64,000 nucleotides of DNA, from contig JALOTL010000008.1 of NCBI GenBank assembly GCA_025457915.1, positions 1-64,000 on the forward strand, read 5' to 3'. Source of the stretch: Spirochaetota bacterium. Lineage in GTDB: Bacteria; Spirochaetota; UBA4802; UBA5550. Positions within the stretch are counted from its first letter, which is position 1. Each line of letters starts with the position of its first letter. Positions 1-64,000 of this stretch are shown piece by piece. The notes beneath the pieces were generated by a model that made no database searches, was not told the origin of the DNA, and worked only from the letters and a program-made list of their open reading frames with translations. A program made the translations under genes and the position numbers.

Positions 1-155
1 CCACGTAAAGGACCAGGCTTCAAAACGCCCGCCCATTTCGGTGTGATCTTGTCGGTCAGGTCGCCGAAGAGCGGACGTCCGACGGCGTTGAATATCGCGG
101 ACATGCCCGTAAGCACGGCTGCAGTCGCGGCCTCGATCTTTTTTAATGCATCCGG
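1..155 (-). pseudogene. MFS transporter fragment (5'-truncated, runs off the left edge)
   Basis: On the minus strand the frame from 155 to 1 reads like the middle of a major facilitator transporter: a segment containing SAIFNAVGRPLFGDLTDKI, the N-x-x-GR-x-x-x-G-x-x-(S/T)D-(K/R) loop motif seen in oxalate/formate-antiporter-like MFS proteins. A stop codon lies just upstream (156-158), there is no good start, and a terminator hairpin sits at 193-218, so the N-terminal half of the protein is missing. It is either a remnant of a decayed gene or the result of a frameshift. The part beyond position 1 cannot be seen. Confidence 0.4.
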
Positions 156-192
156 CTATCTTTATCCGGACAGTCCCGTCCGTTATTACATA

Positions 193-218
193 AAAAAAGG
201 GACTCTCATCCCTTTTTT
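193..218 (-). terminator. Bidirectional intrinsic terminator downstream of the Fe-S protein gene
   Basis: A 10-bp stem (AAAAAAGGGA at 193-202, TCCCTTTTTT at 209-218) closes a 6-nt loop. A and T runs on either side let it work in both directions. It lies about 80 nt past the stop of the leftward Fe-S protein gene. Confidence 0.7.
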
Positions 219-295
219 AGCTGTATCATCCTGTTCTTCAAGGTTTTGCCCGATGAAATTACACCGGCATTTCCGGCTTCATCCCGGAACGCCCG

Positions 296-1378
296 CTATC
301 TCTGCATTATCTTTACGAAATTCTGCAGGCGCCCCTTTTCGTTGGCCACCTTCACGCCCATCTCCTGTACGGTCGCTGGTATTTCCGGCGCCTTTTCCCT
401 CTCCGTTAGGGACATCGCTTCCGCCGGGCATCCGGTTACGCACAGCCCGCACCCTATGCACCTGTCGCCGTTTATCTTCGCGGTGCCGCCCGTCATGTCT
501 ATGGCTCCGGCGGGGCACCTCTCGTCCGCGCAGACAGAGCACCCGTTGCAACCCGCCTCGTCGACCGCCGCGACGAACCTGCTCGCAGAAAAAGCGTTCC
601 TGTTTCCCAGCTCGGTCAGGCCCCTGAGCACGGTGCAGCAGCATGAACAGCAGTTGCAGATGAGGTTGGCCCTGTCCCTGCTGTTGTTGCTGGTGTGAAC
701 TAGGCCGGCCTTCTCCGACCTGTCCAGCACATTCATGCCCTCCTCTTTTGATATCTCCCATGCGTACCCCCTGTCGACGAGGAACCTCGCCGGGGAATCG
801 AAGACAAGGCATACGTCCTTCGGCCTGTCGCACTTGCCCACGCTCACCCTGCATGCGCAGTTGGTAAGGGCGATGTAATCGGCCTTGGCGATAAATTCCG
901 CGACCTCCTCATAAGGGTGGACGGTATTCGCGGCGGTGAATGATTTCTCAACCGGGACCACCCTCATCAGGGGCGTCGGATTGCCGCTGAAAGAGTTCCC
1001 GAAGACTTCAGTATGGTAATCCTCCCACAGCTTTGCCAGGCGCTCAAGGGTGGGATTCCCCATCCCCTTCATGAAAGGGAATTCGAAAAGTCCGGGTATC
1101 GTCGGCAGCAGTCCGTATACGGTGCCGTCCCCGCCCTTCTTCGCGTAAATGATCGCCTTGTTTGCCATGTTCTCGAGCATTTCCCCGGCCTTATCGGACG
1201 GAAGACCCGAGGCGGCCGCTATGTCTTTCACCGGTTTCGACTTGAAGCTCATCTCAGCGGCAAGCGCCGCCTCCCCGGGAGTGAACAATATCTTCAATAT
1301 CTCTGTGAAATTTTTCGATGCGGGCGCGGTCGAAGGATGCGCGTCGTAGACCTTCTGAAGTTTTTCATAAATATCCAT
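296..1378 (-). CDS. 4Fe-4S dicluster protein with N-terminal winged-helix-like region
   Basis: A 360-aa cytoplasmic protein. Residues about 30-100 look like a winged-helix fold. A Cys-rich middle follows: C-A-C and two further Cys at 174-190, then a dense C-N-C-C-S-C-C-C cluster at 241-248. The C-terminus is a two-cluster ferredoxin domain with CNGCSVCADERCP at about 277-289 and CIGCGLCVTGCP at 307-318. The family is found widely in anaerobes and is usually annotated only as a 4Fe-4S binding protein; the reaction is unknown. It is the second gene of an operon, 13 nt after a TetR repressor gene, which suggests it is induced when that repressor is released. A redox or electron-transfer role is inferred. 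Confidence 0.85.
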   Translation of the reverse strand: MDIYEKLQKVYDAHPSTAPASKNFTEILKILFTPGEAALAAEMSFKSKPVKDIAAASGLPSDKAGEMLENMANKAIIYAKKGGDGTVYGLLPTIPGLFEFPFMKGMGNPTLERLAKLWEDYHTEVFGNSFSGNPTPLMRVVPVEKSFTAANTVHPYEEVAEFIAKADYIALTNCACRVSVGKCDRPKDVCLVFDSPARFLVDRGYAWEISKEEGMNVLDRSEKAGLVHTSNNSRDRANLICNCCSCCCTVLRGLTELGNRNAFSASRFVAAVDEAGCNGCSVCADERCPAGAIDMTGGTAKINGDRCIGCGLCVTGCPAEAMSLTEREKAPEIPATVQEMGVKVANEKGRLQNFVKIMQR

Positions 1379-1391
1379 TGTTCACCTCTTT

Positions 1392-1982
1392 TTATTTGTA
1401 GTATTGTTTAAGGATAATGTTGAACGAAGTGTCCATGAATATCCGCAGGGGCGCCGCGTTTTTCTGGAGCTTCATGTCGATGAGCGCGCCCTCCCATGCG
1501 TTGGCGAGGAAAACGGACATGGGTTCCGGGTCGATCCCTTCCCCGGCAAGCCCCGATTCAAGGTCATCCCTGAGGCAGTCCGCAATGAACCCCTTCATCT
1601 CGCCATACGCGTCCCTGAGCTTCAGCCTGAACGCCTCGTTCTGGTCCCCCATCTCCTGCGAAAGGTTTCCTATAGGGCAGCCGCAGCTGTAATCGAGGGT
1701 CCCGAGCCAGGAATTCAGGCTCGAAAAAAAATTTTTTAGACGGCCCAGCCCGGTTTTTTCATCCGCGATCGACCTCCCGGCGAAACCCCTGATGTTCTTC
1801 ATGAAGAAATCTATGATCTGGAGGCCGTAATCCTCCTTGTTTTTAAAATAGAAATAAAATGACCCCCTGGGCACGCCAGCCTCATTCAGGATCTCCATGA
1901 GTCCGGTATTGTTGAAACCCTTCCTGAAAATTATTCCCGCTCCCTTTGCGAGGATTGCGTTTTTTGTTAATTCTCTAGCCAT
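1392..1982 (-). CDS. TetR family transcriptional regulator
   Basis: A 196-aa protein with an N-terminal TetR helix-turn-helix (about residues 10-55, including GFNNTGLMEILNEAGVPRGS followed by FYFYFKNKEDY) and a divergent ligand-binding C-terminus. It is the first gene of a two-gene leftward operon with the Fe-S protein. The start at 1982 has no Shine-Dalgarno sequence. The promoter in front of it (TTGACA, 16 nt, TATTAT) places the predicted transcription start on the A of the ATG, so the mRNA is probably leaderless. A palindrome in the promoter spacer is the likely autoregulatory operator. The ligand cannot be told from sequence. Confidence 0.92.
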   Translation of the reverse strand: MARELTKNAILAKGAGIIFRKGFNNTGLMEILNEAGVPRGSFYFYFKNKEDYGLQIIDFFMKNIRGFAGRSIADEKTGLGRLKNFFSSLNSWLGTLDYSCGCPIGNLSQEMGDQNEAFRLKLRDAYGEMKGFIADCLRDDLESGLAGEGIDPEPMSVFLANAWEGALIDMKLQKNAAPLRIFMDTSFNIILKQYYK

Positions 1983-1988
1983 ATTGTA

Positions 1989-2016
1989 ATAATAGACCGG
2001 TCAGTTATATTGTCAA
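1989..2016 (-). promoter_or_regulatory. TetR operon promoter with overlapping palindromic operator
   Basis: Read leftward, TTGACA (2011-2016) and TATTAT (1989-1994) are separated by 16 nt. Inside is an inverted repeat, 1989-2008, with perfect core GACCGGTC (1995-2002) and matching outer arms ATAA/TTAT; only two position pairs mismatch. Binding there would block RNA polymerase, as expected of TetR autorepression. Extrapolated +1 is 1982, the first base of the start codon. Confidence 0.75.
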
Positions 2017-2069
2017 GATTAAAAAAAAAATATTTTCTTCTTTTAAACATAATAGTACAAAATGCCGGT

Positions 2070-2083
2070 TTGATATATATCAA
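2070..2083. promoter_or_regulatory. FNR/CRP-type binding site
   Basis: TTGATATATATCAA matches the FNR consensus TTGAT-N4-ATCAA at every defined position. It lies between divergent genes: 87 nt upstream of tetR (leftward) and 115 nt upstream of a 56-aa ORF (rightward). The neighbouring operon encodes an Fe-S protein, so oxygen-responsive control is plausible. An AT-rich palindrome of this length could also occur by chance. Confidence 0.45.
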
Positions 2084-2198
2084 GCTGGCTCTTTTATGAC
2101 AATAAATAAAGTATAAATACCTCAAGTTTTGCAATGAATCTGTCGAAACATTCATTATAACAATCCAAGGATGGAACTAAAAAGTCAAGGAGGATGAC

Positions 2199-2369
2199 AT
2201 GAACATCAACACGGACAGCTACTCAACGCTCGTTGAAAGCATACAGAAGCTGAACAACATTCTAAAATCCATAGTATCAACGAGAATAAACATCGACGAC
2301 AAGATGCTCGAAGCGGACATAACGGCGAAGGTTTCCGGACAGGGCGAAAAAGTCGACATATCCGCGTAA
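2199..2369 (+). CDS. Small hypothetical protein (56 aa)
   Basis: A 56-codon frame with a strong AAGGAGG Shine-Dalgarno 5 nt before the ATG. The product begins MNINTDSYSTLVESIQKL, is mostly predicted helix followed by a Lys/Asp-rich tail, has no signal peptide and no cysteine. It is too short to assign; it resembles in size and style small motility-associated proteins of the YjfB type, but I see no diagnostic motif. Its stop codon touches the U-tract of the convergent hsp20 terminator, so the two transcripts overlap at their 3' ends. Confidence 0.6.
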   Translation: MNINTDSYSTLVESIQKLNNILKSIVSTRINIDDKMLEADITAKVSGQGEKVDISA

Positions 2370-2399
2370 AAAAAGAGGCAACATTCATCATGTTGCCTC
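2370..2399 (-). terminator. Terminator of the hsp20 operon
   Basis: A perfect 9-bp stem (GAGGCAACA at 2375-2383 with TGTTGCCTC at 2391-2399) and a 7-nt loop. On the minus strand it is followed by a T run (2368-2374 region), so it terminates the leftward hsp20 genes 39 nt after the last stop. It lacks a T run in the plus direction. Confidence 0.8.
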
Positions 2400-2437
2400 G
2401 AATTCCCCTTAACACTTTCAGACGTTGATCATCTGGA

Positions 2438-2806
2438 TCAATTCACGGCAATATCTATTTTCCTGGGTTTCGCCTGCTCGCTCTTGTGCAGGGTCAGGGT
2501 CAGCACGCCATTGTCGAGCAGTGCCTTTATGGAGTTCCTGTCGATGTCCTCTCCGACCCTGAACCTCCTGTAGAAGTCGCATAGTCTGTATTCGCAGTAC
2601 TGTTCCCTTTTATCGGCTGGCGCTTCCGCGTCCACTTTCCCGAAGATTTCGAGCTCATCCTTGTCCAGGGTTATTTCAAGGTTCTCCCTGGAAACCCCCG
2701 GCATCTCGAGTTTGAGCACGTATTCCTCTCCGGCTTCATATATGTCCGCAGCGGGTGTTACCCTGTAATCCCCGTTCATTTCAGCTTTTTTCACTTCCGT
2801 TGACAT
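2438..2806 (-). CDS. Small heat-shock protein, Hsp20/alpha-crystallin family (third of three)
   Basis: A 122-aa ATP-independent holdase with a complete alpha-crystallin domain (about residues 15-110). The signature G-V-L-T-L motif is present near residue 105, and a C-terminal IDIAV supplies the I-x-I/V anchor used in oligomer assembly. The N-terminal arm is very short. It is the last gene of a three-gene hsp20 operon, 13 nt after its neighbour. HrcA/CIRCE control from upstream of the first gene is expected. Confidence 0.93.
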   Translation of the reverse strand: MSTEVKKAEMNGDYRVTPAADIYEAGEEYVLKLEMPGVSRENLEITLDKDELEIFGKVDAEAPADKREQYCEYRLCDFYRRFRVGEDIDRNSIKALLDNGVLTLTLHKSEQAKPRKIDIAVN

Positions 2807-2819
2807 GATGGCACCTCCA

Positions 2820-3227
2820 TTATTTGATCTCGATTTTCTTCGGCTTCGCGTCTTCGCTCCTGGCTAGCCTTACGGTAAGCATCCCGTTTTTCAATTCGGC
2901 CTTTATGCTGGAACCGTCCACGATGTAAGGCAGTCTTACGGCCTTTTTGAACCTTCCAAAATACCTTTCCCGCCTGAGATAGGGATTTTCGCTGTAGTCT
3001 TTCTTCTTTTCACCCTCAATAACAAGCGTATTGTCTACAAGCTGCAGGTCCAGATCACCCGTAGTGAGGCCGGGTACCGCCGCCCTTATTTCCAGCTCAT
3101 CCTCCCCTTCATACAGCTGTATGTAAGGAAATTCCTTTCTTCCGTACCTGGCTCCGGTATCGCCGAAAAAATCGTCGATTAGGCTCCTGAGATCCACCAG
3201 ATCGTGAAAAATATCGTATGTTACCAT
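2820..3227 (-). CDS. Small heat-shock protein, Hsp20 family (second of three)
   Basis: A 135-aa alpha-crystallin protein that protects unfolding proteins from aggregation in the cytoplasm. The domain covers about residues 30-130; GMLTV near the end is the conserved beta-strand motif, and IEIK closes the protein. The N-terminal arm is rich in Asp and aromatic residues. It differs clearly in sequence from the flanking paralogues, so this is an old triplication and may allow hetero-oligomers. The spacing is 11 nt to the gene upstream and 13 nt to the one downstream. Confidence 0.93.
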   Translation of the reverse strand: MVTYDIFHDLVDLRSLIDDFFGDTGARYGRKEFPYIQLYEGEDELEIRAAVPGLTTGDLDLQLVDNTLVIEGEKKKDYSENPYLRRERYFGRFKKAVRLPYIVDGSSIKAELKNGMLTVRLARSEDAKPKKIEIK

Positions 3228-3238
3228 GGTCTTCCTCC

Positions 3239-3694
3239 TTAATTTATGCTGATTTTAATTTTCTTTGATTCTTCGGTTTTCGTCCTGGGTATCGTTATGC
3301 TCAATAAACCGTTTTTGAATTCCGCCCTTATCTGGTCGGACTTAATACTGTCCGGCAGAGATATCGCCCTGGTAAAGGACCCGAAGCTCCTTTCCGTTAC
3401 TACTGACCTCTTGTCTTTTCCCTCGGTTTTTTTCTCCTCCCTTCTTTCGCCCGATATCGAAAGGACGTTTTTTTCAAGACGAACATTGATGTTTTTTTCA
3501 TCAATGCCCGGCAGGTCGGCCTTTACGAAAATATTGTTTTTATCCTCGTCGATGTCAACAGCGGGCATCCAATCGGATTCCATGAATCCGACCGGTTCAA
3601 GGGTGAAGAAGTCGTTAAACATCCCGTTTATTCTTCTTCTGAAAAAATCAAGGTCAGTGCCGGGGTTTTCTCTTTTTTTCAATCCGAATTTCAT
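3239..3694 (-). CDS. Small heat-shock protein, Hsp20 family (first of three)
   Basis: A 151-aa protein, the longest and most typical of the three: an N-terminal arm with a FFRRRINGMFNDFF-type aromatic helix, an alpha-crystallin domain (about residues 42-140) with LPGIDEKNINV and FKNGLLSITIP motifs, and a C-terminal IKISI anchor. It is the first gene after the CIRCE element at 3722-3748, with an AGGAGG-type ribosome site about 5 nt before the ATG. Heat-shock induction through HrcA is the likely control. Confidence 0.95.
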   Translation of the reverse strand: MKFGLKKRENPGTDLDFFRRRINGMFNDFFTLEPVGFMESDWMPAVDIDEDKNNIFVKADLPGIDEKNINVRLEKNVLSISGERREEKKTEGKDKRSVVTERSFGSFTRAISLPDSIKSDQIRAEFKNGLLSITIPRTKTEESKKIKISIN

Positions 3695-3721
3695 ATAGCA
3701 CCTCCTTAATCCCCTGTATTG

Positions 3722-3748
3722 TTAGCACTCAATATTGGTGAGTGCTAA
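3722..3748 (-). promoter_or_regulatory. CIRCE element (HrcA operator)
   Basis: TTAGCACTC, nine bases, GAGTGCTAA: an exact match to the canonical CIRCE inverted repeat. It lies 28 nt upstream of the first hsp20 start. CIRCE normally controls groESL and dnaK operons; here it controls small heat-shock genes. Confidence 0.96.
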
Positions 3749-3801
3749 CAATAATATAATTAATAAATTACCAAACGTCAATACTCAGGGAAAAATTTTA
3801 A

Positions 3802-5529
3802 TTAAATTTTTTCAAGACGGGAGGCAAAATCAGATTTGTAGATCTTCATTCCAAGCCTGTTCTGAGCATCAATGATTTCCTTTAAAATTTCAGGCGAGGT
3901 CAGCGGATTTATTGTTATGGCGCGGAGAATGACCGTGTCCTGGTAAAAGTACATCGGGCAGTCGATCATCGTCCTGGAGACAAAGCTGTCGTCCTCCTCC
4001 CTCTGCGCCTTGTGAAGCTCGGTGTTAAGTTCATTCAAAATATTATTTATTTGTTCAATTTTATTTTTATATATATTTGATGATTTATTATCATATTTTT
4101 TCCCAACCTCAACAGACCTCGCCCTCAGCATGTACGAATCAAGCTTTTCCTTGATAACCTTCGGCACGAACCTGTAATTGAAAATGAATAATTCCGGCTG
4201 GTTCATCGGCTCGAAATTGCAATGGACCTCTATGAAGCCCCTGAGCATCGATGTCAGCTCGAAAGCGTGCTCGAATAGAAGCCTGAAACCGCTGGTCCCG
4301 AGTATTTTAAAGGTCGCCCATGGCTTAAGAGCGGCAAACGACCTCGATCCCTCAATGGAAAACCTCCCGAGGTCAACCGAATCCTGCCTTATAATGTAGT
4401 TCGAATAGTGCTTCAGGTAATTGAGATCCGTTTCCCTTCTGAAAAGGACCATGCCCATCGAAACCGGGCAGAATAAAAGCTTGTGCGCGTCGACAGAAAC
4501 GGAATCCGCCTCCTCTATCCCGTTGAAAAGATACCTGAGCTCGTCGACAAGCAGGACGGAACCGCCCCAGGCGGCATCGACATGGAAATAGGCGCCGCAG
4601 GAGTTCGCTATCCTCCTGAGCTCCTTCATGTTGTCTATATTGCCGGTCTCAGTGGTCCCGGCAATGCCAACTACGGCGAGTACTTTTATTTTATCTACGC
4701 CTGACTTGTTGTGCTCCTTTATTTCCGCGCAGATCCTCTCCATTTCGGCGATGTCAACCTTGTTCTTCAGATCGACGGGGACCTTGATCACGTTGTCGTC
4801 GCCGATCCCCAGTATCCTCGCGGTTTTATTGATCGAATAATGCCCCCTCTTTGAAACAAGTATGACGCTCCTCCTGCAGCCGTAATGCCGGTACGCCTCG
4901 GCAAGGCCCGCGCTCCTTATGCCCGGGAACCTGCCGTCGGGACCGAAGGCCCTGTTGCGCGCCACCAGGAGCGCTGTCATGTTGGCCATGGTCCCGTCGA
5001 GCGTGACGTTGCCCAGGGCCACCTCGTGGTTCTGCACATATGTCTTGTAGAACTTTTTGCTGAAATTGAAGATGAGCCTGTGCATCCAGGATATCAGCTC
5101 CCTTTCGACGAAGGTCGACGCCTTGGCGGACTCGATCTTGACCTGGTTCTGGTTCAGGGCGGCTATGATCATCTCCAGCAGGATCATGAAATACGGGATG
5201 GCGCTGGTCATGTGCCCCACGTAATACGGGCTCCCCACCTTTACGGAATGGGCGATGATCTTGTTTTTAATTTCAATGAGAACGTTTTTGAGAAGCTGGG
5301 GCTTTTGGGGAAGGTTTATTTCCGAAAAAAGCTTTTCAAGGTCCGGGAGAAGTATAGAGCTGTGTATGCCCCCCTTCTCCTGGAAAAAATTATGTATGAG
5401 ATCCAGCAGCTCCCTGCCGAACTCGAGGAACTTGTCTGGTGAATCGGGCATTATGAACAGCTTCTTGAGCTGCTCCATGTCGGTTTTAATGACCGATCCC
5501 AGGCCGTCATTTTTCCTTAGGAGATACAT
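3802..5529 (-). CDS. panP: PLP-dependent group II decarboxylase, PanP-like (probable aspartate 1-decarboxylase)
   Basis: About 575 aa. The fold-type I decarboxylase signature is clear: a substrate/PLP region with PYYVGHMTSAIPYF, HVDAAWGGS carrying the PLP-contacting Asp, and SVDAHKLLFCPVSMG with the Schiff-base Lys. The long N-terminal region with NQNQVKIESAKAST fits the PanP subfamily, which makes beta-alanine from aspartate for pantothenate, better than classical GAD or histidine decarboxylase; substrate specificity is inferred. ATG at 5529 is preferred over the in-frame GTG at 5544 because AGGGA precedes it. A single-gene unit, leftward. The AT-rich stretch near 4030-4110 encodes a Lys/Asn-rich insertion. 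Confidence 0.82.
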   Translation of the reverse strand: MYLLRKNDGLGSVIKTDMEQLKKLFIMPDSPDKFLEFGRELLDLIHNFFQEKGGIHSSILLPDLEKLFSEINLPQKPQLLKNVLIEIKNKIIAHSVKVGSPYYVGHMTSAIPYFMILLEMIIAALNQNQVKIESAKASTFVERELISWMHRLIFNFSKKFYKTYVQNHEVALGNVTLDGTMANMTALLVARNRAFGPDGRFPGIRSAGLAEAYRHYGCRRSVILVSKRGHYSINKTARILGIGDDNVIKVPVDLKNKVDIAEMERICAEIKEHNKSGVDKIKVLAVVGIAGTTETGNIDNMKELRRIANSCGAYFHVDAAWGGSVLLVDELRYLFNGIEEADSVSVDAHKLLFCPVSMGMVLFRRETDLNYLKHYSNYIIRQDSVDLGRFSIEGSRSFAALKPWATFKILGTSGFRLLFEHAFELTSMLRGFIEVHCNFEPMNQPELFIFNYRFVPKVIKEKLDSYMLRARSVEVGKKYDNKSSNIYKNKIEQINNILNELNTELHKAQREEDDSFVSRTMIDCPMYFYQDTVILRAITINPLTSPEILKEIIDAQNRLGMKIYKSDFASRLEKI

Positions 5530-5768
5530 ATTCCCTGTCCGCACTCACCAAAATAATTAAAAACCGGTGCATTTCAAGTATTTTATTCCAAAGGGGGTCA
5601 AATTTGAACATAAAATCTTAAAATACCAGTCCGGCGGCGGTCCCCGTGATAAACGCGGCAGGTTGATTAAAAAAAGTGTCTTCCGGCTTTTTCGTTAACT
5701 AATTAATGGAAAAATGACGATCATAAAATATGACCGGAAAATGCCCAAGCACGGAGGCGGGGAAAATC

Positions 5769-6071
5769 ATGGAAGATGCGACAACCTGGAAATTTCCTGA
5801 AAACATAAGCATAGAACAGGTATGCGAATATGAAAAAAAATTCGGGGACAGGGACGCCTCCGGCAGAACCGTCTTCGACCTTACAAAAACCGTAAACATG
5901 CATTCATCATTCATCGGATTCCTCATCCATGCCAAATTCAGGACGGACAGGAACAGGGGAGATCTGAAGCTCTTAGTGTCCTTTACAGTGGAAAAATTCT
6001 TCATTATGCTGAATATCGCGGATTATTTCGCGGGCATCATAACCGTAACGGCGAACAAGAAAACCGCGTGA
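5769..6071 (+). CDS. STAS-domain protein (anti-sigma-factor-antagonist-like)
   Basis: About 100 aa from the ATG at 5769, which has GGAGG upstream; an earlier in-frame ATG at 5730 has no ribosome site. The core matches a STAS fold: VFDLTKTVNMHSSFIGFLI is the strand-loop-helix segment with the Ser that is phosphorylated in SpoIIAA-type proteins, then DLKLLVS and a second helix FFIMLNIADYF. Proteins of this kind switch anti-sigma factors or sensor complexes in a phosphorylation-dependent way. No kinase or phosphatase partner is adjacent, so the pathway is unknown. Confidence 0.7.
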   Translation: MEDATTWKFPENISIEQVCEYEKKFGDRDASGRTVFDLTKTVNMHSSFIGFLIHAKFRTDRNRGDLKLLVSFTVEKFFIMLNIADYFAGIITVTANKKTA

Positions 6072-6202
6072 AGCGAAAGAACAACCGTACCCGCGCCGAT
6101 CGATAAAATCCCCAATTTTTTTTCCGCCGGAATAAAATCATTGACATATAATTCAGGTATATGAGAGTATAATAAAATACTAAAACACCGGCAGGACGTA
6201 AA

Positions 6203-6502
6203 ATGAAGTTAAACGATCATCAGGTGGATACAGCGACGGAGGTGCTGAAATCAATAGCGCACCCCATACGGATGAAGATCCTGTGCTTTCTGACTGACGG
6301 GGAAAAAACCGTATCAGAGATAGAACAGCAGTTCGGGTCCACCATTTCGAACATATCCCAGCACCTGACCGTTCTGAGAAAGGCGAACATGATAAACCGC
6401 AGGAAAGAGGCCAATTACATGTTTTACAGCCTGAAGGACACTTCGGTCACCATGCTAATGGAGACGCTGCGGGACAACTTTTGCAAAAATGCCCATCCTT
6501 AA
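6203..6502 (+). CDS. ArsR family winged-helix repressor
   Basis: A 99-aa protein with a typical ArsR/SmtB fold: LKSIAHPIRMKILCFL at the start of the DNA-binding domain, recognition helix around STISNISQHLTVLRKANMI, and a wing with RRKEANYMFYSL. No CxC metal motif is visible in helix 3, so it may not sense metal. It overlaps the next gene by 14 nt, which implies translational coupling with an outer-membrane protein. A TTGACA at 6141 and TATAAT at 6168 lie upstream but are 21 nt apart, longer than a normal spacer, so activator- or repressor-dependent transcription is possible. Confidence 0.9.
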   Translation: MKLNDHQVDTATEVLKSIAHPIRMKILCFLTDGEKTVSEIEQQFGSTISNISQHLTVLRKANMINRRKEANYMFYSLKDTSVTMLMETLRDNFCKNAHP

Positions 6503-8348
6503 ATTCGCGGTTCTCACGGCGATCCTGTTCTTTTTCCCAATCACAGATTCTTTTTCAGCGCAGAGAAGCCTTAAAATCTCCGGCCTTAAAATCTACACGG
6601 AGGAAAGCCTCGTCAGACAGCTCGACCTTAAAAGGTACGAATCATACGACATGTCGGCCGAGGCTGTAATCTACTACATCAGGTCATTCTACAAGGAACA
6701 GGGATACACCATCGCCGAGATCTACATCATCGAAAAAACCGACGCCCTTTTATCGCTCTACGTGGACGAGGGGAAGCTCAACAAGATACTGTACCTGAAC
6801 CTCGACGATGTAAACACACTCTGGACCAGGTGGAAATTCGGGCTGAAAAAAAACATCTACAACGAAAAAATCCTCAGGGAAAACTGCGAGGCCCTGAAAA
6901 AGCGGAGGAAATACGCGGAGGTCAGGTACAAGCTCAAGCCGTCGAAGAGCTTCGACGGGTCCTTCTTCCAGCTGGACCGGGAGCTAAACCTCCCGGTGAT
7001 AGGCAAATCACGGTTCCCTCTCATGGATGATTACGGGGCAAGATACGACCTGGAGATCAGCGTAGAAAAATACATCCCGATATTATCCGAAAACACGACC
7101 CTCAAGATGGAAAACATCAACCTGGAGGAAATTAAAAAATCCAGGGTGACCCTGAACAGGTTCGACTTCGGACTCAAGTTCATATACTGGCTGGGGCTGA
7201 TCCCGTACGTAAAGTATTTCCATATAAACCTCATCACGCCCGGGGACGGGCTGAAGCTTGGAAGCGACCTGGGCGTGATGTACGGGCTTGACGGAAAATT
7301 CAGGACCCCGCCAAGGATCAGCTTTTATAAAATCGACATGTTTTACCTCTTCACCCCGACTTTTTATGAATACTTCACTCCCTTTATCAGGGGCGCCTTT
7401 TACAGGTCGAAGGCCTCCCGGACGGACCTTGACCTTCTGCAGTACGATTACAGGCTGATTAACGTCCTCTTTGCCCCGGGCATAACCCTGCTCAGTAAAA
7501 TGCTGATCCACGCCGGGGTCGGCGAGGAATTCATGACACAGATGAACAGCAAGAGCTACCCGGTCAAGTATTACTTCGCGAACTTAATGTGCAGGAACCT
7601 CCCCTATCCCCTTGGGCCGATCATCCTGCCGTCGCCAAAATATTACATACACTTCAAGGAGCAGACCGCCTATTATACCTTCATCGAGTCCGGCATAGCG
7701 TTCAACATCAAGCCGGAAAGGCTGGGCAACCCTGTCAAGCAGAGCATGATCCTCGTCTACAACTATTACCATGGCATGACGAAATTCCACAAGTTACGGT
7801 ACAACAGCCATTTCGACTTCGAATTCAGCAACAGGGGCATATACACGATCAAGCTGGACTACAAGTTCATGACGGACTTCAACAGCAGGAAGTTCGAAAA
7901 ATACAGCGAATTCGGGAACATGTTCGAATCCATATACGGGCTCAACTACGGGTATATCCTCCGGCTGCTTTACGGCAATTACCTTGTGAGAAAAAACCTG
8001 CCGTTCCACCACGAGGCGAACGTGAGCAGCATGGAATTCAAGGGCTACATGAGGAGGGGCTATTACACGAGGAACATCTTTTCCTTTTCGAACGAATACA
8101 AGATCTCGGTGTACAGGGAGTTCATTTATCTCGGCCTCTACAACGATTACGCGGTCTTCCAGGGCTCGGGCTACAACCTCCCGATAAAGTTCCATTACGC
8201 GACCGCCTGGGGCCCCACGATCAGGGTGCTTCTGCTGGACCAGTTCGAGTTCTATTTCTATTACGGCTGGGACCTGCCGCTGAGGAAGGGCGTGAAGACC
8301 GGGGACATCAAGGACAACTATACGTTCAATCTCTACAAGAAATGGTAG
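6489..8348 (+). CDS. Outer-membrane protein: signal peptide, POTRA-like domain, beta-barrel
   Basis: A 619-aa exported protein. Residues 1-24 form a Sec signal peptide (LTAILFFFPITDSFSA). Residues 25-115 look like a POTRA domain of the two-partner/ShlB-FhaC type (SGLKIYTEESLVRQL, then YIRSFYKEQGYTIAEIYI). The rest is strongly amphipathic and rich in Tyr, Phe and Gly, as in a beta-barrel. Known POTRA-barrel proteins insert or secrete proteins, but this barrel is not a recognisable BamA or TpsB, so the substrate is unknown. It is translated from inside the ArsR gene and overlaps the convergent exonuclease gene by 23 nt. Confidence 0.7.
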   Translation: MPILKFAVLTAILFFFPITDSFSAQRSLKISGLKIYTEESLVRQLDLKRYESYDMSAEAVIYYIRSFYKEQGYTIAEIYIIEKTDALLSLYVDEGKLNKILYLNLDDVNTLWTRWKFGLKKNIYNEKILRENCEALKKRRKYAEVRYKLKPSKSFDGSFFQLDRELNLPVIGKSRFPLMDDYGARYDLEISVEKYIPILSENTTLKMENINLEEIKKSRVTLNRFDFGLKFIYWLGLIPYVKYFHINLITPGDGLKLGSDLGVMYGLDGKFRTPPRISFYKIDMFYLFTPTFYEYFTPFIRGAFYRSKASRTDLDLLQYDYRLINVLFAPGITLLSKMLIHAGVGEEFMTQMNSKSYPVKYYFANLMCRNLPYPLGPIILPSPKYYIHFKEQTAYYTFIESGIAFNIKPERLGNPVKQSMILVYNYYHGMTKFHKLRYNSHFDFEFSNRGIYTIKLDYKFMTDFNSRKFEKYSEFGNMFESIYGLNYGYILRLLYGNYLVRKNLPFHHEANVSSMEFKGYMRRGYYTRNIFSFSNEYKISVYREFIYLGLYNDYAVFQGSGYNLPIKFHYATAWGPTIRVLLLDQFEFYFYYGWDLPLRKGVKTGDIKDNYTFNLYKKW

Positions 8349-8937
8349 GCCTGGGATTGTAGAACCTGCCGTGAAGCTTCTTGATGTCGCCGAGCCTCCA
8401 CTCGAGCTGCGGATCGCTCTCGGACATTATCATCCTGAATATCTCCATGCAGCCGAAGGCGTCGGACATGGCGCGGTGATGGTCGAGCTCTATCCCGAAT
8501 TTAGCGCACATGAATTTCAGCCCGTGGCTCCTGATGTCCGGGTACGCCTTCCTGGACATCCTCAGCGTATCTATGATCTTCATCGACCGCACGGTTTCGA
8601 CCAGACCGCGGTGTTTCATCAGGAATCCAACGTCGAACCCGGCGTTCTGTATCACAAGCACGGAGCCCTCGAGGAACGAAACCACCTCCGGGATGATCTC
8701 CTCCATGAAGGGGGAATCCGCCACCATCTCGTCCGTGATGCCGTGTATCGCGACCACCTCCTGCGGGATCGGCATGCCCGGGTTCACCCTGGATTCGTAG
8801 CGGGCGATTTCGCCGGACAGGCTGAACTTTATGATGCCGATTTCAACTATTTCATGGAACCTTGGGTCTATGCCAGTGGTCTCGAGGTCCAGGGCGCAGA
8901 ATACGGCTTCGGAAATATTGATGGCTTCATCGGTCAT
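8326..8937 (-). CDS. DEDD-family 3'-5' exonuclease (DnaQ-like)
   Basis: A 203-aa single-domain exonuclease. Exo I motif is DLETTG near residue 17; Exo II is NAGFDVGFL near 98; Exo III is HRAMSDA near 153 (H-x4-D, DEDDh subclass). It could act as a proofreading subunit or a separate DNA-trimming nuclease; there is no polymerase domain. Its start overlaps the stop of murB by 4 nt (ATGA), so the two are translationally coupled. Confidence 0.9.
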   Translation of the reverse strand: MTDEAINISEAVFCALDLETTGIDPRFHEIVEIGIIKFSLSGEIARYESRVNPGMPIPQEVVAIHGITDEMVADSPFMEEIIPEVVSFLEGSVLVIQNAGFDVGFLMKHRGLVETVRSMKIIDTLRMSRKAYPDIRSHGLKFMCAKFGIELDHHRAMSDAFGCMEIFRMIMSESDPQLEWRLGDIKKLHGRFYNPRPTISCRD

Positions 8938-9863
8938 TTAAAATCACCGATCATCCTTATCTCGTTCTCGAGATCGATGCCGAATTTCGAAGACACGGTC
9001 TCCTGTATCAGCGCGATCAGGCCGCGTATGTCGGACGAGGTCGCGCCGCCCGTGTTGATGATGAAGTTCGTGTGCAGTTCCGATACTGCCGCGCCGCCGA
9101 TTTTCCTGCCCTTCAGCCCGGCGTCGTTTATCAGCTTCCAGGATGAATGCCCTTCCGGGTTCTTGAACACCGATCCCGCAGAAGGAAAATCAAGCGGGTG
9201 CTTGTTCTTCCTGTCTTCCAGTATGCTTTTTATGGAAGCCCTGACTTTATCCGCGTCCCCGCAACGCGGCAGTTTTAGTACCGCTCCAGTGACCGCGACG
9301 ATATCGCCCAGGTCCATCCTCCTGTAAGAGGACATGCTTTTCTCGACCTTTATGCGGCGCGCGTCCCCATCCGGGCCGACCGCGTCCACGAATTCAAGGA
9401 TATCGGAGAAACTGCCCATGAAGGTCCCCGCGTTCATGATGATACCGCCGCCCATGCACCCCGGGATCCCGGCCATGAACTCCACGCCCCCGAAACCGGA
9501 ATTGACCGCGAAGGCGATGAATTCCTCCTTTCTCGTCCAGGACCCGCAGTAAATCGATCCGTCATCCAGCACCTTCATCGTCGCGGACGGCGGAGACCCG
9601 GGACCGAGCTTCAGCACGACCCCCCTTATCCCGTCGTCGCCCACCAGTAGATTGGACCCGCCGCCGATCACGGTAAGAGGAACGCCGTAGCCGGCCACGG
9701 TTTTCACGATACCCGGCACGGACGAAACGCCCCAGGGCATGACCATTATGTCCGCCGGTCCGCCGGTCCGGAAGCTCGTATGGTCCTTCATCGGCTCGCG
9801 GGTTATGACCGATCCGAACCCCTCAAGGAAATTTATCAGCTCTTTAAAATTACCGTTTTTCAT
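8934..9863 (-). CDS. murB: UDP-N-acetylenolpyruvoylglucosamine reductase
   Basis: A 309-aa cytoplasmic FAD enzyme that reduces UDP-GlcNAc-enolpyruvate to UDP-MurNAc in peptidoglycan synthesis. FAD-binding motifs GGGSNLLVGD (about 62-71) and GIPGCMGGGIIMNAG (about 130-144) are present, with the PSAGSVFKNP segment holding the catalytic Ser near residue 229 and a C-terminal HTNFIIN stretch. The absence of a Tyr-loop insertion suggests the shorter (type II) MurB. First gene of a two-gene leftward operon with the exonuclease. Confidence 0.95.
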   Translation of the reverse strand: MKNGNFKELINFLEGFGSVITREPMKDHTSFRTGGPADIMVMPWGVSSVPGIVKTVAGYGVPLTVIGGGSNLLVGDDGIRGVVLKLGPGSPPSATMKVLDDGSIYCGSWTRKEEFIAFAVNSGFGGVEFMAGIPGCMGGGIIMNAGTFMGSFSDILEFVDAVGPDGDARRIKVEKSMSSYRRMDLGDIVAVTGAVLKLPRCGDADKVRASIKSILEDRKNKHPLDFPSAGSVFKNPEGHSSWKLINDAGLKGRKIGGAAVSELHTNFIINTGGATSSDIRGLIALIQETVSSKFGIDLENEIRMIGDFK

Positions 9864-10088
9864 AAGATTTAATTTGGATAAAGAGATCGGCGCTGTACCG
9901 GGTTATGTCAATATATTTTTTTGGACATGCAGTCCCGCGGGATAAAAAGCTTGCATTTACCGATGAAATGGAATAATCTATTGAAATCCGGAACAGGCAT
10001 AAAACATGACAGACGGCACAGTGAAACATTCGGCGGCCGTATCTTTCCTCAAACCTCTTTCCGGTTTAATTACAGGGGATGTCATAAC

Positions 10089-11732
10089 ATGAAATCCGCC
10101 ATAGCCCTCATAAACCCCTACCCCAGAATCGACGCGGTGTTCTCGCCGCTCGCGGAAGAACTCAATCTCACGGTAAAAAAATATTCCGGCATCAGACCCA
10201 TGGCCGACGACCTGAACTCGAAGGTCCTGCCCGTGAAGGAGCTTGCACTCGTCATGGTGACCGGCACCTCGGAGGAAAATGATCCGGGCCAGTACCGCAA
10301 AAACATGTCACTGCTCGCACAGCTCGCGAAGCATTCGAAGCTTAAAGACATGCCGGTGCTCTTCCTGGGATATAAAGGCTGTGCCGAGCTCAGCAGTTCC
10401 TGTGCTGAACGCGGCGCGGAATACCTTGACCTGCCGGTGAAAAAAAGCGTGCTCGTGGAAAAAATAAGGAATCTCATCGATGGAACCGGGCGCGGATATA
10501 AAAATAAGCGCGGATTCGAATCCACGCCCATTACAACAGAAAGGAAAGCCGCGGCCGAATCCGAGCGCCGCCTCGCCACTGTGATGTTCGCGGATATTTC
10601 CGGCTTCACCGCCATGAGCGAGAAGATGGACCCGGAAGACGTGACCCGGGTGATGAACGGCGTCTTCCACCGAATGGAGACGGTCATCAAGGAGCATGGC
10701 GGGCACATCGACAAGTTCATAGGCGATTGCGTGATGGTGCTCTTCGGCGTGCCGAAAGCCATCGAGAACGCGCCGCTCCAGGCGGTGAACACCGCCATTG
10801 AGATGCGCAACGCACTGTATAGTTTTAACAGGGATAACAATCTCGCCATTCCACTGGACATCCACATCGGGATGAACACCGGACCGGTCGTCTCCGGGCA
10901 TGTCGGGGGGTCCGATAAAAAAGATTACACGGTCATGGGCGACGCGGTAAACCTTGCCTCGCGCATCGAGGGAGCCTCAGTGAAGGGGCAGATACTGGTG
11001 GGCCCGGACACGTACAGGGCCACGCAGGGCGAATTCGAATACAAGGCCCTGGCCCCGGTGACCCTCAAGGGCAAGGCAGACCCGGTGCCGGTGTACGAAG
11101 TGCTTTCCGTGAAGGAAGCGGCAGCCCGGCGTAGAAAGCCCGCGGAGCGCACAGACGTGGGACCGGAGAGGATGATCTATTCTGAGATGGTTGGCCGCGA
11201 CGAAGAACTGAACGAACTCCGCCACGCGGTGACAGGCCTCATCAAGGGAAAAGGCGGCATTGTGAACGTCATCGGCGAGGCGGGCATCGGCAAGTCGCGC
11301 CTGATGTCGGAACTCAAGGCCGACCCTGCCATGAAACAGGTGGCGATCCTGGAGGGCCAGGCCATCTCCATGGGCCGGAACCTGTCGTTTCACCCGATCA
11401 TCGATTTATTAAAACACTGGGCCGGGATACTGGAAGACGATTCCGAGCAGGATGCCTTTGCCAAGCTAGAAAAGGCCGTTCGTGCCGTGCACCCGGCAGA
11501 GGCCGACGAGATCATCCCCTTCGTGGGCACCCTGATGGGCATGAAGCTTTCCGGGAAATACGCCGAGCGCGTGAAGGGGATAGAGGGCGAAGCCCTGGAG
11601 AAGCTGATATTCAAGAACATCCGCGAGCTTCTTATAAAAGGATCAGAGATCAGGCCGATGATTATCCGCATCGAGGACCTCCACTGGGCGGACTCTTCAG
11701 GCTTGCGGAGAAATACCGCATACTCTTCCTGA
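10089..11732 (+). CDS. Cyclase-STAND-TPR protein, copy 1, N-terminal fragment (frameshifted)
   Basis: About 547 aa before an early stop. Residues 1-140 form a receiver-like domain. Residues 160-345 form a class III nucleotidyl cyclase domain with FADISGFT and GDCVMVLFG (metal Asp residues) and KDYTVMGDAVNLASR. Next is an AAA/STAND ATPase with Walker A GEAGIGKSR and Walker B-like IRIEDLHWAD. The frame then breaks: relative to the paralogue at 15571, 28 nt are missing at about 11692-11698, between two CTCTTC repeats. The remainder continues in another frame (next entry). The start at 10089 matches the paralogue start. The full protein would be a regulator coupling ligand sensing to cAMP/cGMP synthesis. 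Confidence 0.8.
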   Translation: MKSAIALINPYPRIDAVFSPLAEELNLTVKKYSGIRPMADDLNSKVLPVKELALVMVTGTSEENDPGQYRKNMSLLAQLAKHSKLKDMPVLFLGYKGCAELSSSCAERGAEYLDLPVKKSVLVEKIRNLIDGTGRGYKNKRGFESTPITTERKAAAESERRLATVMFADISGFTAMSEKMDPEDVTRVMNGVFHRMETVIKEHGGHIDKFIGDCVMVLFGVPKAIENAPLQAVNTAIEMRNALYSFNRDNNLAIPLDIHIGMNTGPVVSGHVGGSDKKDYTVMGDAVNLASRIEGASVKGQILVGPDTYRATQGEFEYKALAPVTLKGKADPVPVYEVLSVKEAAARRRKPAERTDVGPERMIYSEMVGRDEELNELRHAVTGLIKGKGGIVNVIGEAGIGKSRLMSELKADPAMKQVAILEGQAISMGRNLSFHPIIDLLKHWAGILEDDSEQDAFAKLEKAVRAVHPAEADEIIPFVGTLMGMKLSGKYAERVKGIEGEALEKLIFKNIRELLIKGSEIRPMIIRIEDLHWADSSGLRRNTAYSS

Positions 11733-11770
11733 ACTTTTTCAGGCCTAACTACGAGGAGACCGGCGACCGG

Positions 11771-14035
11771 GTGGTGAAAACCCTGAAAGAGGAGTTTCCC
11801 GATAACTACACCGAGATCATCATCAAACCCCTCGACGGGAACGAATCAGACACGCTGATATCGAACCTTTTGAACATCAGGGGGATTCCTCAAACATTAA
11901 AAGACCAGATCACGGAACGGGCCGGGGGCAACCCGTTCTTCATAGAAGAAGTTGTGCGCGCCCTTATCGACGAGGGCGCGGTTGTGAAGAAGGGGGATTC
12001 GTTCGCCGTCACGGAGAAGATACATGACGTGAAGGTGCCCCTCACCATCAACGAGGTGCTGATGAGCCGCATCGACCGGCTCGACGAGGAGACGAGGAAC
12101 CTGGTCAAGACCGCCTCGGTGATCGGGCGTTACTTCTTCTACAAGATCATCGCGCAGGTGGCGGAGAACATATCCGATATCGACAACCGGCTCGGGTACC
12201 TGGAGGACATCCAGCTCATCCGCGAGCGGAAGCGCATGGACGAGCTGGAATATTTATTCAAGCACGCGCTCGCACAGGAGGCGGCGTACGAGTCGCTCCT
12301 CATCCAGAAGCGGAAGGAGTTGCACCTCCTCGTGGCGAATGCCATCGAGAAAGTCTTTGCTGAACGGCTCCATGAGTTCTACGGCATGCTGGCGTATCAT
12401 TATAGCATGGGCGTAAACCTGGACAAGACCGAGGAGTATATGCTCAAGGCCGGCGAGGAGGCGATGAAGTCGGCAGCGTCGAGCGAGGCGCTGGAGTATT
12501 TCATACAGGCAATGAAGTTGTACCGGGCGAAGCCGGCTGCGATGCAGGATGGCAAAACATTATCGTATATTGAAAAATGTACCGCCATGGCACTATTCAA
12601 CAGAGGAAAATTCCGGGATGCGATCGCCTATTTCAATTCTTATCTGAAAAAGAAAGGTATTACAAGCTATAATGTAGGTATCGCCCTGATACTGCGTTCG
12701 TTCGTATCGCTTCTGGTCATAGTATGTTATTTATTTTTCCCATTGTTGCGCAGGAAGAAAATTGCTGATGCTGCTGATGGTGAAATATTTGAGATTCAAT
12801 TACTAAAGCTTGTAATATATACTTATATTGACCAAAAACAGTTTTTTTTCGAATCCATGATTTATGTAAAAGATGTAATGAACTATGATATCAATTCTAA
12901 TGTTGCAATATATAAAATATTATCCGGAACTCCCATGGTTTTTTCATGGACCGGATTATCTTTTACCATCAGTTCAAAAATTATCAAAATAATTGATAAA
13001 GAGTTAATAAATAAAAAAAATACAGGAGTATTTCTAGATGTTACGGCAAGGTTAATGCAATATTTGCTCAGCGGCGAGTGGGAAAAAATGAGGTATGATA
13101 CTTCACATGTGACCGAAGGCCTCATGCAGGGTGAAATCTATTCACAAATGGGATATCTAATTTTTCACAGTATGCATTCCTATGAAACCGGGAATTTCGA
13201 TCAGGCATGCCTTGTAATCAATCAATTATTATCAATTGCAGACGCATATAATTTTGACTTTGCGAGGGTTAATTATTATCGCATGCAAGCAAAGCAGTTG
13301 ATGAAACGGCGAATGATCGAGGAAGCCATGGGATTCATCCCCGGGGGTATCGATATCATTAAAAAAACCGATTTCAAGATCATGGAAATATTATTGAGAT
13401 CATTTTTAATACGCCTGTTTCTCTATAAAAACGATTCATCGCAAGCCGCCGAATTGCTTGAGAGTACCCGCAAGGAACTGGCCAAAATCCGTCTGGTGCC
13501 GATCATGTACGATGATTTCCTAATTTCTGAATTTTATTATTTCCTCCAAATGCTTGAGAGCGCTTCCGTAGGAAATGATAAAAAGCAGTATAAAAAAAGA
13601 TTGGTCCCCATAATTAAAAAAGCGCTGGGCAACGCAAAGAAAGTGGCCCCGGACCGCACAGAGATATTCCGTTTTGTGGGAACCTATTGCTGGCTTACCG
13701 GCAAACAGAAAAAGGCCCTCCGCTGGTGGAAGAAGTCCATCGACGATGGCGAGCGCCTCGGCGCGAGGCTTGAACTGTCCAGGACGTATTTTGAGGTGGG
13801 GAAGAGGATTCTCTCCGTTGCCCTCGATACAACGCCTCAAGGCGCCACTCGGGCAACGTCGGTGCGCTCCCCGAGTGATTCCGTCAGGAATCGTATCGAG
13901 GGGAGCGATAGCAATATCAAGCTTACGAAAAAAATCATCGGCCTTTACGCGGGTGAATGCCTGGACAAGGCCGAAACAATGTTTAAAGAAATGGGACTGG
14001 AATGGGATTTGGAGCAATTGGAGAAAATAAGATAA
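11771..14035 (+). CDS. Cyclase-STAND-TPR protein, copy 1, C-terminal fragment
   Basis: This frame carries the rest of copy 1; homology resumes at 11693, and GTG at 11771 is only the first possible start. It contains the end of the STAND ATPase module (ERAGGNPFFIEEVVR, FKHALAQEAAYESLL, the typical winged-helix linker) and a TPR-like sensor. Residues about 255-640 are AT-rich and much diverged from copy 2, with a hydrophobic stretch LLVIVCYLFFPLL. Conservation returns at KKALRWWKKSIDDGERLGA. Near the C-terminus a palindromic DNA element (13816-13907) is inserted in frame and adds roughly 30 residues. Whether it is translated without the N-terminal half is unclear; it is probably a decaying gene. 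Confidence 0.7.
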   Translation: MVKTLKEEFPDNYTEIIIKPLDGNESDTLISNLLNIRGIPQTLKDQITERAGGNPFFIEEVVRALIDEGAVVKKGDSFAVTEKIHDVKVPLTINEVLMSRIDRLDEETRNLVKTASVIGRYFFYKIIAQVAENISDIDNRLGYLEDIQLIRERKRMDELEYLFKHALAQEAAYESLLIQKRKELHLLVANAIEKVFAERLHEFYGMLAYHYSMGVNLDKTEEYMLKAGEEAMKSAASSEALEYFIQAMKLYRAKPAAMQDGKTLSYIEKCTAMALFNRGKFRDAIAYFNSYLKKKGITSYNVGIALILRSFVSLLVIVCYLFFPLLRRKKIADAADGEIFEIQLLKLVIYTYIDQKQFFFESMIYVKDVMNYDINSNVAIYKILSGTPMVFSWTGLSFTISSKIIKIIDKELINKKNTGVFLDVTARLMQYLLSGEWEKMRYDTSHVTEGLMQGEIYSQMGYLIFHSMHSYETGNFDQACLVINQLLSIADAYNFDFARVNYYRMQAKQLMKRRMIEEAMGFIPGGIDIIKKTDFKIMEILLRSFLIRLFLYKNDSSQAAELLESTRKELAKIRLVPIMYDDFLISEFYYFLQMLESASVGNDKKQYKKRLVPIIKKALGNAKKVAPDRTEIFRFVGTYCWLTGKQKKALRWWKKSIDDGERLGARLELSRTYFEVGKRILSVALDTTPQGATRATSVRSPSDSVRNRIEGSDSNIKLTKKIIGLYAGECLDKAETMFKEMGLEWDLEQLEKIR
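13816..13907. repeat. Paired palindromic element inserted in frame in a coding region
   Basis: Two adjacent hairpins in opposite orientation with the same plan: an 8-bp outer stem, TCGATAC on one side, an inner stem, ACTC on the other side. Unit 1: CGTTGCCC (13816-13823) with GGGCAACG (13851-13858), inner stem CGCCT/AGGCG. Unit 2 (inverted): CGCTCCCC (13865-13872) with GGGGAGCG (13900-13907), inner stem GATTCC/GGAATC. Stems differ between units but stay paired; the unpaired TCGATAC and ACTC are shared. The paralogue lacks the element. Confidence 0.75.
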
Positions 14036-14423
14036 GGGATGTGTGGTTAGAAGTGAGGGGCAATGTTCCGCGAGATGCTCCCAACAGGATGTTGCAGTGG
14101 CAAGCTCATTCGAGCCATCCTGGCTCGGGTTTGCAGGCACACGTCCTGTGTGCTCCCGAGTGCGGACAGGCCGATCCTCTCCATCCTTGGAGTCGCGGCA
14201 CTAGTGCTTCCTTGCACGTCGGACGTCCGAAAAGCACTCGGCTGACCTCCAATGGGACCTCGCGGAGCTTGCGAAGATAGATATCCTGTGAGGCATTGCA
14301 GGAACGGTCAGGATTTTATTAAGGTGAGATAATAAAGCCTTGACTCATAGTTACCATAGCTTTAATATTGAATATTCATAGCTATTGTATGATATTTCAA
14401 TGATAATTAATTCATAAAATCCC
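14036..14423. other. Non-coding region with a cluster of hairpins
   Basis: 388 nt between the broken cyclase gene and the DUF4143 gene. I see no convincing gene. Hairpins: CAAC-AGGAT-GTTG (14082-14094), CGAGCC-ATCCT-GGCTCG (14111-14127), GCACAC-GTCCT-GTGTGC (14137-14153), and a long one with CCGAGTGC/GCACTCGG (14156-14163 with 14234-14241) extended by CGGAC/GTCCG and enclosing palindrome GCACTAGTGC (14198-14207). Several loops share the pentamer AGGAT or its complement. The last 100 nt are AT-rich and probably hold the promoter of the next gene. Confidence 0.6.
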
Positions 14424-15566
14424 ATGGAAATCAAACGATTAGTCGATCTGCAGGAATTGAAACGCCATATCGGCGTCTTCCCGGTAACCGCGATACTCGG
14501 CGCGCGGCAGTGCGGGAAAACGACCCTCGCACGTCAGATCAAATATAATCACTACTTCGACCTCGAAAACCCGAGAGACCTGGCAAAGTTTGAAAATCCG
14601 CAGCTTCTCCTCGAGGGGCTCTCGGGCACGATAATCATCGACGAGATCCAGCGAAGCCCCGACCTGTTTCCCCTGATCAGGTATCTGGTCGATACGGTGA
14701 AGAAGCAGAAATACGTGATTTTAGGCAGCGCCTCCCGGGACCTGATACAGCATGGATCGGAGACGCTGGCGGGACGTATCGGTTTTCTCGAGCTCTCCGG
14801 TTTCGGTATTCACGACATCGGCGCGATGAATTTCAAAACGCTCTGGACTAGGGGCGGACTGCCCCGTTCGTATCTCGCCGGGTCGGACGAAGAAAGCATG
14901 CTCTGGCGGGAGAACTATATCACGACATTCCTCGAACGGGACATTCCACAGCTGGGGATCACCATTCCCGCTCATACGCTCAGGCGCTTCTGGACCATGC
15001 TCGGCACCTACCACGGACAGCTGGTCAATTACTCCGAGATCGGGAGGGCGTTCGGGATATCCGACATGACGGTGAGAAATTATATCGGCATACTTGCCGG
15101 GACCTTCATGGTGAGGGTGCTGTCACCCTGGTACAGCAATATCGGGAAGCGGCTGGTGAAATCGCCGAAGGTGTACATACGCGACACGGGGCTCCTGCAC
15201 GCGTTGCTCTCCATACAGGACATGGACCAGCTCCTGTCTCACGGGAGACTGGGCGCTTCCTGGGAAGGATTTGCCCTGGAGACGGTCTGCAGGAGCATCG
15301 GGAAGCGCAACGAAGAGGTCTATTTCTTCAAGACCCACGCGGGGTCGGAGCTCGACCTTTTCTGGCAGGAAGGCGGGAAAAACTGGGGCGTCGAGTTCAA
15401 GTATGCCGATGCGCCCGGGATGACCAGGTCAATGAAATCCGTCATGGACGACCTGGCGCTCGAAAGGCTCTGGGTCGTCTACCCGGGGAAAGACCGGTAT
15501 GCACTCGAAGAAAGGATAACCGTCATTCCCCCTGCCGATATCGGTGAACGCTGGAATTACAGGTGA
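14424..15566 (+). CDS. AAA+ ATPase with DUF4143 domain
   Basis: A 380-aa protein of the common bacterial and archaeal AAA_14/DUF4143 family. Walker A is GARQCGKTTLARQI (about 27-40); Walker B is IIIDEIQRSPDLF (about 72-84); a short sensor region LGSAS follows; residues 200-375 form the DUF4143 domain with VYIRDTGLLHALL, GASWEGFALE and a PD-(D/E)xK-nuclease-like tail (GSELDLFWQ, GVEFKYAD). The biological role of the family is unknown. It lies between two copies of the cyclase-STAND gene, ends 4 nt before copy 2, and its last codons overlap that gene's ribosome site. Confidence 0.88.
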   Translation: MEIKRLVDLQELKRHIGVFPVTAILGARQCGKTTLARQIKYNHYFDLENPRDLAKFENPQLLLEGLSGTIIIDEIQRSPDLFPLIRYLVDTVKKQKYVILGSASRDLIQHGSETLAGRIGFLELSGFGIHDIGAMNFKTLWTRGGLPRSYLAGSDEESMLWRENYITTFLERDIPQLGITIPAHTLRRFWTMLGTYHGQLVNYSEIGRAFGISDMTVRNYIGILAGTFMVRVLSPWYSNIGKRLVKSPKVYIRDTGLLHALLSIQDMDQLLSHGRLGASWEGFALETVCRSIGKRNEEVYFFKTHAGSELDLFWQEGGKNWGVEFKYADAPGMTRSMKSVMDDLALERLWVVYPGKDRYALEERITVIPPADIGERWNYR

Positions 15567-15570
15567 GATA

Positions 15571-18500
15571 ATGAAATCCACCATCGCCCTCATAAACCCC
15601 TACCCCAGAATCGACGCGGTGTTCGCGCCGCTCGCGGAAGAACTCAATCTCACGGTAAAAAAATATTCCGGCATAAAACCAATGGCGGACGACCTGAACT
15701 CGAAGGTCCTGCCCGTGAAGGAGCTTGCACTGGTCATGGTGACCGGCACCTCGGAGGAAAAAGATCCGGGCCAGTACCGCAAAAACATGTCCCTGCTCGC
15801 ACAGCTCGCGAAACACTCGAAGCTTAAAGATATGCCGGTGCTCTTCCTGGGATACCGGGGATGCGCGGAGCTCGGCAGTTCCTGCATTGAAAGCGGCGCG
15901 GAATACCTTGACCTGCCCGTCAAAAAAAGCGTGCTCATGGAAAAAATAAGGAATCTCATCGATGGAACCGGACGCGGATATAAGAATAAGCGCGGATTCG
16001 AATCCGCGCCTATCGGCCGGAAAGCCCCTGCTCCGAAGGCGGCCGAGTCCGAGCGCCGCCTGGCCACGGTGATGTTCGCGGACATCTCCGGCTTCACCGC
16101 CATGAGCGAGAAGATAGACCCGGAGGACGTGACCCGGGTCATGAACGGCTGCTTCAAGATGATGGAGAAAATAATCAGCGAGCACGGCGGCCATATAGAC
16201 AAGTTCATCGGCGACTGCGTGATGGTGCTCTTCGGCGTGCCGAAGGCCATAGAAAACGCTCCGCTCCAGGCCGTCAACACTGCGATCGAGATGAGAAACG
16301 GGTTGTACGAGTATAATAAAACACTATCCGCGGTAAATGCAGATCACGACCTGCCCCTGCTGGACATCCATATCGGCTTGAACACCGGCCCGGTGCTGGC
16401 AGGCCAGGTGGGCGGAAAAAACAGGAAGGACTATACCGTAATGGGCGACGCCGTGAACCTTGCCTCGCGGATCGAAGGCGCGTCCGAAAAGGGACAGATA
16501 CTGGTGGGCCCGGATACGTTCAGGGCCACGCAGGGCGAATTCGAATACAAGGCCCTGGCCCCGGTTTCCCTCAAGGGCAAGGCGGACCCGGTGCCGGTGT
16601 ACGAGGTGCTTTCCGTGAAGGAAACAGCTTCGCGCAGGAGAAGGACCGGGAAGCGCGCTGCCCCGGGTACCGGCCCGGAGAGGATGATCTACTCCGAGAT
16701 GGTGGGCCGCGACGCGGAAATGAACCAACTCCGTCATATCGTGACCGGGCTCGTAATGGGCACCGGCGGCATCGTGAACGTTATCGGCGAGGCAGGAATC
16801 GGCAAGTCGCGCCTGATGGCCGAACTGAAGGCCGACCCGGCGATGAAGCAGGCAGCTATACTCGAGGGACAGGCCATCTCCATGGGCCGGAACCTGCCCT
16901 TCCATCCCATCATCGACCTTATGAAAAACTGGGCGGAAATCCGCGAGGACGACAGCGAGCAGATGTCATTCGCGAAACTCGACCGCGCGGTACGCGGCGT
17001 GCATCCGGAGGAGGCCGACGAGATCATTCCGTTCGTCGCCACACTAATTGGAATGAAGCTTTCCGGCAAATATGCGGAGCGCGTGAAGGGGATCGAGGGC
17101 GAGGCGCTGGAGAAACTCATATTCAAGAACATCCGCGAGCTTCTTATAAAAGGATCAGAGCTCCGTCCCATGATTATCCGCATCGAGGACCTGCACTGGG
17201 CTGACACTTCTTCCATCGAGCTCCTCTCATCGCTCTTCCGGCTGGCCCGAACGCACCGCATACTTTTCCTGAACTTCTTCCGTCCCAACTACGTGGAGAC
17301 GGGAGACCGGGTGCTGAAAACACTGAAAGAAGAATTTACCGATAAGTATACGGAAATCCCGCTCCAGCCCCTCAACACGTCGGAATCGGGCATGCTCATT
17401 TCAAATCTGCTGGACATAAAGGGCCTCCCGCAATCGCTTAAAGACCAGATCACGGAAAGAGCGGGCGGCAATCCATTCTTCATCGAGGAAGTTGTGCGGT
17501 CCCTCATCGACGAGGGGGCGGTGGTGAAAAAGGGCGATTCTTTCACTGTGACAGCAAAGATCAACACCGTCACGGTCCCCCTCACCATCAACGAGGTGCT
17601 GATGAGCCGCATAGACCGGCTCGCCGATGAGACGAAGCTCTTAATAAAGACCGCCTCGGTAATAGGCCGGTACTTCTTTTACAAGATAATATCACAGGTG
17701 GCCCATAACATATCAGATATCGACAAACGTCTCGGATACCTCGAAGACATACAGCTCATCCGCGAACGGAAGCGCATGGATGAGATCGAGTACCTGTTCA
17801 AGCACGCGCTCGCTCAGGAAGCGGCCTATGAGTCCCTCCTGCTCCAGAAACGGAAGGAGCTTCACCTGCACGTGGCGCAGGCGATTGAAAATGTATTTGC
17901 AGGAAGATTGCATGAATTTTACGGCATGCTTGCATATCACTACAGCAAGGGCGACAACCTTGACAAGGCGGAAGAATTCATGCTGAAGGCCGGGGAGGAG
18001 GCGATGAAAAGTTCGGCCTCGAGCGAGGCGCTTAACTACTATAAAGACGCGCTGAAGCTCTACCGGCAAAAATCAGGAAAGTACGCAGACCCGGAAAAAG
18101 TAAAAAAAATCGAGATCAATATCGCCCTCTCCCTTTATTATAAGGGGGAGATGGCGGAAGCGGTTGATTATTTCGACCGGGTGCTTTCCTATTTTGGACT
18201 CACGCTCCCCAAAAATCCTCTACGGAGAATATATTATTTTATCTCAGCTTTTATCGACATGCTACTGGCCATATACTTTCCCTCCATGAAATTTAAAAAG
18301 GAACCGCCAAGACCTGATCTCAAACTCATTGAACTGCACCATTATAAGCTTCATGGTTGCGGATTTTTTAATACCAAGAAGATGTTCTTTGACTCTTTTA
18401 ATCCCAACACATGGGTAAGTAATTTTATTCCTGAAAAAATTCAAAACAGCCTGGGATTTTTTTCTCAGATCAGCATGCTTTTTTCGTATACAGGGCTTTC

Positions 18501-19494
18501 GGAACGTATAAGTAGAAAAGTATTATCGATCGCCAGAACTTTGATAGAAAAAAGCGGCCCGGAAGAACGCTTGAGCTATATTCATACTAAACAAATGCAT
18601 AATCAATACTTCGGCTATTGGGACGAAATCACGCTTGATCAGGATTTAGTAGAAGAAAATATTAAAATCGGGAGTCTTTCATTTTCTTCACTTAAAATAC
18701 TCTGGAATTTTATATTGTTAACGAACCAGGGCAATCGATTACAATCGGAACGATGCATAGAAAGAATACGTAAAATCGCCGAGGAATTTAATCATGAAAT
18801 GTCGAGAATACTTGAACTGTATATGACCGGATATTTGTTTTGGAAATATCGGGATTCTCATGATCTTCTTGATCCGGTAAATAAGGGATTGCCCCTTTCG
18901 GAAAAATCGAACGCGCACATGGTTACAATAATGTTATATAATCTTATGGCCCAACATTCAGTTTTTTCCGGTGAATTTGACAAGGCAGCAAAATCCATAC
19001 AGGCAATAGAGATGATCAGGGCCCACACATCTTTTGTCCCACTGATTAACGGTTTTTATCTGATGGCCAAACTGGCAATTGCCATGGTCCAGGCAGAGGA
19101 ATCTTTCGCCGCGGGGAAGATGGACCGATCGCTATTGAAGCGAGCACTCAATTCAGCGCGTGCCTGCGTGAAAAATTCAAATAAAAACGCGTTGGACCGC
19201 GTAGAGGCATATCGTTTTATGGGTACCTGCTTCTGGTATGCCGGAAAACCAAAAAAGGCCCTCCGCTGGTGGAAGAAGTCCATCGACGAAGGCGAGCGCC
19301 TCGGCGCGCGGCTGGAGCTTTCGCGCACGTACTTTGAGGTTGGTAAAAGAATATTCCCGTTTAAAAAAGGACACAAACTCATGGAAACCGTGTTCAGGGG
19401 GATCACCGCCACCGAGTACCTGGAAAAGGCGCGCGTGATGTTTTCTAAGATGGGCCTGGAGCACGACCTTGCCGAGCTCGAAAAAATAATATAA
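15571..19494 (+). CDS. Nucleotidyl cyclase-STAND ATPase-TPR protein, copy 2 (intact)
   Basis: About 1307 aa, cytoplasmic. Residues 1-140: receiver-like domain with LPVKKSVL. 160-350: class III adenylate/guanylate cyclase; FADISGFT and GDCVMVLFG give the metal-binding Asp residues and KDYTVMGDAVNLASRIE the substrate side. 375-800: AAA/STAND ATPase with GEAGIGKSR (Walker A), RIEDLHWAD (Walker B) and GGNPFFIEEVVR. 820-1300: TPR-like sensor, AT-rich and diverged from copy 1 in its middle (from about nt 18070 to 19240), with conserved ends. The N-terminal 146 residues differ from copy 1 at only about nine positions. The start at 15571 has AGGTGA 5 nt upstream. Probably senses a ligand through the tail and makes a cyclic nucleotide; the ligand is unknown. 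Confidence 0.88.
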   Translation: MKSTIALINPYPRIDAVFAPLAEELNLTVKKYSGIKPMADDLNSKVLPVKELALVMVTGTSEEKDPGQYRKNMSLLAQLAKHSKLKDMPVLFLGYRGCAELGSSCIESGAEYLDLPVKKSVLMEKIRNLIDGTGRGYKNKRGFESAPIGRKAPAPKAAESERRLATVMFADISGFTAMSEKIDPEDVTRVMNGCFKMMEKIISEHGGHIDKFIGDCVMVLFGVPKAIENAPLQAVNTAIEMRNGLYEYNKTLSAVNADHDLPLLDIHIGLNTGPVLAGQVGGKNRKDYTVMGDAVNLASRIEGASEKGQILVGPDTFRATQGEFEYKALAPVSLKGKADPVPVYEVLSVKETASRRRRTGKRAAPGTGPERMIYSEMVGRDAEMNQLRHIVTGLVMGTGGIVNVIGEAGIGKSRLMAELKADPAMKQAAILEGQAISMGRNLPFHPIIDLMKNWAEIREDDSEQMSFAKLDRAVRGVHPEEADEIIPFVATLIGMKLSGKYAERVKGIEGEALEKLIFKNIRELLIKGSELRPMIIRIEDLHWADTSSIELLSSLFRLARTHRILFLNFFRPNYVETGDRVLKTLKEEFTDKYTEIPLQPLNTSESGMLISNLLDIKGLPQSLKDQITERAGGNPFFIEEVVRSLIDEGAVVKKGDSFTVTAKINTVTVPLTINEVLMSRIDRLADETKLLIKTASVIGRYFFYKIISQVAHNISDIDKRLGYLEDIQLIRERKRMDEIEYLFKHALAQEAAYESLLLQKRKELHLHVAQAIENVFAGRLHEFYGMLAYHYSKGDNLDKAEEFMLKAGEEAMKSSASSEALNYYKDALKLYRQKSGKYADPEKVKKIEINIALSLYYKGEMAEAVDYFDRVLSYFGLTLPKNPLRRIYYFISAFIDMLLAIYFPSMKFKKEPPRPDLKLIELHHYKLHGCGFFNTKKMFFDSFNPNTWVSNFIPEKIQNSLGFFSQISMLFSYTGLSERISRKVLSIARTLIEKSGPEERLSYIHTKQMHNQYFGYWDEITLDQDLVEENIKIGSLSFSSLKILWNFILLTNQGNRLQSERCIERIRKIAEEFNHEMSRILELYMTGYLFWKYRDSHDLLDPVNKGLPLSEKSNAHMVTIMLYNLMAQHSVFSGEFDKAAKSIQAIEMIRAHTSFVPLINGFYLMAKLAIAMVQAEESFAAGKMDRSLLKRALNSARACVKNSNKNALDRVEAYRFMGTCFWYAGKPKKALRWWKKSIDEGERLGARLELSRTYFEVGKRIFPFKKGHKLMETVFRGITATEYLEKARVMFSKMGLEHDLAELEKII

Positions 19495-19506
19495 CGCCCG
19501 CATCTC

Positions 19507-20859
19507 TCAGAAGGAAAATCCCTTGTCCCTGAAAAGCGACAGGCAGGCGTCCACCGCGGGCTCGTAGTACAATACGCCCCTGTTTTTCTCTATCTCCTCC
19601 AGCGCCGTCTCCCTCCCGATCGCGGCCCTGTAGGGCCTGTGGGAGGCCATCGCCTCGACCACGTCCGAAACGGAGATGATCCTGGCCTCGAGGAGTATCT
19701 CGCCGCCCCTGAGCCCGTGCGGGTAACCCGACCCGTCCAGCCTCTCGTGGTGCTGGAGCACGATCTTCGCGAGAGGCCACGGGAAATCTATCCCCTTCAG
19801 GATGTCGTGGCCCACCTGGGAGTGTATCCGGATCAGGCTCATCTCGGTGTCCGACAGCCTGCCGGGCTTGGTGAGTATCTCGGAAGGCACCGTGATCTTG
19901 CCGATGTCGTGAACTATACCGGCCATGTAAACGCCCTCTGCCGTGTCCGGCGGAAGGTCCATCTCGACCGCGATCAGGCGCGCGAGCTCCGCCACCCTCT
20001 TCTGGTGCCCGGCCGTGTACGGGTCCCTGGTCTCGACCGTGTAGGAGATCGCGTTGACTATCCCGTTTATGATCTTCCTCAGCCTCTCCAGGCTCCTCTC
20101 GTTCGTCTCCTCAGCGAGCTTCTTCTCGGTGATGTCGATCGCCTCGCCGAGTATCGCGGGCCTCCCCTCGTACTCGATGGACGTGCCGTTGAAGTCTATC
20201 CAGAGTCCTTTGCCGTTTTTATCGACGATCCTGAACCCGAACCTCATGGTCTGTCCGGGCTTATTCAGGAGCCTGCCGTAGTTGTAATTTATTATTTCCC
20301 TGAAATCCGGGTGTACGATGTCGCGGAAGCTCTTGCCCAGCAGCTCCGACGAGCCGTACCCGGTGTAGAATTCCGTCGCCGGGTTCGCGAACCTGAACAC
20401 CTCGTCCTGCACTATGAAGATCGCGGACACAGCTCCGTCGACGAGTATCCTGTATTTCTCCTCGCTTTTTTTCAGCCGCGATTCTATGTCGTACTTGTAC
20501 AGGGCGAGCTCGATCGACGACCTGAGCTCGCTCGGGGTATAGGGCTTTATGATGAAGCCGTACGGGTCGGTCGCCCTCGCCTCCGCCAGGGTCTTTTCGT
20601 CGGACAGCGCCGTGATGTACACGACCGGTATCGACCACTCGTCCTGTATCAGACTGGCCGCTTCGATGCCGTTCCTGTCGCCGTTGATCAGGATATCCAT
20701 GAGCACCAGGTCGGGCCTGTTCCCCTCTATGGACGCGAATGCGCCGTCCGCGGACGTCACCCTGCCGGTGACCTCATATCCCATCTTCGACAGTTTCGAG
20801 GCCAGGTCTTCCGCCGTTACGGACTCGTCCTCGACTATAAGTATTTTTTTATTCTGCAT
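19507..20859 (-). CDS. Response regulator with REC, PAS and HD-GYP domains (cyclic-di-GMP phosphodiesterase)
   Basis: About 450 aa. The REC domain (1-120) has ILIVEDES, LVLMDILI (phospho-Asp) and IIKPYT (Lys). A PAS domain covers about 130-250 (SAIFIVQDEVFRFANPAT, IVHPDFREI). The HD-GYP domain covers 265-450 with HDIGKITVPSEIL and HHERLDGSGYPHGL, all catalytic residues intact; such proteins hydrolyse c-di-GMP or cGAMP. ATG at 20859 begins directly with the REC strand. An upstream GTG at 20910 is possible but lies in a repeat element. Neither has a good ribosome site. Convergent with the cyclase gene, 12 nt apart. Confidence 0.92.
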   Translation of the reverse strand: MQNKKILIVEDESVTAEDLASKLSKMGYEVTGRVTSADGAFASIEGNRPDLVLMDILINGDRNGIEAASLIQDEWSIPVVYITALSDEKTLAEARATDPYGFIIKPYTPSELRSSIELALYKYDIESRLKKSEEKYRILVDGAVSAIFIVQDEVFRFANPATEFYTGYGSSELLGKSFRDIVHPDFREIINYNYGRLLNKPGQTMRFGFRIVDKNGKGLWIDFNGTSIEYEGRPAILGEAIDITEKKLAEETNERSLERLRKIINGIVNAISYTVETRDPYTAGHQKRVAELARLIAVEMDLPPDTAEGVYMAGIVHDIGKITVPSEILTKPGRLSDTEMSLIRIHSQVGHDILKGIDFPWPLAKIVLQHHERLDGSGYPHGLRGGEILLEARIISVSDVVEAMASHRPYRAAIGRETALEEIEKNRGVLYYEPAVDACLSLFRDKGFSF

Positions 20860-20901
20860 ATGATTTATGCGGTTAATCCACAAATACCATGAAGGTTGCT
20901 T

Positions 20902-21028
20902 TATGGGCACCTCAATAAATTAGATATTTAATTATAAAACCTCTGAAAAAATCTAATGGGTGATCACAAAAACTACCGTTTTTGCACCTGCCATAGGGCG
21001 CTAGTTCTGATTATTGAAAGTTCCCTTA
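20902..21028. mobile_element. MITE-like element A with TA-bounded terminal inverted repeats
   Basis: Left end TATGGGCACCTCAATAAAT; right end, reverse complement, TAAGGGAACTTTCAATAAT. It shares these ends and internal AAAACC-x3-GAAAAA and GCACC blocks with the elements at 26089 and 59437. No reading frame inside. TA at both ends suggests an IS630/Tc1-type target duplication; the transposase family is inferred. Confidence 0.55.
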
Positions 21029-21084
21029 TATAATAACATGGCAATCGGCTCTCGTCGATATAAAAAACGGTCGAGGCTGTTTAA

Positions 21085-21555
21085 TTATTTTTTTTCACGT
21101 GCCGTGCAGGTATTGCCCGCGTCAGCCAGGCGTATCGTGAACCTCCCCCAACCCATTTTCATCCTGAACCGGGCTCTCCCGAAGAAGAGGCCGAAAAAGG
21201 AAGCGTCCTGGATGAATACGCAGGGCACGGCATCGCAAACATCCGTTCCGGGCTTCCCGGCCACAACCAGTGATTCGATGGTCCTGTATTTTGTAATCCC
21301 GGAAAACTCGTCCCTCTGGATCCTCCATTCCCCGGTTATAACGATCCTGACGATTTCCCGCCCGGCGAAGGCGCCTGAAGCCGCGGCGGCCTTCCTGATA
21401 TCGGCCTCAAGCGCGCGGTCCGAGGTACGCGGCCGGGGAAGGCAATCCGCGGTCCCTGCGGGCCTGGGAAGCGCTGGTGTTTCAAAAAAATTCAGCGCAA
21501 GGACCGCAAACGTGCAGGAAACATAAAATCGGCTTTTTTTCGGCAAATAATTCAC
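21085..21555 (-). CDS. Hypothetical exported protein
   Basis: A 156-aa frame. The N-terminus (KKSRFYVSCTFAVLALNFFETPALP) looks like a Sec signal peptide cleaved near residue 30. The mature part contains two Cys around DVCDAVPCVFIQD that could form a disulfide, and alternating hydrophobic strands (EIVRIVITGEWRI, RFTIRLADAG). No family recognised. It is preferred over the overlapping plus-strand frame because it has a coherent exported-protein structure; the plus frame is basic and featureless. It is isolated between MITE-like element A and phzF. Confidence 0.55.
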   Translation of the reverse strand: MNYLPKKSRFYVSCTFAVLALNFFETPALPRPAGTADCLPRPRTSDRALEADIRKAAAASGAFAGREIVRIVITGEWRIQRDEFSGITKYRTIESLVVAGKPGTDVCDAVPCVFIQDASFFGLFFGRARFRMKMGWGRFTIRLADAGNTCTAREKK

Positions 21556-21681
21556 TTGATTTAATTCACGGATGAAAATTTAATTCCATCCCGTATGATG
21601 CGTAACCGCCGCCGGCAATTCAAGAAAAAAACGCATCAAAGATTAAAACGGCGGTTTAGTTTGATTTCCCGGAGGAAACGG

Positions 21682-22569
21682 ATGAAGAACCTCGGTTTCT
21701 TGATACTGGACGTGTTCGCGGAAAAAAAATTCGCGGGGAACCAGCTCGCGGTTTTCCTGGGCGGATCGGGATTGAAGCGCGGAGACATGCAGGCCATAGC
21801 GAAGGAGATGAATTATTCCGAAACGACGTTCATAATGTCCGCAAGAAAATCACGCGGCGGATACGACGTCAGGATATTCACTCCTGAAACCGAGGTGCCG
21901 TTCGCAGGTCACCCGACGCTCGGGACGGCCTTCGCGATACAGCAGGAAATAGAAAGAAAGCCCGTTGACGAGGTATGGCTCAACCTCGGCGTGGGACAGA
22001 TACCCGTGTCCTTCACCTACAGCTCGGGAGAGCCGTCGGTCCTCTGGATGACCCAGAAAGCGCCGTCGTTCGGCCCCGAAATCCCGGCAGCGGAAATCTG
22101 CAGGGCGGCAGGGATAAATCCCGGCGACATAGACCAGCGGTACCCGGTCATGGAGGTGTCCACCGGACTTCCGTTCATAATAGTCCCCCTCTCAAACCTG
22201 GGGGCACTGAAGTCCGCGAGTCCTGAAAGCGGCCTGTTGAAAAAAACTCTCGGCAGCTCCTCGACCGGCGGCGTGCTCCTGTTCTGCCCGGAAACCAGGC
22301 ACCCGAAAAACGACCTGTCGGTGAGGGTCTTCGCCGATTACTACGGCGTCACCGAGGACCCGGCGACGGGGAGCGGAAACGGTTGCCTTGCGGCCTACCT
22401 GTCAAGGACGGGATACATGGGCGGTCCGGATATCAGCGCCAGGGTCGAGCAGGGATACGAAATCGGGAGGCCGTCGTTATTGAGGCTGAAGACCGAAACC
22501 TCCGGCGGCGGAATTACCGTACGCGTGGGAGGAAAGGTGTATCTAAGCGCCAGGGGCAGGCTCGTCTGA
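21682..22569 (+). CDS. PhzF family isomerase/epimerase
   Basis: 295 aa from the ATG at 21682, which has GGAGG 6 nt upstream; the frame is open further 5' but without a start signal. Diagnostic motifs: MNYSETTFI with the catalytic Glu, FTPETEVPFAGHPTLGTA, and DPATGSGNGCLAAYL. PhzF proteins are diaminopimelate-epimerase-fold enzymes that need no cofactor. The family includes the phenazine enzyme, but most members have unknown substrates and no phenazine genes are nearby. The 3' end overlaps the convergent symporter gene by 27 nt. Confidence 0.9.
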   Translation: MKNLGFLILDVFAEKKFAGNQLAVFLGGSGLKRGDMQAIAKEMNYSETTFIMSARKSRGGYDVRIFTPETEVPFAGHPTLGTAFAIQQEIERKPVDEVWLNLGVGQIPVSFTYSSGEPSVLWMTQKAPSFGPEIPAAEICRAAGINPGDIDQRYPVMEVSTGLPFIIVPLSNLGALKSASPESGLLKKTLGSSSTGGVLLFCPETRHPKNDLSVRVFADYYGVTEDPATGSGNGCLAAYLSRTGYMGGPDISARVEQGYEIGRPSLLRLKTETSGGGITVRVGGKVYLSARGRLV

Positions 22570-23508
22570 ATCGGGGAGCTTCCGGTATTTTTCCGCGCTC
22601 CTCCTCCATACCGCGGCGAGCATGCTCGCGATGATCGAATGAAACAGGCTCGATATCGCGCTCGGGACCGCGAAAAGCGGGTCCGGGAAGTTGGACCTGG
22701 CAAGCACCACGCCCAGACCGGAGTTCTGCATCCCCACCTCTATGGAAATGGTCCTCGCCGCGATCACGTCGCGGGTCAAAAGCCGCGCGAAGAGGTATCC
22801 CCAGAAAAACCCGGATGCGTGGAGGCAGAAGACCGCGGCGACCACCGCCAGCCCTGACTCGAGCAGCCTGTCGCGGCCCGCGCCGATAATCGATCCCACT
22901 ATCAGAACTATGAACGCGACGGCCACCACGGGCGCCGCCGGCCTGATGAACCCCGACAGACGCGAAAAAAAAGTGTTTATGATTACGCCGGCCGTTACCG
23001 GGAGAAGCACGACCCTGAGGGTGTCGATGAAGAGCCCCATCGCGGGTACGTCGACCCTGCTTCCCGCGAGAAGCGACGTGTAAAACGGTGTCGCGGCGAC
23101 GGCCAGTATGGTCGTGATCGATGTCATGGTCACGGAAAGCGGGACGTCGGCCCGCGCCAGGAACGACATCACGTTCGAAGCGGTCCCTCCCGGGCACGAG
23201 GCCACGAGTATCAGGCCAACCGCGTAGGGGGCCGGCAGGTCGAAGAGCATGGCGATCAGCCATCCGGTAAAAGGCATCACCAGGTACTGGAGGGCCACGC
23301 CGGAAATCACGGGCAGTGGCGACGATGCTATCCTTTTAAAATCACCCCCGGTGAGGGTGAGGCCCATGCCGAGCATGATGATCCCGAGCCCGGCGGTTAT
23401 CCATTCGCCGCCGAACCAAGTGAAAATACGGGGTTCGACCAGAGCGAGAACCGCCGCTGCGAGGACCCACGCCGGATAGCCGTTAGTTATTATTTTAATC
23501 GCGGACAT
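22543..23508 (-). CDS. Bile acid:sodium symporter family transporter (BASS)
   Basis: A 321-aa inner-membrane protein with about nine or ten hydrophobic segments spread over the whole length. Family motifs: IMLGMGLTL in the third segment, LVASCPGGTASNV in the crossover region that binds sodium and substrate, and GVIINTFF. Family members import organic anions such as bile acids, 2-ketoacids or pantoate with sodium. The substrate is unknown. It is the second gene of a leftward pair with the exported protein upstream (12 nt). Confidence 0.9.
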   Translation of the reverse strand: MSAIKIITNGYPAWVLAAAVLALVEPRIFTWFGGEWITAGLGIIMLGMGLTLTGGDFKRIASSPLPVISGVALQYLVMPFTGWLIAMLFDLPAPYAVGLILVASCPGGTASNVMSFLARADVPLSVTMTSITTILAVAATPFYTSLLAGSRVDVPAMGLFIDTLRVVLLPVTAGVIINTFFSRLSGFIRPAAPVVAVAFIVLIVGSIIGAGRDRLLESGLAVVAAVFCLHASGFFWGYLFARLLTRDVIAARTISIEVGMQNSGLGVVLARSNFPDPLFAVPSAISSLFHSIIASMLAAVWRRSAEKYRKLPDSDEPAPGA

Positions 23509-23520
23509 TCCGGAAACCGC

Positions 23521-24123
23521 TCATTCTTCGATAGGCGCAGCGGACTTCACGTAGAACACCTCGCACGATCCGTCGCCCGTGTCGTTCCTGGTGAGGCTCG
23601 ATTTCCATTTGAACCACCTGCCGTTCGGATACGCGAGGTGCGCTTCCACGAGGTAACCCTGCAGGAGGACCTTCTTCCTGACGGAGAATTTTTTTATCGC
23701 GTCCAGCACCGCATCGTCAGCCGGTATGATATGGTTGTTCGCCGAGTGCCTGTAAATGTAATCGGTATCGACTGTGCCGCCGATCCACCTGAAATAATAC
23801 CATCTCCCGCTCTGTGTGTATGTTATATGGCCGTCCACCTCGGGATCGACGAGCCTCCCCCATGCAAGCGCGAGGTCCACCGGGGCGATGAGCGACCTGT
23901 CGCCGTCCTCCGCGTAATATTTAATGCCGATTATCATGGCCTGTATCCTGTATTCCGCCAGGGGCTTGATCTCCAGCCTGCCGCCGTTGACCTGTTTGAC
24001 TATTACTTCGGCGCTGCTGTCCGTCTGGAGCGGATCAGGGAATCCTTCAATGCCGCCACGGGAAAGGCCGGATATGAAAAGAATGACGGTTGTGCAAATT
24101 AATGATAAAAATCTGACAGGCAT
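23521..24123 (-). CDS. Hypothetical exported protein
   Basis: 200 aa with an N-terminal signal peptide (MPVRFLSLICTTVILFISGLSRG). The mature part has many Trp and Tyr (SGRWYYFRWIGG, NGRWFKWKSSLTRND) and HSANNHIIPAD, a HxxNxHxIP-type motif found in a family of uncharacterised bacterial proteins; I cannot name a function. No lipobox. It is co-transcribed with the BASS transporter 12 nt downstream, so a periplasmic role linked to that transport is possible but unproven. Confidence 0.75.
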   Translation of the reverse strand: MPVRFLSLICTTVILFISGLSRGGIEGFPDPLQTDSSAEVIVKQVNGGRLEIKPLAEYRIQAMIIGIKYYAEDGDRSLIAPVDLALAWGRLVDPEVDGHITYTQSGRWYYFRWIGGTVDTDYIYRHSANNHIIPADDAVLDAIKKFSVRKKVLLQGYLVEAHLAYPNGRWFKWKSSLTRNDTGDGSCEVFYVKSAAPIEE

Positions 24124-24316
24124 AGCTCCCCCTCTTCGCGGGATTTTCCTTTAATATAACAAATTCACAGGCCCTGTCAATAAAAATTGATCACCCGGCT
24201 TATCCCTTCCGGATCTGGCCCGGACATGGAGAGAAAAATCAGGTCCGTCCAATTAATCATTGACCGCTGACGGCCGGCTTTGTATGATTTTTTCAAAACC
24301 AAAACCGGAGGCCCCC

Positions 24317-24658
24317 ATGAATACATCGATGAAAATTCTCATTATGGCGCTCTCGCTTTCAGTCGCCCTGTCAGTCACGGGATGCACCAAGAAAATTCCG
24401 CTTGCAGAAAACCAGAAGACGTACGCCGGCACCTGGGTGGCGGCAGACGGCACCTTCATTACCATCTATCTTGACGGAGGCGGAGACCTGAAAATGTCCG
24501 GTACGACCGTGACAGGCGGGGCCGCCACCATTACCGACGACAGCATAACGATAGGAATGGGCCCCATAAAAAAAACCGTTAAGCTTACTGAAAAGCCGAA
24601 ACAGGGGAAGGGAATCTGGACGATGAAGCTGGACGGAAACACCTTTACCAGGAAGTGA
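24317..24658 (+). CDS. Small lipoprotein
   Basis: 113 aa from the ATG at 24317, with GGAGG 5 nt upstream. Signal peptide ILIMALSLSVALSV is followed by a lipobox-like TGC, so Cys24 is the likely lipid-modified residue. The rest is Gly/Thr-rich with alternating strands (GTWVAADGTFITIYLDGG, GIWTMKLDGNTFTRK) like a small beta-sandwich or lipocalin-like domain. Function unknown. Monocistronic, followed by a hairpin. Confidence 0.8.
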   Translation: MNTSMKILIMALSLSVALSVTGCTKKIPLAENQKTYAGTWVAADGTFITIYLDGGGDLKMSGTTVTGGAATITDDSITIGMGPIKKTVKLTEKPKQGKGIWTMKLDGNTFTRK

Positions 24659-24669
24659 TGATTTCCATG

Positions 24670-24697
24670 CCGCGGAGCGCATAACGACGCTCCGCGG
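24670..24697 (+). terminator. Hairpin downstream of the lipoprotein gene
   Basis: A perfect 10-bp GC-rich stem (CCGCGGAGCG with CGCTCCGCGG) and an 8-nt loop, 11 nt past the stop. It lacks a T run, so it may be an mRNA-stabilising hairpin or a weak terminator. Confidence 0.5.
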
Positions 24698-24766
24698 ATA
24701 GACACGGCATGATCGCCCATCCTTAAAAGCAAGGTGGACCGGTTCAGGATCAGATAAGCGCCGCCG

Positions 24767-26059
24767 TCAATAAACGTATGGTATTATCCTCCAGCGGACC
24801 CGTCTCGCGTATTCGTCCCAGTCGGCCCCGTACTTGATCGAACAGTTTTTATTGTCCCTCCTCTCCCTGTGCACCAGCAGGGCCGTGAAATAAACCGCGT
24901 AAAAATACGGCAGGGGGGACCCGAAAAGACACGGGAGGCACCAGGCGACAGCCATCATGATGTCGCCGACGTAATTGAAATGCCTCGAAAGGCCCCAGAA
25001 CCCCGAGACAAGGAGAAGGTTTCCGCGCGCCGTTCTGATGTACTCCGGGTCCCTCCCCCATATTTTCCCCGAGGGGTCGGTCCTGAAATTGTGCTTCTGA
25101 AGATTAACCGCCCGGAAAATGTAATACCCGGCCGCGTTCAGCAGCGTTATCAGCGCGATCCCCCATGCGGGAAGGTCGTGGCCGTGCCCGATGAGATAGA
25201 ACGACTGCAGGGTATACGTGAACGGGACCCAGACCAGGTCGCCGAAGGCCAGCATGTAGCCGAACCTCTCGTGCGCGATGTCGGTAGTGGTCAGAATCGC
25301 CGGCTCGTTCCAGAAATAATCCGCGACATAGAGGAACTGGAAAGCGTTCACCAGGACCATGGGCGCGGTCACATGCCCGAGCCTTGCGTACTGGACATAC
25401 ATGAAGCAGAGGTTGATCGCCAGCCAGCCCATGAGCCCCGGACGCGCCTCGCAGAAAATCTTCAGGTCGAAGCCGGTGACCGGGGGAACCCTGGGATTGA
25501 GCGCTGCGCCCATGAAGAAATCGTAAACCGGGCTGCCGGAACGCTCCTCCTGCGGCGCCGTTTTCTTCCCGTACCGGTAAAGGAAAACGCTCAGCAGGAT
25601 CACGAAAATGAAAGCGGAGGACGCAAGCGCGCCGAAATTATCGTAAACGAAAGAGGGATCGATCAGACCGGAACAATACAGCGCGCCCAGCAAAGCGAAC
25701 ACCAGCGTAAACGACAGCAGGCCGTTCATCCTGTATTCGAGCCTCATCCCGCCGGCAAGCGCCGTACCCTCCTGCTTCTTTCCCGGCAGGACTGCCTGAA
25801 GGAACGCCTGGAGCGCCATCCATCCGAGGAATACCGCCGCAGCTGCAGGATTGGGCGTTATGCTGTCGAGGAAACCCGTAAACGGCCTGAAATCGCTGAA
25901 ATTACCCGGCACGATTGACCCGCCGTTGAAACGCACGCAGTAATAAAGATAATATACCGCGGCCGGGAGCCCGGCCATCATGAGCGCGACGCCCGCCGGT
26001 CCGCCGAACTCGTATTTCTTCCATTTTCTTTTCGAAGGCTGTTCCATAAATCCTCTCAT
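24767..26059 (-). CDS. Sterol C14-reductase-like protein (ERG24/ERG4 family)
   Basis: A 430-aa integral membrane protein with about nine or ten hydrophobic helices. The C-terminal third carries the ERG4/ERG24/lamin-B-receptor signature: LLVSGFWGLSRHFNYVGDI, then PYFYAVYFTALLVHRERRD, then KYGADWDEYARRV ending in IIPYVY at the C-terminus. These are the NADPH- and sterol-pocket motifs of delta14/delta24(28) sterol reductases. The family is essentially eukaryotic, with scattered bacterial members. It lies downstream of an ERG2-like isomerase gene in the same direction; a MITE-like element separates them. Two in-frame ATGs (26059 and 26047) are possible; GGAGGAG precedes the first closely. Sterol substrate is inferred from family. 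Confidence 0.88.
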   Translation of the reverse strand: MRGFMEQPSKRKWKKYEFGGPAGVALMMAGLPAAVYYLYYCVRFNGGSIVPGNFSDFRPFTGFLDSITPNPAAAAVFLGWMALQAFLQAVLPGKKQEGTALAGGMRLEYRMNGLLSFTLVFALLGALYCSGLIDPSFVYDNFGALASSAFIFVILLSVFLYRYGKKTAPQEERSGSPVYDFFMGAALNPRVPPVTGFDLKIFCEARPGLMGWLAINLCFMYVQYARLGHVTAPMVLVNAFQFLYVADYFWNEPAILTTTDIAHERFGYMLAFGDLVWVPFTYTLQSFYLIGHGHDLPAWGIALITLLNAAGYYIFRAVNLQKHNFRTDPSGKIWGRDPEYIRTARGNLLLVSGFWGLSRHFNYVGDIMMAVAWCLPCLFGSPLPYFYAVYFTALLVHRERRDNKNCSIKYGADWDEYARRVRWRIIPYVY

Positions 26060-26088
26060 CTCCTCCGTTTCGCTGGAATCTTCTTAAT

Positions 26089-26189
26089 TATGGGCACATC
26101 TATAAATTAAAAACCGCTGGAAAAATATAATTTATGCATTGTAAGCACCATCAAGGGACATCCTGATTTGATTATCAGAGGTCCCCTTA
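26089..26189. mobile_element. MITE-like element B with TA-bounded terminal inverted repeats
   Basis: About 100 nt. Left end TATGGGCACATCTATAAAT; right end, reverse complement, TAAGGGGACCTCTGATAAT. The ends match in 13 of the first 19 positions. It also contains an AAGGGAC...GTCCCCTT foldback near the right end, and its right boundary coincides with the stop codon of the ERG2-like gene. Same family as the elements at 20902 and 59437. Confidence 0.6.
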
Positions 26190-26867
26190 AGACAGGAAGA
26201 ACCCCCTGATAGTTGGATAAAAAACATACAGGCACGCTAGCAACGCGGCGAGCAGTATGAATTTTATCACGAGATCGATGTCCTTTCCCTTGGTCAGCAG
26301 GCCCCTTATTGTAAGCTTCGCGTACTGCTTCATTATCCTGAATATGGTCCTGATGTCGAGCGTCGAAAAAATGGAATCGCAGAGACCGAACGGCAGCATC
26401 CTTATTATGCTCCCCCTCGCGTATTCCAGCATCCAGGCTTCATTCTTCACGCAATAGTGCTTGACCATCTTGTTGCCGAGATAGGCCGGCTTTCCCGACG
26501 GCACATGGACCTCGGCCTTGAAACGGCCCTCGTACTCGCACCTCATCTCTCCCTTCAGGAGAAAATCGTACACCTCGGACGAGTACCTGCCGGAATGCCC
26601 CTCCGTGCCTATGCAGGTGCCGAAAAAAATGACGTATTCCCTGAGAGAGGCGTGGATCAGCGACAGCTGACCCATGGCGCCGCCCGCGTTGTTGAAAATC
26701 CAATTCTGCTTTTTGCAGACATGGCCTGGATACTCCCTGTCGAGACCGTTTATGATGATATCGAAGCCCTTCTCTATCGGCTTCCCCAGGGCCTTTTTTC
26801 TTATTTTGTCCAGGACACGCGGGTCGAACAGGCATTTTTTCTTTGGTAAAAGATAGTCATTATCCAT
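26187..26867 (-). CDS. Sterol C8-C7 isomerase-like protein (ERG2/sigma-1 receptor family)
   Basis: 226 aa from the ATG at 26867, which has AGGAG 8 nt upstream; earlier in-frame ATGs lack a ribosome site. The ERG2/SIGMAR1 core is plain: VCKKQNWIFNNAGGAMGQL, SLREYVIFFGTCIGTEGHSGR, then EYARGSIIRMLPFG and DSIFSTLDIRTIF. The Glu in GTEGHSGRY and the acidic residues of the cupin-like barrel correspond to the ligand-binding acids in the family. Fungal ERG2 and the human receptor have an N-terminal membrane anchor; here the only clear membrane helix is at the C-terminus (FILLAALLACLYVFY). With the ERG24-like gene downstream it suggests modification of a sterol B/C/D ring. Confidence 0.88.
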   Translation of the reverse strand: MDNDYLLPKKKCLFDPRVLDKIRKKALGKPIEKGFDIIINGLDREYPGHVCKKQNWIFNNAGGAMGQLSLIHASLREYVIFFGTCIGTEGHSGRYSSEVYDFLLKGEMRCEYEGRFKAEVHVPSGKPAYLGNKMVKHYCVKNEAWMLEYARGSIIRMLPFGLCDSIFSTLDIRTIFRIMKQYAKLTIRGLLTKGKDIDLVIKFILLAALLACLYVFYPTIRGFFLS

Positions 26868-27050
26868 CAGCATCACTCCTGGTATCGGGATTCTCATCCT
26901 GCCTGAAACAATGACAGAACGATCAATCATCATAACACCCATATCCGCGGCAGTCAAGCCATAGAATCGGACCGGAATAAAATAATGACGGATTTAACAT
27001 GTTCAAGCAGCAATCAGATTACCGGCCTTACAGTTATCCATAAAAATCTA

Positions 27051-27078
27051 TTGACATGCCCTATAAAACCTGTAACCT
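27051..27078 (+). promoter_or_regulatory. Putative promoter of the Cys-rich protein gene
   Basis: TTGACA (27051-27056), 16 nt, TAACCT (27073-27078). The -35 box is consensus, the -10 weak. It would give a leader of about 60 nt. Confidence 0.4.
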
Positions 27079-27146
27079 CCTTCATGGATGACATTTAATT
27101 TTCATCCATCCAGTCCCGGGAAGCAATTCACCAGAGGAGGAACCAG

Positions 27147-27374
27147 ATGAAAAAAATATTCCCGCCGCTTTTCATTCTGCTGATCGCCGTGACGGCTATC
27201 GGGATAAACGGACATTCACAGTCCGACTGCAAAAAAGAATGCAGGGAAAACAGAGAGTTATGCCTGACCAACCTGAAGGCCCAGCGCCTGAAAGGAAAGG
27301 AATACAACCGTCAGAAAAGGCAGTGTCACAGGGAATGCAGGGATTGCGAAAAGGACTGTTCCAAACAGAAATAA
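27147..27374 (+). CDS. Small secreted Cys-rich protein
   Basis: 75 aa with AGAGGAGG 7 nt before the ATG. Residues 1-24 are a signal peptide (FPPLFILLIAVTAIGINGHS). The mature peptide, about 50 residues, is highly basic and holds seven Cys in the pattern C-x3-C-x6-C, then C-x3-C-x2-C-x3-C. This could form disulfides in the periplasm or bind a metal. No family recognised. It stands alone between the sterol genes and the tocopherol-cyclase-like gene. Confidence 0.75.
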   Translation: MKKIFPPLFILLIAVTAIGINGHSQSDCKKECRENRELCLTNLKAQRLKGKEYNRQKRQCHRECRDCEKDCSKQK

Positions 27375-27588
27375 AAAAATCGCCGGCATTGAAATCCTGA
27401 TTCATCAAATAGCGGTCTCATTGCCGTTTCCTTTTGTCATTTAATCAATTCCGCCGGACAGGGTGCGTTTTTTAAGACAAACATCTTCAAGCAATGATAT
27501 AATTGCAGGGATAATAAAACCTGCCGCGGGTATTCCATTAACTTGAAATTGACTGAAATTATTCTTAAATTTTCATAAGGGTGAATTA

Positions 27589-28578
27589 ATGACAGAAATC
27601 TGGAGGCCCGGCGTTTTCCAGGGCAGGGTCGGAAAAAAAAAATATTTCGAAGGCTGGTATTTCAAGTGCGTTTCAGGAGACGAAAAAGCGGCCTTCGCCT
27701 TAATCCCAGGGGTTTCGATCGGACGGGATGAGAAAAAATCGCACGCTTTCGTAATGGTCATGGACGCCCGAAGGCAAAAGCTCTATTACTTCAAATATCC
27801 CATCGATGAGTTCCGGGCGGACAAGAAAAAATTTGAAATCAGGATCGGTAAAAGCGTCTTCAGCCAGGAAATGGTCCGTCTCGACCTGCGGGACGGCGAA
27901 AACACGATAGAGTCCCTCATGGAATTTAAAAATATCACTTCCTGGCCGGTCACGCTGTTTTCCCCGGGAGCGATGGGCTGGTACGCGTTCGTGCCGTTCA
28001 TGGAATGCTACCACGGAATTTTAAGCTTCGACCATAAAATAGACGGACATGTAACCATAAACGGCGCGCGGCAGGATTTCACCGGGGGAAAGGGATACAT
28101 GGAGAAGGACTGGGGAACGTCCATGCCTTCGTCATGGATATGGATGCAGACCAACCATTTCGACGAGGACGGAGTGTCCCTGTTCGGTTCAATCGCCAAA
28201 ATCCCATGGCTCGGGAATTATTTCACTGGGTACCTCTTCGGCCTGCTCTATAAAAAAAACCTCGTAATGCTGACGACGTACGGCGGCGCGAAAATAGACA
28301 GACTCACCGTTTCCGACGAAAGGATAGAAATATCGGTCTGCGATAAAAAACACCTCCTTGAAATAACCGCCGACAGGGCCGAGGGCGTCGACCTCCCGGC
28401 CCCGTCCATGGGGGAAATGACGTCCAGGGTAAACGAATCCCTCCGGTCAAGGATAATCATCGCGCTGTACGAGAAAAAAAATGGGGGGAATGAACGCGTA
28501 TTCTCCGGGACCGGAAGGAATGCCGGTCTCGAGTTTGTCGGGGACATCAAAGAGCTGCTCGGGGGATTTAAAAAATAA
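27589..28578 (+). CDS. Tocopherol cyclase family protein
   Basis: A 329-aa protein without signal peptide or membrane helix. It matches the bacterial branch of the tocopherol-cyclase family: KYFEGWYFKCVSGDEKAAF near the N-terminus (about 18-36), GWYAFVPFMECYHGILS (about 131-147) and GGKGYMEKDWGTSMPSSWIW (about 165-184). In plants and cyanobacteria the enzyme closes the chromanol ring of tocopherol; most bacterial members sit in genomes without the rest of that pathway and their substrate is unknown. It is separated by 3 nt from a FadL-type porin gene. A role on a prenylated or hydrophobic substrate is inferred. Confidence 0.85.
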   Translation: MTEIWRPGVFQGRVGKKKYFEGWYFKCVSGDEKAAFALIPGVSIGRDEKKSHAFVMVMDARRQKLYYFKYPIDEFRADKKKFEIRIGKSVFSQEMVRLDLRDGENTIESLMEFKNITSWPVTLFSPGAMGWYAFVPFMECYHGILSFDHKIDGHVTINGARQDFTGGKGYMEKDWGTSMPSSWIWMQTNHFDEDGVSLFGSIAKIPWLGNYFTGYLFGLLYKKNLVMLTTYGGAKIDRLTVSDERIEISVCDKKHLLEITADRAEGVDLPAPSMGEMTSRVNESLRSRIIIALYEKKNGGNERVFSGTGRNAGLEFVGDIKELLGGFKK

Positions 28579-28581
28579 TCA

Positions 28582-29910
28582 ATGGGCACGGAAGATAAAA
28601 ATCCCGGAAGGGGATCAGCGGTAATAATATCGGCATCGATAATGCTGGTCCTTGTCTCTGCCTTTTCCCCGGGCGTTCTCTTCGCCGGCAGCATCGAGGA
28701 AAACACGAGCCAGAGCGCCGAGTACGTGAAGACCCTCAGCAGGAACGCGTCAACCGATACTGATGCCGTCTTCTTCAACCCGGCGGGAACGGCTTTCATG
28801 AGCGAGGGGACCCACGTCTATTTCAGCGGCCAGTGGATATATATACCGATAGAGGTAAACGGTCCGAGCCTCACCAGGACCGTTTACAGGGGGGAAAAAA
28901 CATCCTATTTCCTGCCGGATCTTTTTCTGGTGAAAAAAATGAAAAACACCGACAGCGGCGGCGGTCCGGCATTTTCATTCGGGCTCATGCCGATCGGCGG
29001 CGGCGGTTTCGGAAAATATAAAAACGGACTTTCCTATATCGACAATACGCTTTTTCTAATAAGGGGCATCCTCAACAGTTTCTACCCGTACACCCTCGGC
29101 CCTTATTTCACCTCCACGTTTAAAGGGTCGTCGGCATACTATTCCTGCATGACAAACGCGGCCTGTTCCTTTCCCGGCGGCAGGATCGCCCTGTCCCTCG
29201 GCTACAGGTTCATCTACGGTTCGGCGTTCTACGACGCGAAATTATACAGCAACGGCATAATGATCCCGCTCGGCGGCGACTTCCATGCCCGCCAGGACGG
29301 CGTCGCGCACGGGGTGATAGCGGGAATAAGCGCGAAACCGGCCGATCCGGTGACCATCGGATTCAAGTTCGAATACAATTCGCCTCTCGTTCTTAAAACG
29401 AAGGCAAGCGGATACATGATACTCGGCGCCATGGACTCGAGCCTGAGGGACGGCGGGGCCGCCCACCGTCAGATCCCGATGAACGCGAACCTGGGCGTTT
29501 CGTACAGGTTTTACGGTTTTCAGATATCCTTTTCGTCATCATATTACTTCAACAGGATCGCGCAGTGGAACGGGAGGGAAAAAAGCTTCAACAACGGCTA
29601 TGAATTCGCGGCGGGGATGGATTACACCTTCGGCGGATTGCCCCTTAACATAGGCTTCGGGTATGATTTCTGTTACGGCGGCGCGCGCCCGAGCGGCCAG
29701 AACCAGGTATCGGAGCTGCCCAACGGCCATACCTTCGGCACGGGCGTGTCATACGCTTTCGACCAAACCCTGAAGCTGACCCTGGGATTCGGCTACATTT
29801 ACTGGAGGCCGATAGACATCAACAGGGGGACCGTGTTGAGGTTTTTGCCGGCGTCTTTCCATAAAAGGGGTTTTGTCCTGGCCCTCGGCGTTGAACATAA
29901 AATCATATGA
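28582..29910 (+). CDS. OmpP1/FadL family outer-membrane transporter
   Basis: A 442-aa exported protein. The signal peptide covers about residues 11-36 (VIISASIMLVLVSAFSPGVLFAG). The FadL hallmark follows directly: ASTDTDAVFFNPAGTAFM, the N-terminal plug region. The rest alternates in the manner of a beta-barrel and ends in a hydrophobic strand (GFVLALGVEHKII). FadL proteins let long-chain fatty acids and other hydrophobic molecules cross the outer membrane. It is translationally linked to the tocopherol-cyclase-like gene (3-nt gap) and so probably handles a lipid related to that enzyme. Confidence 0.87.
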   Translation: MGTEDKNPGRGSAVIISASIMLVLVSAFSPGVLFAGSIEENTSQSAEYVKTLSRNASTDTDAVFFNPAGTAFMSEGTHVYFSGQWIYIPIEVNGPSLTRTVYRGEKTSYFLPDLFLVKKMKNTDSGGGPAFSFGLMPIGGGGFGKYKNGLSYIDNTLFLIRGILNSFYPYTLGPYFTSTFKGSSAYYSCMTNAACSFPGGRIALSLGYRFIYGSAFYDAKLYSNGIMIPLGGDFHARQDGVAHGVIAGISAKPADPVTIGFKFEYNSPLVLKTKASGYMILGAMDSSLRDGGAAHRQIPMNANLGVSYRFYGFQISFSSSYYFNRIAQWNGREKSFNNGYEFAAGMDYTFGGLPLNIGFGYDFCYGGARPSGQNQVSELPNGHTFGTGVSYAFDQTLKLTLGFGYIYWRPIDINRGTVLRFLPASFHKRGFVLALGVEHKII

Positions 29911-29945
29911 CCCAGCGGCGCCGCGTCACCCGTCACCCCGCCGGA

Positions 29946-31733
29946 TCAGAGGTACCTGTCTAAAACCTCAAGGAGCCTGTCGGTCAAAACCGGCTTCGCG
30001 ATGAATTCATTGCAGCCCGCGTTGATGCTATCCATGCGGTCGGTATCGTATGCGTTGCCTGACTGGGCGATTATCGGCAGGTCTTTCCTTATTTCGCGAA
30101 TCATTTTAGCGGCGTCGTTCCCGCTCATGAAGGGGAGCTGTATATCCATCAGGACGCAGCCGATCGATCCGTTGTTCCTGCACTTCTCCACGGCGTCCAT
30201 CCCATTGTCGGAGCGCAGGACATTGATCCCGTATCTTGAAAGGACCCTCTCCAAAAAATTGTAGCTCTGGTCGTCGTCTTCCACCACCAGGACCGTGCGG
30301 TTTTTCCACCCTGAACGGTTCTTCCCGGCAGACGGGGCATCCGGGTCCGGTTTATTCTCCCCTTCGCGCTCCGCACCTTCAGGCTCCGCACTTTCAGGCT
30401 CCGCACTTTCAGGCTCCGCACTTTCAGGCTCCGCACTTTCAGGCTCCGCACCATCGGGCTCCGCGGGCCGGAACTTTACGGTAAAATAAAAAGTGGTGCC
30501 CTTCCCCAGCTCAGTATCAAGCCATATGTCGCCGCCCATCAGGTTGACGAGCTTCTTTGATATAGCAAGCCCGAGTCCGGCCCCGCCGTACTTCCTGGTA
30601 AAAGAATCATCGCCCTGCTTGAACTGCTGGAAAATGCGCGTTATGTTTTCCCTGGCGATGCCGATCCCGGTATCTGACACGAAAAATTTCAGCAGCCCCG
30701 GGAAAGGCACTGAATAACCGAACTCTATCGTGCCTGAATCCGTGAACTTCACCGCGTTGCCCATGAGGTTAAGCAGGACCTGCCTGATTCGGAACTCGTC
30801 CGCCATGATGCTCCCTGCCGCGGCTTCCACGGAATGCGCCGGGCGAATTTCAATGTCCTTCCTTTCGTTTTTTATCTGCATCCGGAACATCTCAAAAAAA
30901 TCATCCATTATTGAATCTACGGAAAAGGGGACCTCGTTGATAACGACGTGTCCCGCCTCAATCCTCGAGAGGTCGATGATGTCGTCGATGAGTCCGAGAA
31001 GGTGCCTTCCGCTCCTGTTTATTATCTCGATGTAGTGCTTTTTTTCCGCGTCCGGCAGCGACCCGTCGCGCAGGAGATCGGCGAAACCCAGTATGCTGTT
31101 CATGGGCGTCCTGATTTCATGGGATATGTTGGCCAGGAAAAAGGATTTCAGCCTGTTCGATTCGTCCGCCTTTTTCTTTTCCTCTTCGTAATTTTTTATC
31201 ATGAATAAAAGAAGGAGCCCGATCAGCGCCAGCGAGAACACGAGATTGATTACGATATCCGTAAACTGCATTTCGCGGTTGTCGTAGGTAACGACCAGCT
31301 GCGGGTAAAAGTATTCAATGATGATCAGCGCGGCCAGTTCGACGATGAACAGTCCGCCGACTATAAGACGCAATCTGCCGCGGACCACGATAAAGAAAAG
31401 AGAAAAAATAAAAAAGCAAATGTATACGGTCGATCCGAAAAGCCCGGAATTGAGGAACCATCCGGCCGGAAGAAGCAGCATGAAAAAAATAATGAGTCCC
31501 CAGACAGGCAGAGTGTACCGGGCTTTAATCCTCGAAAGATAGTATAAGATTGAATAAAAAATGAAAGCCAGCCCGATAATAAGGTTCAGAAAAGGATCGA
31601 GTCCGAGCGCGATGTTATTTACAAGGATGGCGATGGAAAAAAAGATGGAAATCATGCACGAAGCGTTGAGGAGCCTGTGCTCGATAGTGAATTGGTCCGC
31701 GCTGCCGATTATTTTTTTTATCAATGATATCAT
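29946..31733 (-). CDS. Membrane-bound hybrid histidine kinase
   Basis: 595 aa. Six hydrophobic segments at about 20-205 form the membrane sensor. HisKA at about 225-290 contains ISHEIRTPMNSILGFADLL with the phospho-His. The HATPase domain (335-445) has LNLMGNAVKFT (N box), DTGIGIA and GAGLGLAIS. A low-complexity linker of six five-residue units (PESAE type, about 448-480) leads to a C-terminal REC domain with VVEDDDQSYNF, CVLMDIQLP and IAKPVLT. There is no periplasmic domain, so the membrane bundle itself probably senses. Leftward and monocistronic. Confidence 0.92.
   Translation of the reverse strand: MISLIKKIIGSADQFTIEHRLLNASCMISIFFSIAILVNNIALGLDPFLNLIIGLAFIFYSILYYLSRIKARYTLPVWGLIIFFMLLLPAGWFLNSGLFGSTVYICFFIFSLFFIVVRGRLRLIVGGLFIVELAALIIIEYFYPQLVVTYDNREMQFTDIVINLVFSLALIGLLLLFMIKNYEEEKKKADESNRLKSFFLANISHEIRTPMNSILGFADLLRDGSLPDAEKKHYIEIINRSGRHLLGLIDDIIDLSRIEAGHVVINEVPFSVDSIMDDFFEMFRMQIKNERKDIEIRPAHSVEAAAGSIMADEFRIRQVLLNLMGNAVKFTDSGTIEFGYSVPFPGLLKFFVSDTGIGIARENITRIFQQFKQGDDSFTRKYGGAGLGLAISKKLVNLMGGDIWLDTELGKGTTFYFTVKFRPAEPDGAEPESAEPESAEPESAEPESAEPEGAEREGENKPDPDAPSAGKNRSGWKNRTVLVVEDDDQSYNFLERVLSRYGINVLRSDNGMDAVEKCRNNGSIGCVLMDIQLPFMSGNDAAKMIREIRKDLPIIAQSGNAYDTDRMDSINAGCNEFIAKPVLTDRLLEVLDRYL
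30369..30458. repeat. 15-bp tandem repeat in the kinase linker
   Basis: Six units of about 15 bp based on GGCTCCGCACTTTCA. The middle four are identical and the outer ones vary at one to three positions. They encode Pro-Glu-Ser-Ala-Glu. The repeat stays in frame, so changes in copy number only lengthen the linker between kinase and receiver domains. Confidence 0.9.
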
Positions 31734-32422
31734 TTCAAGAAACCCTTTAAAAAATAATCAATCAAGAAGATTTAAGTTTTAATTCTTCAAGCATATCGGG
31801 CACATAAATTACCAGGAACCCCGTTCCGGATGATTCTGGACCAATAAATTCTTTATTGCAAGCACTAACTTTATGTTCATAATTATAAAATATCATAAAA
31901 ACCCGTCCAATGACACGTTTTTATATTTTTTCATCCGAACTGTAAAAAAAATCCCTATAAAGTTTTTTCATTATCACGTAAACCATAATATAACCCCCGA
32001 ATCAACCTCGTTTCAACCTCTATTGTTCCGGCACTTGATATTTTTTTGCCGATTAAATTTGAATTCATTATACGCCTTTTTGAGGATAAAAAACCTTTAA
32101 TCCAGCGAATATAAAAAAAATTCATCATCAGCCCCGCGCGTTCGTAAATATATACGGTCCGAAATCCCGGAAGCTGAAAAAATTAAAAAAAAATATGACG
32201 GTAATGTCATTGACTTATTACGAAAAAATGCGATGCTACCATTAAATATCATCAGTAATATCAAAAACTGAAAAATCCGGATGATTGGTCCTCAGCATGC
32301 CTGAATTCATGCCGGTCCGCATGCGGCATTGCAATTTGTTTTCATATTCGGTCCGATTACAGGAAAAGGACCGTGTTGAAGTATAATGCAGTCGAGCGAA
32401 TATAATCATTTAATACCGGAGC
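31734..32422. other. AT-rich intergenic region without a supported gene
   Basis: 689 nt between divergent genes, rich in A and T runs. Short frames occur (for example 31873-32100) but have no ribosome site or protein-like composition. A foldback ATGCCG/CGGCAT lies at 32309-32329. The region must hold the promoters of the kinase and the porin-like gene; I cannot place them with confidence. Confidence 0.5.
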
Positions 32423-33340
32423 ATGTTTATGAAACCGAAAATTATCCTTCTTTCCGTCCTGTCCGCGATTTTCTTTGCCTCTCTACCTCAAATCCATGTA
32501 CAGGCCGCGGACTTAAGCCTCGGTGCCGTGTCCTGGTACGCGTGGTGGGTAACGCCTTTTAATAAAGAAATAAAGGGCGGCGCCCAGAACGCCTCAAAAG
32601 GCATCGATGTTAATATGAATAATTCCAATGTGCTGTACGGCCCAGTCATGTCGATTAAATTCAACGACATGTGGAATGTATCAGCGTTGTTTGTTTTCTC
32701 TCCTCATGGAGGATACGGAGCAAGAAGTGATTTCCTTGCCGCAAATGTAAACGACTTTTCAGAATTCGATGTATATCTCAACTCGAAGTTTGGAACAAGC
32801 TACATGCCTGTTCTCGTGGAAGCGGTGCGCGTTAATGTCCACTATATTAAAAGATATGATCTGGATCTTACCGCGGATTGCTGGCTCAACAAGTCCTTCA
32901 AAATCTTTTTCGGATTCAAGTACCAGGGATATAAAATGCTTGGAGATATGGCCGTCGTCTTTCTCAATCCCCAGCCTATACCCGGGTTATCCAAAACAAT
33001 GTACTCCAAGTATCACCTGTTCGGAGGCGGCCTCGGGATCGGTACTACCATACATTTAGTCGACAGCCTGTTTCTTGTAGGCAACCTGTCGGGCTTTCTT
33101 CTTGAGGGACTCACGTTTTTCAAACATGAATCATTCAGGGAACAGAGAAACGGCACGAGCACCTACGGGACGAATGGAAACCTTTCATTCGCCTATTACA
33201 TCGAGGACGCGAGGACCACGCTGTCCCTGGGCTACAGGGCGCAGGTAAACTGGTACGGCAAACCCGATCTTTCACATGACAGTGTGACCAACACCGGATT
33301 GTTCCACGGGCTGATGCTTTCAGTGATTTACACGATATGA
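32423..33340 (+). CDS. Hypothetical outer-membrane beta-barrel protein
   Basis: A 305-aa exported protein. The signal peptide (PKIILLSVLSAIFFASLPQIHVQA) is cleaved after AQA-like residues near 28. The mature protein has many aromatic and Gly residues in alternating strands (LFGGGLGIGTTIHL, TTLSLGYRAQVNWYG) and ends in LSVIYTI, typical of a barrel. No named family. Start at 32423, or at the ATG two codons later; a CCGGAG sequence lies just upstream. A terminator follows at 33393. Confidence 0.72.
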   Translation: MFMKPKIILLSVLSAIFFASLPQIHVQAADLSLGAVSWYAWWVTPFNKEIKGGAQNASKGIDVNMNNSNVLYGPVMSIKFNDMWNVSALFVFSPHGGYGARSDFLAANVNDFSEFDVYLNSKFGTSYMPVLVEAVRVNVHYIKRYDLDLTADCWLNKSFKIFFGFKYQGYKMLGDMAVVFLNPQPIPGLSKTMYSKYHLFGGGLGIGTTIHLVDSLFLVGNLSGFLLEGLTFFKHESFREQRNGTSTYGTNGNLSFAYYIEDARTTLSLGYRAQVNWYGKPDLSHDSVTNTGLFHGLMLSVIYTI

Positions 33341-33392
33341 ATCCTGATTTGATCCGGTTTTAGTTGCACGGCAATTACACATGTTGAATCAT

Positions 33393-33422
33393 GCCCGTTG
33401 TCAATAACGGGCTTCTTTATTT
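33393..33422 (+). terminator. Intrinsic terminator
   Basis: GCCCGTT (33393-33399) pairs with AACGGGC (33406-33412), loop GTCAAT, then TTCTTTATTT. It ends the transcript of the barrel-protein gene 52 nt after its stop. Confidence 0.8.
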
Positions 33423-33569
33423 CAGGCATACGACAGGTGCGATATTAATCCGCGTAATCCGTCATGATAATATCCAGTAAAAAAACCGATGCAGCCGGCT
33501 CGAATGATTCAATTTTTTCAACAAATCACCGTGTTGAACAATAAAATTTTTTATATGGAAATTATTTAT

Positions 33570-33598
33570 TTGACTAATCGTTTCTTGAGGCATATAAT
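33570..33598 (+). promoter_or_regulatory. Sigma-70 promoter of the chemoreceptor gene
   Basis: TTGACT, 17 nt, TATAAT. The predicted start is near 33605, leaving a short leader of about 24 nt before the TTG start codon. It is a housekeeping rather than a sigma-28 type promoter. Confidence 0.75.
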
Positions 33599-33628
33599 TC
33601 ATTACAAATAAAAAAATGGGGCGAGACC

Positions 33629-36277
33629 TTGAAATCCATCTATCTCAATTATTTCTCCATAGGCATGCTCATCACCCTGGTTTTTTACCTTTTCCTGGGG
33701 GTGTCATTCCTTAACATACGAAACAAATCAAGCGCAACCCTGCACCTCGGAATCGGTTATATGATGGGCTTCATATTCCATATAGGATACGTCATATCCA
33801 ATTCAGTCTACGACCCGGCTTCGGCATACCACCGCTGGATAACCGTGACCTTCATCATGCTCGTTCTCACGCACATGAACATGTTTCATCTGCATTATCC
33901 TGACAGGAAACCGCGGGGCGTCACATTAACCGCGCTGATTCTTCAATACACCGTTTCAATCTTTCTCAGCGTCCTTTTCATGCTTAAAACCGCCGGCGGG
34001 CCGACGATCTACCATTTCGCCGGGCATTACTGGGATTTCGACGCCGAAATCATAAGCAGGCAGGTGGCCCTTGTCATCAGCGCGTATGTCTTTTTCCATC
34101 TCTGCCTCACGATCTGGAGGACCGTGACCGTCAAGACAAGGGAAAGGTGGGTGTCCCTCGGTGTGGGTCTCTCGTTTCTCCTCGGGGCCGTCCCACCTAC
34201 CCTGACGAACACGCTGAGCAGGGAGGGGGCCATCGGCAGGGAAGTGTTCCAGACGGCGTGGGTTCTTTTCAATCTCATCGGCTTCAGCATGATCGCGCTA
34301 ATATACCTGAACAATTCGAGGGAAAGGGCGTCCTTTGTTTTTAAAATCATAACGGTCAGCGGTACGGTGATGCTTCTTCTACTGCAGTATCTGAGCTACA
34401 CCTCGCTCATCGACAGGGACGCCGCATACGACGAAATCCAGCGGAGCACTGCCGCGCTGATGCTTGCCGGCGGCCCGAACCCGTCCGGGTTCAGTTATAA
34501 TGCCAGTTACTCCGCCAGGGACGGTTCGATCAGTTACAGTTTCGGAAAGAAAAACGCCGGCCTCGATGAAGCATCGATGGCCCATGAATATTTCAACGCC
34601 TTGACCCTGAAGAGAATTGCGTCCCTTCCCGCCGGCTCGTTCCGGGAAGGACTTGACGGCCTGATGAAGGACGCCGGGCCCTCCTTTGAAGGGTACAGGC
34701 GCTTCATTGAAAAGACCGTAAAGTCAATACCGGCGGATGAAAAAAACCCGGCATCATTCCTATCGGGCAGGCTGGAATCCGTCGCCTCCCTCATCCGGTA
34801 CCGGACCTTTAAAATCAGGAACCTGCCGCGCGTAGGTTTTATCGGCTCGCTCAAATCTTTTCTCGGCAGGGACCAGGGTGATTTCGAACCGTTCAGGGAA
34901 GCGGTACTTTCCCGCTTAAGCGCCTTCAGCGACGATGAAGCCGCCAGGACCGAAGTACTCCTCTTGCTCGCGCCGATGTACCGCGAGACCGACAGGATAT
35001 ACCGCGGCAACCGCGACGGGTCCACGCACCACGTCGCGTACATCTCGGTCGACCCGGATTCCGGGACGGTGAACGAGGTGGGCTATTCTTACGCGTCATA
35101 CCGCGGCTTCATTCATTCATCGGCCCTCAAGCTGCTGTACGCGCTCATAGCGCTTATAATACTGGTCAGGTTCGGTTTTCCGCTGCTTTTTTCAGGTGCG
35201 ATCATCACTCCCCTGCGCAACCTTTCGCGCGGGGTCAAGAAGGTGAACCAGGGTGATCTTACCGTTTCGATTCCCATCAAGGCGGAAGACGAAATCGGCT
35301 ACATCACCCAGTCCTTCAACACCATGGTATCTTCCATAAACGAACAGTATACGCAGATAAAGGGGATGCTTGACACATCGACCAGCATCTCCTCGCAGCT
35401 CGTCGGCGCGTCAGAAAAAATGCGCGCGATGACCGATGACTTCACGCAGGACACCCAGAGCCAGGCATCCTCGGTCGAGGAAATGACCTCTTCCATCGAG
35501 GAGGTCGCGTCCAGCATGGAACTTGTCGCCAAGGCCATCGGCGAACAGCACGGCAATCTCGCCGAACTCATGAAAAACATCGCGCGGCTTTCGGATTCGA
35601 TATCGAAAATGCAGAACCGGGTCGAGCAGGCGGCGGCCGTGTCCCAGGAGGCGTCGAGGCAGTCAAAGGCCGGCGAATCCATCCTGATCGTGATGAACGA
35701 AACCATGCGTTCGATAAGCTCGAGCTCCACCCAGATGGCCTCTATCGCGGACGTGCTCAAGGGCATTTCCGACCAGGTCGGGCTGCTGGCGCTTAACGCG
35801 GCGATAGAAGCCGCGCGGGCCGGGGAAACCGGCAGGGGTTTCGCCGTGGTCGCAGACGAGATAGGCAAGCTTTCGGAACAGACCGGGGAAAGCCTGAAGG
35901 ACATTTACAACCTGATAAAGTCGACCGAGCAGGAGGTGACCAAGGGGATGCAGAACGTGGAGGAAACCGTGAAGATACTGGGCGGGACCATCCAGAACGT
36001 CAACACGATCTCGGCCAGCATGTCCGAGGTCTCTTCCATAATGACCGAGCAGGTCGCCCTGAACAGGGACGTCGACCAGCACGCGATCGTAGTCAACGCC
36101 CGGTCGGAGGAAATCAATGTTTCCGTCAACGAACAGATGATAGCGCTCCATGAGATGGCAAAGGCCATAGAGAATGTCAACAGCCTTACCCAGTCCATCA
36201 CCGCTTCCGCCATGAACCTCCAGGCCGTTTCGAGGAACATCGCGGAGGCCGCGGAAGAATTGAAAAAAACAAGGTAA
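33629..36277 (+). CDS. Methyl-accepting chemotaxis protein with 7TM N-terminus
   Basis: An 882-aa receptor. Residues 1-260 contain about seven to eight membrane helices (a 7TM-type sensor, unlike the usual single periplasmic domain). About 265-495 is an external domain, then a further helix (ALIALIILVRFGFPLLFSG), HAMP (about 525-575) and the signalling hairpin whose tip includes LLALNAAIEAARAGETGRGF. Gln/Glu-rich heptads flanking it are potential methylation sites. The start is TTG at 33629, chosen because no ATG in frame precedes the first helix and a GGGGCGAG sequence lies upstream. It feeds CheA/CheW and so the flagellar motor encoded in this window. Confidence 0.92.
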   Translation: MKSIYLNYFSIGMLITLVFYLFLGVSFLNIRNKSSATLHLGIGYMMGFIFHIGYVISNSVYDPASAYHRWITVTFIMLVLTHMNMFHLHYPDRKPRGVTLTALILQYTVSIFLSVLFMLKTAGGPTIYHFAGHYWDFDAEIISRQVALVISAYVFFHLCLTIWRTVTVKTRERWVSLGVGLSFLLGAVPPTLTNTLSREGAIGREVFQTAWVLFNLIGFSMIALIYLNNSRERASFVFKIITVSGTVMLLLLQYLSYTSLIDRDAAYDEIQRSTAALMLAGGPNPSGFSYNASYSARDGSISYSFGKKNAGLDEASMAHEYFNALTLKRIASLPAGSFREGLDGLMKDAGPSFEGYRRFIEKTVKSIPADEKNPASFLSGRLESVASLIRYRTFKIRNLPRVGFIGSLKSFLGRDQGDFEPFREAVLSRLSAFSDDEAARTEVLLLLAPMYRETDRIYRGNRDGSTHHVAYISVDPDSGTVNEVGYSYASYRGFIHSSALKLLYALIALIILVRFGFPLLFSGAIITPLRNLSRGVKKVNQGDLTVSIPIKAEDEIGYITQSFNTMVSSINEQYTQIKGMLDTSTSISSQLVGASEKMRAMTDDFTQDTQSQASSVEEMTSSIEEVASSMELVAKAIGEQHGNLAELMKNIARLSDSISKMQNRVEQAAAVSQEASRQSKAGESILIVMNETMRSISSSSTQMASIADVLKGISDQVGLLALNAAIEAARAGETGRGFAVVADEIGKLSEQTGESLKDIYNLIKSTEQEVTKGMQNVEETVKILGGTIQNVNTISASMSEVSSIMTEQVALNRDVDQHAIVVNARSEEINVSVNEQMIALHEMAKAIENVNSLTQSITASAMNLQAVSRNIAEAAEELKKTR

Positions 36278-36313
36278 AAACAGTAATTAAACACCATAAA
36301 TACAAAAAAGGGG

Positions 36314-36341
36314 TTGACCGAAACATACCCTGTAATAATGT
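36314..36341 (+). promoter_or_regulatory. Promoter of the cold-shock gene with long leader
   Basis: TTGACC (36314), 16 nt, TAATGT (36336-36341). The predicted leader is about 120 nt, as in cspA-type mRNAs whose 5' UTR refolds with temperature. Confidence 0.5.
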
Positions 36342-36468
36342 GGCTATCGAAGATTGCGCACCTTAATTCTTCTATAAATCCTTCCCGTAATCGGAAAGCT
36401 TAATAGTTGTTTTGTACGCTAATCGACACGGGACTCGTCCCTCATTTTAAAACTCAGGAGTACTCAGC

Positions 36469-36669
36469 ATGGCTCACGGCACAGTTAAGTGGTTCAACAA
36501 CCAGAAAGGTTTCGGTTTCATCACCGCAGACGACGGAAAAGATTATTTCGTTCATCACTCGGGAATTCTTACGGACGGCTTCAAGTCGCTTCCGGAAGGC
36601 GCCGAAGTGCAGTTCGAAGTTGTTAAGGGCGAAAAAGGCCCGAGAGCGGTTCAGGTAACCCTCTCATAA
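36469..36669 (+). CDS. cspA: Cold-shock protein (CspA family)
   Basis: A 66-aa single cold-shock domain. RNP1 is GFGFIT (about 14-19) and RNP2 is DYFVHHS (about 26-32); the start [14 protein letters not shown] is canonical. It binds single-stranded RNA and DNA as an RNA chaperone. It has a strong CAGGAG ribosome site, a long leader and its own terminator, so it is monocistronic and probably regulated after transcription. Confidence 0.96.
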
Positions 36670-36694
36670 AAGTTTTTAATCACTTTGAAATCAG

Positions 36695-36726
36695 ACCCGG
36701 CCGATTTTTTCGGCCGGGTTTTTTCA
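36695..36726 (+). terminator. Terminator of the cold-shock gene
   Basis: A 10-bp stem ACCCGGCCGA/TCGGCCGGGT (36695-36704 with 36710-36719) followed by a T run: a textbook intrinsic terminator. Confidence 0.92.
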
Positions 36727-36789
36727 TTAATGGCGTCTTCAAAACGATGCGGCATGAATGCCTCGGCATCATACGGGTTCCAATGATTA

Positions 36790-37227
36790 TTACCGCAGCA
36801 TTTTCCTGTAACGGACCAGCGATGATGAAACGGCAACGCTGAACGCAAGGGTCGCGAGCGCAGAAAACCACATGTATGCCCTTCCGGGGGCCGGCCAGCA
36901 TGACCAGGCGCCGAGCAGGCCATGGACAAGCAGGAGAACAAAGGCCAGGCCGTTGCTGACGATGCCCATCCATAAAACACCTTCAATATTTCCCCCCCTG
37001 TCAATCATGCGTATGCCGAAGGCATATCCGGAGCACAGGGCAAGAAAAGAAGATCCCAGCAGCCTGCCGAATATCATCGGATCAGGGGCCGGGACCCCGA
37101 CAAAATCGAAAAGGGGCGCCGGAAAAAAAAGCAGGGGTATCGACCAGACGGCCAGGGTTACGGCTGTTTTTACTTTCAATACTGTCTTAATAAAATTTTC
37201 AGTGCGCATCGCGTCAACCATTATCAA
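36790..37227 (-). CDS. Small four-helix membrane protein
   Basis: About 143-145 aa with four hydrophobic segments (AVTLAVWSIPLLFFPAPLF, GRLLGSSFLALCSGYAFGI, GIVSNGLAFVLLLVHGLLG, LATLAFSVAVSSSLV). The first codon is TTG at 37227 or, more likely, ATG at 37221 with TTAGG upstream. Function unknown; the layout resembles small DoxX-like or DUF4345-like proteins but no motif decides. It follows the homocysteine methyltransferase gene by 3 nt and is probably co-transcribed with it. Confidence 0.72.
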   Translation of the reverse strand: MIMVDAMRTENFIKTVLKVKTAVTLAVWSIPLLFFPAPLFDFVGVPAPDPMIFGRLLGSSFLALCSGYAFGIRMIDRGGNIEGVLWMGIVSNGLAFVLLLVHGLLGAWSCWPAPGRAYMWFSALATLAFSVAVSSSLVRYRKMLR

Positions 37228-37230
37228 AAC

Positions 37231-38196
37231 CTAACCGCCTGAAGTCGCCCTGCTGACGGTAAGCTGGCCCCTCAATTCGGCGACAGCCCTTATCTCGTCG
37301 GGACCGGTCCTGCAGCATCCGCCGATTATCCTTGCCCCGGAACCGTACCATTTCAGCGCGAGCTCCCGGTAGTTTTTCTTGGTCTCTTCCCCGCGCCAGC
37401 ACATGCAGCCTATGTCGTAGTATTCTCCCGAGTTGGGATAAACCGCCACCGGTCCGTATGCCGCGGAAACCGCCGTCCTCACAAGCCCTTCTATGATGAG
37501 AGGGTCGGAGCAGTTTATCCCGATGGATGTTACCGATCCGATCGACCCGATTTCCCTGACGCAATCAGAAAAATCCTCGCCGCTGGAAATGTGAATTCCG
37601 TCCCTCGCGCTGAAGCACAGCATGGAGGGAACGCCCGGGAAATCCTTCATCAGCAGGGCCATCTCGACCGCCTCCTCGAGAAGCGGCACGGTTTCGAAGG
37701 CTATCATATCGCAGCCCGCGCCGAGAAGCTCCTCTATCCTGGGGCCGTGGAAATCGCGGTATTCCTTCCCTGACAGGCGATAATCGCCCCTGTACTCCGC
37801 CCCGTTGGCGAGGTACGCGCCGTAGCAGCCGACCGAACCGGCGACAAGGGGCCTGGGCCTCGTCCGTTTGTCCGCGCACGAATCCCAGAACTCGTCCCTG
37901 GCCCCGGCCGCGAGCGCCGCGGACAGCCTTATGTAGCGGCGAGCGTCTGCCTCGCCGAACCCGCCCTTGATAAAACCCGGTATGCTCGCCTGATAGGACG
38001 ATGTGATCAGCAGGTCGGCCCCGGCCTCGAGATATGATTCGTGGACCTTCTTTATGATGCCGGGATTTTCGACAAGCATTTTAGAAGACCAGAGCACGTC
38101 CCTGAGGGAGTATCCCATCTTTTCTATTTCAGTGGCCAGGCCGCCGTCCTTCACGATGAATGAAAATTGCCCCAGTATTTCCCTTATTACGTCCAT
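37231..38196 (-). CDS. mmuM: Homocysteine S-methyltransferase
   Basis: About 321 aa. The single-domain Pfam S-methyl_trans fold is shown by VKDGGLATEIEKMG at the N-terminus, a Cys-containing strand SIGINCSDP near residue 230 and the zinc-binding pair GGCCRTGPDEI near 303. It moves a methyl group from S-methylmethionine or SAM to homocysteine, giving methionine. ATG at 38196 is preferred over GTG at 38205 because GGGTGA lies at the right distance. First gene of a two-gene leftward unit. Confidence 0.92.
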   Translation of the reverse strand: MDVIREILGQFSFIVKDGGLATEIEKMGYSLRDVLWSSKMLVENPGIIKKVHESYLEAGADLLITSSYQASIPGFIKGGFGEADARRYIRLSAALAAGARDEFWDSCADKRTRPRPLVAGSVGCYGAYLANGAEYRGDYRLSGKEYRDFHGPRIEELLGAGCDMIAFETVPLLEEAVEMALLMKDFPGVPSMLCFSARDGIHISSGEDFSDCVREIGSIGSVTSIGINCSDPLIIEGLVRTAVSAAYGPVAVYPNSGEYYDIGCMCWRGEETKKNYRELALKWYGSGARIIGGCCRTGPDEIRAVAELRGQLTVSRATSGG

Positions 38197-38316
38197 TTTA
38201 ATCACCCGGATAATCCGGCCAGCTTACCACCATTGCATTGACTGATCAATAAAAAAAAGATATATTTAAAATGCCGTGTCTTGCACAATGTCCCCGGTTA
38301 ATATTTGCGGGTTTTC

Positions 38317-41316
38317 ATGAAGACTGGAAAAAAAAACATTCAACAGGCGGTCCCGGGCAATCATGGCTCACCCATGGTCGCGTGCGCGGACGGAGTAATA
38401 ATCGACGCCAATCCCGAATTCATCAGGCTGAGCGGATACCCTATTGACGAACTCAGGGGAATGAAGCTGGAACAATTATTAAAGCCGGACCCTGATGAAA
38501 AAAAACCAGACGCGGGTAAAGGTCCCCGGCGGTCCGACGTCAGCCGGGCCTCGCTGAGGAAAAAAAGCCTGGACGAGACAATCGTGATGGTTTCGTCCTT
38601 AACTGAAGGGATGGGACTGCCGTCGTTCGAAATCCTCAGCATCAGCGACTATCATTCGACCGGGAACCAAAAAATAAAATACCGCGGACTCATTGAAAAC
38701 GGTGAAGAATACAGATACCTCGTCGAAAACATGAACGACATCATTTTTTCGCTCGATGCCGGAGGCGGCATCATATACGCGAGCCCGAATTTCGAAACCC
38801 TTCTCGGGTACGGCATGGATGATGTATACGGAAAAAATTTCCTTGAATTCATTCACCCCGGGGACGCCGGCAGGACCTCGTTAAACTTCGACAGGGTAAT
38901 GTCCGGTGAAACCCTGTCCAATGAATACCGCCTTGTCAAAAAAAACGGCGACATCCTCTGGGTAAGGACCCTGACAAAACCGTTTTACCGCGACGGGATA
39001 ATAACCGGGTCCCAGGGCATACTTTCCGACATTACTTCTAGAAAAAACGCGGAGTCCGCGCTGATAATCAGCGAAGAAAGGTACAGGCTCCTCTTCGAGC
39101 AGTCCCCCGTCGGCATATTCATGTACGATACCGGGCTGATAATACAGGACTGCAATGAAAGGTTTGCCTCGATACTTTTATCGTCAAGGGAAAGACTCAT
39201 CCGCCTCGACATGAAAACGCTGAAGGATGAAAGGATCCGGCCCTGCCTGACGGACGCGATCGGCGGCGGCACCGGGCGTTACGAGGGCTCGTATCTCGCC
39301 ACCACCAGTTCCGCCAAAATATACATTTCCATGATGACGAGCCCGGTATACGGCGGTACGGGATCGATAACCGGCGGCATCGGGATAGTGGAGGACATCA
39401 CCGAAAAAAAGAAGGCCGACGAGCTGCTCTCAAAGGAAAGGGCCACGCTGAACAATATCATACAGATCAATCCCTACCCTATCGCGATCCTCGACGAAAA
39501 CGGGTTCGTGACCAGGGTCAACCAGAGCTTCAAAAAACTGTTCGCTTCCGCGCCGAAACAATCATTTTCCCTGTTTGATCACCTGGACGGGATCCAGGAG
39601 GATGTATTGAAACTGAAACGGGGCGAGGCCGTATATCTTCCCGACATCAAATACGTAAGGCACCTGGAAATGAACGCCGGGACCCACCTTGAAATCACGG
39701 CCTTTCCATTGAAAAATCCCGAGGGCTTTTTCGACAACTTCGTCGTAATGTTCAACGACATATCTGCCCGCAAGGCGGCCGAATCGGAGCTCATCAGGGA
39801 AAAGGAGCTCCTGACCGTTACAATGAAAAGCATAACTGACGGCGTTATAACCCTTGACCCGGACGGCGGCATCGTCCTGATGAACAGGGCCGCTGAAACA
39901 ATAACCGGGTGGGACCTGGAAGAAGCCGCAGGCATTAAATTCGACCTGGCATACAGGACCCTGGGGCCCGCAGGCGGAAAGCCGGCGGACAGCGAAGCAA
40001 AAAGGGTGCTTGAAAGCCGGGGCGGCGAAATCCATTCGGCGGAAAAAGTCGTGATATCCCGTGACGGAACGGAAAGGTTCGTATCCGAAAGCGCGTCCCC
40101 GATTTACGATTTATCCGGTGCTTTTATTGGGGCCGTTCTCGTTTTCAGCGACATCACGGACAGTCACCGGATGGAGCTGGAACTGCAGAAAAACCAGCGC
40201 CTGGAATCCATCGGTCTCCTGGCTGGCGGGATCGCTCACGACTTCAACAATATACTCGCGGCGATCGTGGGCAACATTTCTCTTGCCAGGCTCATGGTAA
40301 CGGGAGAGGAAAAGGTGACCGGGATATTGAAAGAGGCTGAAAAAGCGGTATTCCGGGCGAGGGACCTGACGCAGCAGCTGCTTACCTTTTCCAGGGGAGG
40401 CATGCCCGTAAAACAACTCTCGGAACTGAAAGGCCTTATCGGGGAATCCGTAAATTTCATACTCCGGGGCTCCAGGTCGACCTGCAACTTTTTCCTTCCT
40501 GACGACCTGTGGAGCGTCGAATTGGACACCGGGCAGATGGGCCAGGTGATTCAAAACATAGTGATAAACGCGGACCAGGCCATGACCGGCGGCGGTGTGA
40601 TAACTATTGAGGCGGAAAACATGATGCTTGAAAACGGGGTCCTTCCGGCGCCGGCATCCGGGAAATACGTAAGGGTAACCATATCAGACCAGGGCGGAGG
40701 CATCCCCCGGGAATACCTTCAATACGTGTTCGATCCGTATTTCACAACTAAAAAAACCGGAAGCGGGCTCGGTCTGTCCATAGCCCATTCAATAATAAAA
40801 AAGCACGGCGGGAGCATCACCGTGGACTCCGAACCCGGCAGGGGAACCTCTTTCCGCATTTACCTGCCTGCCGCGGAAAAGACCGCGGAAAAGAAAATCG
40901 AGGAGTGCGTGGACCTGGAAGGCATCAGCGCCAAGGTGCTCATCATGGACGACGAAGCCGGCATCAGGGATTACTCGGTGGACCTGCTGCAAAATCTCGG
41001 CATGGAGGCATATGCGGCCAGGGACGGTTCGGAGGCCGCCAGGATATTCCGGGAGGAGATGGACGGCGGAAAGCCTTTCGACCTCGTGATCGTCGACCTC
41101 ACGGTGCCCGGGGGCATGGGCGGACTGGAAACTCTGGAAACTATCAAACGGATGCTTCCAGGGGTAAAGGCCATCGTGTCGAGCGGTTATTCCAACGATG
41201 CCGTGATGTCCGAATATGAAAAATACGGGTTCATGGGGATGATAACGAAGCCTTACGGGCTTGACGAATTGAAAAAAACCATAAAGGCCGTCCTCACTGG
41301 TTCTTGCTCTCGATGA
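38317..41316 (+). CDS. Multi-PAS hybrid histidine kinase
   Basis: About 999 aa, no membrane segment, so cytosolic. Five PAS domains at about 15-90, 125-245, 250-365, 370-485 and 490-610. HisKA has GLLAGGIAHDFNNILAAI with the phospho-His near 640; the HATPase has NIVINADQAM, DQGGGIP and GSGLGLSIAHS. A C-terminal REC domain has IMDDEAG, VIVDLTVPGG (phospho-Asp) and ITKPYG. This is the NtrB-like class with HDFNN, common in delta-proteobacteria and spirochaetes. ATG at 38317 chosen over the TTG four codons earlier. The 3' end overlaps rmuC by 23 nt, tail to tail. Confidence 0.92.
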   Translation: MKTGKKNIQQAVPGNHGSPMVACADGVIIDANPEFIRLSGYPIDELRGMKLEQLLKPDPDEKKPDAGKGPRRSDVSRASLRKKSLDETIVMVSSLTEGMGLPSFEILSISDYHSTGNQKIKYRGLIENGEEYRYLVENMNDIIFSLDAGGGIIYASPNFETLLGYGMDDVYGKNFLEFIHPGDAGRTSLNFDRVMSGETLSNEYRLVKKNGDILWVRTLTKPFYRDGIITGSQGILSDITSRKNAESALIISEERYRLLFEQSPVGIFMYDTGLIIQDCNERFASILLSSRERLIRLDMKTLKDERIRPCLTDAIGGGTGRYEGSYLATTSSAKIYISMMTSPVYGGTGSITGGIGIVEDITEKKKADELLSKERATLNNIIQINPYPIAILDENGFVTRVNQSFKKLFASAPKQSFSLFDHLDGIQEDVLKLKRGEAVYLPDIKYVRHLEMNAGTHLEITAFPLKNPEGFFDNFVVMFNDISARKAAESELIREKELLTVTMKSITDGVITLDPDGGIVLMNRAAETITGWDLEEAAGIKFDLAYRTLGPAGGKPADSEAKRVLESRGGEIHSAEKVVISRDGTERFVSESASPIYDLSGAFIGAVLVFSDITDSHRMELELQKNQRLESIGLLAGGIAHDFNNILAAIVGNISLARLMVTGEEKVTGILKEAEKAVFRARDLTQQLLTFSRGGMPVKQLSELKGLIGESVNFILRGSRSTCNFFLPDDLWSVELDTGQMGQVIQNIVINADQAMTGGGVITIEAENMMLENGVLPAPASGKYVRVTISDQGGGIPREYLQYVFDPYFTTKKTGSGLGLSIAHSIIKKHGGSITVDSEPGRGTSFRIYLPAAEKTAEKKIEECVDLEGISAKVLIMDDEAGIRDYSVDLLQNLGMEAYAARDGSEAARIFREEMDGGKPFDLVIVDLTVPGGMGGLETLETIKRMLPGVKAIVSSGYSNDAVMSEYEKYGFMGMITKPYGLDELKKTIKAVLTGSCSR

Positions 41317-42418
41317 GGTCCGTCCTTACGCCGGTGATCTGTGAAACCTTTTCATTGAATTTCTCCGCCTTCCTGGCGCTCTCGGAGTATTTGGATGACG
41401 CGTTTTCTATGTGTTTGCCCACGAGTTCGAATTCCCTGTAAAAGGCGCTGAAGCTCGTCTGCACTCGCGACAGCTCGTTCATTATCGTTTTTGCCTGCTG
41501 CTCTATCCTGAAACCCTTCAGCCCGAATACTATAGCCATCAGGTACGCATAAAAGCTGTTCGGCGACACGGGTATCACGTGCTTCCCTATGGCGTAGTTG
41601 AAAATTTCGTATTCCCTGCCGGTGACGGCATCGTTGATTATGACTTCGTAAAAGACGTTCTCTGCCGGGATATACATCATGGCGAAATCGAAGGTCCCCT
41701 CCTCCGGGCAGATGTACTTGGAGGATATCTCGTCTATCCTCGCCTTTACCGCCTTGATGAATTCGCGCTTGTATCTAGTCTTTTCCTCCTCATTCTCCGT
41801 GGCGATCAGTCTCTGGAAGCTCTCGAGGGGAAATTTCGAATCAACCGGGACCAGCCCGTCCCCGATCCTTATGACGGCGTCGACGTGCAGGCCGTTTTTA
41901 AAACTGTACTGCATCTCGTAATTCTTTCTCGGGAATATCTGCTTGAGCAGTTCGCCGAGAAGGTACTCCCCCAGGTTTCCCCTGAGCTTGGGGGCCTGGA
42001 GAATGTCCTGCAGAGAGGATATGTCCCTGCCTATGTCCTGTATGTTCTTGGCCGTCTCCTCGAGGGTCCCGAGTTTTTTGTGTATGTCGCCGACTACCGC
42101 GCCGGTGGAGTTAAGCTGGCTGGTTATGTTCGACTGCGTCTTCGCGAGGTTGTCGTTTACCGCGTTAATGATGTTCCCAAGCTGTTCGTTAAGCGTCCTC
42201 TGCGTGGTATTGAAGAGGGACTGCTGTTCCGCCAGCGCCCTGTTCTGCGACTCGAGCTGTCTCGTCTTCATTTCAACGAGCTGGTTCTTCACGTCAAGCA
42301 TCTGCTGGTTGAGGGTCGAACCGTCCGGGTTCCTGTTTTTCAGCAGTATCACGACCGCGATGACTGCTATTATTACTGTCAGGGAGAGAAGGGCTATTAT
42401 TGCGAACTGCATCTGCAT
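41294..42418 (-). CDS. rmuC: DNA recombination protein RmuC homologue
   Basis: 374 aa. One membrane anchor at residues 5-27 (AIIALLSLTVIIAVIAVVILL), a coiled coil (about 35-140) with many Gln and Leu, then the RmuC domain (about 145-330) with RGNLGEYLLGELLKQIFP, VDAVIRIGDGLVPVDSKFPLE and FAMMYIPAENVFYE, the PD-(D/E)xK-like nuclease core. RmuC limits inversions at short repeats in E. coli. Its role here is by homology. Confidence 0.93.
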   Translation of the reverse strand: MQMQFAIIALLSLTVIIAVIAVVILLKNRNPDGSTLNQQMLDVKNQLVEMKTRQLESQNRALAEQQSLFNTTQRTLNEQLGNIINAVNDNLAKTQSNITSQLNSTGAVVGDIHKKLGTLEETAKNIQDIGRDISSLQDILQAPKLRGNLGEYLLGELLKQIFPRKNYEMQYSFKNGLHVDAVIRIGDGLVPVDSKFPLESFQRLIATENEEEKTRYKREFIKAVKARIDEISSKYICPEEGTFDFAMMYIPAENVFYEVIINDAVTGREYEIFNYAIGKHVIPVSPNSFYAYLMAIVFGLKGFRIEQQAKTIMNELSRVQTSFSAFYREFELVGKHIENASSKYSESARKAEKFNEKVSQITGVRTDLIESKNQ

Positions 42419-42602
42419 TTGGTTATCCCATCCGGCATGACTTTTTTTAAATTGTCCGTTCTGTTCTTTATTAATATAACGACCCGGATTATGTCAATAT
42501 TAAAAAAATCCGGAGACCACACGGCACCAGGTTTATTACAACATGAAGAAATTCTTGACTTTTGATTGAAAAATCAATAGCTTAGTAAAACAAGATAATT
42601 GA

Positions 42603-42923
42603 ATGAGATTATTAAAATTAGCAATCATACCGGTGATAATCTTTTCAATCATGGAATCACCGTTATTTTCCATTTCAGACATGGCCAGGGCGAAAAGCGT
42701 CCTCACATGGGCTGAAAAACTGATGCCACTCATCAAGAACAAGCCGGCCTATAGTACCCCTGAATACGTCCGCGTTAAAATACAGGGATACCTCGACGAA
42801 TCAAAAACCATCCTTGACGGATGCGGCAAAGAATGCGACCCGGTCGTATTAAAGGATATGACGGAACGCCACGGCAGGATCAAAGCGGATTTCGAAGAAA
42901 TCAAGTCTGCCGGATCAAAATAG
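42603..42923 (+). CDS. Small hypothetical exported protein
   Basis: 106 aa. Residues 1-25 look like a signal peptide (LLKLAIIPVIIFSIMESPLFS). The mature part is helical and charged with one C-x3-C pair (CGKECDP), which could form a disulfide. No family recognised and only a weak ribosome site. Preceded by a 6-bp inverted repeat TTGATT/AATCAA (42562-42577). Confidence 0.6.
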   Translation: MRLLKLAIIPVIIFSIMESPLFSISDMARAKSVLTWAEKLMPLIKNKPAYSTPEYVRVKIQGYLDESKTILDGCGKECDPVVLKDMTERHGRIKADFEEIKSAGSK

Positions 42924-43089
42924 CACAGCCGTGACCCGGCCTGTTATACGGCAAAATTCTATTTATCGAAATCATTGCGTAACTTTTTTCATAATTCGCA
43001 ACAGATGCCATGATCAGTAAATATATAATCTGCATCTTAAAAAATACCGGCGATCAGGGCCGGTCGGCCCGCTGAAACGGAATGTTAAA

Positions 43090-44985
43090 ATGACCAGGAT
43101 AATGATCGTAGAAGACGAACCAATCATATCCCTTGACCTCGAATATACGCTCAAATCTTCCGGCTACGAGGTTTGCGGCATTTTCACCTCCGGGGAATCG
43201 GCAATAGAGAATATCGGCAGCCTCAAACCCGACCTGGTTCTTATGGATATAGCGCTTTCGGGACCGATGAAGGGAATAGAAGCGGCGGACATCATAACAA
43301 AAAATTTCGAGATACCGGTCATATACCTGACGGCGCACTCGGACAAATCAACGGTGCAGGCCGCCAAATCAAGCCAGCCCTACGGATTCATCAACAAGCC
43401 CGTAAGCGAGCGGGACCTCTACTCGTCCGTCGAGACCGCCATCCAGAGGTTCGCCCTCGAGCAGAAACTGAAGGAAAGTGAAAAGCTTTACCGCACCCTT
43501 ATCGAAAACGCCCTGGAAACCATCCTCGTGATACAGGACGGAAAAATAGTATTCAAGAGCCCTAGCCCCCGGATGCTTTCCGGATACGACGACGAGGAGA
43601 TTTTGTCCACCCCTTTCATCAATTTCATACACCCGGAAGACAGGCCCCTGATTATTGAAAACTACAGGAGAAGGCTCAGCGGCGAGGTGTTCCAGACGAG
43701 TTATAACTTCAGAATCATCACTAAAAGCGGGCAGACGAGACGGCTCGAGATAAACTCCTCGATGATCACATGGCAGAACAAACCCGGGCTCATCATATTC
43801 CTGAAGGACGTTACCGACCAGATCGCCGCTGAAGAAGCCCTGCTGAAGGAACAGGAAAGGTTCAAGATCCTTACAGACAGCATGCCGTTCGGCATCATGA
43901 TCCTCGGATCGGACGCTAAAATCAAGTACGTCAATCCCAGGTTCACGGAGATAACCGGGTATGAATCAGGAGAACTGCCGGACGGGGGTGTCTGGGCCGT
44001 AAAGGCCTTTCCCGACAGGTATTACAGGAAGATGGTGCTTGATGACTACAACAATAATCTGACAGGCGGGCAACCGGGCGCAAACCAGTCTGTGAAATTT
44101 GAAATTACCTGCAAAAACGGGAAAATAAAAACCATTAGTTTCACGAGGGTCCAGCTTGAAAACCGCGAAAACCTGATTACAATGGAGGACATAACTGGCC
44201 AGATCGAAGCGGAAAAGGCCTATTTTGAATCAACTCAAAAATTCACAAGCCTTTTCGAAAAATCCCATGAGGGCATCATGATCGTGGACAATGACGGGAC
44301 AATCATCGAAATAAACAGCGCCGTTGAAAAAATCACTATGATGAAAAGACAGGACATTCTCTGGAAACCCGTATGGGATGTGCATCTTTCCCTGATGAAC
44401 TGGGAAACCAGATCCGGGCTTGACCTTGAAAGCTACAGGAAAGCCGTCATCTCCGCATTAAAAAACGACGACGCGCCATGGATTGGACAGATTACGGAAG
44501 TTTCCATCTTTCCCCCGGGCGGCCGGGAAAAAATCATGCAGATAATGGCCTTTCAGATTAAAACCGGCAGAGGGACGATGCTCGGAATCACGATGCGTGA
44601 CATGACGGAATCAAGGATTATTGAAAAAACCCTTGCTGAAAAAGAAAGCACCATTGAGGCGATCCTCAAGTCCGCACCAGTAGGAATTGGATTTATCCGT
44701 GACAGGGTGCTTATTTCCGCGAATCTGGAAATGCATAGACTGCTGGGTTATGAACTCAATTTTCTGGCCGGGAAAAGCACCAGGGTCCTGTATCCGGACG
44801 AGGCTTCATACCTTGAGGCCGGAAAAAAAATATATGAAAATATCGCGGACGGCACGGTCGAGGTCGACCTTAAATTCGTCAGGGGAGACGGGAGACAAAT
44901 CAATTGCAGAATAAGCCTTGCCGCACTCGATCCGGGGGACATCTCCAGGGGCCTGGTTGCTTCCCTTCAAAAAATACCCGATTGA
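43090..44985 (+). CDS. REC-PAS protein with no output domain
   Basis: 631 aa. The REC domain (1-120) has IVEDEP, LVLMDIAL (phospho-Asp) and GFINKPVS. It is followed by four PAS domains at about 135-250, 258-375, 385-510 and 518-630 (for example FINFIHPEDRP, NPRFTEITGYESGEL, IVDNDGTIIEINSAVEKI). The chain ends right after the fourth PAS: there is no kinase, GGDEF, EAL or HD domain, and only 63 nt separate it from the next convergent gene. It may act by protein contact, for example as a signalling adaptor. The REC domain resembles that of the HD-GYP protein at 19507. Confidence 0.85.
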   Translation: MTRIMIVEDEPIISLDLEYTLKSSGYEVCGIFTSGESAIENIGSLKPDLVLMDIALSGPMKGIEAADIITKNFEIPVIYLTAHSDKSTVQAAKSSQPYGFINKPVSERDLYSSVETAIQRFALEQKLKESEKLYRTLIENALETILVIQDGKIVFKSPSPRMLSGYDDEEILSTPFINFIHPEDRPLIIENYRRRLSGEVFQTSYNFRIITKSGQTRRLEINSSMITWQNKPGLIIFLKDVTDQIAAEEALLKEQERFKILTDSMPFGIMILGSDAKIKYVNPRFTEITGYESGELPDGGVWAVKAFPDRYYRKMVLDDYNNNLTGGQPGANQSVKFEITCKNGKIKTISFTRVQLENRENLITMEDITGQIEAEKAYFESTQKFTSLFEKSHEGIMIVDNDGTIIEINSAVEKITMMKRQDILWKPVWDVHLSLMNWETRSGLDLESYRKAVISALKNDDAPWIGQITEVSIFPPGGREKIMQIMAFQIKTGRGTMLGITMRDMTESRIIEKTLAEKESTIEAILKSAPVGIGFIRDRVLISANLEMHRLLGYELNFLAGKSTRVLYPDEASYLEAGKKIYENIADGTVEVDLKFVRGDGRQINCRISLAALDPGDISRGLVASLQKIPD

Positions 44986-45048
44986 AACGTATTATATCCC
45001 GGGATGCGGATTTTACCATGACCCTTCAGGCAATCCGCACGGCTGCAG

Positions 45049-46242
45049 TCAGATTTTCCTGATCCCCTTCGCGACGACGTATATGCTCTTCGAATTTCCG
45101 ATTATCCCGGTAACAACCCCTTCTATATCCACGAGATCGCCGTTGGCGATGGCGGCCGACCTGTCGGCGTAAACGTCGATGGTGCCGGAAACCGCCTCCT
45201 TGTCTACGTAATCCACCAGCAGGCTGAACATCGATCTCCCGTTTTTCAGCTTGAGGTTCGCGATACGGCCCCTGATCTTCAGAGCGCACCCCCTGTAGAG
45301 ATACGGCCTCGAGGAAATCTTGTTGTAAGGAACGGATTCGAAAGTCCTGTCTTCAAGATCGGTCACGAATCTAATCAGGAAATCGCACTTTTCCTTGACC
45401 ATGAAGCTGGCGTTGCTGTTGGATATCCTGTTAAGGATCATTACCCCTTCGTTGTACCTTTCGGATTTGATCAGCCTCTTTGCCCTGTCGAAGTCATCCG
45501 ACAGGTCCTTCCCTGAATAATAAAAATACTGGACCTTTTCCCTGTTTATCGTTTTCACGAGGTCGTAGTCGCCGCTGTTTATAGATATCATGTCTATCCT
45601 GGACAGGCTGCCTGTTTTTTCACGGTCCCTGCCGCTGTTGTGAAAGCGGCTGTAATAAAACACCGCGGCGGCGGCCAGGAAAAAAATTCCGATAACTGCA
45701 GCCGCTGCAAACACCTTCCTGCCGCGCTTTCTTCCAATACGGACGGAAACCGGTTTCAGGACAGGAGAATGAGAGGACTTCTTAAGCTTGCGGGGAGGCT
45801 TCGGCACGTTTACGAAATCACTCAGTCTCGCTTTTTTCTGGAAGGACCTGAAATCAGACGCCTGCCCTATCAGCTTCCTGCCCCTCTGGAGGAACGGGTC
45901 GGCGGGATTTCGATATATCAAATCCAGGTAGATTTTCAGAGCGGATGTGACGTCAGGAGCGGATTTCAATCCCAGGAAAGCCTGGAGGTGCATCAGAGGG
46001 TCATAATCCGGAGCCAGCGCTACGAGTTTCGTTATTACTGAATCGGCCTTGGCGAACTGGTCGGTGTAGAGGTACGACACGGCCAGTAGAAACAGCGTGT
46101 AGGGGTCCTTCTGCCCGGAGGCAAGGATCCTTTCAAGGGCTATTGAGGCCTCAAGGTACCGGCCGCCGTTCAAGGCGGAATACGCGTCCTTGATGACCCT
46201 GTAATTTTTCCTTGCGGACCCGGTGTTGGATTCCGGCTTCAT
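45049..46242 (-). CDS. TPR-containing protein with one membrane helix
   Basis: About 397 aa from the ATG at 46242; an earlier ATG at 46308 would overlap the upstream gene by 56 nt and has no ribosome site. Residues 15-130 contain TPR-like repeats (YLEASIALERILASGQKDPYT). A basic stretch precedes a single helix AAAAVIGIFFLAAAAVFYY (about 175-195), so the TPR part is cytoplasmic and the C-terminal 200 residues are periplasmic. The last part (CALKIRGRIANLKL, GDLVDIEGVVTGII) looks like an OB-fold. Function unknown. End of a leftward operon with DUF2273, efp and the peptidase gene. Confidence 0.72.
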   Translation of the reverse strand: MKPESNTGSARKNYRVIKDAYSALNGGRYLEASIALERILASGQKDPYTLFLLAVSYLYTDQFAKADSVITKLVALAPDYDPLMHLQAFLGLKSAPDVTSALKIYLDLIYRNPADPFLQRGRKLIGQASDFRSFQKKARLSDFVNVPKPPRKLKKSSHSPVLKPVSVRIGRKRGRKVFAAAAVIGIFFLAAAAVFYYSRFHNSGRDREKTGSLSRIDMISINSGDYDLVKTINREKVQYFYYSGKDLSDDFDRAKRLIKSERYNEGVMILNRISNSNASFMVKEKCDFLIRFVTDLEDRTFESVPYNKISSRPYLYRGCALKIRGRIANLKLKNGRSMFSLLVDYVDKEAVSGTIDVYADRSAAIANGDLVDIEGVVTGIIGNSKSIYVVAKGIRKI

Positions 46243-46252
46243 CTGTGGAACG

Positions 46253-46477
46253 CTACCTTTTCCTTCTGAAAAGGTCCTGTATTTTTTCAAGTATTGAAAT
46301 GTTTTCATCCCTCGATTTTCCGATTACATAACCGATAAGAACGAAAACAGTTATAAGAAGCGTCTTGATTATTCCGATGGTGAACACCAGTATCCCGAAC
46401 AGGAAGCCGATGAAGGCGCCCACCGCCTTTCCCGGGTTCTCCCTTATCCAGTCCGAAATGAATCCGAAAAGACCCAT
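46253..46477 (-). CDS. DUF2273-like small membrane protein
   Basis: 74 aa. Starts MGLFGFISDWIRENPGKAVGA and has two hydrophobic segments (FIGFLFGILVFTIGIIKTLLITVFVLIGYVIG with a short turn), ending in a basic tail RRKR. This matches the small DUF2273 family, usually next to Asp23 or envelope-stress genes. Here it sits between efp (1-nt gap) and a TPR membrane protein. Function unknown. Confidence 0.82.
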   Translation of the reverse strand: MGLFGFISDWIRENPGKAVGAFIGFLFGILVFTIGIIKTLLITVFVLIGYVIGKSRDENISILEKIQDLFRRKR

Positions 46478-46478
46478 C

Positions 46479-47042
46479 CTACTGCTTGACCCTTTCGATG
46501 TATTCGCCCGTCTGCGTGTTTATTTTGATGAAATCGCCTTCGTTTATGAACAGCGGCACCTTGACCTCCGCGCCGGTCTCGACCTTCACGGGCTTGAGCA
46601 CGTTCGTCGCGGTATCGCCCCTCGCGCCGGGCTCCGCGTAAGTGACCTTGAGCACGACTGAAAGCGGCGGTTCAACGGTTACCGGCCTTCCCTCGTAAAG
46701 GGCGATTTCCACGATGTCCTCCTCCTTGAGGAAAAGCAGGGCGTCGCCGATCGCGTCTTTGGGTATGTGTTCCTGCTCATAGTTCTCCGTGTCCATGAAA
46801 ACGAGGTCATCGCCCTCGTCGTACAGGTACTGCATGGGCCGCTTTTCAAGCCTGATGTCTTCGAGTTTCTCGCCGGCCCTGAATGTCCTGTCGATCACCG
46901 TGCCCTTCTTCAAGTTTCTGAGTTTTGTCCTGACGAAGGCGCCGCCCTTGCCGGGCTTGACGTGCTGGTGTTCCACGACCGAAAAAAGATCCCCCTCGAA
47001 TTTGATAACCGTCCCGCGTCTCACATCATTAACTGAAATCAT
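46479..47042 (-). CDS. efp: Translation elongation factor P
   Basis: 187 aa, three-domain EF-P. KOW-like N-domain with VEHQHVKPGKGGAFVRTK, where the Lys in KPGKGG is the residue that is modified in many bacteria; central OB domain; C-terminal OB domain with GDTATNVLKPVKVETGAEVKVP and FINEGD. It relieves ribosome stalling at polyproline. No epmA/epmB-like gene is seen nearby, so the modification state is unknown. Follows the M24 peptidase gene by 28 nt. Confidence 0.97.
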   Translation of the reverse strand: MISVNDVRRGTVIKFEGDLFSVVEHQHVKPGKGGAFVRTKLRNLKKGTVIDRTFRAGEKLEDIRLEKRPMQYLYDEGDDLVFMDTENYEQEHIPKDAIGDALLFLKEEDIVEIALYEGRPVTVEPPLSVVLKVTYAEPGARGDTATNVLKPVKVETGAEVKVPLFINEGDFIKINTQTGEYIERVKQ

Positions 47043-47070
47043 ACATTCCCTCTGTTCATCACCGATTTAT

Positions 47071-48135
47071 TTATAGTATGGCAATTTCCCTGTCAGCCCC
47101 GGTAAGCACCTCGCAACCCCTTTCGGTGACCAGCACCATGTCCTCGATCCTGACCCCGCCGGAACCCGGTATATAGATCCCGGGTTCGATCGTTATCACC
47201 ATATTTTTCTTTAATTTGAAATCGCCCGACTTGACGGCCGGAAGCTCGTGCACTTCAAGGCCAAGGCCGTGTCCCAATGAATGTCCGAAATAATCACCGT
47301 AGCCCCCGGAGGAAATGACCCCCCTCGCGACGGAATCAAGGGCGCCGGTCGTGACCCCGGGCCTTGTCCCCGAGATCGCCGAGGCCTGGGCCCTTAGAAC
47401 TATGCTGTAAATCTTCTCGAAAAGCGGATCAATCCTACCGACGAACACGGTTCTTGTCAAGTCTGAATTGTATCCGAGGTACTCGCAGCCCATGTCGATC
47501 AGGACCATGTCGCCGTGTTCGATTCTCTTGGTCATCGACGTCTCGTAGTGCGGCATCGATGAACCTTTCCCGGACGCCACTATCGAGTCGAAGGACGTTT
47601 TCCTGCAGCCGTTCTTCCTGTAAAAATATTCTATTTCGACCGCTATGTCCCATTCCGGAACGCCCGGCCTGATCAGTCCCATGATATGCCGCATGCAGAG
47701 ATCGGTTATCCCCGCCGCCTTCCTGAGGAGCCCTATCTCGGATTCGTCCTTCTGCATCCTGATCTCGTTTACGGCGTCTCCGCCCGGGCAAATCTTCAAT
47801 CCCTTTACGCGCGCCTTGAGCTCCCCGTACACCGAAAGCGGCACGGAATGGTTTTCCAGGTAGAGCCTGCTCATCCCGTGTCCCTTCGCCAGTTTCCTTA
47901 TCGAATCGTATATATCCATCTTCTGGAGATGGAATTCAACCGACGGGGGAAGGATAGATCTCGCGTATTCCTCGTAACGCGAATCCGAGATAAAAAACGT
48001 TTCCTCTTCACCGACGAGGATATAGGCGTAGGAACCGCTGAACCCGGTGAGATACCTGATGCTCTTGAGATCGGATACGAGAAACGGGAAAAGACCGTTT
48101 TCCGACAGCTTTTTCCTCAGTTTTTTAATGCGCAT
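47071..48135 (-). CDS. pepP: M24 family aminopeptidase (Xaa-Pro peptidase)
   Basis: 354 aa. N-terminal creatinase-like domain (1-125), C-terminal pita-bread metallopeptidase domain. The five metal ligands are visible: Asp in LIDMGCEYLGYNSDLTRT (both Asp), His in GHGLGLEVHE, Glu in TIEPGIY and Glu in VRIEDM. It cleaves the N-terminal residue before proline. Association with efp, which handles proline stretches, is common in bacteria. First gene of the leftward operon. Confidence 0.93.
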   Translation of the reverse strand: MRIKKLRKKLSENGLFPFLVSDLKSIRYLTGFSGSYAYILVGEEETFFISDSRYEEYARSILPPSVEFHLQKMDIYDSIRKLAKGHGMSRLYLENHSVPLSVYGELKARVKGLKICPGGDAVNEIRMQKDESEIGLLRKAAGITDLCMRHIMGLIRPGVPEWDIAVEIEYFYRKNGCRKTSFDSIVASGKGSSMPHYETSMTKRIEHGDMVLIDMGCEYLGYNSDLTRTVFVGRIDPLFEKIYSIVLRAQASAISGTRPGVTTGALDSVARGVISSGGYGDYFGHSLGHGLGLEVHELPAVKSGDFKLKKNMVITIEPGIYIPGSGGVRIEDMVLVTERGCEVLTGADREIAIL

Positions 48136-48292
48136 AAATCCATCCAGGAACCAGTTTCAATTGAAGCACCTCACCGCCCGCCGTATATGTCAAGAAAAAT
48201 GTTTGATTTGTCAGGCAGCAGGTTCTATTAATATCAAACCCGTCGTTTTAAGGGCACAATCTAAAGGGGTTTATCAATCCCCGGAGGCTAAA

Positions 48293-49237
48293 TTGAAAAT
48301 CGGCATAGTCGGAGCAGGGGCCATGGGTCTGCTTCACGCAGCGGCTTTTAAAAAATCCGGCATGGACCCGGCGGTCTATGAAAAAAATAATGAAACTTGC
48401 GCGGCCGTCAAAAAAGGACTGACCGTCGAAAGCGGAAACGGGAAAACGACCTTCGTCATCGACATTTCCGATGAACCCGCGATCCTTTCGGAATGCGGGA
48501 TAGTATTCATTTTCGTAAAGGCCTATTCCACATCTGGATCGATGGAGGACATAAAGGGACAGCTGTCCGGGAGCTCCATCATAGTCACGCTGCAGAACGG
48601 GCTTGGCAACATGGAGATAATTTCCGGCCACGTCGGCGAAGACAGGACCGTGTACGGCACCACCACCTACGGGTCTCATAAAAGTGGACCGGCCGTTCTT
48701 GTGCCCGGCGGAAACGGCGAGACTGTTCTCGGCTGCAGAAATGCCGCAAGCGCGGACCTGGCAGTTGAAATCCTTTCTGCGGCAGGCTTTACATCGTCGG
48801 TTACTGACGACCCGGACCGCGCAATATGGGAAAAGGCCATCATCAACGCGGGAATAAATCCCATCGGCGCCCTGCTTTCAATAAGCAACGGACGCATCAT
48901 CGAACTTGAGCACGCGTCATTGCTCCAGGAGAGACTGATAGCCGAATGCGTCGATATTTCCGGAAGGGCGGGCATAGCATTCGACCCGGGGAAAATCCTT
49001 GAAAAAACAAGGGATGTCTGCAGGAAAACATCATCCAACCGCTGTTCCATGCTCCAGGACATATCGTCAGGCTCCGGTACCGAAATCGACTTCATCAACG
49101 GCAAGATAATTGAAAAAGGAAGGGAGGCCGGCATCCCCGCCCCCTACAACGAGGCGGTTTATCTGCTGGTAAAATCCATGGAAACCGGCGGGGGATGCGG
49201 CAAAGACAGACCTGCGGCACGCACAAATATTTCTTGA
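48293..49237 (+). CDS. panE: 2-dehydropantoate 2-reductase (ketopantoate reductase)
   Basis: 314 aa from a TTG at 48293. The choice is fixed by GGAGG at 48283-48287, 5 nt upstream, and by the Rossmann fold starting right there (KIGIVGAGAMGLLHAAAF). Further motifs: VFIFVKAYST, TLQNGLGNME, and WEKAIINAGINPIGALL with the catalytic Lys. It reduces ketopantoate to pantoate with NADPH in pantothenate/CoA synthesis. With the PanP-like decarboxylase at 3802 the window holds genes for both halves of pantothenate. Divergent from the peptidase gene. Confidence 0.92.
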   Translation: MKIGIVGAGAMGLLHAAAFKKSGMDPAVYEKNNETCAAVKKGLTVESGNGKTTFVIDISDEPAILSECGIVFIFVKAYSTSGSMEDIKGQLSGSSIIVTLQNGLGNMEIISGHVGEDRTVYGTTTYGSHKSGPAVLVPGGNGETVLGCRNAASADLAVEILSAAGFTSSVTDDPDRAIWEKAIINAGINPIGALLSISNGRIIELEHASLLQERLIAECVDISGRAGIAFDPGKILEKTRDVCRKTSSNRCSMLQDISSGSGTEIDFINGKIIEKGREAGIPAPYNEAVYLLVKSMETGGGCGKDRPAARTNIS

Positions 49238-49297
49238 TAAAAACGGTCGGGATGATTTATATGTCAAATCTCAAAAACCGGATACAGCGGAAAAGCC

Positions 49298-50533
49298 ATG
49301 GTTAAAATCAACGAAAATTATCTGAAACTCAAGTCGTCATATCTTTTTTCCGAAATCGCAAAACGCGTAGCGGCGTTCCAGTGCGAAAACCCCGGAAGGG
49401 AAATAATAAAAATGGGGATAGGCGACGTCACGAGGGCGCTTCCCGGCGCGTGCATCAGGGCCTTCCATGCCGCGGTCGACGAGATGTCCGCGGATTCAAC
49501 ATTCAGGGGATACGGCCCGGAGCAGGGATACGACTTTCTCAGGGAAAAAATCGCCGACAGGGACTTCAGGTCAAGGGGCGCGGACATAAGCCCTGACGAG
49601 ATATTCGTCAGCGACGGCGCGAAAAGCGATACCGGCAACTTCCAGGAGCTCTTTTCAAACGACGTAAGGATTGCCATACCGGACCCGGTATACCCGGTAT
49701 ACATTGACACCAACGTCATGGCCGGCAGGGCCGGCGACAGCAGGTCCGGACGATACGACGGCATCGCCTATCTCGACTGCACGGAATCAAACGGTTTCGT
49801 TCCCGACCCGCCAGCCGAAAAGCTTGACCTCATCTACCTCTGCTACCCCAACAATCCGACCGGGGCGACCGCCACGAAAGAAAAACTGGCCGAATGGGTT
49901 GAATACGCGAGGCGCAATAAATCAGTCATACTCTTCGACGCCGCCTACGAGGCCTTCATAAGGGACGGTTCCATACCCCACAGCATTTACGAGATCGACG
50001 GGGCGCGCGACGTTGCCGTGGAATTCAGGAGCTTCTCCAAGACGGCCGGCTTTACCGGCACAAGGTGCGCCTATACCGTCGTTCCCAAAAGCTGCAATGG
50101 CTACGATTCCTCGGGGAACCCGCAGTCGCTGCACCCCCTGTGGTTCAGAAGATGCTCCACTAAATTCAACGGAGTGTCGTATCCGGTACAGAGGGCCGCA
50201 GAGGCGGTGTTTTCGGAAGAGGGCGCCGTCCAGACCAGGGAAATAATCGATGATTACCTGGGAAACGCGAAAATCGTCAGGGAGTCCTTTTCATCTCTCG
50301 GGTATAAATGCACTGGAGGAGACAACTCCCCATACATATGGATCGACACGGCGACAGACTCGTGGAAATTTTTCGACATGCTCCTCGCGAAGGCCGGCGT
50401 CGTATGCACGCCGGGAGAGGGATTCGGAAATTGCGGCAGGGGATACATCCGCATAAGCGCCTTCAACACGAGAAAAAACGTGGAAAAGGCCATGGAAAAA
50501 ATAAAGGACCTGCTGAAAAACGGTATAAAATAA
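49298..50533 (+). CDS. dapL: L,L-diaminopimelate aminotransferase
   Basis: 411 aa, fold-type I PLP enzyme of the DapL family: [14 protein letters not shown] near the N-terminus, [22 protein letters not shown], and [13 protein letters not shown] with the PLP Lys near residue 250. It converts tetrahydrodipicolinate directly to L,L-diaminopimelate, bypassing DapC/D/E. This route is known from plants, chlamydiae and Leptospira and so supports a spirochaete assignment. Confidence 0.96.
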
Positions 50534-50566
50534 AATCGAGATCATCAGTCAAAAAGGAGACCGGAT

Positions 50567-51343
50567 ATGTCAACATGCAGTTACACCGTGGATGAACACG
50601 GAATCGCCCTAATGTCAATAAACAACCCGCCGATGAACGCCCTGAGCACGCCGGTCCTCGGCGACATCAAGGCGGCCGTCGACAGGGCGCTGAAGGACGA
50701 TTCCGTCAGGGTGGTCGTGTTCACAGGCGAGGGACGGGCCTTCATCGCCGGCGCGGACATAAGGGAAGTGGAAAAGCTCAACACGCAGAAGGACGGGAGC
50801 GATTACCTGAAAAACGGGCAGGACATTTTCAACATGATTGAAAACGCAGACAAGCCGTTCATAGCCGCTGTAAACGGTTTCGCCCTCGGAGGCGGAATGG
50901 AGCTTGCGCTCGCCTGCCACATCCGGATAGCGGACGAATCCGCCCAGCTGGGACTTCCGGAAATCAAGCTCGGAATAATTCCGGGCTACGGGGGGACACA
51001 GAGGACGCCGAGATATATCGGCAAGGCCAGGGCCTACGAGCTCGTTCTTTCTGGCAACTTCATCAGCGGGAAACAGGCCGCGGAATACGGACTCGTCAAC
51101 AGGACCGCGCCCAAGGGCGAGGTCATCGCCGAGGCGATGAAGCTCGCGAAATCCATCGCGGCGAAGGGACGGCCGGCGATAAAAATCGCGATGGACGTCA
51201 TCAAAACAGGTTTCGGGATGAACCTGATGGACGCCCAGAAATACGAACGCGATGAATTCGGAAAACTATGCGAAACGGCCAACAAGAAGGAAGGCGTCGC
51301 GGCATTCATGGAAAAGAGGGAGCCCCGGGCCGTGGATAAATGA
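50567..51343 (+). CDS. Enoyl-CoA hydratase/isomerase (crotonase family)
   Basis: 258 aa. Oxyanion-hole segments AFIAGADIREVE (about 62-73) and NGFALGGGMELALACHIRIA (about 105-124), and the two catalytic Glu residues in GGMELAL and LGLPEIKLGIIPGYGG. It hydrates 2-enoyl-CoA in fatty-acid or butanoate metabolism. It has an AAGGAGA ribosome site; it is 33 nt after dapL and may share its transcript. Chain length is not predictable. Confidence 0.94.
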   Translation: MSTCSYTVDEHGIALMSINNPPMNALSTPVLGDIKAAVDRALKDDSVRVVVFTGEGRAFIAGADIREVEKLNTQKDGSDYLKNGQDIFNMIENADKPFIAAVNGFALGGGMELALACHIRIADESAQLGLPEIKLGIIPGYGGTQRTPRYIGKARAYELVLSGNFISGKQAAEYGLVNRTAPKGEVIAEAMKLAKSIAAKGRPAIKIAMDVIKTGFGMNLMDAQKYERDEFGKLCETANKKEGVAAFMEKREPRAVDK

Positions 51344-51357
51344 GCCGATACTAAAGG

Positions 51358-51801
51358 ATGCCCGGACCGGATTTTACAATCAGAAATGCATCCGAGGATG
51401 ATATTGAAGGCATCCTTGATATAGAAATCGACGGAGCGGCCGCCTGGACCCTGGAACTGTACCGGGAGGAGATAGGCAGGAAGGATTGCATATTCCTGGT
51501 TGCCGTTTCCGGCTCCTCAATTGCCGGATTCGCCGTCGCCTGGGTCGTCCTTGACGAAACGCAGCTCCACAATATCGCCGTGAAAAGAAACTCCAGGAAA
51601 ACCGGGATAGGGTCCGCGCTCATGGATTCCGTGTCCAGCGAATCGATGCTCCGGGGCTCTAAAAAAATCCACCTCGAGGTAAGGGAGAAAAACACTTCCG
51701 CCCTTTCCTTTTACATGAAAAAATCCTTCAGCCGGGTCGGTTTCAGGAAAAATTTTTACGGAGACGATAACGCCATATTAATGGAAAAGATAATCGAATG
51801 A
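51358..51801 (+). CDS. rimI: Ribosomal-protein-alanine N-acetyltransferase (RimI-like)
   Basis: 147-aa GNAT protein. The acetyl-CoA motif is AVKRNSRKTGIGSALMD (R-x-x-G-x-G) near residues 77-93; HLEVREKNTSALSFYMKKSF is the second conserved segment of RimI. The protein acetylates N-terminal residues. Its stop overlaps the engB start by 4 nt. Confidence 0.85.
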   Translation: MPGPDFTIRNASEDDIEGILDIEIDGAAAWTLELYREEIGRKDCIFLVAVSGSSIAGFAVAWVVLDETQLHNIAVKRNSRKTGIGSALMDSVSSESMLRGSKKIHLEVREKNTSALSFYMKKSFSRVGFRKNFYGDDNAILMEKIIE

Positions 51802-52397
51802 AGATAAAAAACGCCGTTTTTCTGAAGAGCACAAAAAAACCCGCGGATTTTCCCGCGCACGGGTATCCGGAGTTCGCTTTTATCGGAAGGTCGAACGTTG
51901 GTAAATCGTCGCTGATCAACATGGTTGCCGGAATCAGGGGCCTTGTCAAAACCGGCTCAAGGCCCGGGGTCACCACCATGATAAATTTTTTCGTATTTAA
52001 CGGCGGGATATCCATAGTCGATCTCCCGGGGTTCGGATATGCCGACCTTCCGAATGACCTGAAAAAACAGTTCCTGCCGATGATAAAAAACTACATCGCG
52101 GCGAGAAAAACGCTCAGGCTTGCATTCGTCCTTATCGACATCAGGAGAAAGCCGGACGACTTCGAGCGGGGCATGATAGAAAACCTCACCGGGAAAGGCA
52201 TACCTGCCGCGATAGTGGCCACAAAATGCGACAAGGTGACGAAGGGTAACAGGGCGAAAAACGCGGCCGACATCTGCGGAGAGCTCGGGATCGGCGAGGA
52301 TTCGCTGTTCTTCTCGTCAGCAAAAACACGCGAGGGCAGAAACGAAATCCTGAGGCTCATGGACGAGTTCAGCGCCAGGCCTAAAGCTGGGTCATGA
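51798..52397 (+). CDS. engB: Ribosome biogenesis GTPase EngB/YsxC
   Basis: 199 aa, TRAFAC GTPase. G1 GRSNVGKSS, G2 GVTTMINFF, G3 DLPGFGYAD, G4 TKCDK, G5 SSAKT. Needed for 50S subunit assembly. Coupled to rimI by a 4-nt overlap; the 3' end overlaps the convergent FlbB-like gene by 17 nt. Confidence 0.95.
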   Translation: MKIKNAVFLKSTKKPADFPAHGYPEFAFIGRSNVGKSSLINMVAGIRGLVKTGSRPGVTTMINFFVFNGGISIVDLPGFGYADLPNDLKKQFLPMIKNYIAARKTLRLAFVLIDIRRKPDDFERGMIENLTGKGIPAAIVATKCDKVTKGNRAKNAADICGELGIGEDSLFFSSAKTREGRNEILRLMDEFSARPKAGS

Positions 52398-52980
52398 GGT
52401 ACATTATATGGCTCGACTTCTCCTTGTCCGGGATCAGCTGCAGTAAATAAGGCGTGATGCTCTGCTTTCCCTGGCTGCTGGCATCGGCGTCAAGCTGACG
52501 CAGCACGTCTATGATCAGCGGGTCCTCCCAGTTTACCAGTATCTTGACCGCCTCCTCCGGCGGCATGCTGTATATCTTCTGGGCAAGGACCTGCACGTTT
52601 TTCTTGTAACCGGAATATTTCTTCTTGTCCTGGTCGAACTTCTTGTTTTGAAGTTCAATCCCCTTCTTCATCTCGTCGATCTTTTCCTTCTCTGAATCAA
52701 GGCTTTTCTCCCTCTCGCCGACCAGCGCCTCCCTCTTGTCGAGCTCCTCGATCCTCTCCTGCAGTTTCTGCTTCTCTTTTTCAAATTCCTCCTTCTCGAC
52801 GAGCGAGGGCTCATCGTCCGAAGCGTTCACGACAGACTGCGGCTCGGGTCTGAACCTGTTGAAAAACCCCGACAGATCGAACAGGCCGATATGGTCAAGC
52901 CAGAATGCGCCGAAAGCGCCCAGGAATACTATGAATATTATCAGATAAAGGATTTTCGATCTGTCTGATATCATGTTCAT
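52381..52980 (-). CDS. flbB: Periplasmic-flagellar collar protein, FlbB-like
   Basis: 199 aa. Membrane helix at residues 10-30 (ILYLIIFIVFLGAFGAFWL), a long coiled coil (about 60-135, ELDKREALVGEREKSLDSEK) and a C-terminal MgtE-N-like helical domain (KIYSMPPEEAVKILVNWEDP, ITPYLLQLIPDKEKSSHIM). This is the plan of spirochaete FlbB, which builds the collar around the periplasmic flagellar motor. Its position after fliJ matches the Borrelia fliJ(flbA)-flbB order, with an extra lytic transglycosylase gene between. It marks the organism as a spirochaete. Confidence 0.85.
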   Translation of the reverse strand: MNMISDRSKILYLIIFIVFLGAFGAFWLDHIGLFDLSGFFNRFRPEPQSVVNASDDEPSLVEKEEFEKEKQKLQERIEELDKREALVGEREKSLDSEKEKIDEMKKGIELQNKKFDQDKKKYSGYKKNVQVLAQKIYSMPPEEAVKILVNWEDPLIIDVLRQLDADASSQGKQSITPYLLQLIPDKEKSSHIMYLMTQL

Positions 52981-53018
52981 ATGAATGCTCCGTTATCAAA
53001 AAATATATCCGAAAAGCT

Positions 53019-53588
53019 TCACTTGTTCTTCAGATAATTTGCAATGACCTTGCCCACAAAGTCCCTTGTTTCCCTGTAATCGGCCCCGCCCTTTTCATCC
53101 ACGGTCTTTTTACCGGCGTTGTACGCCGAAAGGGCCTTCTTGTAATCGCCCTTGTAATTCTTTAGAAGTCCTGAAAGAAACTCGACCCCGGCCTTTATGT
53201 TTTCCTCCGGTTCGTAAGGATCCTTCACGCCCATGTCCTTGATGACCGACGGCATGAGCTGCATAAGTCCCTTGGCTCCCTTGCCGGATACGGCCCTCGG
53301 GTTATATCCCGACTCGGCGTCGATTACCGCCTTTACCAGCGATGCCGGTATGCCGTTTCTGCCCGCGTATTCTTCCGCAAGCCTGTTGATCCCCTCGACC
53401 CCGGGATTCTTCGGGTTACCGGAAACGGCGGAAGTTTTTGACCGGTCCTGGTTGATGTTCTCCGTGAGCGCCCTGTCGAAAGAGGCCCTGTTTTCAGATG
53501 ATGAGCTTTTAGGATTATGTCTCTTTAGACCGAATCTGCTTTTTATCTCCTCGATCCTCTGCATCACCGCAAACATGTCCTCAGTCAT
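53019..53588 (-). CDS. Lytic transglycosylase (SLT domain), flagellar cluster
   Basis: 189 aa. The C-terminal 110 residues form an SLT goose-type lysozyme domain: AVIDAESGYNPRAVSGKGAKGLMQLMP (split by the catalytic Glu in AES) and ALSAYNAGKKTVDE. The first 75 residues are polar and disordered (Ser/Asn-rich). There is no Sec signal peptide, which suggests export through the flagellar type III apparatus as for the FlgJ muramidase; this is inference. It overlaps fliJ by 4 nt and would cut the peptidoglycan for rod passage. Confidence 0.85.
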   Translation of the reverse strand: MTEDMFAVMQRIEEIKSRFGLKRHNPKSSSSENRASFDRALTENINQDRSKTSAVSGNPKNPGVEGINRLAEEYAGRNGIPASLVKAVIDAESGYNPRAVSGKGAKGLMQLMPSVIKDMGVKDPYEPEENIKAGVEFLSGLLKNYKGDYKKALSAYNAGKKTVDEKGGADYRETRDFVGKVIANYLKNK

Positions 53589-54052
53589 CTTTCACCCCCG
53601 GCTTCGGCGGCCCGTCTTGCATATATCTTCTGGTTCATGTCGTCGTTTTCCTTCGCGATCTCCCTGCCCGCGAGATCGTTGTATTCCCTTTTCCTTCTCT
53701 CCTTGAGTTTATCAACCACCTTCCTTTCCCTGGACGCCTGCACCAGTCTCTCCCTGACCATCCGGATCTCCGGCTCCATGGCCAGGATCCTGTCCTCGGC
53801 GGCGTCGATCGCCCTGAGTGAAACATCAACGAAGCGCTCGTACATGACGGCCTCGGAGATCGAGTACCTGCCGGACCTCATTTTACCGGAATACTTGTTT
53901 TTCTGCTCCTCTATGCGCTTCCTCAGATCGTCCTGCCTGGATCTTTCCCTGTTCTGTACCGAGATCAGCTTGGCCAGCTCGTTTTTTATCTCCTTCTCCC
54001 TTGCCTCCCTGATATCCAGCAGCCTCTGGAGCCTGAATTTAAACTTCTTCAT
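53585..54052 (-). CDS. fliJ: Flagellar export chaperone/stalk protein FliJ
   Basis: 155 aa, almost entirely predicted coiled coil with alternating Lys/Arg and Glu (starts MKKFKFRLQRLLDIREAREKE, the typical FliJ N-terminus). FliJ sits in the centre of the FliI hexamer and stimulates the export ATPase. It lies 13 nt downstream of fliI and overlaps the transglycosylase gene by 4 nt. Confidence 0.9.
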   Translation of the reverse strand: MKKFKFRLQRLLDIREAREKEIKNELAKLISVQNRERSRQDDLRKRIEEQKNKYSGKMRSGRYSISEAVMYERFVDVSLRAIDAAEDRILAMEPEIRMVRERLVQASRERKVVDKLKERRKREYNDLAGREIAKENDDMNQKIYARRAAEAGGER

Positions 54053-54065
54053 TCAGACTGCCCCG

Positions 54066-55463
54066 TCATCTTATTATCCTCGCGTATGCGGGAGGCGGCG
54101 CCGACGGTCTCACGGCCGGGCCTTTTTCCTTCTCGAACAGGGCCTTCAGTTTACCGACGATTGAATCGTATGTGTCCTTTTCATAAATCCCCTGCCGCAG
54201 GAAGGTGTTCATCCTTTCGATCATATCAATCGCCCTGTCGACAGTGGGGTTGGACCCCCGCGCATAGGCGCCGAGGTTGATCAGGTCCTCCGCGTCGGTA
54301 TAGGCGGCAAGGAGCTCCCTGAACTTGTTGGCCGCCTCCAGGTGCTCCCTGGTCACGACGTCCTTCATGCACCTGGATATGGACGCGAGCACGTCAACGG
54401 CCGGGTAATGGCCCTTGTGCGCGAGGCGTCTTTCAAGAACGATATGCCCGTCAAGTATGCTCCTTGCGGCATCCGCAATGGGCTCGTTCATATCATCGCC
54501 CTCGACGAGTACGGAATAAAAGCCCGTGATGCTGCCGCCCTTTTCGCTTGAGCCGGCCCTTTCCAGCAGTTTTGGAAGCAGGGAAAAAACAGACGGCGGG
54601 TATCCTCGGGACGCGGACGGTTCGCCTGCGGCCAGGCCGACCTCCCTCTGCGCCATGGCAAACCTCGTGATGGAATCGAGTAGAAGGTTCACCGCCTTGC
54701 CTTTGTCCCTGAAGTATTCGGCTATGGCGTGGGCCAGCAGGGCCCCCCTGAGCCTGAGCATCGGCGGCTGGTCCGACGTGGCCACTATTACAACGGACCT
54801 CTTGATCCCCTCCTGTCCCAGTTCCTTTTCCACGAAATCCTTTACTTCCCTGCCGCGCTCTCCTATGAGCGCAATCACGTTGACGTCGGCGTCGGTGTAC
54901 CTGGCGATCATGGCTATGACGGTCGATTTTCCCACGCCGGAGCCGGAGAATATCCCTATCCTCTGCCCCCTTCCCACGGTATTCAGTCCGTCTATGGACC
55001 TGATTCCGACCGAGAGCGGCTGGGTGATGATCGACCTCTCGAGGGGGTTGAGGCCGGAATTATGGACCGGGTATTTCAGGTCCGTGTAGATCTCGCCCTT
55101 GCCGTCGATGGGCCTGCCCACCCCGTTTATTACCCTGCCGAGCAGCTCATCGCCGACCGGCACCATCAGTGCGGAACCGGCCGCGAAAACCTCCGCTCCC
55201 GGTACGACGCCCTTCATCTCGCCTATCGGCATGAGTATGACCCTGTTCTTGTTGAACCCGACGACTTCGGCGAAAAGATATTCCCCCTTCGCGAGCTTTA
55301 TCCTGCAGAGCTCGCCGTATTTTACGGCGGGGCCCACGGATTCTATGGTAAGGCCGACAATCCTGTCGACCCTGCCGGTGAATTTAATTGTATCGACCTC
55401 GTCGAGAGCCCTTTTGTACTTGGATAGAACGTCGACGCTTTCGTGCGGCAGGATCTTTATCAT
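54066..55463 (-). CDS. fliI: Flagellum-specific ATPase FliI
   Basis: 465 aa, F1-ATPase-beta-like. Walker A GIFSGSGVGKSTVI (about 163-176), Walker B segment VNLLLDSITRFAMAQ, and ALIGERGREVKDF; residues RGYPPSVFSLLPKLLER match the family. It powers substrate unloading at the flagellar type III export gate. Ten nt after fliH. Confidence 0.97.
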   Translation of the reverse strand: MIKILPHESVDVLSKYKRALDEVDTIKFTGRVDRIVGLTIESVGPAVKYGELCRIKLAKGEYLFAEVVGFNKNRVILMPIGEMKGVVPGAEVFAAGSALMVPVGDELLGRVINGVGRPIDGKGEIYTDLKYPVHNSGLNPLERSIITQPLSVGIRSIDGLNTVGRGQRIGIFSGSGVGKSTVIAMIARYTDADVNVIALIGERGREVKDFVEKELGQEGIKRSVVIVATSDQPPMLRLRGALLAHAIAEYFRDKGKAVNLLLDSITRFAMAQREVGLAAGEPSASRGYPPSVFSLLPKLLERAGSSEKGGSITGFYSVLVEGDDMNEPIADAARSILDGHIVLERRLAHKGHYPAVDVLASISRCMKDVVTREHLEAANKFRELLAAYTDAEDLINLGAYARGSNPTVDRAIDMIERMNTFLRQGIYEKDTYDSIVGKLKALFEKEKGPAVRPSAPPPAYARIIR

Positions 55464-55472
55464 TTATCTGTC

Positions 55473-56399
55473 CTAAATGGGGTTGGTGTTCCTGATGGCC
55501 TCTTCTATGGCATCAAGCTGCACGGAAATCCTCGCGTCTATCGCTCCAACGTCCGTTTCTATTATGCAGCCGCCTCTTTCCACCCTGGAATCCTCGTATA
55601 TGTTTACCTTCTTGAGGGACTCCATCATTTTTATCAATTCGTCCTTATGGGCCGTGGTCATGTCCAGGTCGGCGAAATTGACGCGGATGTCTATCCTGTC
55701 CCTGTCCTTGACCCTCTTTATGGCTTCTTTTATATTGTTGATTACAACTTCCCGCCTTTCAACTATTTCGTCCTTGATGACCTTCCTGGCGATCATGAGT
55801 ATCATCTCAGTCATCATCTTTTCGGAAGACCTTATGATCTCGTCCCGGATATCGACGGCCGTTGATACTACCGTGCCGAGCCTGTCGATAAGCCTCATCA
55901 CCTCTGCCTGGCCCTCCTTGTATCCTTCCTCCCTTCCGGCATCATAGCCCTTCTTGTATGCCTCGTGCTCTATCTCCGAGACCTTCAGCTCGGCCTCCTT
56001 GATCATCTTCTCGGCCTCGAACTTTCCGCGCTCGATCTCCCGCTCGGAATCAATCTTCAGGTGGTCCATCTCCAGCCTTATCTGCTCCCTGGCCTGCTGG
56101 AGCTCCTTGAAGGCCGCGTCCTTTCCGCCCTCCTCGATCTTCTTGGCGTCGCCCCTGGCCTCGTCGATCATCTGCCTGACTTCTTCCTCGGTCTCGCGCC
56201 TGTAGCGCTCGAGCTCGGCCTCCATCTCCTCGATAGACGGACCCTGGTAAACGTCTATCGGATTCCCTTCTTCGTCGACCTCGAACTCCTTGAACTCCTC
56301 TGTTTCAAGGACGTTCTTTTGATACTTCCCCGGAAGCTCTATCTGCTTGGGGATGTTTATCTGCCTGACTTCACCCGGTTTGAATACTAGCTTAGACAA
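55473..56399 (-). CDS. fliH: Flagellar assembly protein FliH
   Basis: 308 aa from TTG at 56399, chosen because GGAGGAGG lies 6 nt upstream and the sequence LSKLVFKPGEVRQI follows; a longer frame to 56429 would run deeper into fliG. Long Glu-rich coiled coil (about 60-190), then a conserved C-terminal domain with REVVINNIKEAIKRVKDRDRI. It regulates FliI and tethers it to the export gate. The start overlaps the fliG stop by 8 nt, so translation is coupled. Confidence 0.9.
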   Translation of the reverse strand: MSKLVFKPGEVRQINIPKQIELPGKYQKNVLETEEFKEFEVDEEGNPIDVYQGPSIEEMEAELERYRRETEEEVRQMIDEARGDAKKIEEGGKDAAFKELQQAREQIRLEMDHLKIDSEREIERGKFEAEKMIKEAELKVSEIEHEAYKKGYDAGREEGYKEGQAEVMRLIDRLGTVVSTAVDIRDEIIRSSEKMMTEMILMIARKVIKDEIVERREVVINNIKEAIKRVKDRDRIDIRVNFADLDMTTAHKDELIKMMESLKKVNIYEDSRVERGGCIIETDVGAIDARISVQLDAIEEAIRNTNPI

Positions 56400-57408
56400 C
56401 CAGTTCCTCCTCCCCGGCCCTTGCAACAATGATATCGCCGGATTCTTCGAGTTTTCTTATGATATTTACTATTTTCTGCTGCGACTCCTCGACGTCGCGG
56501 AGCCTTATCGGTCCCATGAAATCCATGTCCTCCCTCAGCAGCGACGAAGCCCTTTTCGACATGTTCCTGTAAATCTTCTCCTGGACCTCGGCATCCACCC
56601 CCTTTAGCGCCTTCGCGAGGTCCTGAGTATCAACCTCCCTGAGCACCTTCTGGATGGACCTGTCGTCGAGCAGAACGATGTCCTCAAAAACGAACATCCT
56701 CTTCTTTATCTCCTCGGCGAGTTCCGGGTCCTCTTCTTCGAGGGCCTCTATAATTATCTTTTCGGTACCGCGGTCGACATTATTAAGCACCTCGACTATG
56801 GTATCTATGCCGCCCGCGGAGGTGAAATCCTCGCTGGCCAGGGTCGAAAGCTTCCTCTCGAGCACCCTTTCGACCTCCCTGAGCACGTCAGGCGAGGTCC
56901 TGTCCATCTGCGCGATTCGCTTGGCCACGTCGGCCTGTATCTGGTGGTTCAGCCCCGAAAGTATAAGCGCCGCCTTCTGCGGGTCGAGATAGGCAAGAAT
57001 AAGGGCGATCGTCTGTGGATGTTCGCCCTGTATGAAGTTCAGGAGATGGCTCGGGTCGGTCCTCCTGATGAAGTCGAAGGGCCTGACCTGGAGGGAGGAC
57101 GTCAGCCTGTTGACGATGTCTATCGCCTTCTGGGTTCCGAGGGCCCTTTCCAGAACATCCCTGGCGTAATCGATGCCGCCCTGCTGGATGAACTCCTGGG
57201 CCATCATCATCTCCTGGAACTCCTGGAGGACCCTGTCCCGCTCCTCGGGTTCGATCTTGTCAACCCTGGCAATCTCGAAGGTAAGCTGTTCGATCTCGTC
57301 TTCCCTGAGGTGCTTGAAGACCTCCGAGGAAACATCGGACCCTATCGATACGAGAAATATGGCCGCCTTTTGCCTTCCAGTGAGAGGCGCTTTTTTGGAC
57401 TGAAGCAT
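56392..57408 (-). CDS. fliG: Flagellar motor switch protein FliG
   Basis: 338 aa. N-domain with TGRQKAAIFLVSIGSDVSSEVF binds FliF; middle domain with EHPQTIALILAYL (the conserved EHPQ motif, about 128-140); C-domain with the charged torque helix region (EEEDPELAEEIKKRMFVFED and LLDDRSIQKVLREVD). It turns stator torque into rotor rotation. It follows fliF after 129 nt containing a strong hairpin. Confidence 0.97.
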   Translation of the reverse strand: MLQSKKAPLTGRQKAAIFLVSIGSDVSSEVFKHLREDEIEQLTFEIARVDKIEPEERDRVLQEFQEMMMAQEFIQQGGIDYARDVLERALGTQKAIDIVNRLTSSLQVRPFDFIRRTDPSHLLNFIQGEHPQTIALILAYLDPQKAALILSGLNHQIQADVAKRIAQMDRTSPDVLREVERVLERKLSTLASEDFTSAGGIDTIVEVLNNVDRGTEKIIIEALEEEDPELAEEIKKRMFVFEDIVLLDDRSIQKVLREVDTQDLAKALKGVDAEVQEKIYRNMSKRASSLLREDMDFMGPIRLRDVEESQQKIVNIIRKLEESGDIIVARAGEEELVV

Positions 57409-57465
57409 TACATCACCCCGGCTTAGATGCTTTTTTGAATGAAACCCTTTTCGCCATTTACGCCT

Positions 57466-57490
57466 TCACCCCCGTCAAAAACGGGGGTGA
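57466..57490 (-). promoter_or_regulatory. Hairpin between fliF and fliG
   Basis: A perfect 10-bp stem TCACCCCCGT/ACGGGGGTGA with a 5-nt loop. No T run follows, so it is more likely an RNA-processing or stability element, or a partial attenuator, than a full terminator. Confidence 0.6.
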
Positions 57491-57537
57491 TAGTCCCTGA
57501 GATCCTGTCTGACGATAGCTATAATATATATAAAATT

Positions 57538-59238
57538 CTATTCCTCAGCAAGCCATGTTCTGAGAAGCTGGGCGACATCGTCCGGCCTCTCCTTCGCAAG
57601 GTTGATGGCGCTCTGCTGAAGCTCGAGCCTGGCCTTTTCCTCGAGGGAGAGCTCGACATCTATGCCCTCCTCTTCCGCCGCCCTGAGCGCCGCCTCTCTC
57701 ATCCTCTGCTGTTCGAGGGCAAGCCTTTCCTCTCTGGATCTTCTCCTCTTTTCCAGCTCTTTGGAGATCGCCCTGAAAACTATAAAACCGGCAAAAAGCG
57801 CTATCACGCCGATCAATGCCGCCAGGAGTATCCTTTTTATCTGTTCCTTCTTCCTGAATTCTTCCCTGAGGGAATCCCAGTACTTGGTCCTGTCGAACAT
57901 GATGTTCTCGACAGCTACATTGTCCCCCCTCGCCTCATCGAAATTGATGGATTTTTTTACGATGTTTTCAGCCTTCCTGAGTTCTTCGGTCTGAAGGACC
58001 GTCTGGATCGGCTTTTTCGCAGGGTCAAGGTCATAGCTGCCGTCCGTCTGCCTCGGCAGGTCCTGTATGCCGTCGATCGCAATGGCGACAGAGACCCTTG
58101 ATATGTCGTAGGGGTCCTTTTCCCTCTTCCTCAACGTCTTGTTGAGGGCGTGGTTTCTTATCTTTTCGCTTTTGTTGTATTTTGCAAACTGATCGTCGGC
58201 CGCCTTGTATCCCGGAGGCTTGTTGCCCTCGGTCCCGGCCGGCCCCTCGGGGTTCCACCCGTGACCCTCGAACTTTTCCTTCGTGGTTTTTTCAGAGATT
58301 ACGAGAGAATCCTTTACCTTCCTCGTATTGTAAGGGACATTGGGATTCTGTTTTTCAATTTCTATCGGCGTGTACTCTTCCTGCTCCTCGCTCACCTTGT
58401 CCCAGTTGAATTCCATGTTCAGGCGGACTATCTGGATCCTGTCGGAAGAATATATCCTTTCGAGGCCCTCCCTTATGTCCTTGAGCATCTTGACCCTGGC
58501 CAGCTCTTCTATTTTTCTCCTGTTTTCTATGATCGTCAGCTCGGTCTTGGCCTTGTCGATATCATCATTGAAATCGGATATTATATTGCCCATCTCGTCG
58601 GTTACCGTTACATCGTCCGGCTTGAGCCTGGGTCCTACCGCCCTTGATACAAGGTACATTATGCCTTTTATTTCTTTTCTTGAAAGCTTTTCATAACCCG
58701 GCGCAAGAAAAACCGTAACGGCGGCGGTATACGGAGTCCTCTGGTCCGTATAAAGGCTGTCCTCGGTCATAGCTATTTCGATATCGGCCTTCGAAATGTT
58801 TTTCAGCGATTCGATATGCCGTTTGATCTCATCCCTGAGGGCCCTCATGTATTTGACGTCGAGCTCCTTGTCGGTTTCGGTCCATTTCGTAAGATCGAAC
58901 AGCTTCCATCCCGGAATGCCCTTCGGTATCATCTTCTCCTGGGCAAGCCTGGTAAGTATGAGCTCCCTTTCGCTGGGTTTGACGAGGATGTTCGATCCGC
59001 CGGAGGTCGTGTACGAAAATCCCATTTCCTCGAGCTTTTTGGTGACCTGCCCCAGATCTTCAGAGGGCAGTTCGGTGAACAGCACCACATTCGGGGCCCC
59101 CGTGGACACGGAGAACAGCACCACGAACGCGACGATAACCACCCCGCTCACTACGCCGATGATGACCTTCTTGGTGTTGTCAAGTTTGGAGTAGACCTCC
59201 ATGATCTGACCCCATATTCTTTTTAAGAACTCGAGCAT
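57538..59238 (-). CDS. fliF: Flagellar MS-ring protein FliF
   Basis: 566 aa. N-terminal membrane helix at about 25-45 (VIIGVVSGVVIVAFVVLFSV), ring-building motifs in the periplasmic part (ILTRLAQEKMIPKGIPGW, YTAAVTVFLAPGYEKLS, ALDTRYIM-type region, EMGNIISDFNDD), second helix at about 475-495 (ILLAALIGVIALFAGFIVF) and a C-terminal FliG-binding tail ending AQLLRTWLAEE. GGAGG precedes the ATG by 4 nt. It has its own consensus promoter at 59288, which separates it from fliE. Confidence 0.96.
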   Translation of the reverse strand: MLEFLKRIWGQIMEVYSKLDNTKKVIIGVVSGVVIVAFVVLFSVSTGAPNVVLFTELPSEDLGQVTKKLEEMGFSYTTSGGSNILVKPSERELILTRLAQEKMIPKGIPGWKLFDLTKWTETDKELDVKYMRALRDEIKRHIESLKNISKADIEIAMTEDSLYTDQRTPYTAAVTVFLAPGYEKLSRKEIKGIMYLVSRAVGPRLKPDDVTVTDEMGNIISDFNDDIDKAKTELTIIENRRKIEELARVKMLKDIREGLERIYSSDRIQIVRLNMEFNWDKVSEEQEEYTPIEIEKQNPNVPYNTRKVKDSLVISEKTTKEKFEGHGWNPEGPAGTEGNKPPGYKAADDQFAKYNKSEKIRNHALNKTLRKREKDPYDISRVSVAIAIDGIQDLPRQTDGSYDLDPAKKPIQTVLQTEELRKAENIVKKSINFDEARGDNVAVENIMFDRTKYWDSLREEFRKKEQIKRILLAALIGVIALFAGFIVFRAISKELEKRRRSREERLALEQQRMREAALRAAEEEGIDVELSLEEKARLELQQSAINLAKERPDDVAQLLRTWLAEE

Positions 59239-59287
59239 AATACCTCCGCTCCCGCCTTACAAATATGCGGATAATGAGACATAATGC

Positions 59288-59316
59288 ATTATAGAATTAA
59301 TAAAAAAAAATGTCAA
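59288..59316 (-). promoter_or_regulatory. Consensus sigma-70 promoter of fliF
   Basis: Read leftward: TTGACA (59311-59316), exactly 17 nt, TATAAT (59288-59293). Both boxes are perfect. Predicted +1 near 59281 leaves a leader of about 43 nt. Confidence 0.8.
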
Positions 59317-59436
59317 TTAATTTACTAAGAAAATTTAGTTTTTTATACATAAAAATTTTCAACATCATTATATCCTACAAGTGAAAATCAAGAGTCGTTT
59401 AAATTGAATTGACCGGGGGTTACAACGCCAGGTCAT

Positions 59437-59749
59437 TATGGGAACCCTTAAAAATCAGGGATTTCTCTGGTATTATCAATCATAACCCCTGATTTTATCT
59501 GATGTTCTGCCGGATGCGAACGGAAGCGACTAACAGGATGTGCCAATAAGCATCGATGCCTATTGGTGGACTCTTTTGGAAAACCTTGTTCCGAGTCCAC
59601 AGGGGTGTATCCTGCACCCACCCTCAATTACATTGATGCTGAGAAGCCGCCACAAGGGAACATCGAGCGACAGGATGTTGCGAATGTCGATTTAAACATG
59701 TATGCTTAATAAAAAATCGGTAAAAATATAATTTAAAGAGCTCCCCTTA
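59437..59749. mobile_element. MITE-like element C, longer and hairpin-loaded, inside the flagellar cluster
   Basis: About 313 nt. Left end TATGGGAACCCTTAAAAATC; right end, reverse complement, TAAGGGGAGCTCTTTAAATT; bounded by TA. The TAAAAATATAATTTA stretch near the right end resembles AAAAATATAATTTA in element B. Internal foldbacks: CCAATA/TATTGG around palindrome GCATCGATGC, GTGGACTC/GAGTCCAC, GGGTGT-ATCCT-GCACCC (59602-59618) and GCGAC-AGGAT-GTTGC (59667-59681). No reading frame. Confidence 0.5.
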
Positions 59750-59822
59750 TCTTATTATAATACAAAAGACTGGTTATGGATTTTTTCATTTGCGCTGTAA
59801 TAGTGCCGTGATAAACATGCAC

Positions 59823-59854
59823 AAAAAAGGACGCGGCTTTTTTAAACCGCGTCC
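59823..59854 (-). terminator. Terminator after fliE
   Basis: Read leftward: GGACGCGG (59847-59854 region) pairs with CCGCGTCC (59829-59836) and is followed by six T. It lies 28 nt past the fliE stop, so flgB-flgC-orf-fliE form one terminated transcript. Confidence 0.85.
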
Positions 59855-59882
59855 CCGTTTTTTAACCGGCCTTCTCCCGGAA

Positions 59883-60212
59883 TTATCTCAGGTTCATAAG
59901 CTCCCTGTAAGTCTTGACGACCTCGTCCCTGACGGCCCTTGTAAAGCTCAGCGATATCTCTGCCTTCTGGGCGGCTATCATGACGGAATGTATGTCGACG
60001 GACTCGGGCCTGTATATCATTTTCTGGTTCAGATCGTCGGCATCGACCTGCAGGTCGTTCACCTTGTTTATGGCGGACTTCAGGCTGTCCGCGAACGAAC
60101 CGGCGACGTCGTCGGACTCCCTTTCCGCCTTCATTTTGTTGCCGTAATGCAGCGGGTTGCTGGTTTTCATCTCGACCACATGGCCGAAGGGCTGCTTGTC
60201 AATGGAAATCAT
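59883..60212 (-). CDS. fliE: Flagellar hook-basal body protein FliE
   Basis: 109 aa from the ATG at 60212, with AAGGAG 7 nt upstream (a GTG two codons earlier is less well placed). The C-terminal half is typical FliE: SVDIHSVMIAAQKAEISLSF, TRAVRDEVVKTYRELMNLR. FliE joins the MS ring to the rod. Its ribosome site lies in the last codons of the small upstream gene, and only 2 nt separate the two genes. Confidence 0.94.
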   Translation of the reverse strand: MISIDKQPFGHVVEMKTSNPLHYGNKMKAERESDDVAGSFADSLKSAINKVNDLQVDADDLNQKMIYRPESVDIHSVMIAAQKAEISLSFTRAVRDEVVKTYRELMNLR

Positions 60213-60214
60213 AT

Positions 60215-60373
60215 TCACACTCCTTTAGTATTAATGTATCTCATCTCTATTTTGGAAGATATCATGAGGTCGCTGCTTAAAAATTTCATCATCTCCTGTT
60301 TTCCGACGGCATTCCTTCTTGAAAGATCATGAGTCACATGGATTTCCCTGTTTATCGAAGATTCCCTGAACAT
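60215..60373 (-). CDS. Small protein (52 aa) between flgC and fliE
   Basis: A 52-codon frame with GGAGG 6 nt before its ATG at 60373, 11 nt after the flgC stop, ending 2 nt before fliE. The product begins MFRESSINREIHVTHDLSRR, is basic, without Cys, Trp or a signal peptide, and probably helical (QEMMKFLSSDLMISSKIEMRY). The strong ribosome site and the exact fit between two rod genes argue that it is real. Function unknown; it could be a short rod or export component, or a leader that couples fliE translation. Confidence 0.65.
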   Translation of the reverse strand: MFRESSINREIHVTHDLSRRNAVGKQEMMKFLSSDLMISSKIEMRYINTKGV

Positions 60374-60384
60374 ATCCTACCTCC

Positions 60385-60849
60385 CTATACCGTGCCCCTT
60401 CCCAATTCCAGGGCCTTGTTGAACATTGATTTCGCATTATTGACCATTTGAATGTTCGCTTCGTACGACCTGGATGCGGAAATGAGGTCCGTCATCTCCA
60501 TGACTATATTCACGTTCGGCATCTGCACATAGCCCTTCTGCGGCCCGGTCTTTATCGCGTCAGGATGCGTCGGATCGTAAGTGAGCCTGAAGGGCTCCTT
60601 GTCATTCTCTATCTTGACAATCCTGACCCCCCTCCCGATCCCGTGGTCTATCCTCTCCGGAACCAGCGGCGACTTGTAATTCGGCCTGATGTTTATCGGA
60701 GCGAATATGGCCCTTTTCCTGACATACGGCCCGCCTTCAGGCGTCCTTGTCGTCGTGGCATTTGCGATATTGTTGGAAATCAGGTCCATGCTGAGCCTCT
60801 GGGCGGTAAGCCCGGTCGAGGCTATGTTAAAGCTGTCGAACATTCCCAT
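60385..60849 (-). CDS. flgC: Flagellar basal-body rod protein FlgC
   Basis: 154 aa. N-terminus MFDSFNIASTGLTAQRLSMD followed by SNNIANATT is the rod-protein signature; the C-terminus ends with SASRSYEANIQMVNNAKSMF, the matching coiled-coil segment. It is a proximal rod subunit secreted by the flagellar type III system. It is 10 nt after flgB. Confidence 0.97.
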   Translation of the reverse strand: MGMFDSFNIASTGLTAQRLSMDLISNNIANATTTRTPEGGPYVRKRAIFAPINIRPNYKSPLVPERIDHGIGRGVRIVKIENDKEPFRLTYDPTHPDAIKTGPQKGYVQMPNVNIVMEMTDLISASRSYEANIQMVNNAKSMFNKALELGRGTV

Positions 60850-60859
60850 ATCCTACCCC

Positions 60860-61288
60860 TTATGCGGTCCTCATGGCCAGCTTGATCATCTTGTAGTTCT
60901 GGTTCAGGCCGGTCACATAGGCGTTGTATCTCATGTTGTTTTTCGCAGCGTCCACCATCTCCTTCTCTATGTCGACGTTGTTGCCGTCGTTCCTGTAGAT
61001 GGTGTCGTAATCCAGGTGGATCCTTGGCTTCACGGCATCGACGTCTTTCGGTATGAAAAACGGTATGTGCCTGTCATCGTTCATAAGGGCGGGAAGCCTG
61101 TTCTCCTTTTCCTGCCGGTCAAGGATCGCGCGTTGCAATTCGCTTTCGAAGTTTACCTCGCTCCTTTTAAAATGCGGGACGTCAACATTGGCTATGTTGT
61201 TCGATATCACCTTTCTCCTGAGAGACTCGGTGTCCAGCGCCCTTTCAAAAAGGCGGTTTGTTTGCTCCATTTTACTGTCAATAAACAT
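60860..61288 (-). CDS. flgB: Flagellar basal-body rod protein FlgB
   Basis: 142 aa. Rod signature SLRRKVISNNIANVDVPHFKR (about residues 22-42, here shortened) and C-terminal NVDIEKEMVDAAKNNMRY. Proximal rod subunit. First gene of the flagellar cluster; AGGAAGGA lies 6 nt before the ATG. No clear sigma-28 promoter is visible upstream. Confidence 0.96.
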   Translation of the reverse strand: MFIDSKMEQTNRLFERALDTESLRRKVISNNIANVDVPHFKRSEVNFESELQRAILDRQEKENRLPALMNDDRHIPFFIPKDVDAVKPRIHLDYDTIYRNDGNNVDIEKEMVDAAKNNMRYNAYVTGLNQNYKMIKLAMRTA

Positions 61289-61400
61289 ATATAATCCTTC
61301 CTGAAAAATCTCCCTGTTATATAGATCGGTATTTTCAAGAATTCATTAATACTTTTTTTATGGGACATAAAAAAAATCGTCCTTTTTTAATCGGGTAAAA

Positions 61401-61430
61401 TCAAAAAAAAAGGCCACTTCCGAGTGGCCT
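61401..61430 (-). terminator. Terminator downstream of the DRTGG gene
   Basis: Read leftward: AGGCCACT, loop CGGA, AGTGGCCT, then a run of eight or more T. The stem is perfect. It isolates the flagellar genes from the upstream metabolic operon. Confidence 0.92.
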
Positions 61431-61544
61431 GCCCTGGCGGGATGAATTTTAGAGGTGTTATATCAGTAAAGTTTATCAGACGGCTGTATGTATTATCTGA
61501 TAAAACCCAGGAGACATTGGTCTGCAGCGGTCTCCCGTTTCACG

Positions 61545-62579
61545 TCAAACCGCTCCTTCTATCGTCACGTACTTCTCCGTCATCTGTGATAAAAGTTTTA
61601 TCCTGTCTTCGTTTTCCTTCGTCAACAGCGACTCCATCCTGTCGATCTGCTTGGTGACCTGGTAGGTGTCCATGGTCACCAGTATCAGCGGTATGTTCTT
61701 CTCGGCCGCCTTCGCGATTATATTCGAAGGGGGGAGAATGTTGTTAGTCAGCAACACTCCCGCTGTGTCGCTTTCAAGAGCGGCCAGTATCATGTCGTTC
61801 CTGTCGCCGCTGGTGATGAGGAACTTGTTCTCCTTGTTGAAGAGGGGGTTCCTGAGCGACTCGTCCGTCGACATGGCGCCCACGAATATGTTCTTCACGA
61901 TATTCGTCATCCCCTTGTCGCCGGCTATGACCTTGGCGTAAAGCTTGTCGGCAAGGTAGCTGATCGTGAAGTGCGTGAGCTGTTCCTTGAACGGGACAAC
62001 GCCGAGAATCCTGACGCCAATCTCCCTGATCTGCCTGGCGTAAACGTCGTCGAATTCGTCGACGTCCCTTACCTTGTTTATTATCACGCCGGAAAACTTC
62101 ACGTTCCCGGTATTGACGTACCTGTTTATGAACATCAGGTCGTCCACGACCGTGTCGCTGCCGCCGCTTACGACGACGACCAGTTCGGCATCGATATAAC
62201 CTGCAACGGATAAGGAATCCAGGTTGAGCGACGCCCCGTACGACAGGTCGCGTCCGCCCTCTATGAACAGGATGTCCTTCCCGGCCGATGCGTTTTCCGC
62301 CATTTCCCTGAGGGTGCCCTGGATGTTCTTCTCGTCGTAAACATACCTGAGTTTCGAGTGGTCGAACCCAAGGCTTATGTTTTCCGGCTCCTCGTTAAGG
62401 CCGAAAATGTCTATGATGAGGTTGGAATCATAGTCCCAGTTTTTCTTTCTTTTATATATCAGCCTGTCGCCGAACGGCTTTATGTACCCGAATTTTTTTC
62501 CGGTCCTGGACATCAGGCCCACCATCAGGCTGGTTTTTCCGGCTCCCTCTCGTATTGATGCAAAAACTATCCTTTTCAT
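61545..62579 (-). CDS. P-loop protein with BioD-like and DRTGG domains
   Basis: 344 aa. N-terminal dethiobiotin-synthetase-like ATPase with IREGAGKTSLMVGLM (Walker A, about 9-22), KPFGDR and FIEGGRDLSYGASLN; C-terminal DRTGG domain (about 215-330, including ITSGDRNDMILAALES and GVLLTNNILPPS). This arrangement equals the N-terminal half of long phosphotransacetylases without the catalytic domain. In archaea and some anaerobes it accompanies ADP-forming acetyl-CoA synthetase, as here, which suggests a regulatory role in acyl-CoA/ATP conversion. It is 12 nt after the synthetase gene. Confidence 0.85.
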   Translation of the reverse strand: MKRIVFASIREGAGKTSLMVGLMSRTGKKFGYIKPFGDRLIYKRKKNWDYDSNLIIDIFGLNEEPENISLGFDHSKLRYVYDEKNIQGTLREMAENASAGKDILFIEGGRDLSYGASLNLDSLSVAGYIDAELVVVVSGGSDTVVDDLMFINRYVNTGNVKFSGVIINKVRDVDEFDDVYARQIREIGVRILGVVPFKEQLTHFTISYLADKLYAKVIAGDKGMTNIVKNIFVGAMSTDESLRNPLFNKENKFLITSGDRNDMILAALESDTAGVLLTNNILPPSNIIAKAAEKNIPLILVTMDTYQVTKQIDRMESLLTKENEDRIKLLSQMTEKYVTIEGAV

Positions 62580-62591
62580 CGAATTTCCTCC

Positions 62592-64000
62592 TTAGGATTT
62601 TTTTAATAGTATTCTGACGTCCAGAGCCTTCAATCCCTTGGACTGCTCGTAAACGACTATCGGGTTTATCTCGATATCAGTTATCCGGTCGCACTTCTTT
62701 AATATCGTGCCCACCTTTATTATCGCGTCTATAACGCCCTCGATGTCCTTGCGCTTTTCACCACGTACCCCCATCAGGAGGGGATAAGACCTGATCTCGC
62801 TTACCATCGAGGCCGCCTCCCTCCTGTTGAGCGGGAACGACCTGAAGCACACGTCCTTCATGACCTCGACGTAAATTCCACCCAGGCCGCACATCACTAT
62901 GGGGCCGAACGCGCCGTCCCTGATTGCTCCAACCACCAGCTCCAGCCCCGGGGAAACCATCTCGGCGAGCTCCACCCCCTCTATCACCGCTTCCGGATTG
63001 TAGTTCCTGCAGTTGAACATTATGGCCTCGAATGCGGCCACAACCTCGTCCCTGTTTTCAAGGTTGAGGGCCAGGCCGCCTGCGTCGCTCTTGTGTATGA
63101 TGTCCCTGGAAACGATCTTCATCACGAGGGGGTATCCCATTTTTTCGGCCTTCTCCACGGCCTCGTCGATGTTCTTCGCTATGGCGCTCCCCGGGATCGT
63201 TATCCCGGCCGCCATCATGACCTCCTGCCCTTCGTTGGTCAGAAGAAAATTCCTGCCGTCCGCGACGACGCCGTCTATTATCCTGTTTATCCTGTCAACG
63301 TCGATGTCGGCCATGTCGAAATCGCCCGTGATCTGTTCCCTGTACCTGAAATACCTGTATGCCGTGCCCATGCAGGAAACGGCCGGTTCGACGTCGTTGA
63401 AAACCGGGATGTTTTCCTTCTTGAGCTGCACCATCGCCTTCTCGACCGACTCACCTCCCACGATTGCGTAGACTATCGGCTTTCCCGCGGCCCTGTGTTT
63501 TTTAAACGTGTCCCTGATCATCGGGGCAAGGTTTTCAGAATCGAATGTCGCGGTCTCGCAGTACAGGGCCATGGTGGCGTCCATGTATTCGCTCGTTGCG
63601 GGGGCGCTCAGGGCGAGTTCGTAATCGCCGGCCATCGCGCCGCCGGTTATGTCCACCGGATTCTTCGTGGAGCCGAATGACGGGGTGGCTGAATCGAAAA
63701 CGTATTTAAGAACGTCCTGGTTGTCGTAAAGCTCCACGCCGTATTTTTCGCAGGCGTCGGTCGCCATGACGCCAATCCCGCCGCCGTTGGTGACTATCAC
63801 GCCCCTGTCGCCGCCGGGCTTCGGGCATAAGGCCAGGAACTTCGCCCATGAAAATGCCTCCTCGAGCGTACCGGCCCTGATAACGCCGCACTGCCTCATT
63901 ATCGAATCGAAGATGCCGTCGGACCCGGCAAGGGAGCCGGTATGGGAAGCCGCGGCCATCGCGCCGCGTTTGGACCTCCCTGATTTGATGACTATCACGG
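62592..64000 (-). CDS. Acyl-CoA/acetyl-CoA synthetase (ADP-forming), alpha-beta fusion, 5'-truncated by the window
   Basis: At least 468 aa visible; the N-terminal CoA-binding domain lies beyond position 64000, so the ATG near 63998 is probably internal. SHTGSLAGSDGIFDS contains the phospho-His loop of the succinyl-CoA-synthetase-like domain. From about residue 240 on it is an ATP-grasp (beta) domain: GYPLVMKIVSRDIIHKSDAGG, GLELVVGAIRDGAFGPIVMCG and DIEINPIVV. It converts an acyl-CoA, ADP and phosphate to acid, CoA and ATP, typical of fermentative energy conservation. Operon with the DRTGG protein. Confidence 0.9.
   Translation of the reverse strand, partial: VIVIKSGRSKRGAMAAASHTGSLAGSDGIFDSIMRQCGVIRAGTLEEAFSWAKFLALCPKPGGDRGVIVTNGGGIGVMATDACEKYGVELYDNQDVLKYVFDSATPSFGSTKNPVDITGGAMAGDYELALSAPATSEYMDATMALYCETATFDSENLAPMIRDTFKKHRAAGKPIVYAIVGGESVEKAMVQLKKENIPVFNDVEPAVSCMGTAYRYFRYREQITGDFDMADIDVDRINRIIDGVVADGRNFLLTNEGQEVMMAAGITIPGSAIAKNIDEAVEKAEKMGYPLVMKIVSRDIIHKSDAGGLALNLENRDEVVAAFEAIMFNCRNYNPEAVIEGVELAEMVSPGLELVVGAIRDGAFGPIVMCGLGGIYVEVMKDVCFRSFPLNRREAASMVSEIRSYPLLMGVRGEKRKDIEGVIDAIIKVGTILKKCDRITDIEINPIVVYEQSKGLKALDVRILLKKS

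What the first reader, a model, noticed from the sequence alone, without database searches (positions are those of the whole stretch)
24767..26867. Adjacent ERG2-like and ERG24-like sterol genes in a spirochaete
The two proteins carry the full signatures of two consecutive eukaryotic sterol enzymes: C14-reductase (LLVSGFWGLSRHFNYVGDI, LLVHRERRD, KYGADWDEY) and C8-C7 isomerase/sigma-1 receptor (WIFNNAGGAMG, GTCIGTEGHSGR, EYARGSIIRMLPFG). They are neighbours on the same strand. Bacterial sterol genes are rare, and a linked pair acting on the B/C/D rings suggests that the cell finishes or edits sterols, either its own or taken from eukaryotes. The isomerase has its membrane anchor at the C-terminus instead of the N-terminus. 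I see no squalene monooxygenase or oxidosqualene cyclase in the window.
Basis: partly seen in the sequence, partly recalled or inferred. Interest (0 to 1): 0.9.

Follow-up and report, generated by a model that had tools for sequence, protein, structure and literature searches.

The report
Sterol-ring editing genes in anaerobic spirochaete
An uncultured, probably oxygen-independent spirochaete carries neighbouring genes for two late steps of sterol synthesis (a double-bond reductase and a double-bond isomerase), but none of the genes tested that are needed to make a sterol, so it most likely remodels sterols taken from other organisms.

Summary
Window 24767-26059(-) is a full-length ERG4/ERG24 reductase (Pfam 428 bits), closest to the solved bacterial C14 reductase MaSR1. 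Window 26187-26867(-) is an ERG2/sigma-1-receptor-type protein (198 bits). Acidic residues matching sigma-1 D126 and E172 are kept, and the membrane helix is C-terminal. The contig is bacterial, with flagellar genes and native codon usage.

(1) ERG2 followed directly by ERG24 recurs in 18 of 48 ERG2 loci found by a scan of prokaryote genomes, in four other groups, so the pair is a bacterial operon, not a chance neighbour. (2) The window's genome (96% complete) has no squalene synthase, squalene epoxidase, oxidosqualene cyclase, P450, sterol desaturase-type hydroxylase or haem-copper oxidase. It does have a second, distinct sterol reductase (best guess delta-7) and a sigma-2/TMEM97-like EXPERA protein. 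(3) In two relatives of the same family the same C14 reductase (65% identical) is followed by an EXPERA-fold protein instead of ERG2.

Best reading: an oxygen-independent set that edits ring double bonds of acquired sterols. Enzyme families are shown; activity, substrate and uptake are inferred. A new variant of a known kind.

The parts
24767..26059 (-). ERG24-type sterol C14 (delta-14) reductase, 430 aa; predicted catalytic Tyr244 and Asp366 (MaSR1 Tyr241/Asp363)
   Evidence: PF01222 428 bits; 4quv MaSR1 438 bits; catalytic residues mapped; clade with two same-family orthologues, support 100/99
26187..26867 (-). ERG2/sigma-1-receptor-type delta-8/delta-7 sterol isomerase, 226 aa from the ATG at 26867 (longer TTG reading starts at 26957)
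   Evidence: PF04622 198 bits; 38-39% identical to human and Xenopus sigma-1 receptor; equivalents of S1R D126 and E172 conserved; start choice from AGGAG and promoter-like site
26190..26275 (-). C-terminal transmembrane helix of the ERG2-like protein (about IDLVIKFILLAALLACLYVFYPTIRGFFLS)
   Evidence: hydropathy 2.48; also in the relative L034/L002; absent from most other bacterial ERG2s found
26060..26186 (-). 127-bp spacer between ERG2 and ERG24, with GGAGG just upstream of the ERG24 ATG
   Evidence: read directly; spacers in the 18 other adjacent pairs are at most 45 bp
27589..28578 (+). Tocopherol-cyclase/lipocalin-like protein, divergent neighbour; possible lipid handling (link to sterols inferred only)
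   Evidence: PF14249 84 bits
28582..29910 (+). FadL/TodX-type outer-membrane protein; candidate sterol uptake channel (inferred only)
   Evidence: PF03349 36 bits

Best explanation
The two genes encode a bacterial sterol C14 reductase (ERG24 type) and a delta-8/delta-7 sterol isomerase (ERG2 type). In eukaryotic sterol synthesis these reduce the C14 double bond of a delta-8,14 sterol with NADPH and later move the delta-8 double bond to delta-7. The spirochaete appears unable to make sterols, so the substrates would be sterols or sterol intermediates taken up from other organisms, possibly through outer-membrane lipid channels such as the neighbouring FadL-like protein. A third enzyme elsewhere in the genome (contig C18, probably a delta-7 type reductase) and a TMEM97-like EXPERA protein would extend this to a set of oxygen-independent edits of ring double bonds, matching a genome without a haem-copper oxidase. 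Shown: families, conserved catalytic residues, operon recurrence, absence of de novo genes. Inferred: catalytic activity, substrate identity, uptake route and physiological purpose (membrane sterol, or use of the double bonds as a reductant sink).
For: Full-length Pfam matches and nearest solved relatives. Predicted catalytic Tyr/Asp of MaSR1 kept as Tyr244/Asp366; S1R D126/E172 equivalents kept, the E172 equivalent in all 68 rows. ERG2-ERG24 adjacency, same order and strand, in 18 of 48 ERG2 loci from four other groups; MaSR1 itself is a near-identical sister of the Methylotuvimicrobium buryatense reductase that lies beside ERG2. No PF00494, PF08491, PF00067, PF04116 or PF00115 in the genome, and only a 373-aa non-cyclase hit to PF13243, although these searches ring in control genomes. 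Squalene epoxidase is also absent from relatives G002, G005 and G015. Orthologue of the reductase in G002 and G015 beside an EXPERA gene. Second full-length ERG4/ERG24 enzyme in the same genome (model pLDDT 91, TM 0.81-0.91 to 4quv). Codon usage and flagellar neighbours show native bacterial DNA.
Against: No biochemistry. Sigma-1 receptor shares the ERG2 fold and acid pair but is generally not considered an isomerase, so the fold alone does not prove isomerisation. Free delta-8,14 sterols, the normal ERG24 substrate, are scarce in nature (general knowledge). No sterol uptake gene is proven. The genome is 96% complete, so one missing gene could be a gap, though five families at once is unlikely. 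The pair is not kept together in the family: G005 has ERG2 without a full-length ERG24, and G002/G015 have ERG24 without ERG2.
Confidence: 0.64

Rival explanations
1. The organism makes sterols itself and the upstream genes are in the missing part of the assembly.
For: Assembly is 96.4% complete in 50 contigs. Many other genomes with ERG2 do have a squalene epoxidase family hit: 27 of 50 genomes searched.
Against: Squalene synthase, squalene epoxidase, cyclase, P450 and FA_hydroxylase families are all absent together; squalene epoxidase is also absent in G002 (99% complete), G015 (97%) and G005 (93%); and the genome has no haem-copper oxidase.
Confidence: 0.06
2. The proteins act as sensors of sterols or other hydrophobic ligands, or on a non-sterol isoprenoid, rather than as C14 reductase and C8-C7 isomerase.
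For: Sigma-1 receptor and TMEM97 are relatives of sterol isomerase folds without established isomerase activity; PMC13382799 does not support an isomerase role of TMEM97. The substrate source here is unknown.
Against: The reductase keeps the predicted catalytic Tyr and Asp and its best solved match is MaSR1 at 438 bits. The isomerase gene recurs directly upstream of ERG24 in unrelated bacteria, many of which have squalene epoxidase.
Confidence: 0.2
3. Eukaryotic or foreign-bacterial contamination of the assembly.
For: Both families are best known from eukaryotes.
Against: 143-kb contig with fliF/G/H/I and other bacterial genes, GC3 and codon scores within the window's range, intron-free ORFs, orthologues in other genomes of the same family, nearest tree neighbours prokaryotic.
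Confidence: 0.02
4. Decaying remnant of a fuller sterol pathway inherited from a sterol-making donor, with no present function.
For: Upstream pathway genes are missing and presence is patchy: ERG2 in 2 and full-length ERG24 in 3 of 98 related genomes.
Against: All ORFs are intact, catalytic residues are kept, the reductase is 64-65% identical to orthologues in another genus of the family, and a second sterol reductase is also intact.
Confidence: 0.08

Closest known systems
MaSR1 (PDB 4quv), C14 reductase of Methylotuvimicrobium alcaliphilum, and the ERG2-ERG24 gene pair seen here in Methylococcales
   Same: Same family along the full length, same predicted catalytic residues; in related methanotroph genomes ERG2 lies directly upstream of ERG24
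   Different: Methanotrophs of this group make sterols with oxygen (squalene epoxidase found); the spirochaete lacks all de novo genes tested
Clusters of steroid genes in sponge symbionts (PMC9531527), which include ERG24 and in several cases ERG2
   Same: ERG24 and ERG2 clustered in bacteria
   Different: Those clusters hold CYP51 and lanosterol synthase; here neither family is in the genome
Sterol delta-7 reductase of Legionella drancourtii, Protochlamydia and Coxiella (PMC2667531)
   Same: Sterol reductase in bacteria, there proposed to serve host-sterol parasitism; the spirochaete's C18 paralogue shares the DRAGFY motif encoded by that paper's primer
   Different: Those are amoeba-associated or intracellular bacteria; that paper reports no ERG2-ERG24 pair in the parts read
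Sigma-1 receptor / fungal ERG2 (PF04622)
   Same: 38-39% identical to sigma-1 receptor, same acid pair
   Different: C-terminal instead of N-terminal membrane helix
TMEM97 / sigma-2 receptor and EBP (EXPERA superfamily, PF05241)
   Same: The gene next to ERG24 in relatives G002 and G015, and a gene on C48 of the window's genome
   Different: Bacterial profile matches TMEM97 (65.6 bits) and not EBP in the PDB, so isomerase activity is unproven

Membership tests
ERG24-type sterol C14 reductase | Full-length PF01222 match above cut-off | tested here: met
   428 bits vs 27, positions 3-432/432
ERG24-type sterol C14 reductase | Predicted catalytic Tyr241 and Asp363 of MaSR1 (PMC12489058) | tested here: met
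   Tyr244 and Asp366 in the window protein
ERG24-type sterol C14 reductase | Groups with the characterised C14 reductase rather than with other reductase clades | tested here: met
   Same side as MaSR1 and the fungal C14 reductase, apart from the L021 clade; that fork has only moderate support, 93/74
ERG24-type sterol C14 reductase | NADPH-dependent delta-14 reduction | not testable with these tools
   needs enzyme assay
ERG2 sterol C8-C7 isomerase / sigma-1 receptor | PF04622 match above cut-off | tested here: met
   198 bits vs 21
ERG2 sterol C8-C7 isomerase / sigma-1 receptor | Acid pair equivalent to S1R D126 and E172 | tested here: met
   E172 equivalent in 68 of 68 rows, D126 equivalent in 65
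ERG2 sterol C8-C7 isomerase / sigma-1 receptor | N-terminal transmembrane helix (sigma-1 receptor topology) | tested here: not met
   Helix is at the C-terminus instead; this argues against calling it a sigma-1 receptor, not against the ERG2 fold
ERG2 sterol C8-C7 isomerase / sigma-1 receptor | Isomerase activity | not testable with these tools
   needs enzyme assay
De novo sterol biosynthesis | Squalene synthase, squalene epoxidase, oxidosqualene cyclase, CYP51 | tested here: not met
DHCR7 sterol delta-7 reductase (paralogue L021 on C18) | Groups with proven delta-7 reductases | tested here: inconclusive
   Separate clade with Minicystis and DRAGFY motif; no reference delta-7 reductase sequence was available
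EBP sterol isomerase (EXPERA proteins of relatives and C48) | EBP-type catalytic His76/Glu80/Glu122/Trp196 (PMC6549186) | tested here: inconclusive
   Profile matches TMEM97, not EBP; no EBP sequence could be aligned

The most novel reading that the evidence does not exclude
A group of uncultured, probably anaerobic spirochaetes runs an oxygen-independent pathway that reduces and shifts ring double bonds of scavenged sterols, with the slot next to the C14 reductase filled either by ERG2 or by a TMEM97-like EXPERA protein. If so, anoxic ring editing of sterols has a genetic basis, and sigma-1- and sigma-2-type proteins share a bacterial sterol context.
Probability: 0.25. Interest if true: 0.78.

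Novelty: new variant of a known kind. Interest (0 to 1): 0.58.

Why it matters
Known bacterial sterol gene sets mostly sit in aerobes that make sterols or, as single reductases, in intracellular bacteria. A reductase-isomerase pair plus a second reductase, in a genome without any tested de novo gene or haem-copper oxidase, points to sterol remodelling without oxygen. That bears on how sterols are altered in anoxic settings, where they are the precursors of fossil steranes, and on what sterols do in bacteria that cannot make them. The possible exchange of ERG2 for an EXPERA protein beside the same reductase offers a bacterial handle on the poorly understood sigma receptors.

Tried and rejected
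Eukaryotic contamination: rejected (codon usage, flagellar genes, orthologues in the family). Own sterol synthesis: rejected on five absent gene families; the one cyclase-family hit (L003) is a 373-aa protein scoring 30 bits against an OSC cut-off of 851. That the EXPERA neighbour in relatives is an EBP-type isomerase: not accepted, because its profile matches TMEM97. Confirming the C18 paralogue as DHCR7: a viral-contig scan found nothing, the single-sequence fold was poor, the alignment-based fold was good but the viral structure library held no relative. Origin of ERG2 (bacteria to eukaryote or the reverse): left open, since only two animal sigma-1 sequences were available and they sit on a long branch. 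Two relevant papers, PMC8237579 (Hoshino and Gaucher 2021) and 10.1128/JB.00818-10 (Gilk 2010), were not held.

Full report
Observation. The downstream gene (24767-26059, minus strand) matches PF01222 over its whole length with 428 bits, and the upstream gene matches PF04622 with 198 bits. The nearest solved proteins are MaSR1, the delta-14 reductase of Methylotuvimicrobium alcaliphilum (438 bits), and sigma-1 receptor (126 bits). The C-terminal membrane helix is supported by hydropathy.

Active sites. A modelling study of ERG24 names Tyr241 and Asp363 of MaSR1 as the predicted catalytic residues (PMC12489058). They correspond to Tyr244 and Asp366 here. In the ERG2 protein the positions of sigma-1 D126 and E172, which I know as the ligand-binding acid pair, are both kept, and the E172 equivalent is invariant in all 68 rows.

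Host. The window is the first 64 kb of a 143,776-bp contig in a 3.66-Mb, 96.4% complete genome. A genome of the same family, G005, has a 4,308-bp contig with an ERG2; the scan of named genomes returned a 4,308-bp contig of a 'Spirochaetes bacterium' carrying an ERG2 of the same length and score. The window carries fliF, fliG, fliH and fliI. GC3 and codon scores of both genes fall inside the range of their neighbours.

Distribution. Of 98 related genomes, 2 have ERG2 and 3 have a full-length ERG4/ERG24. A scan of 84,980 species genomes found 48 ERG2 loci in Methylococcales, Myxococcota, Rokubacteria, Planctomycetota, Cyanobacteria, Chloroflexi, Hydrogenedentes, Asgard archaea and others; the scan depends on two short peptide patterns and will miss some. 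In 18 of them ERG24 follows ERG2 directly on the same strand, with gaps of at most 45 bp or overlapping called ORFs. The pair is therefore a recurrent bacterial unit. ERG24 in bacterial steroid clusters, with ERG2 in several, is already reported for sponge symbionts (PMC9531527).

Trees. The window reductase forms a fully supported group with its two same-family orthologues (100/99), beside the C14 reductases. The window ERG2 groups with the other spirochaete sequence (100/97) and then with a Lokiarchaeota-labelled sequence (100/99).

What is missing. The genome has no squalene synthase, squalene epoxidase, P450 or FA_hydroxylase family member. Its only cyclase-family hit is a 373-aa protein far below OSC cut-offs. 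Each of these searches rings in control genomes. Squalene epoxidase is also absent in G002, G005 and G015. There is no haem-copper oxidase, which suggests, without proving, an anaerobe; cytochrome bd was not searched.

What else is there. A second full-length PF01222 enzyme lies on C18 (253 bits). It is 31% identical to the window's, 48-49% identical to a Minicystis rosea protein and forms a separate clade with it. A 25-sequence AlphaFold2 model has pLDDT 91 and matches 4quv with TM 0.81-0.91. It has Glu where C14 reductases have the predicted catalytic Asp, and it shares DRAGFY, the motif encoded by a primer for the Legionella drancourtii delta-7 reductase (PMC2667531). A delta-7 type is therefore likely but not shown. 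An EXPERA protein lies on C48, downstream of a short-chain dehydrogenase gene; the same SDR-EXPERA order is seen in G010 and G011.

The swap. In G002 and G015 the orthologous C14 reductase (64-65% identical) is followed on the same strand by an EXPERA protein (PF05241, 57-63 bits). EXPERA includes EBP, the human isomerase that rescues yeast lacking Erg2 (PMC6549186). But the bacterial profile matches TMEM97 (65.6 bits), not EBP. TMEM97 loss in a human cell line causes build-up of FF-MAS, the delta-8,14 sterol that C14 reductase acts on, though that study's data did not support an enzymatic role of TMEM97 and found no binding to the reductase TM7SF2 (PMC13382799). The pairing is therefore suggestive, not proof, of an exchanged isomerase. 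G002 and G015 belong to one genus, so this counts as one event.

Interpretation. The simplest account is a set of oxygen-independent enzymes acting on ring double bonds of acquired sterols. It explains the intact enzymes, the missing upstream pathway and the lack of a haem-copper oxidase. It does not explain which sterols are used or why. The neighbouring FadL-type and lipocalin-like genes could serve uptake, but no homologues lie within about 9 kb of the reductase in G002 or G015, so I give that little weight.

Noticed in passing
L035:8082-8765: An ERG2 on a contig labelled Lokiarchaeota (with genes that read like a HerA-type ATPase and ClpB) is the closest relative of the spirochaete ERG2s (56% identical, support 100/99); ERG2s also occur on Heimdallarchaeota and Prometheoarchaeum contigs. 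Misbinning was not excluded.
   Followed up: partly
window 32423-33340 and L021:443-1402: Related predicted outer-membrane proteins (25% identity, E 3e-15) lie near both sterol reductase loci of this genome; one weakly matches Legionella_OMP.
   Followed up: partly
L021:3470-4087: A lipocalin (PF08212, 126 bits) lies near the second sterol reductase on C18; the window locus has a tocopherol-cyclase/lipocalin-like protein near its reductase.
   Followed up: no
L032:490-1860, L031, L033: A short-chain dehydrogenase gene followed by a TMEM97-like EXPERA gene recurs in three genomes of the family, including the window's.
   Followed up: partly
L048, L055-L057: Cyanobacteria (Calothrix rhizosoleniae, Hormoscilla) hold ERG2 with an ERG4/ERG24-type gene a few kb upstream and a squalene epoxidase family hit in the genome.
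   Followed up: no
L044 (genome G108), L061 (G125), L064 (G128): Three other genomes have ERG2 and full-length ERG24 but no squalene epoxidase hit; they could be further sterol editors or incomplete assemblies.
   Followed up: no
window 9921-11732 and 15544-19494: Proteins of adenylate cyclase type joined to ATPase domains (PF00211 and AAA_16 confirmed for the first; the second is 1316 aa and looks similar by reading).
   Followed up: no
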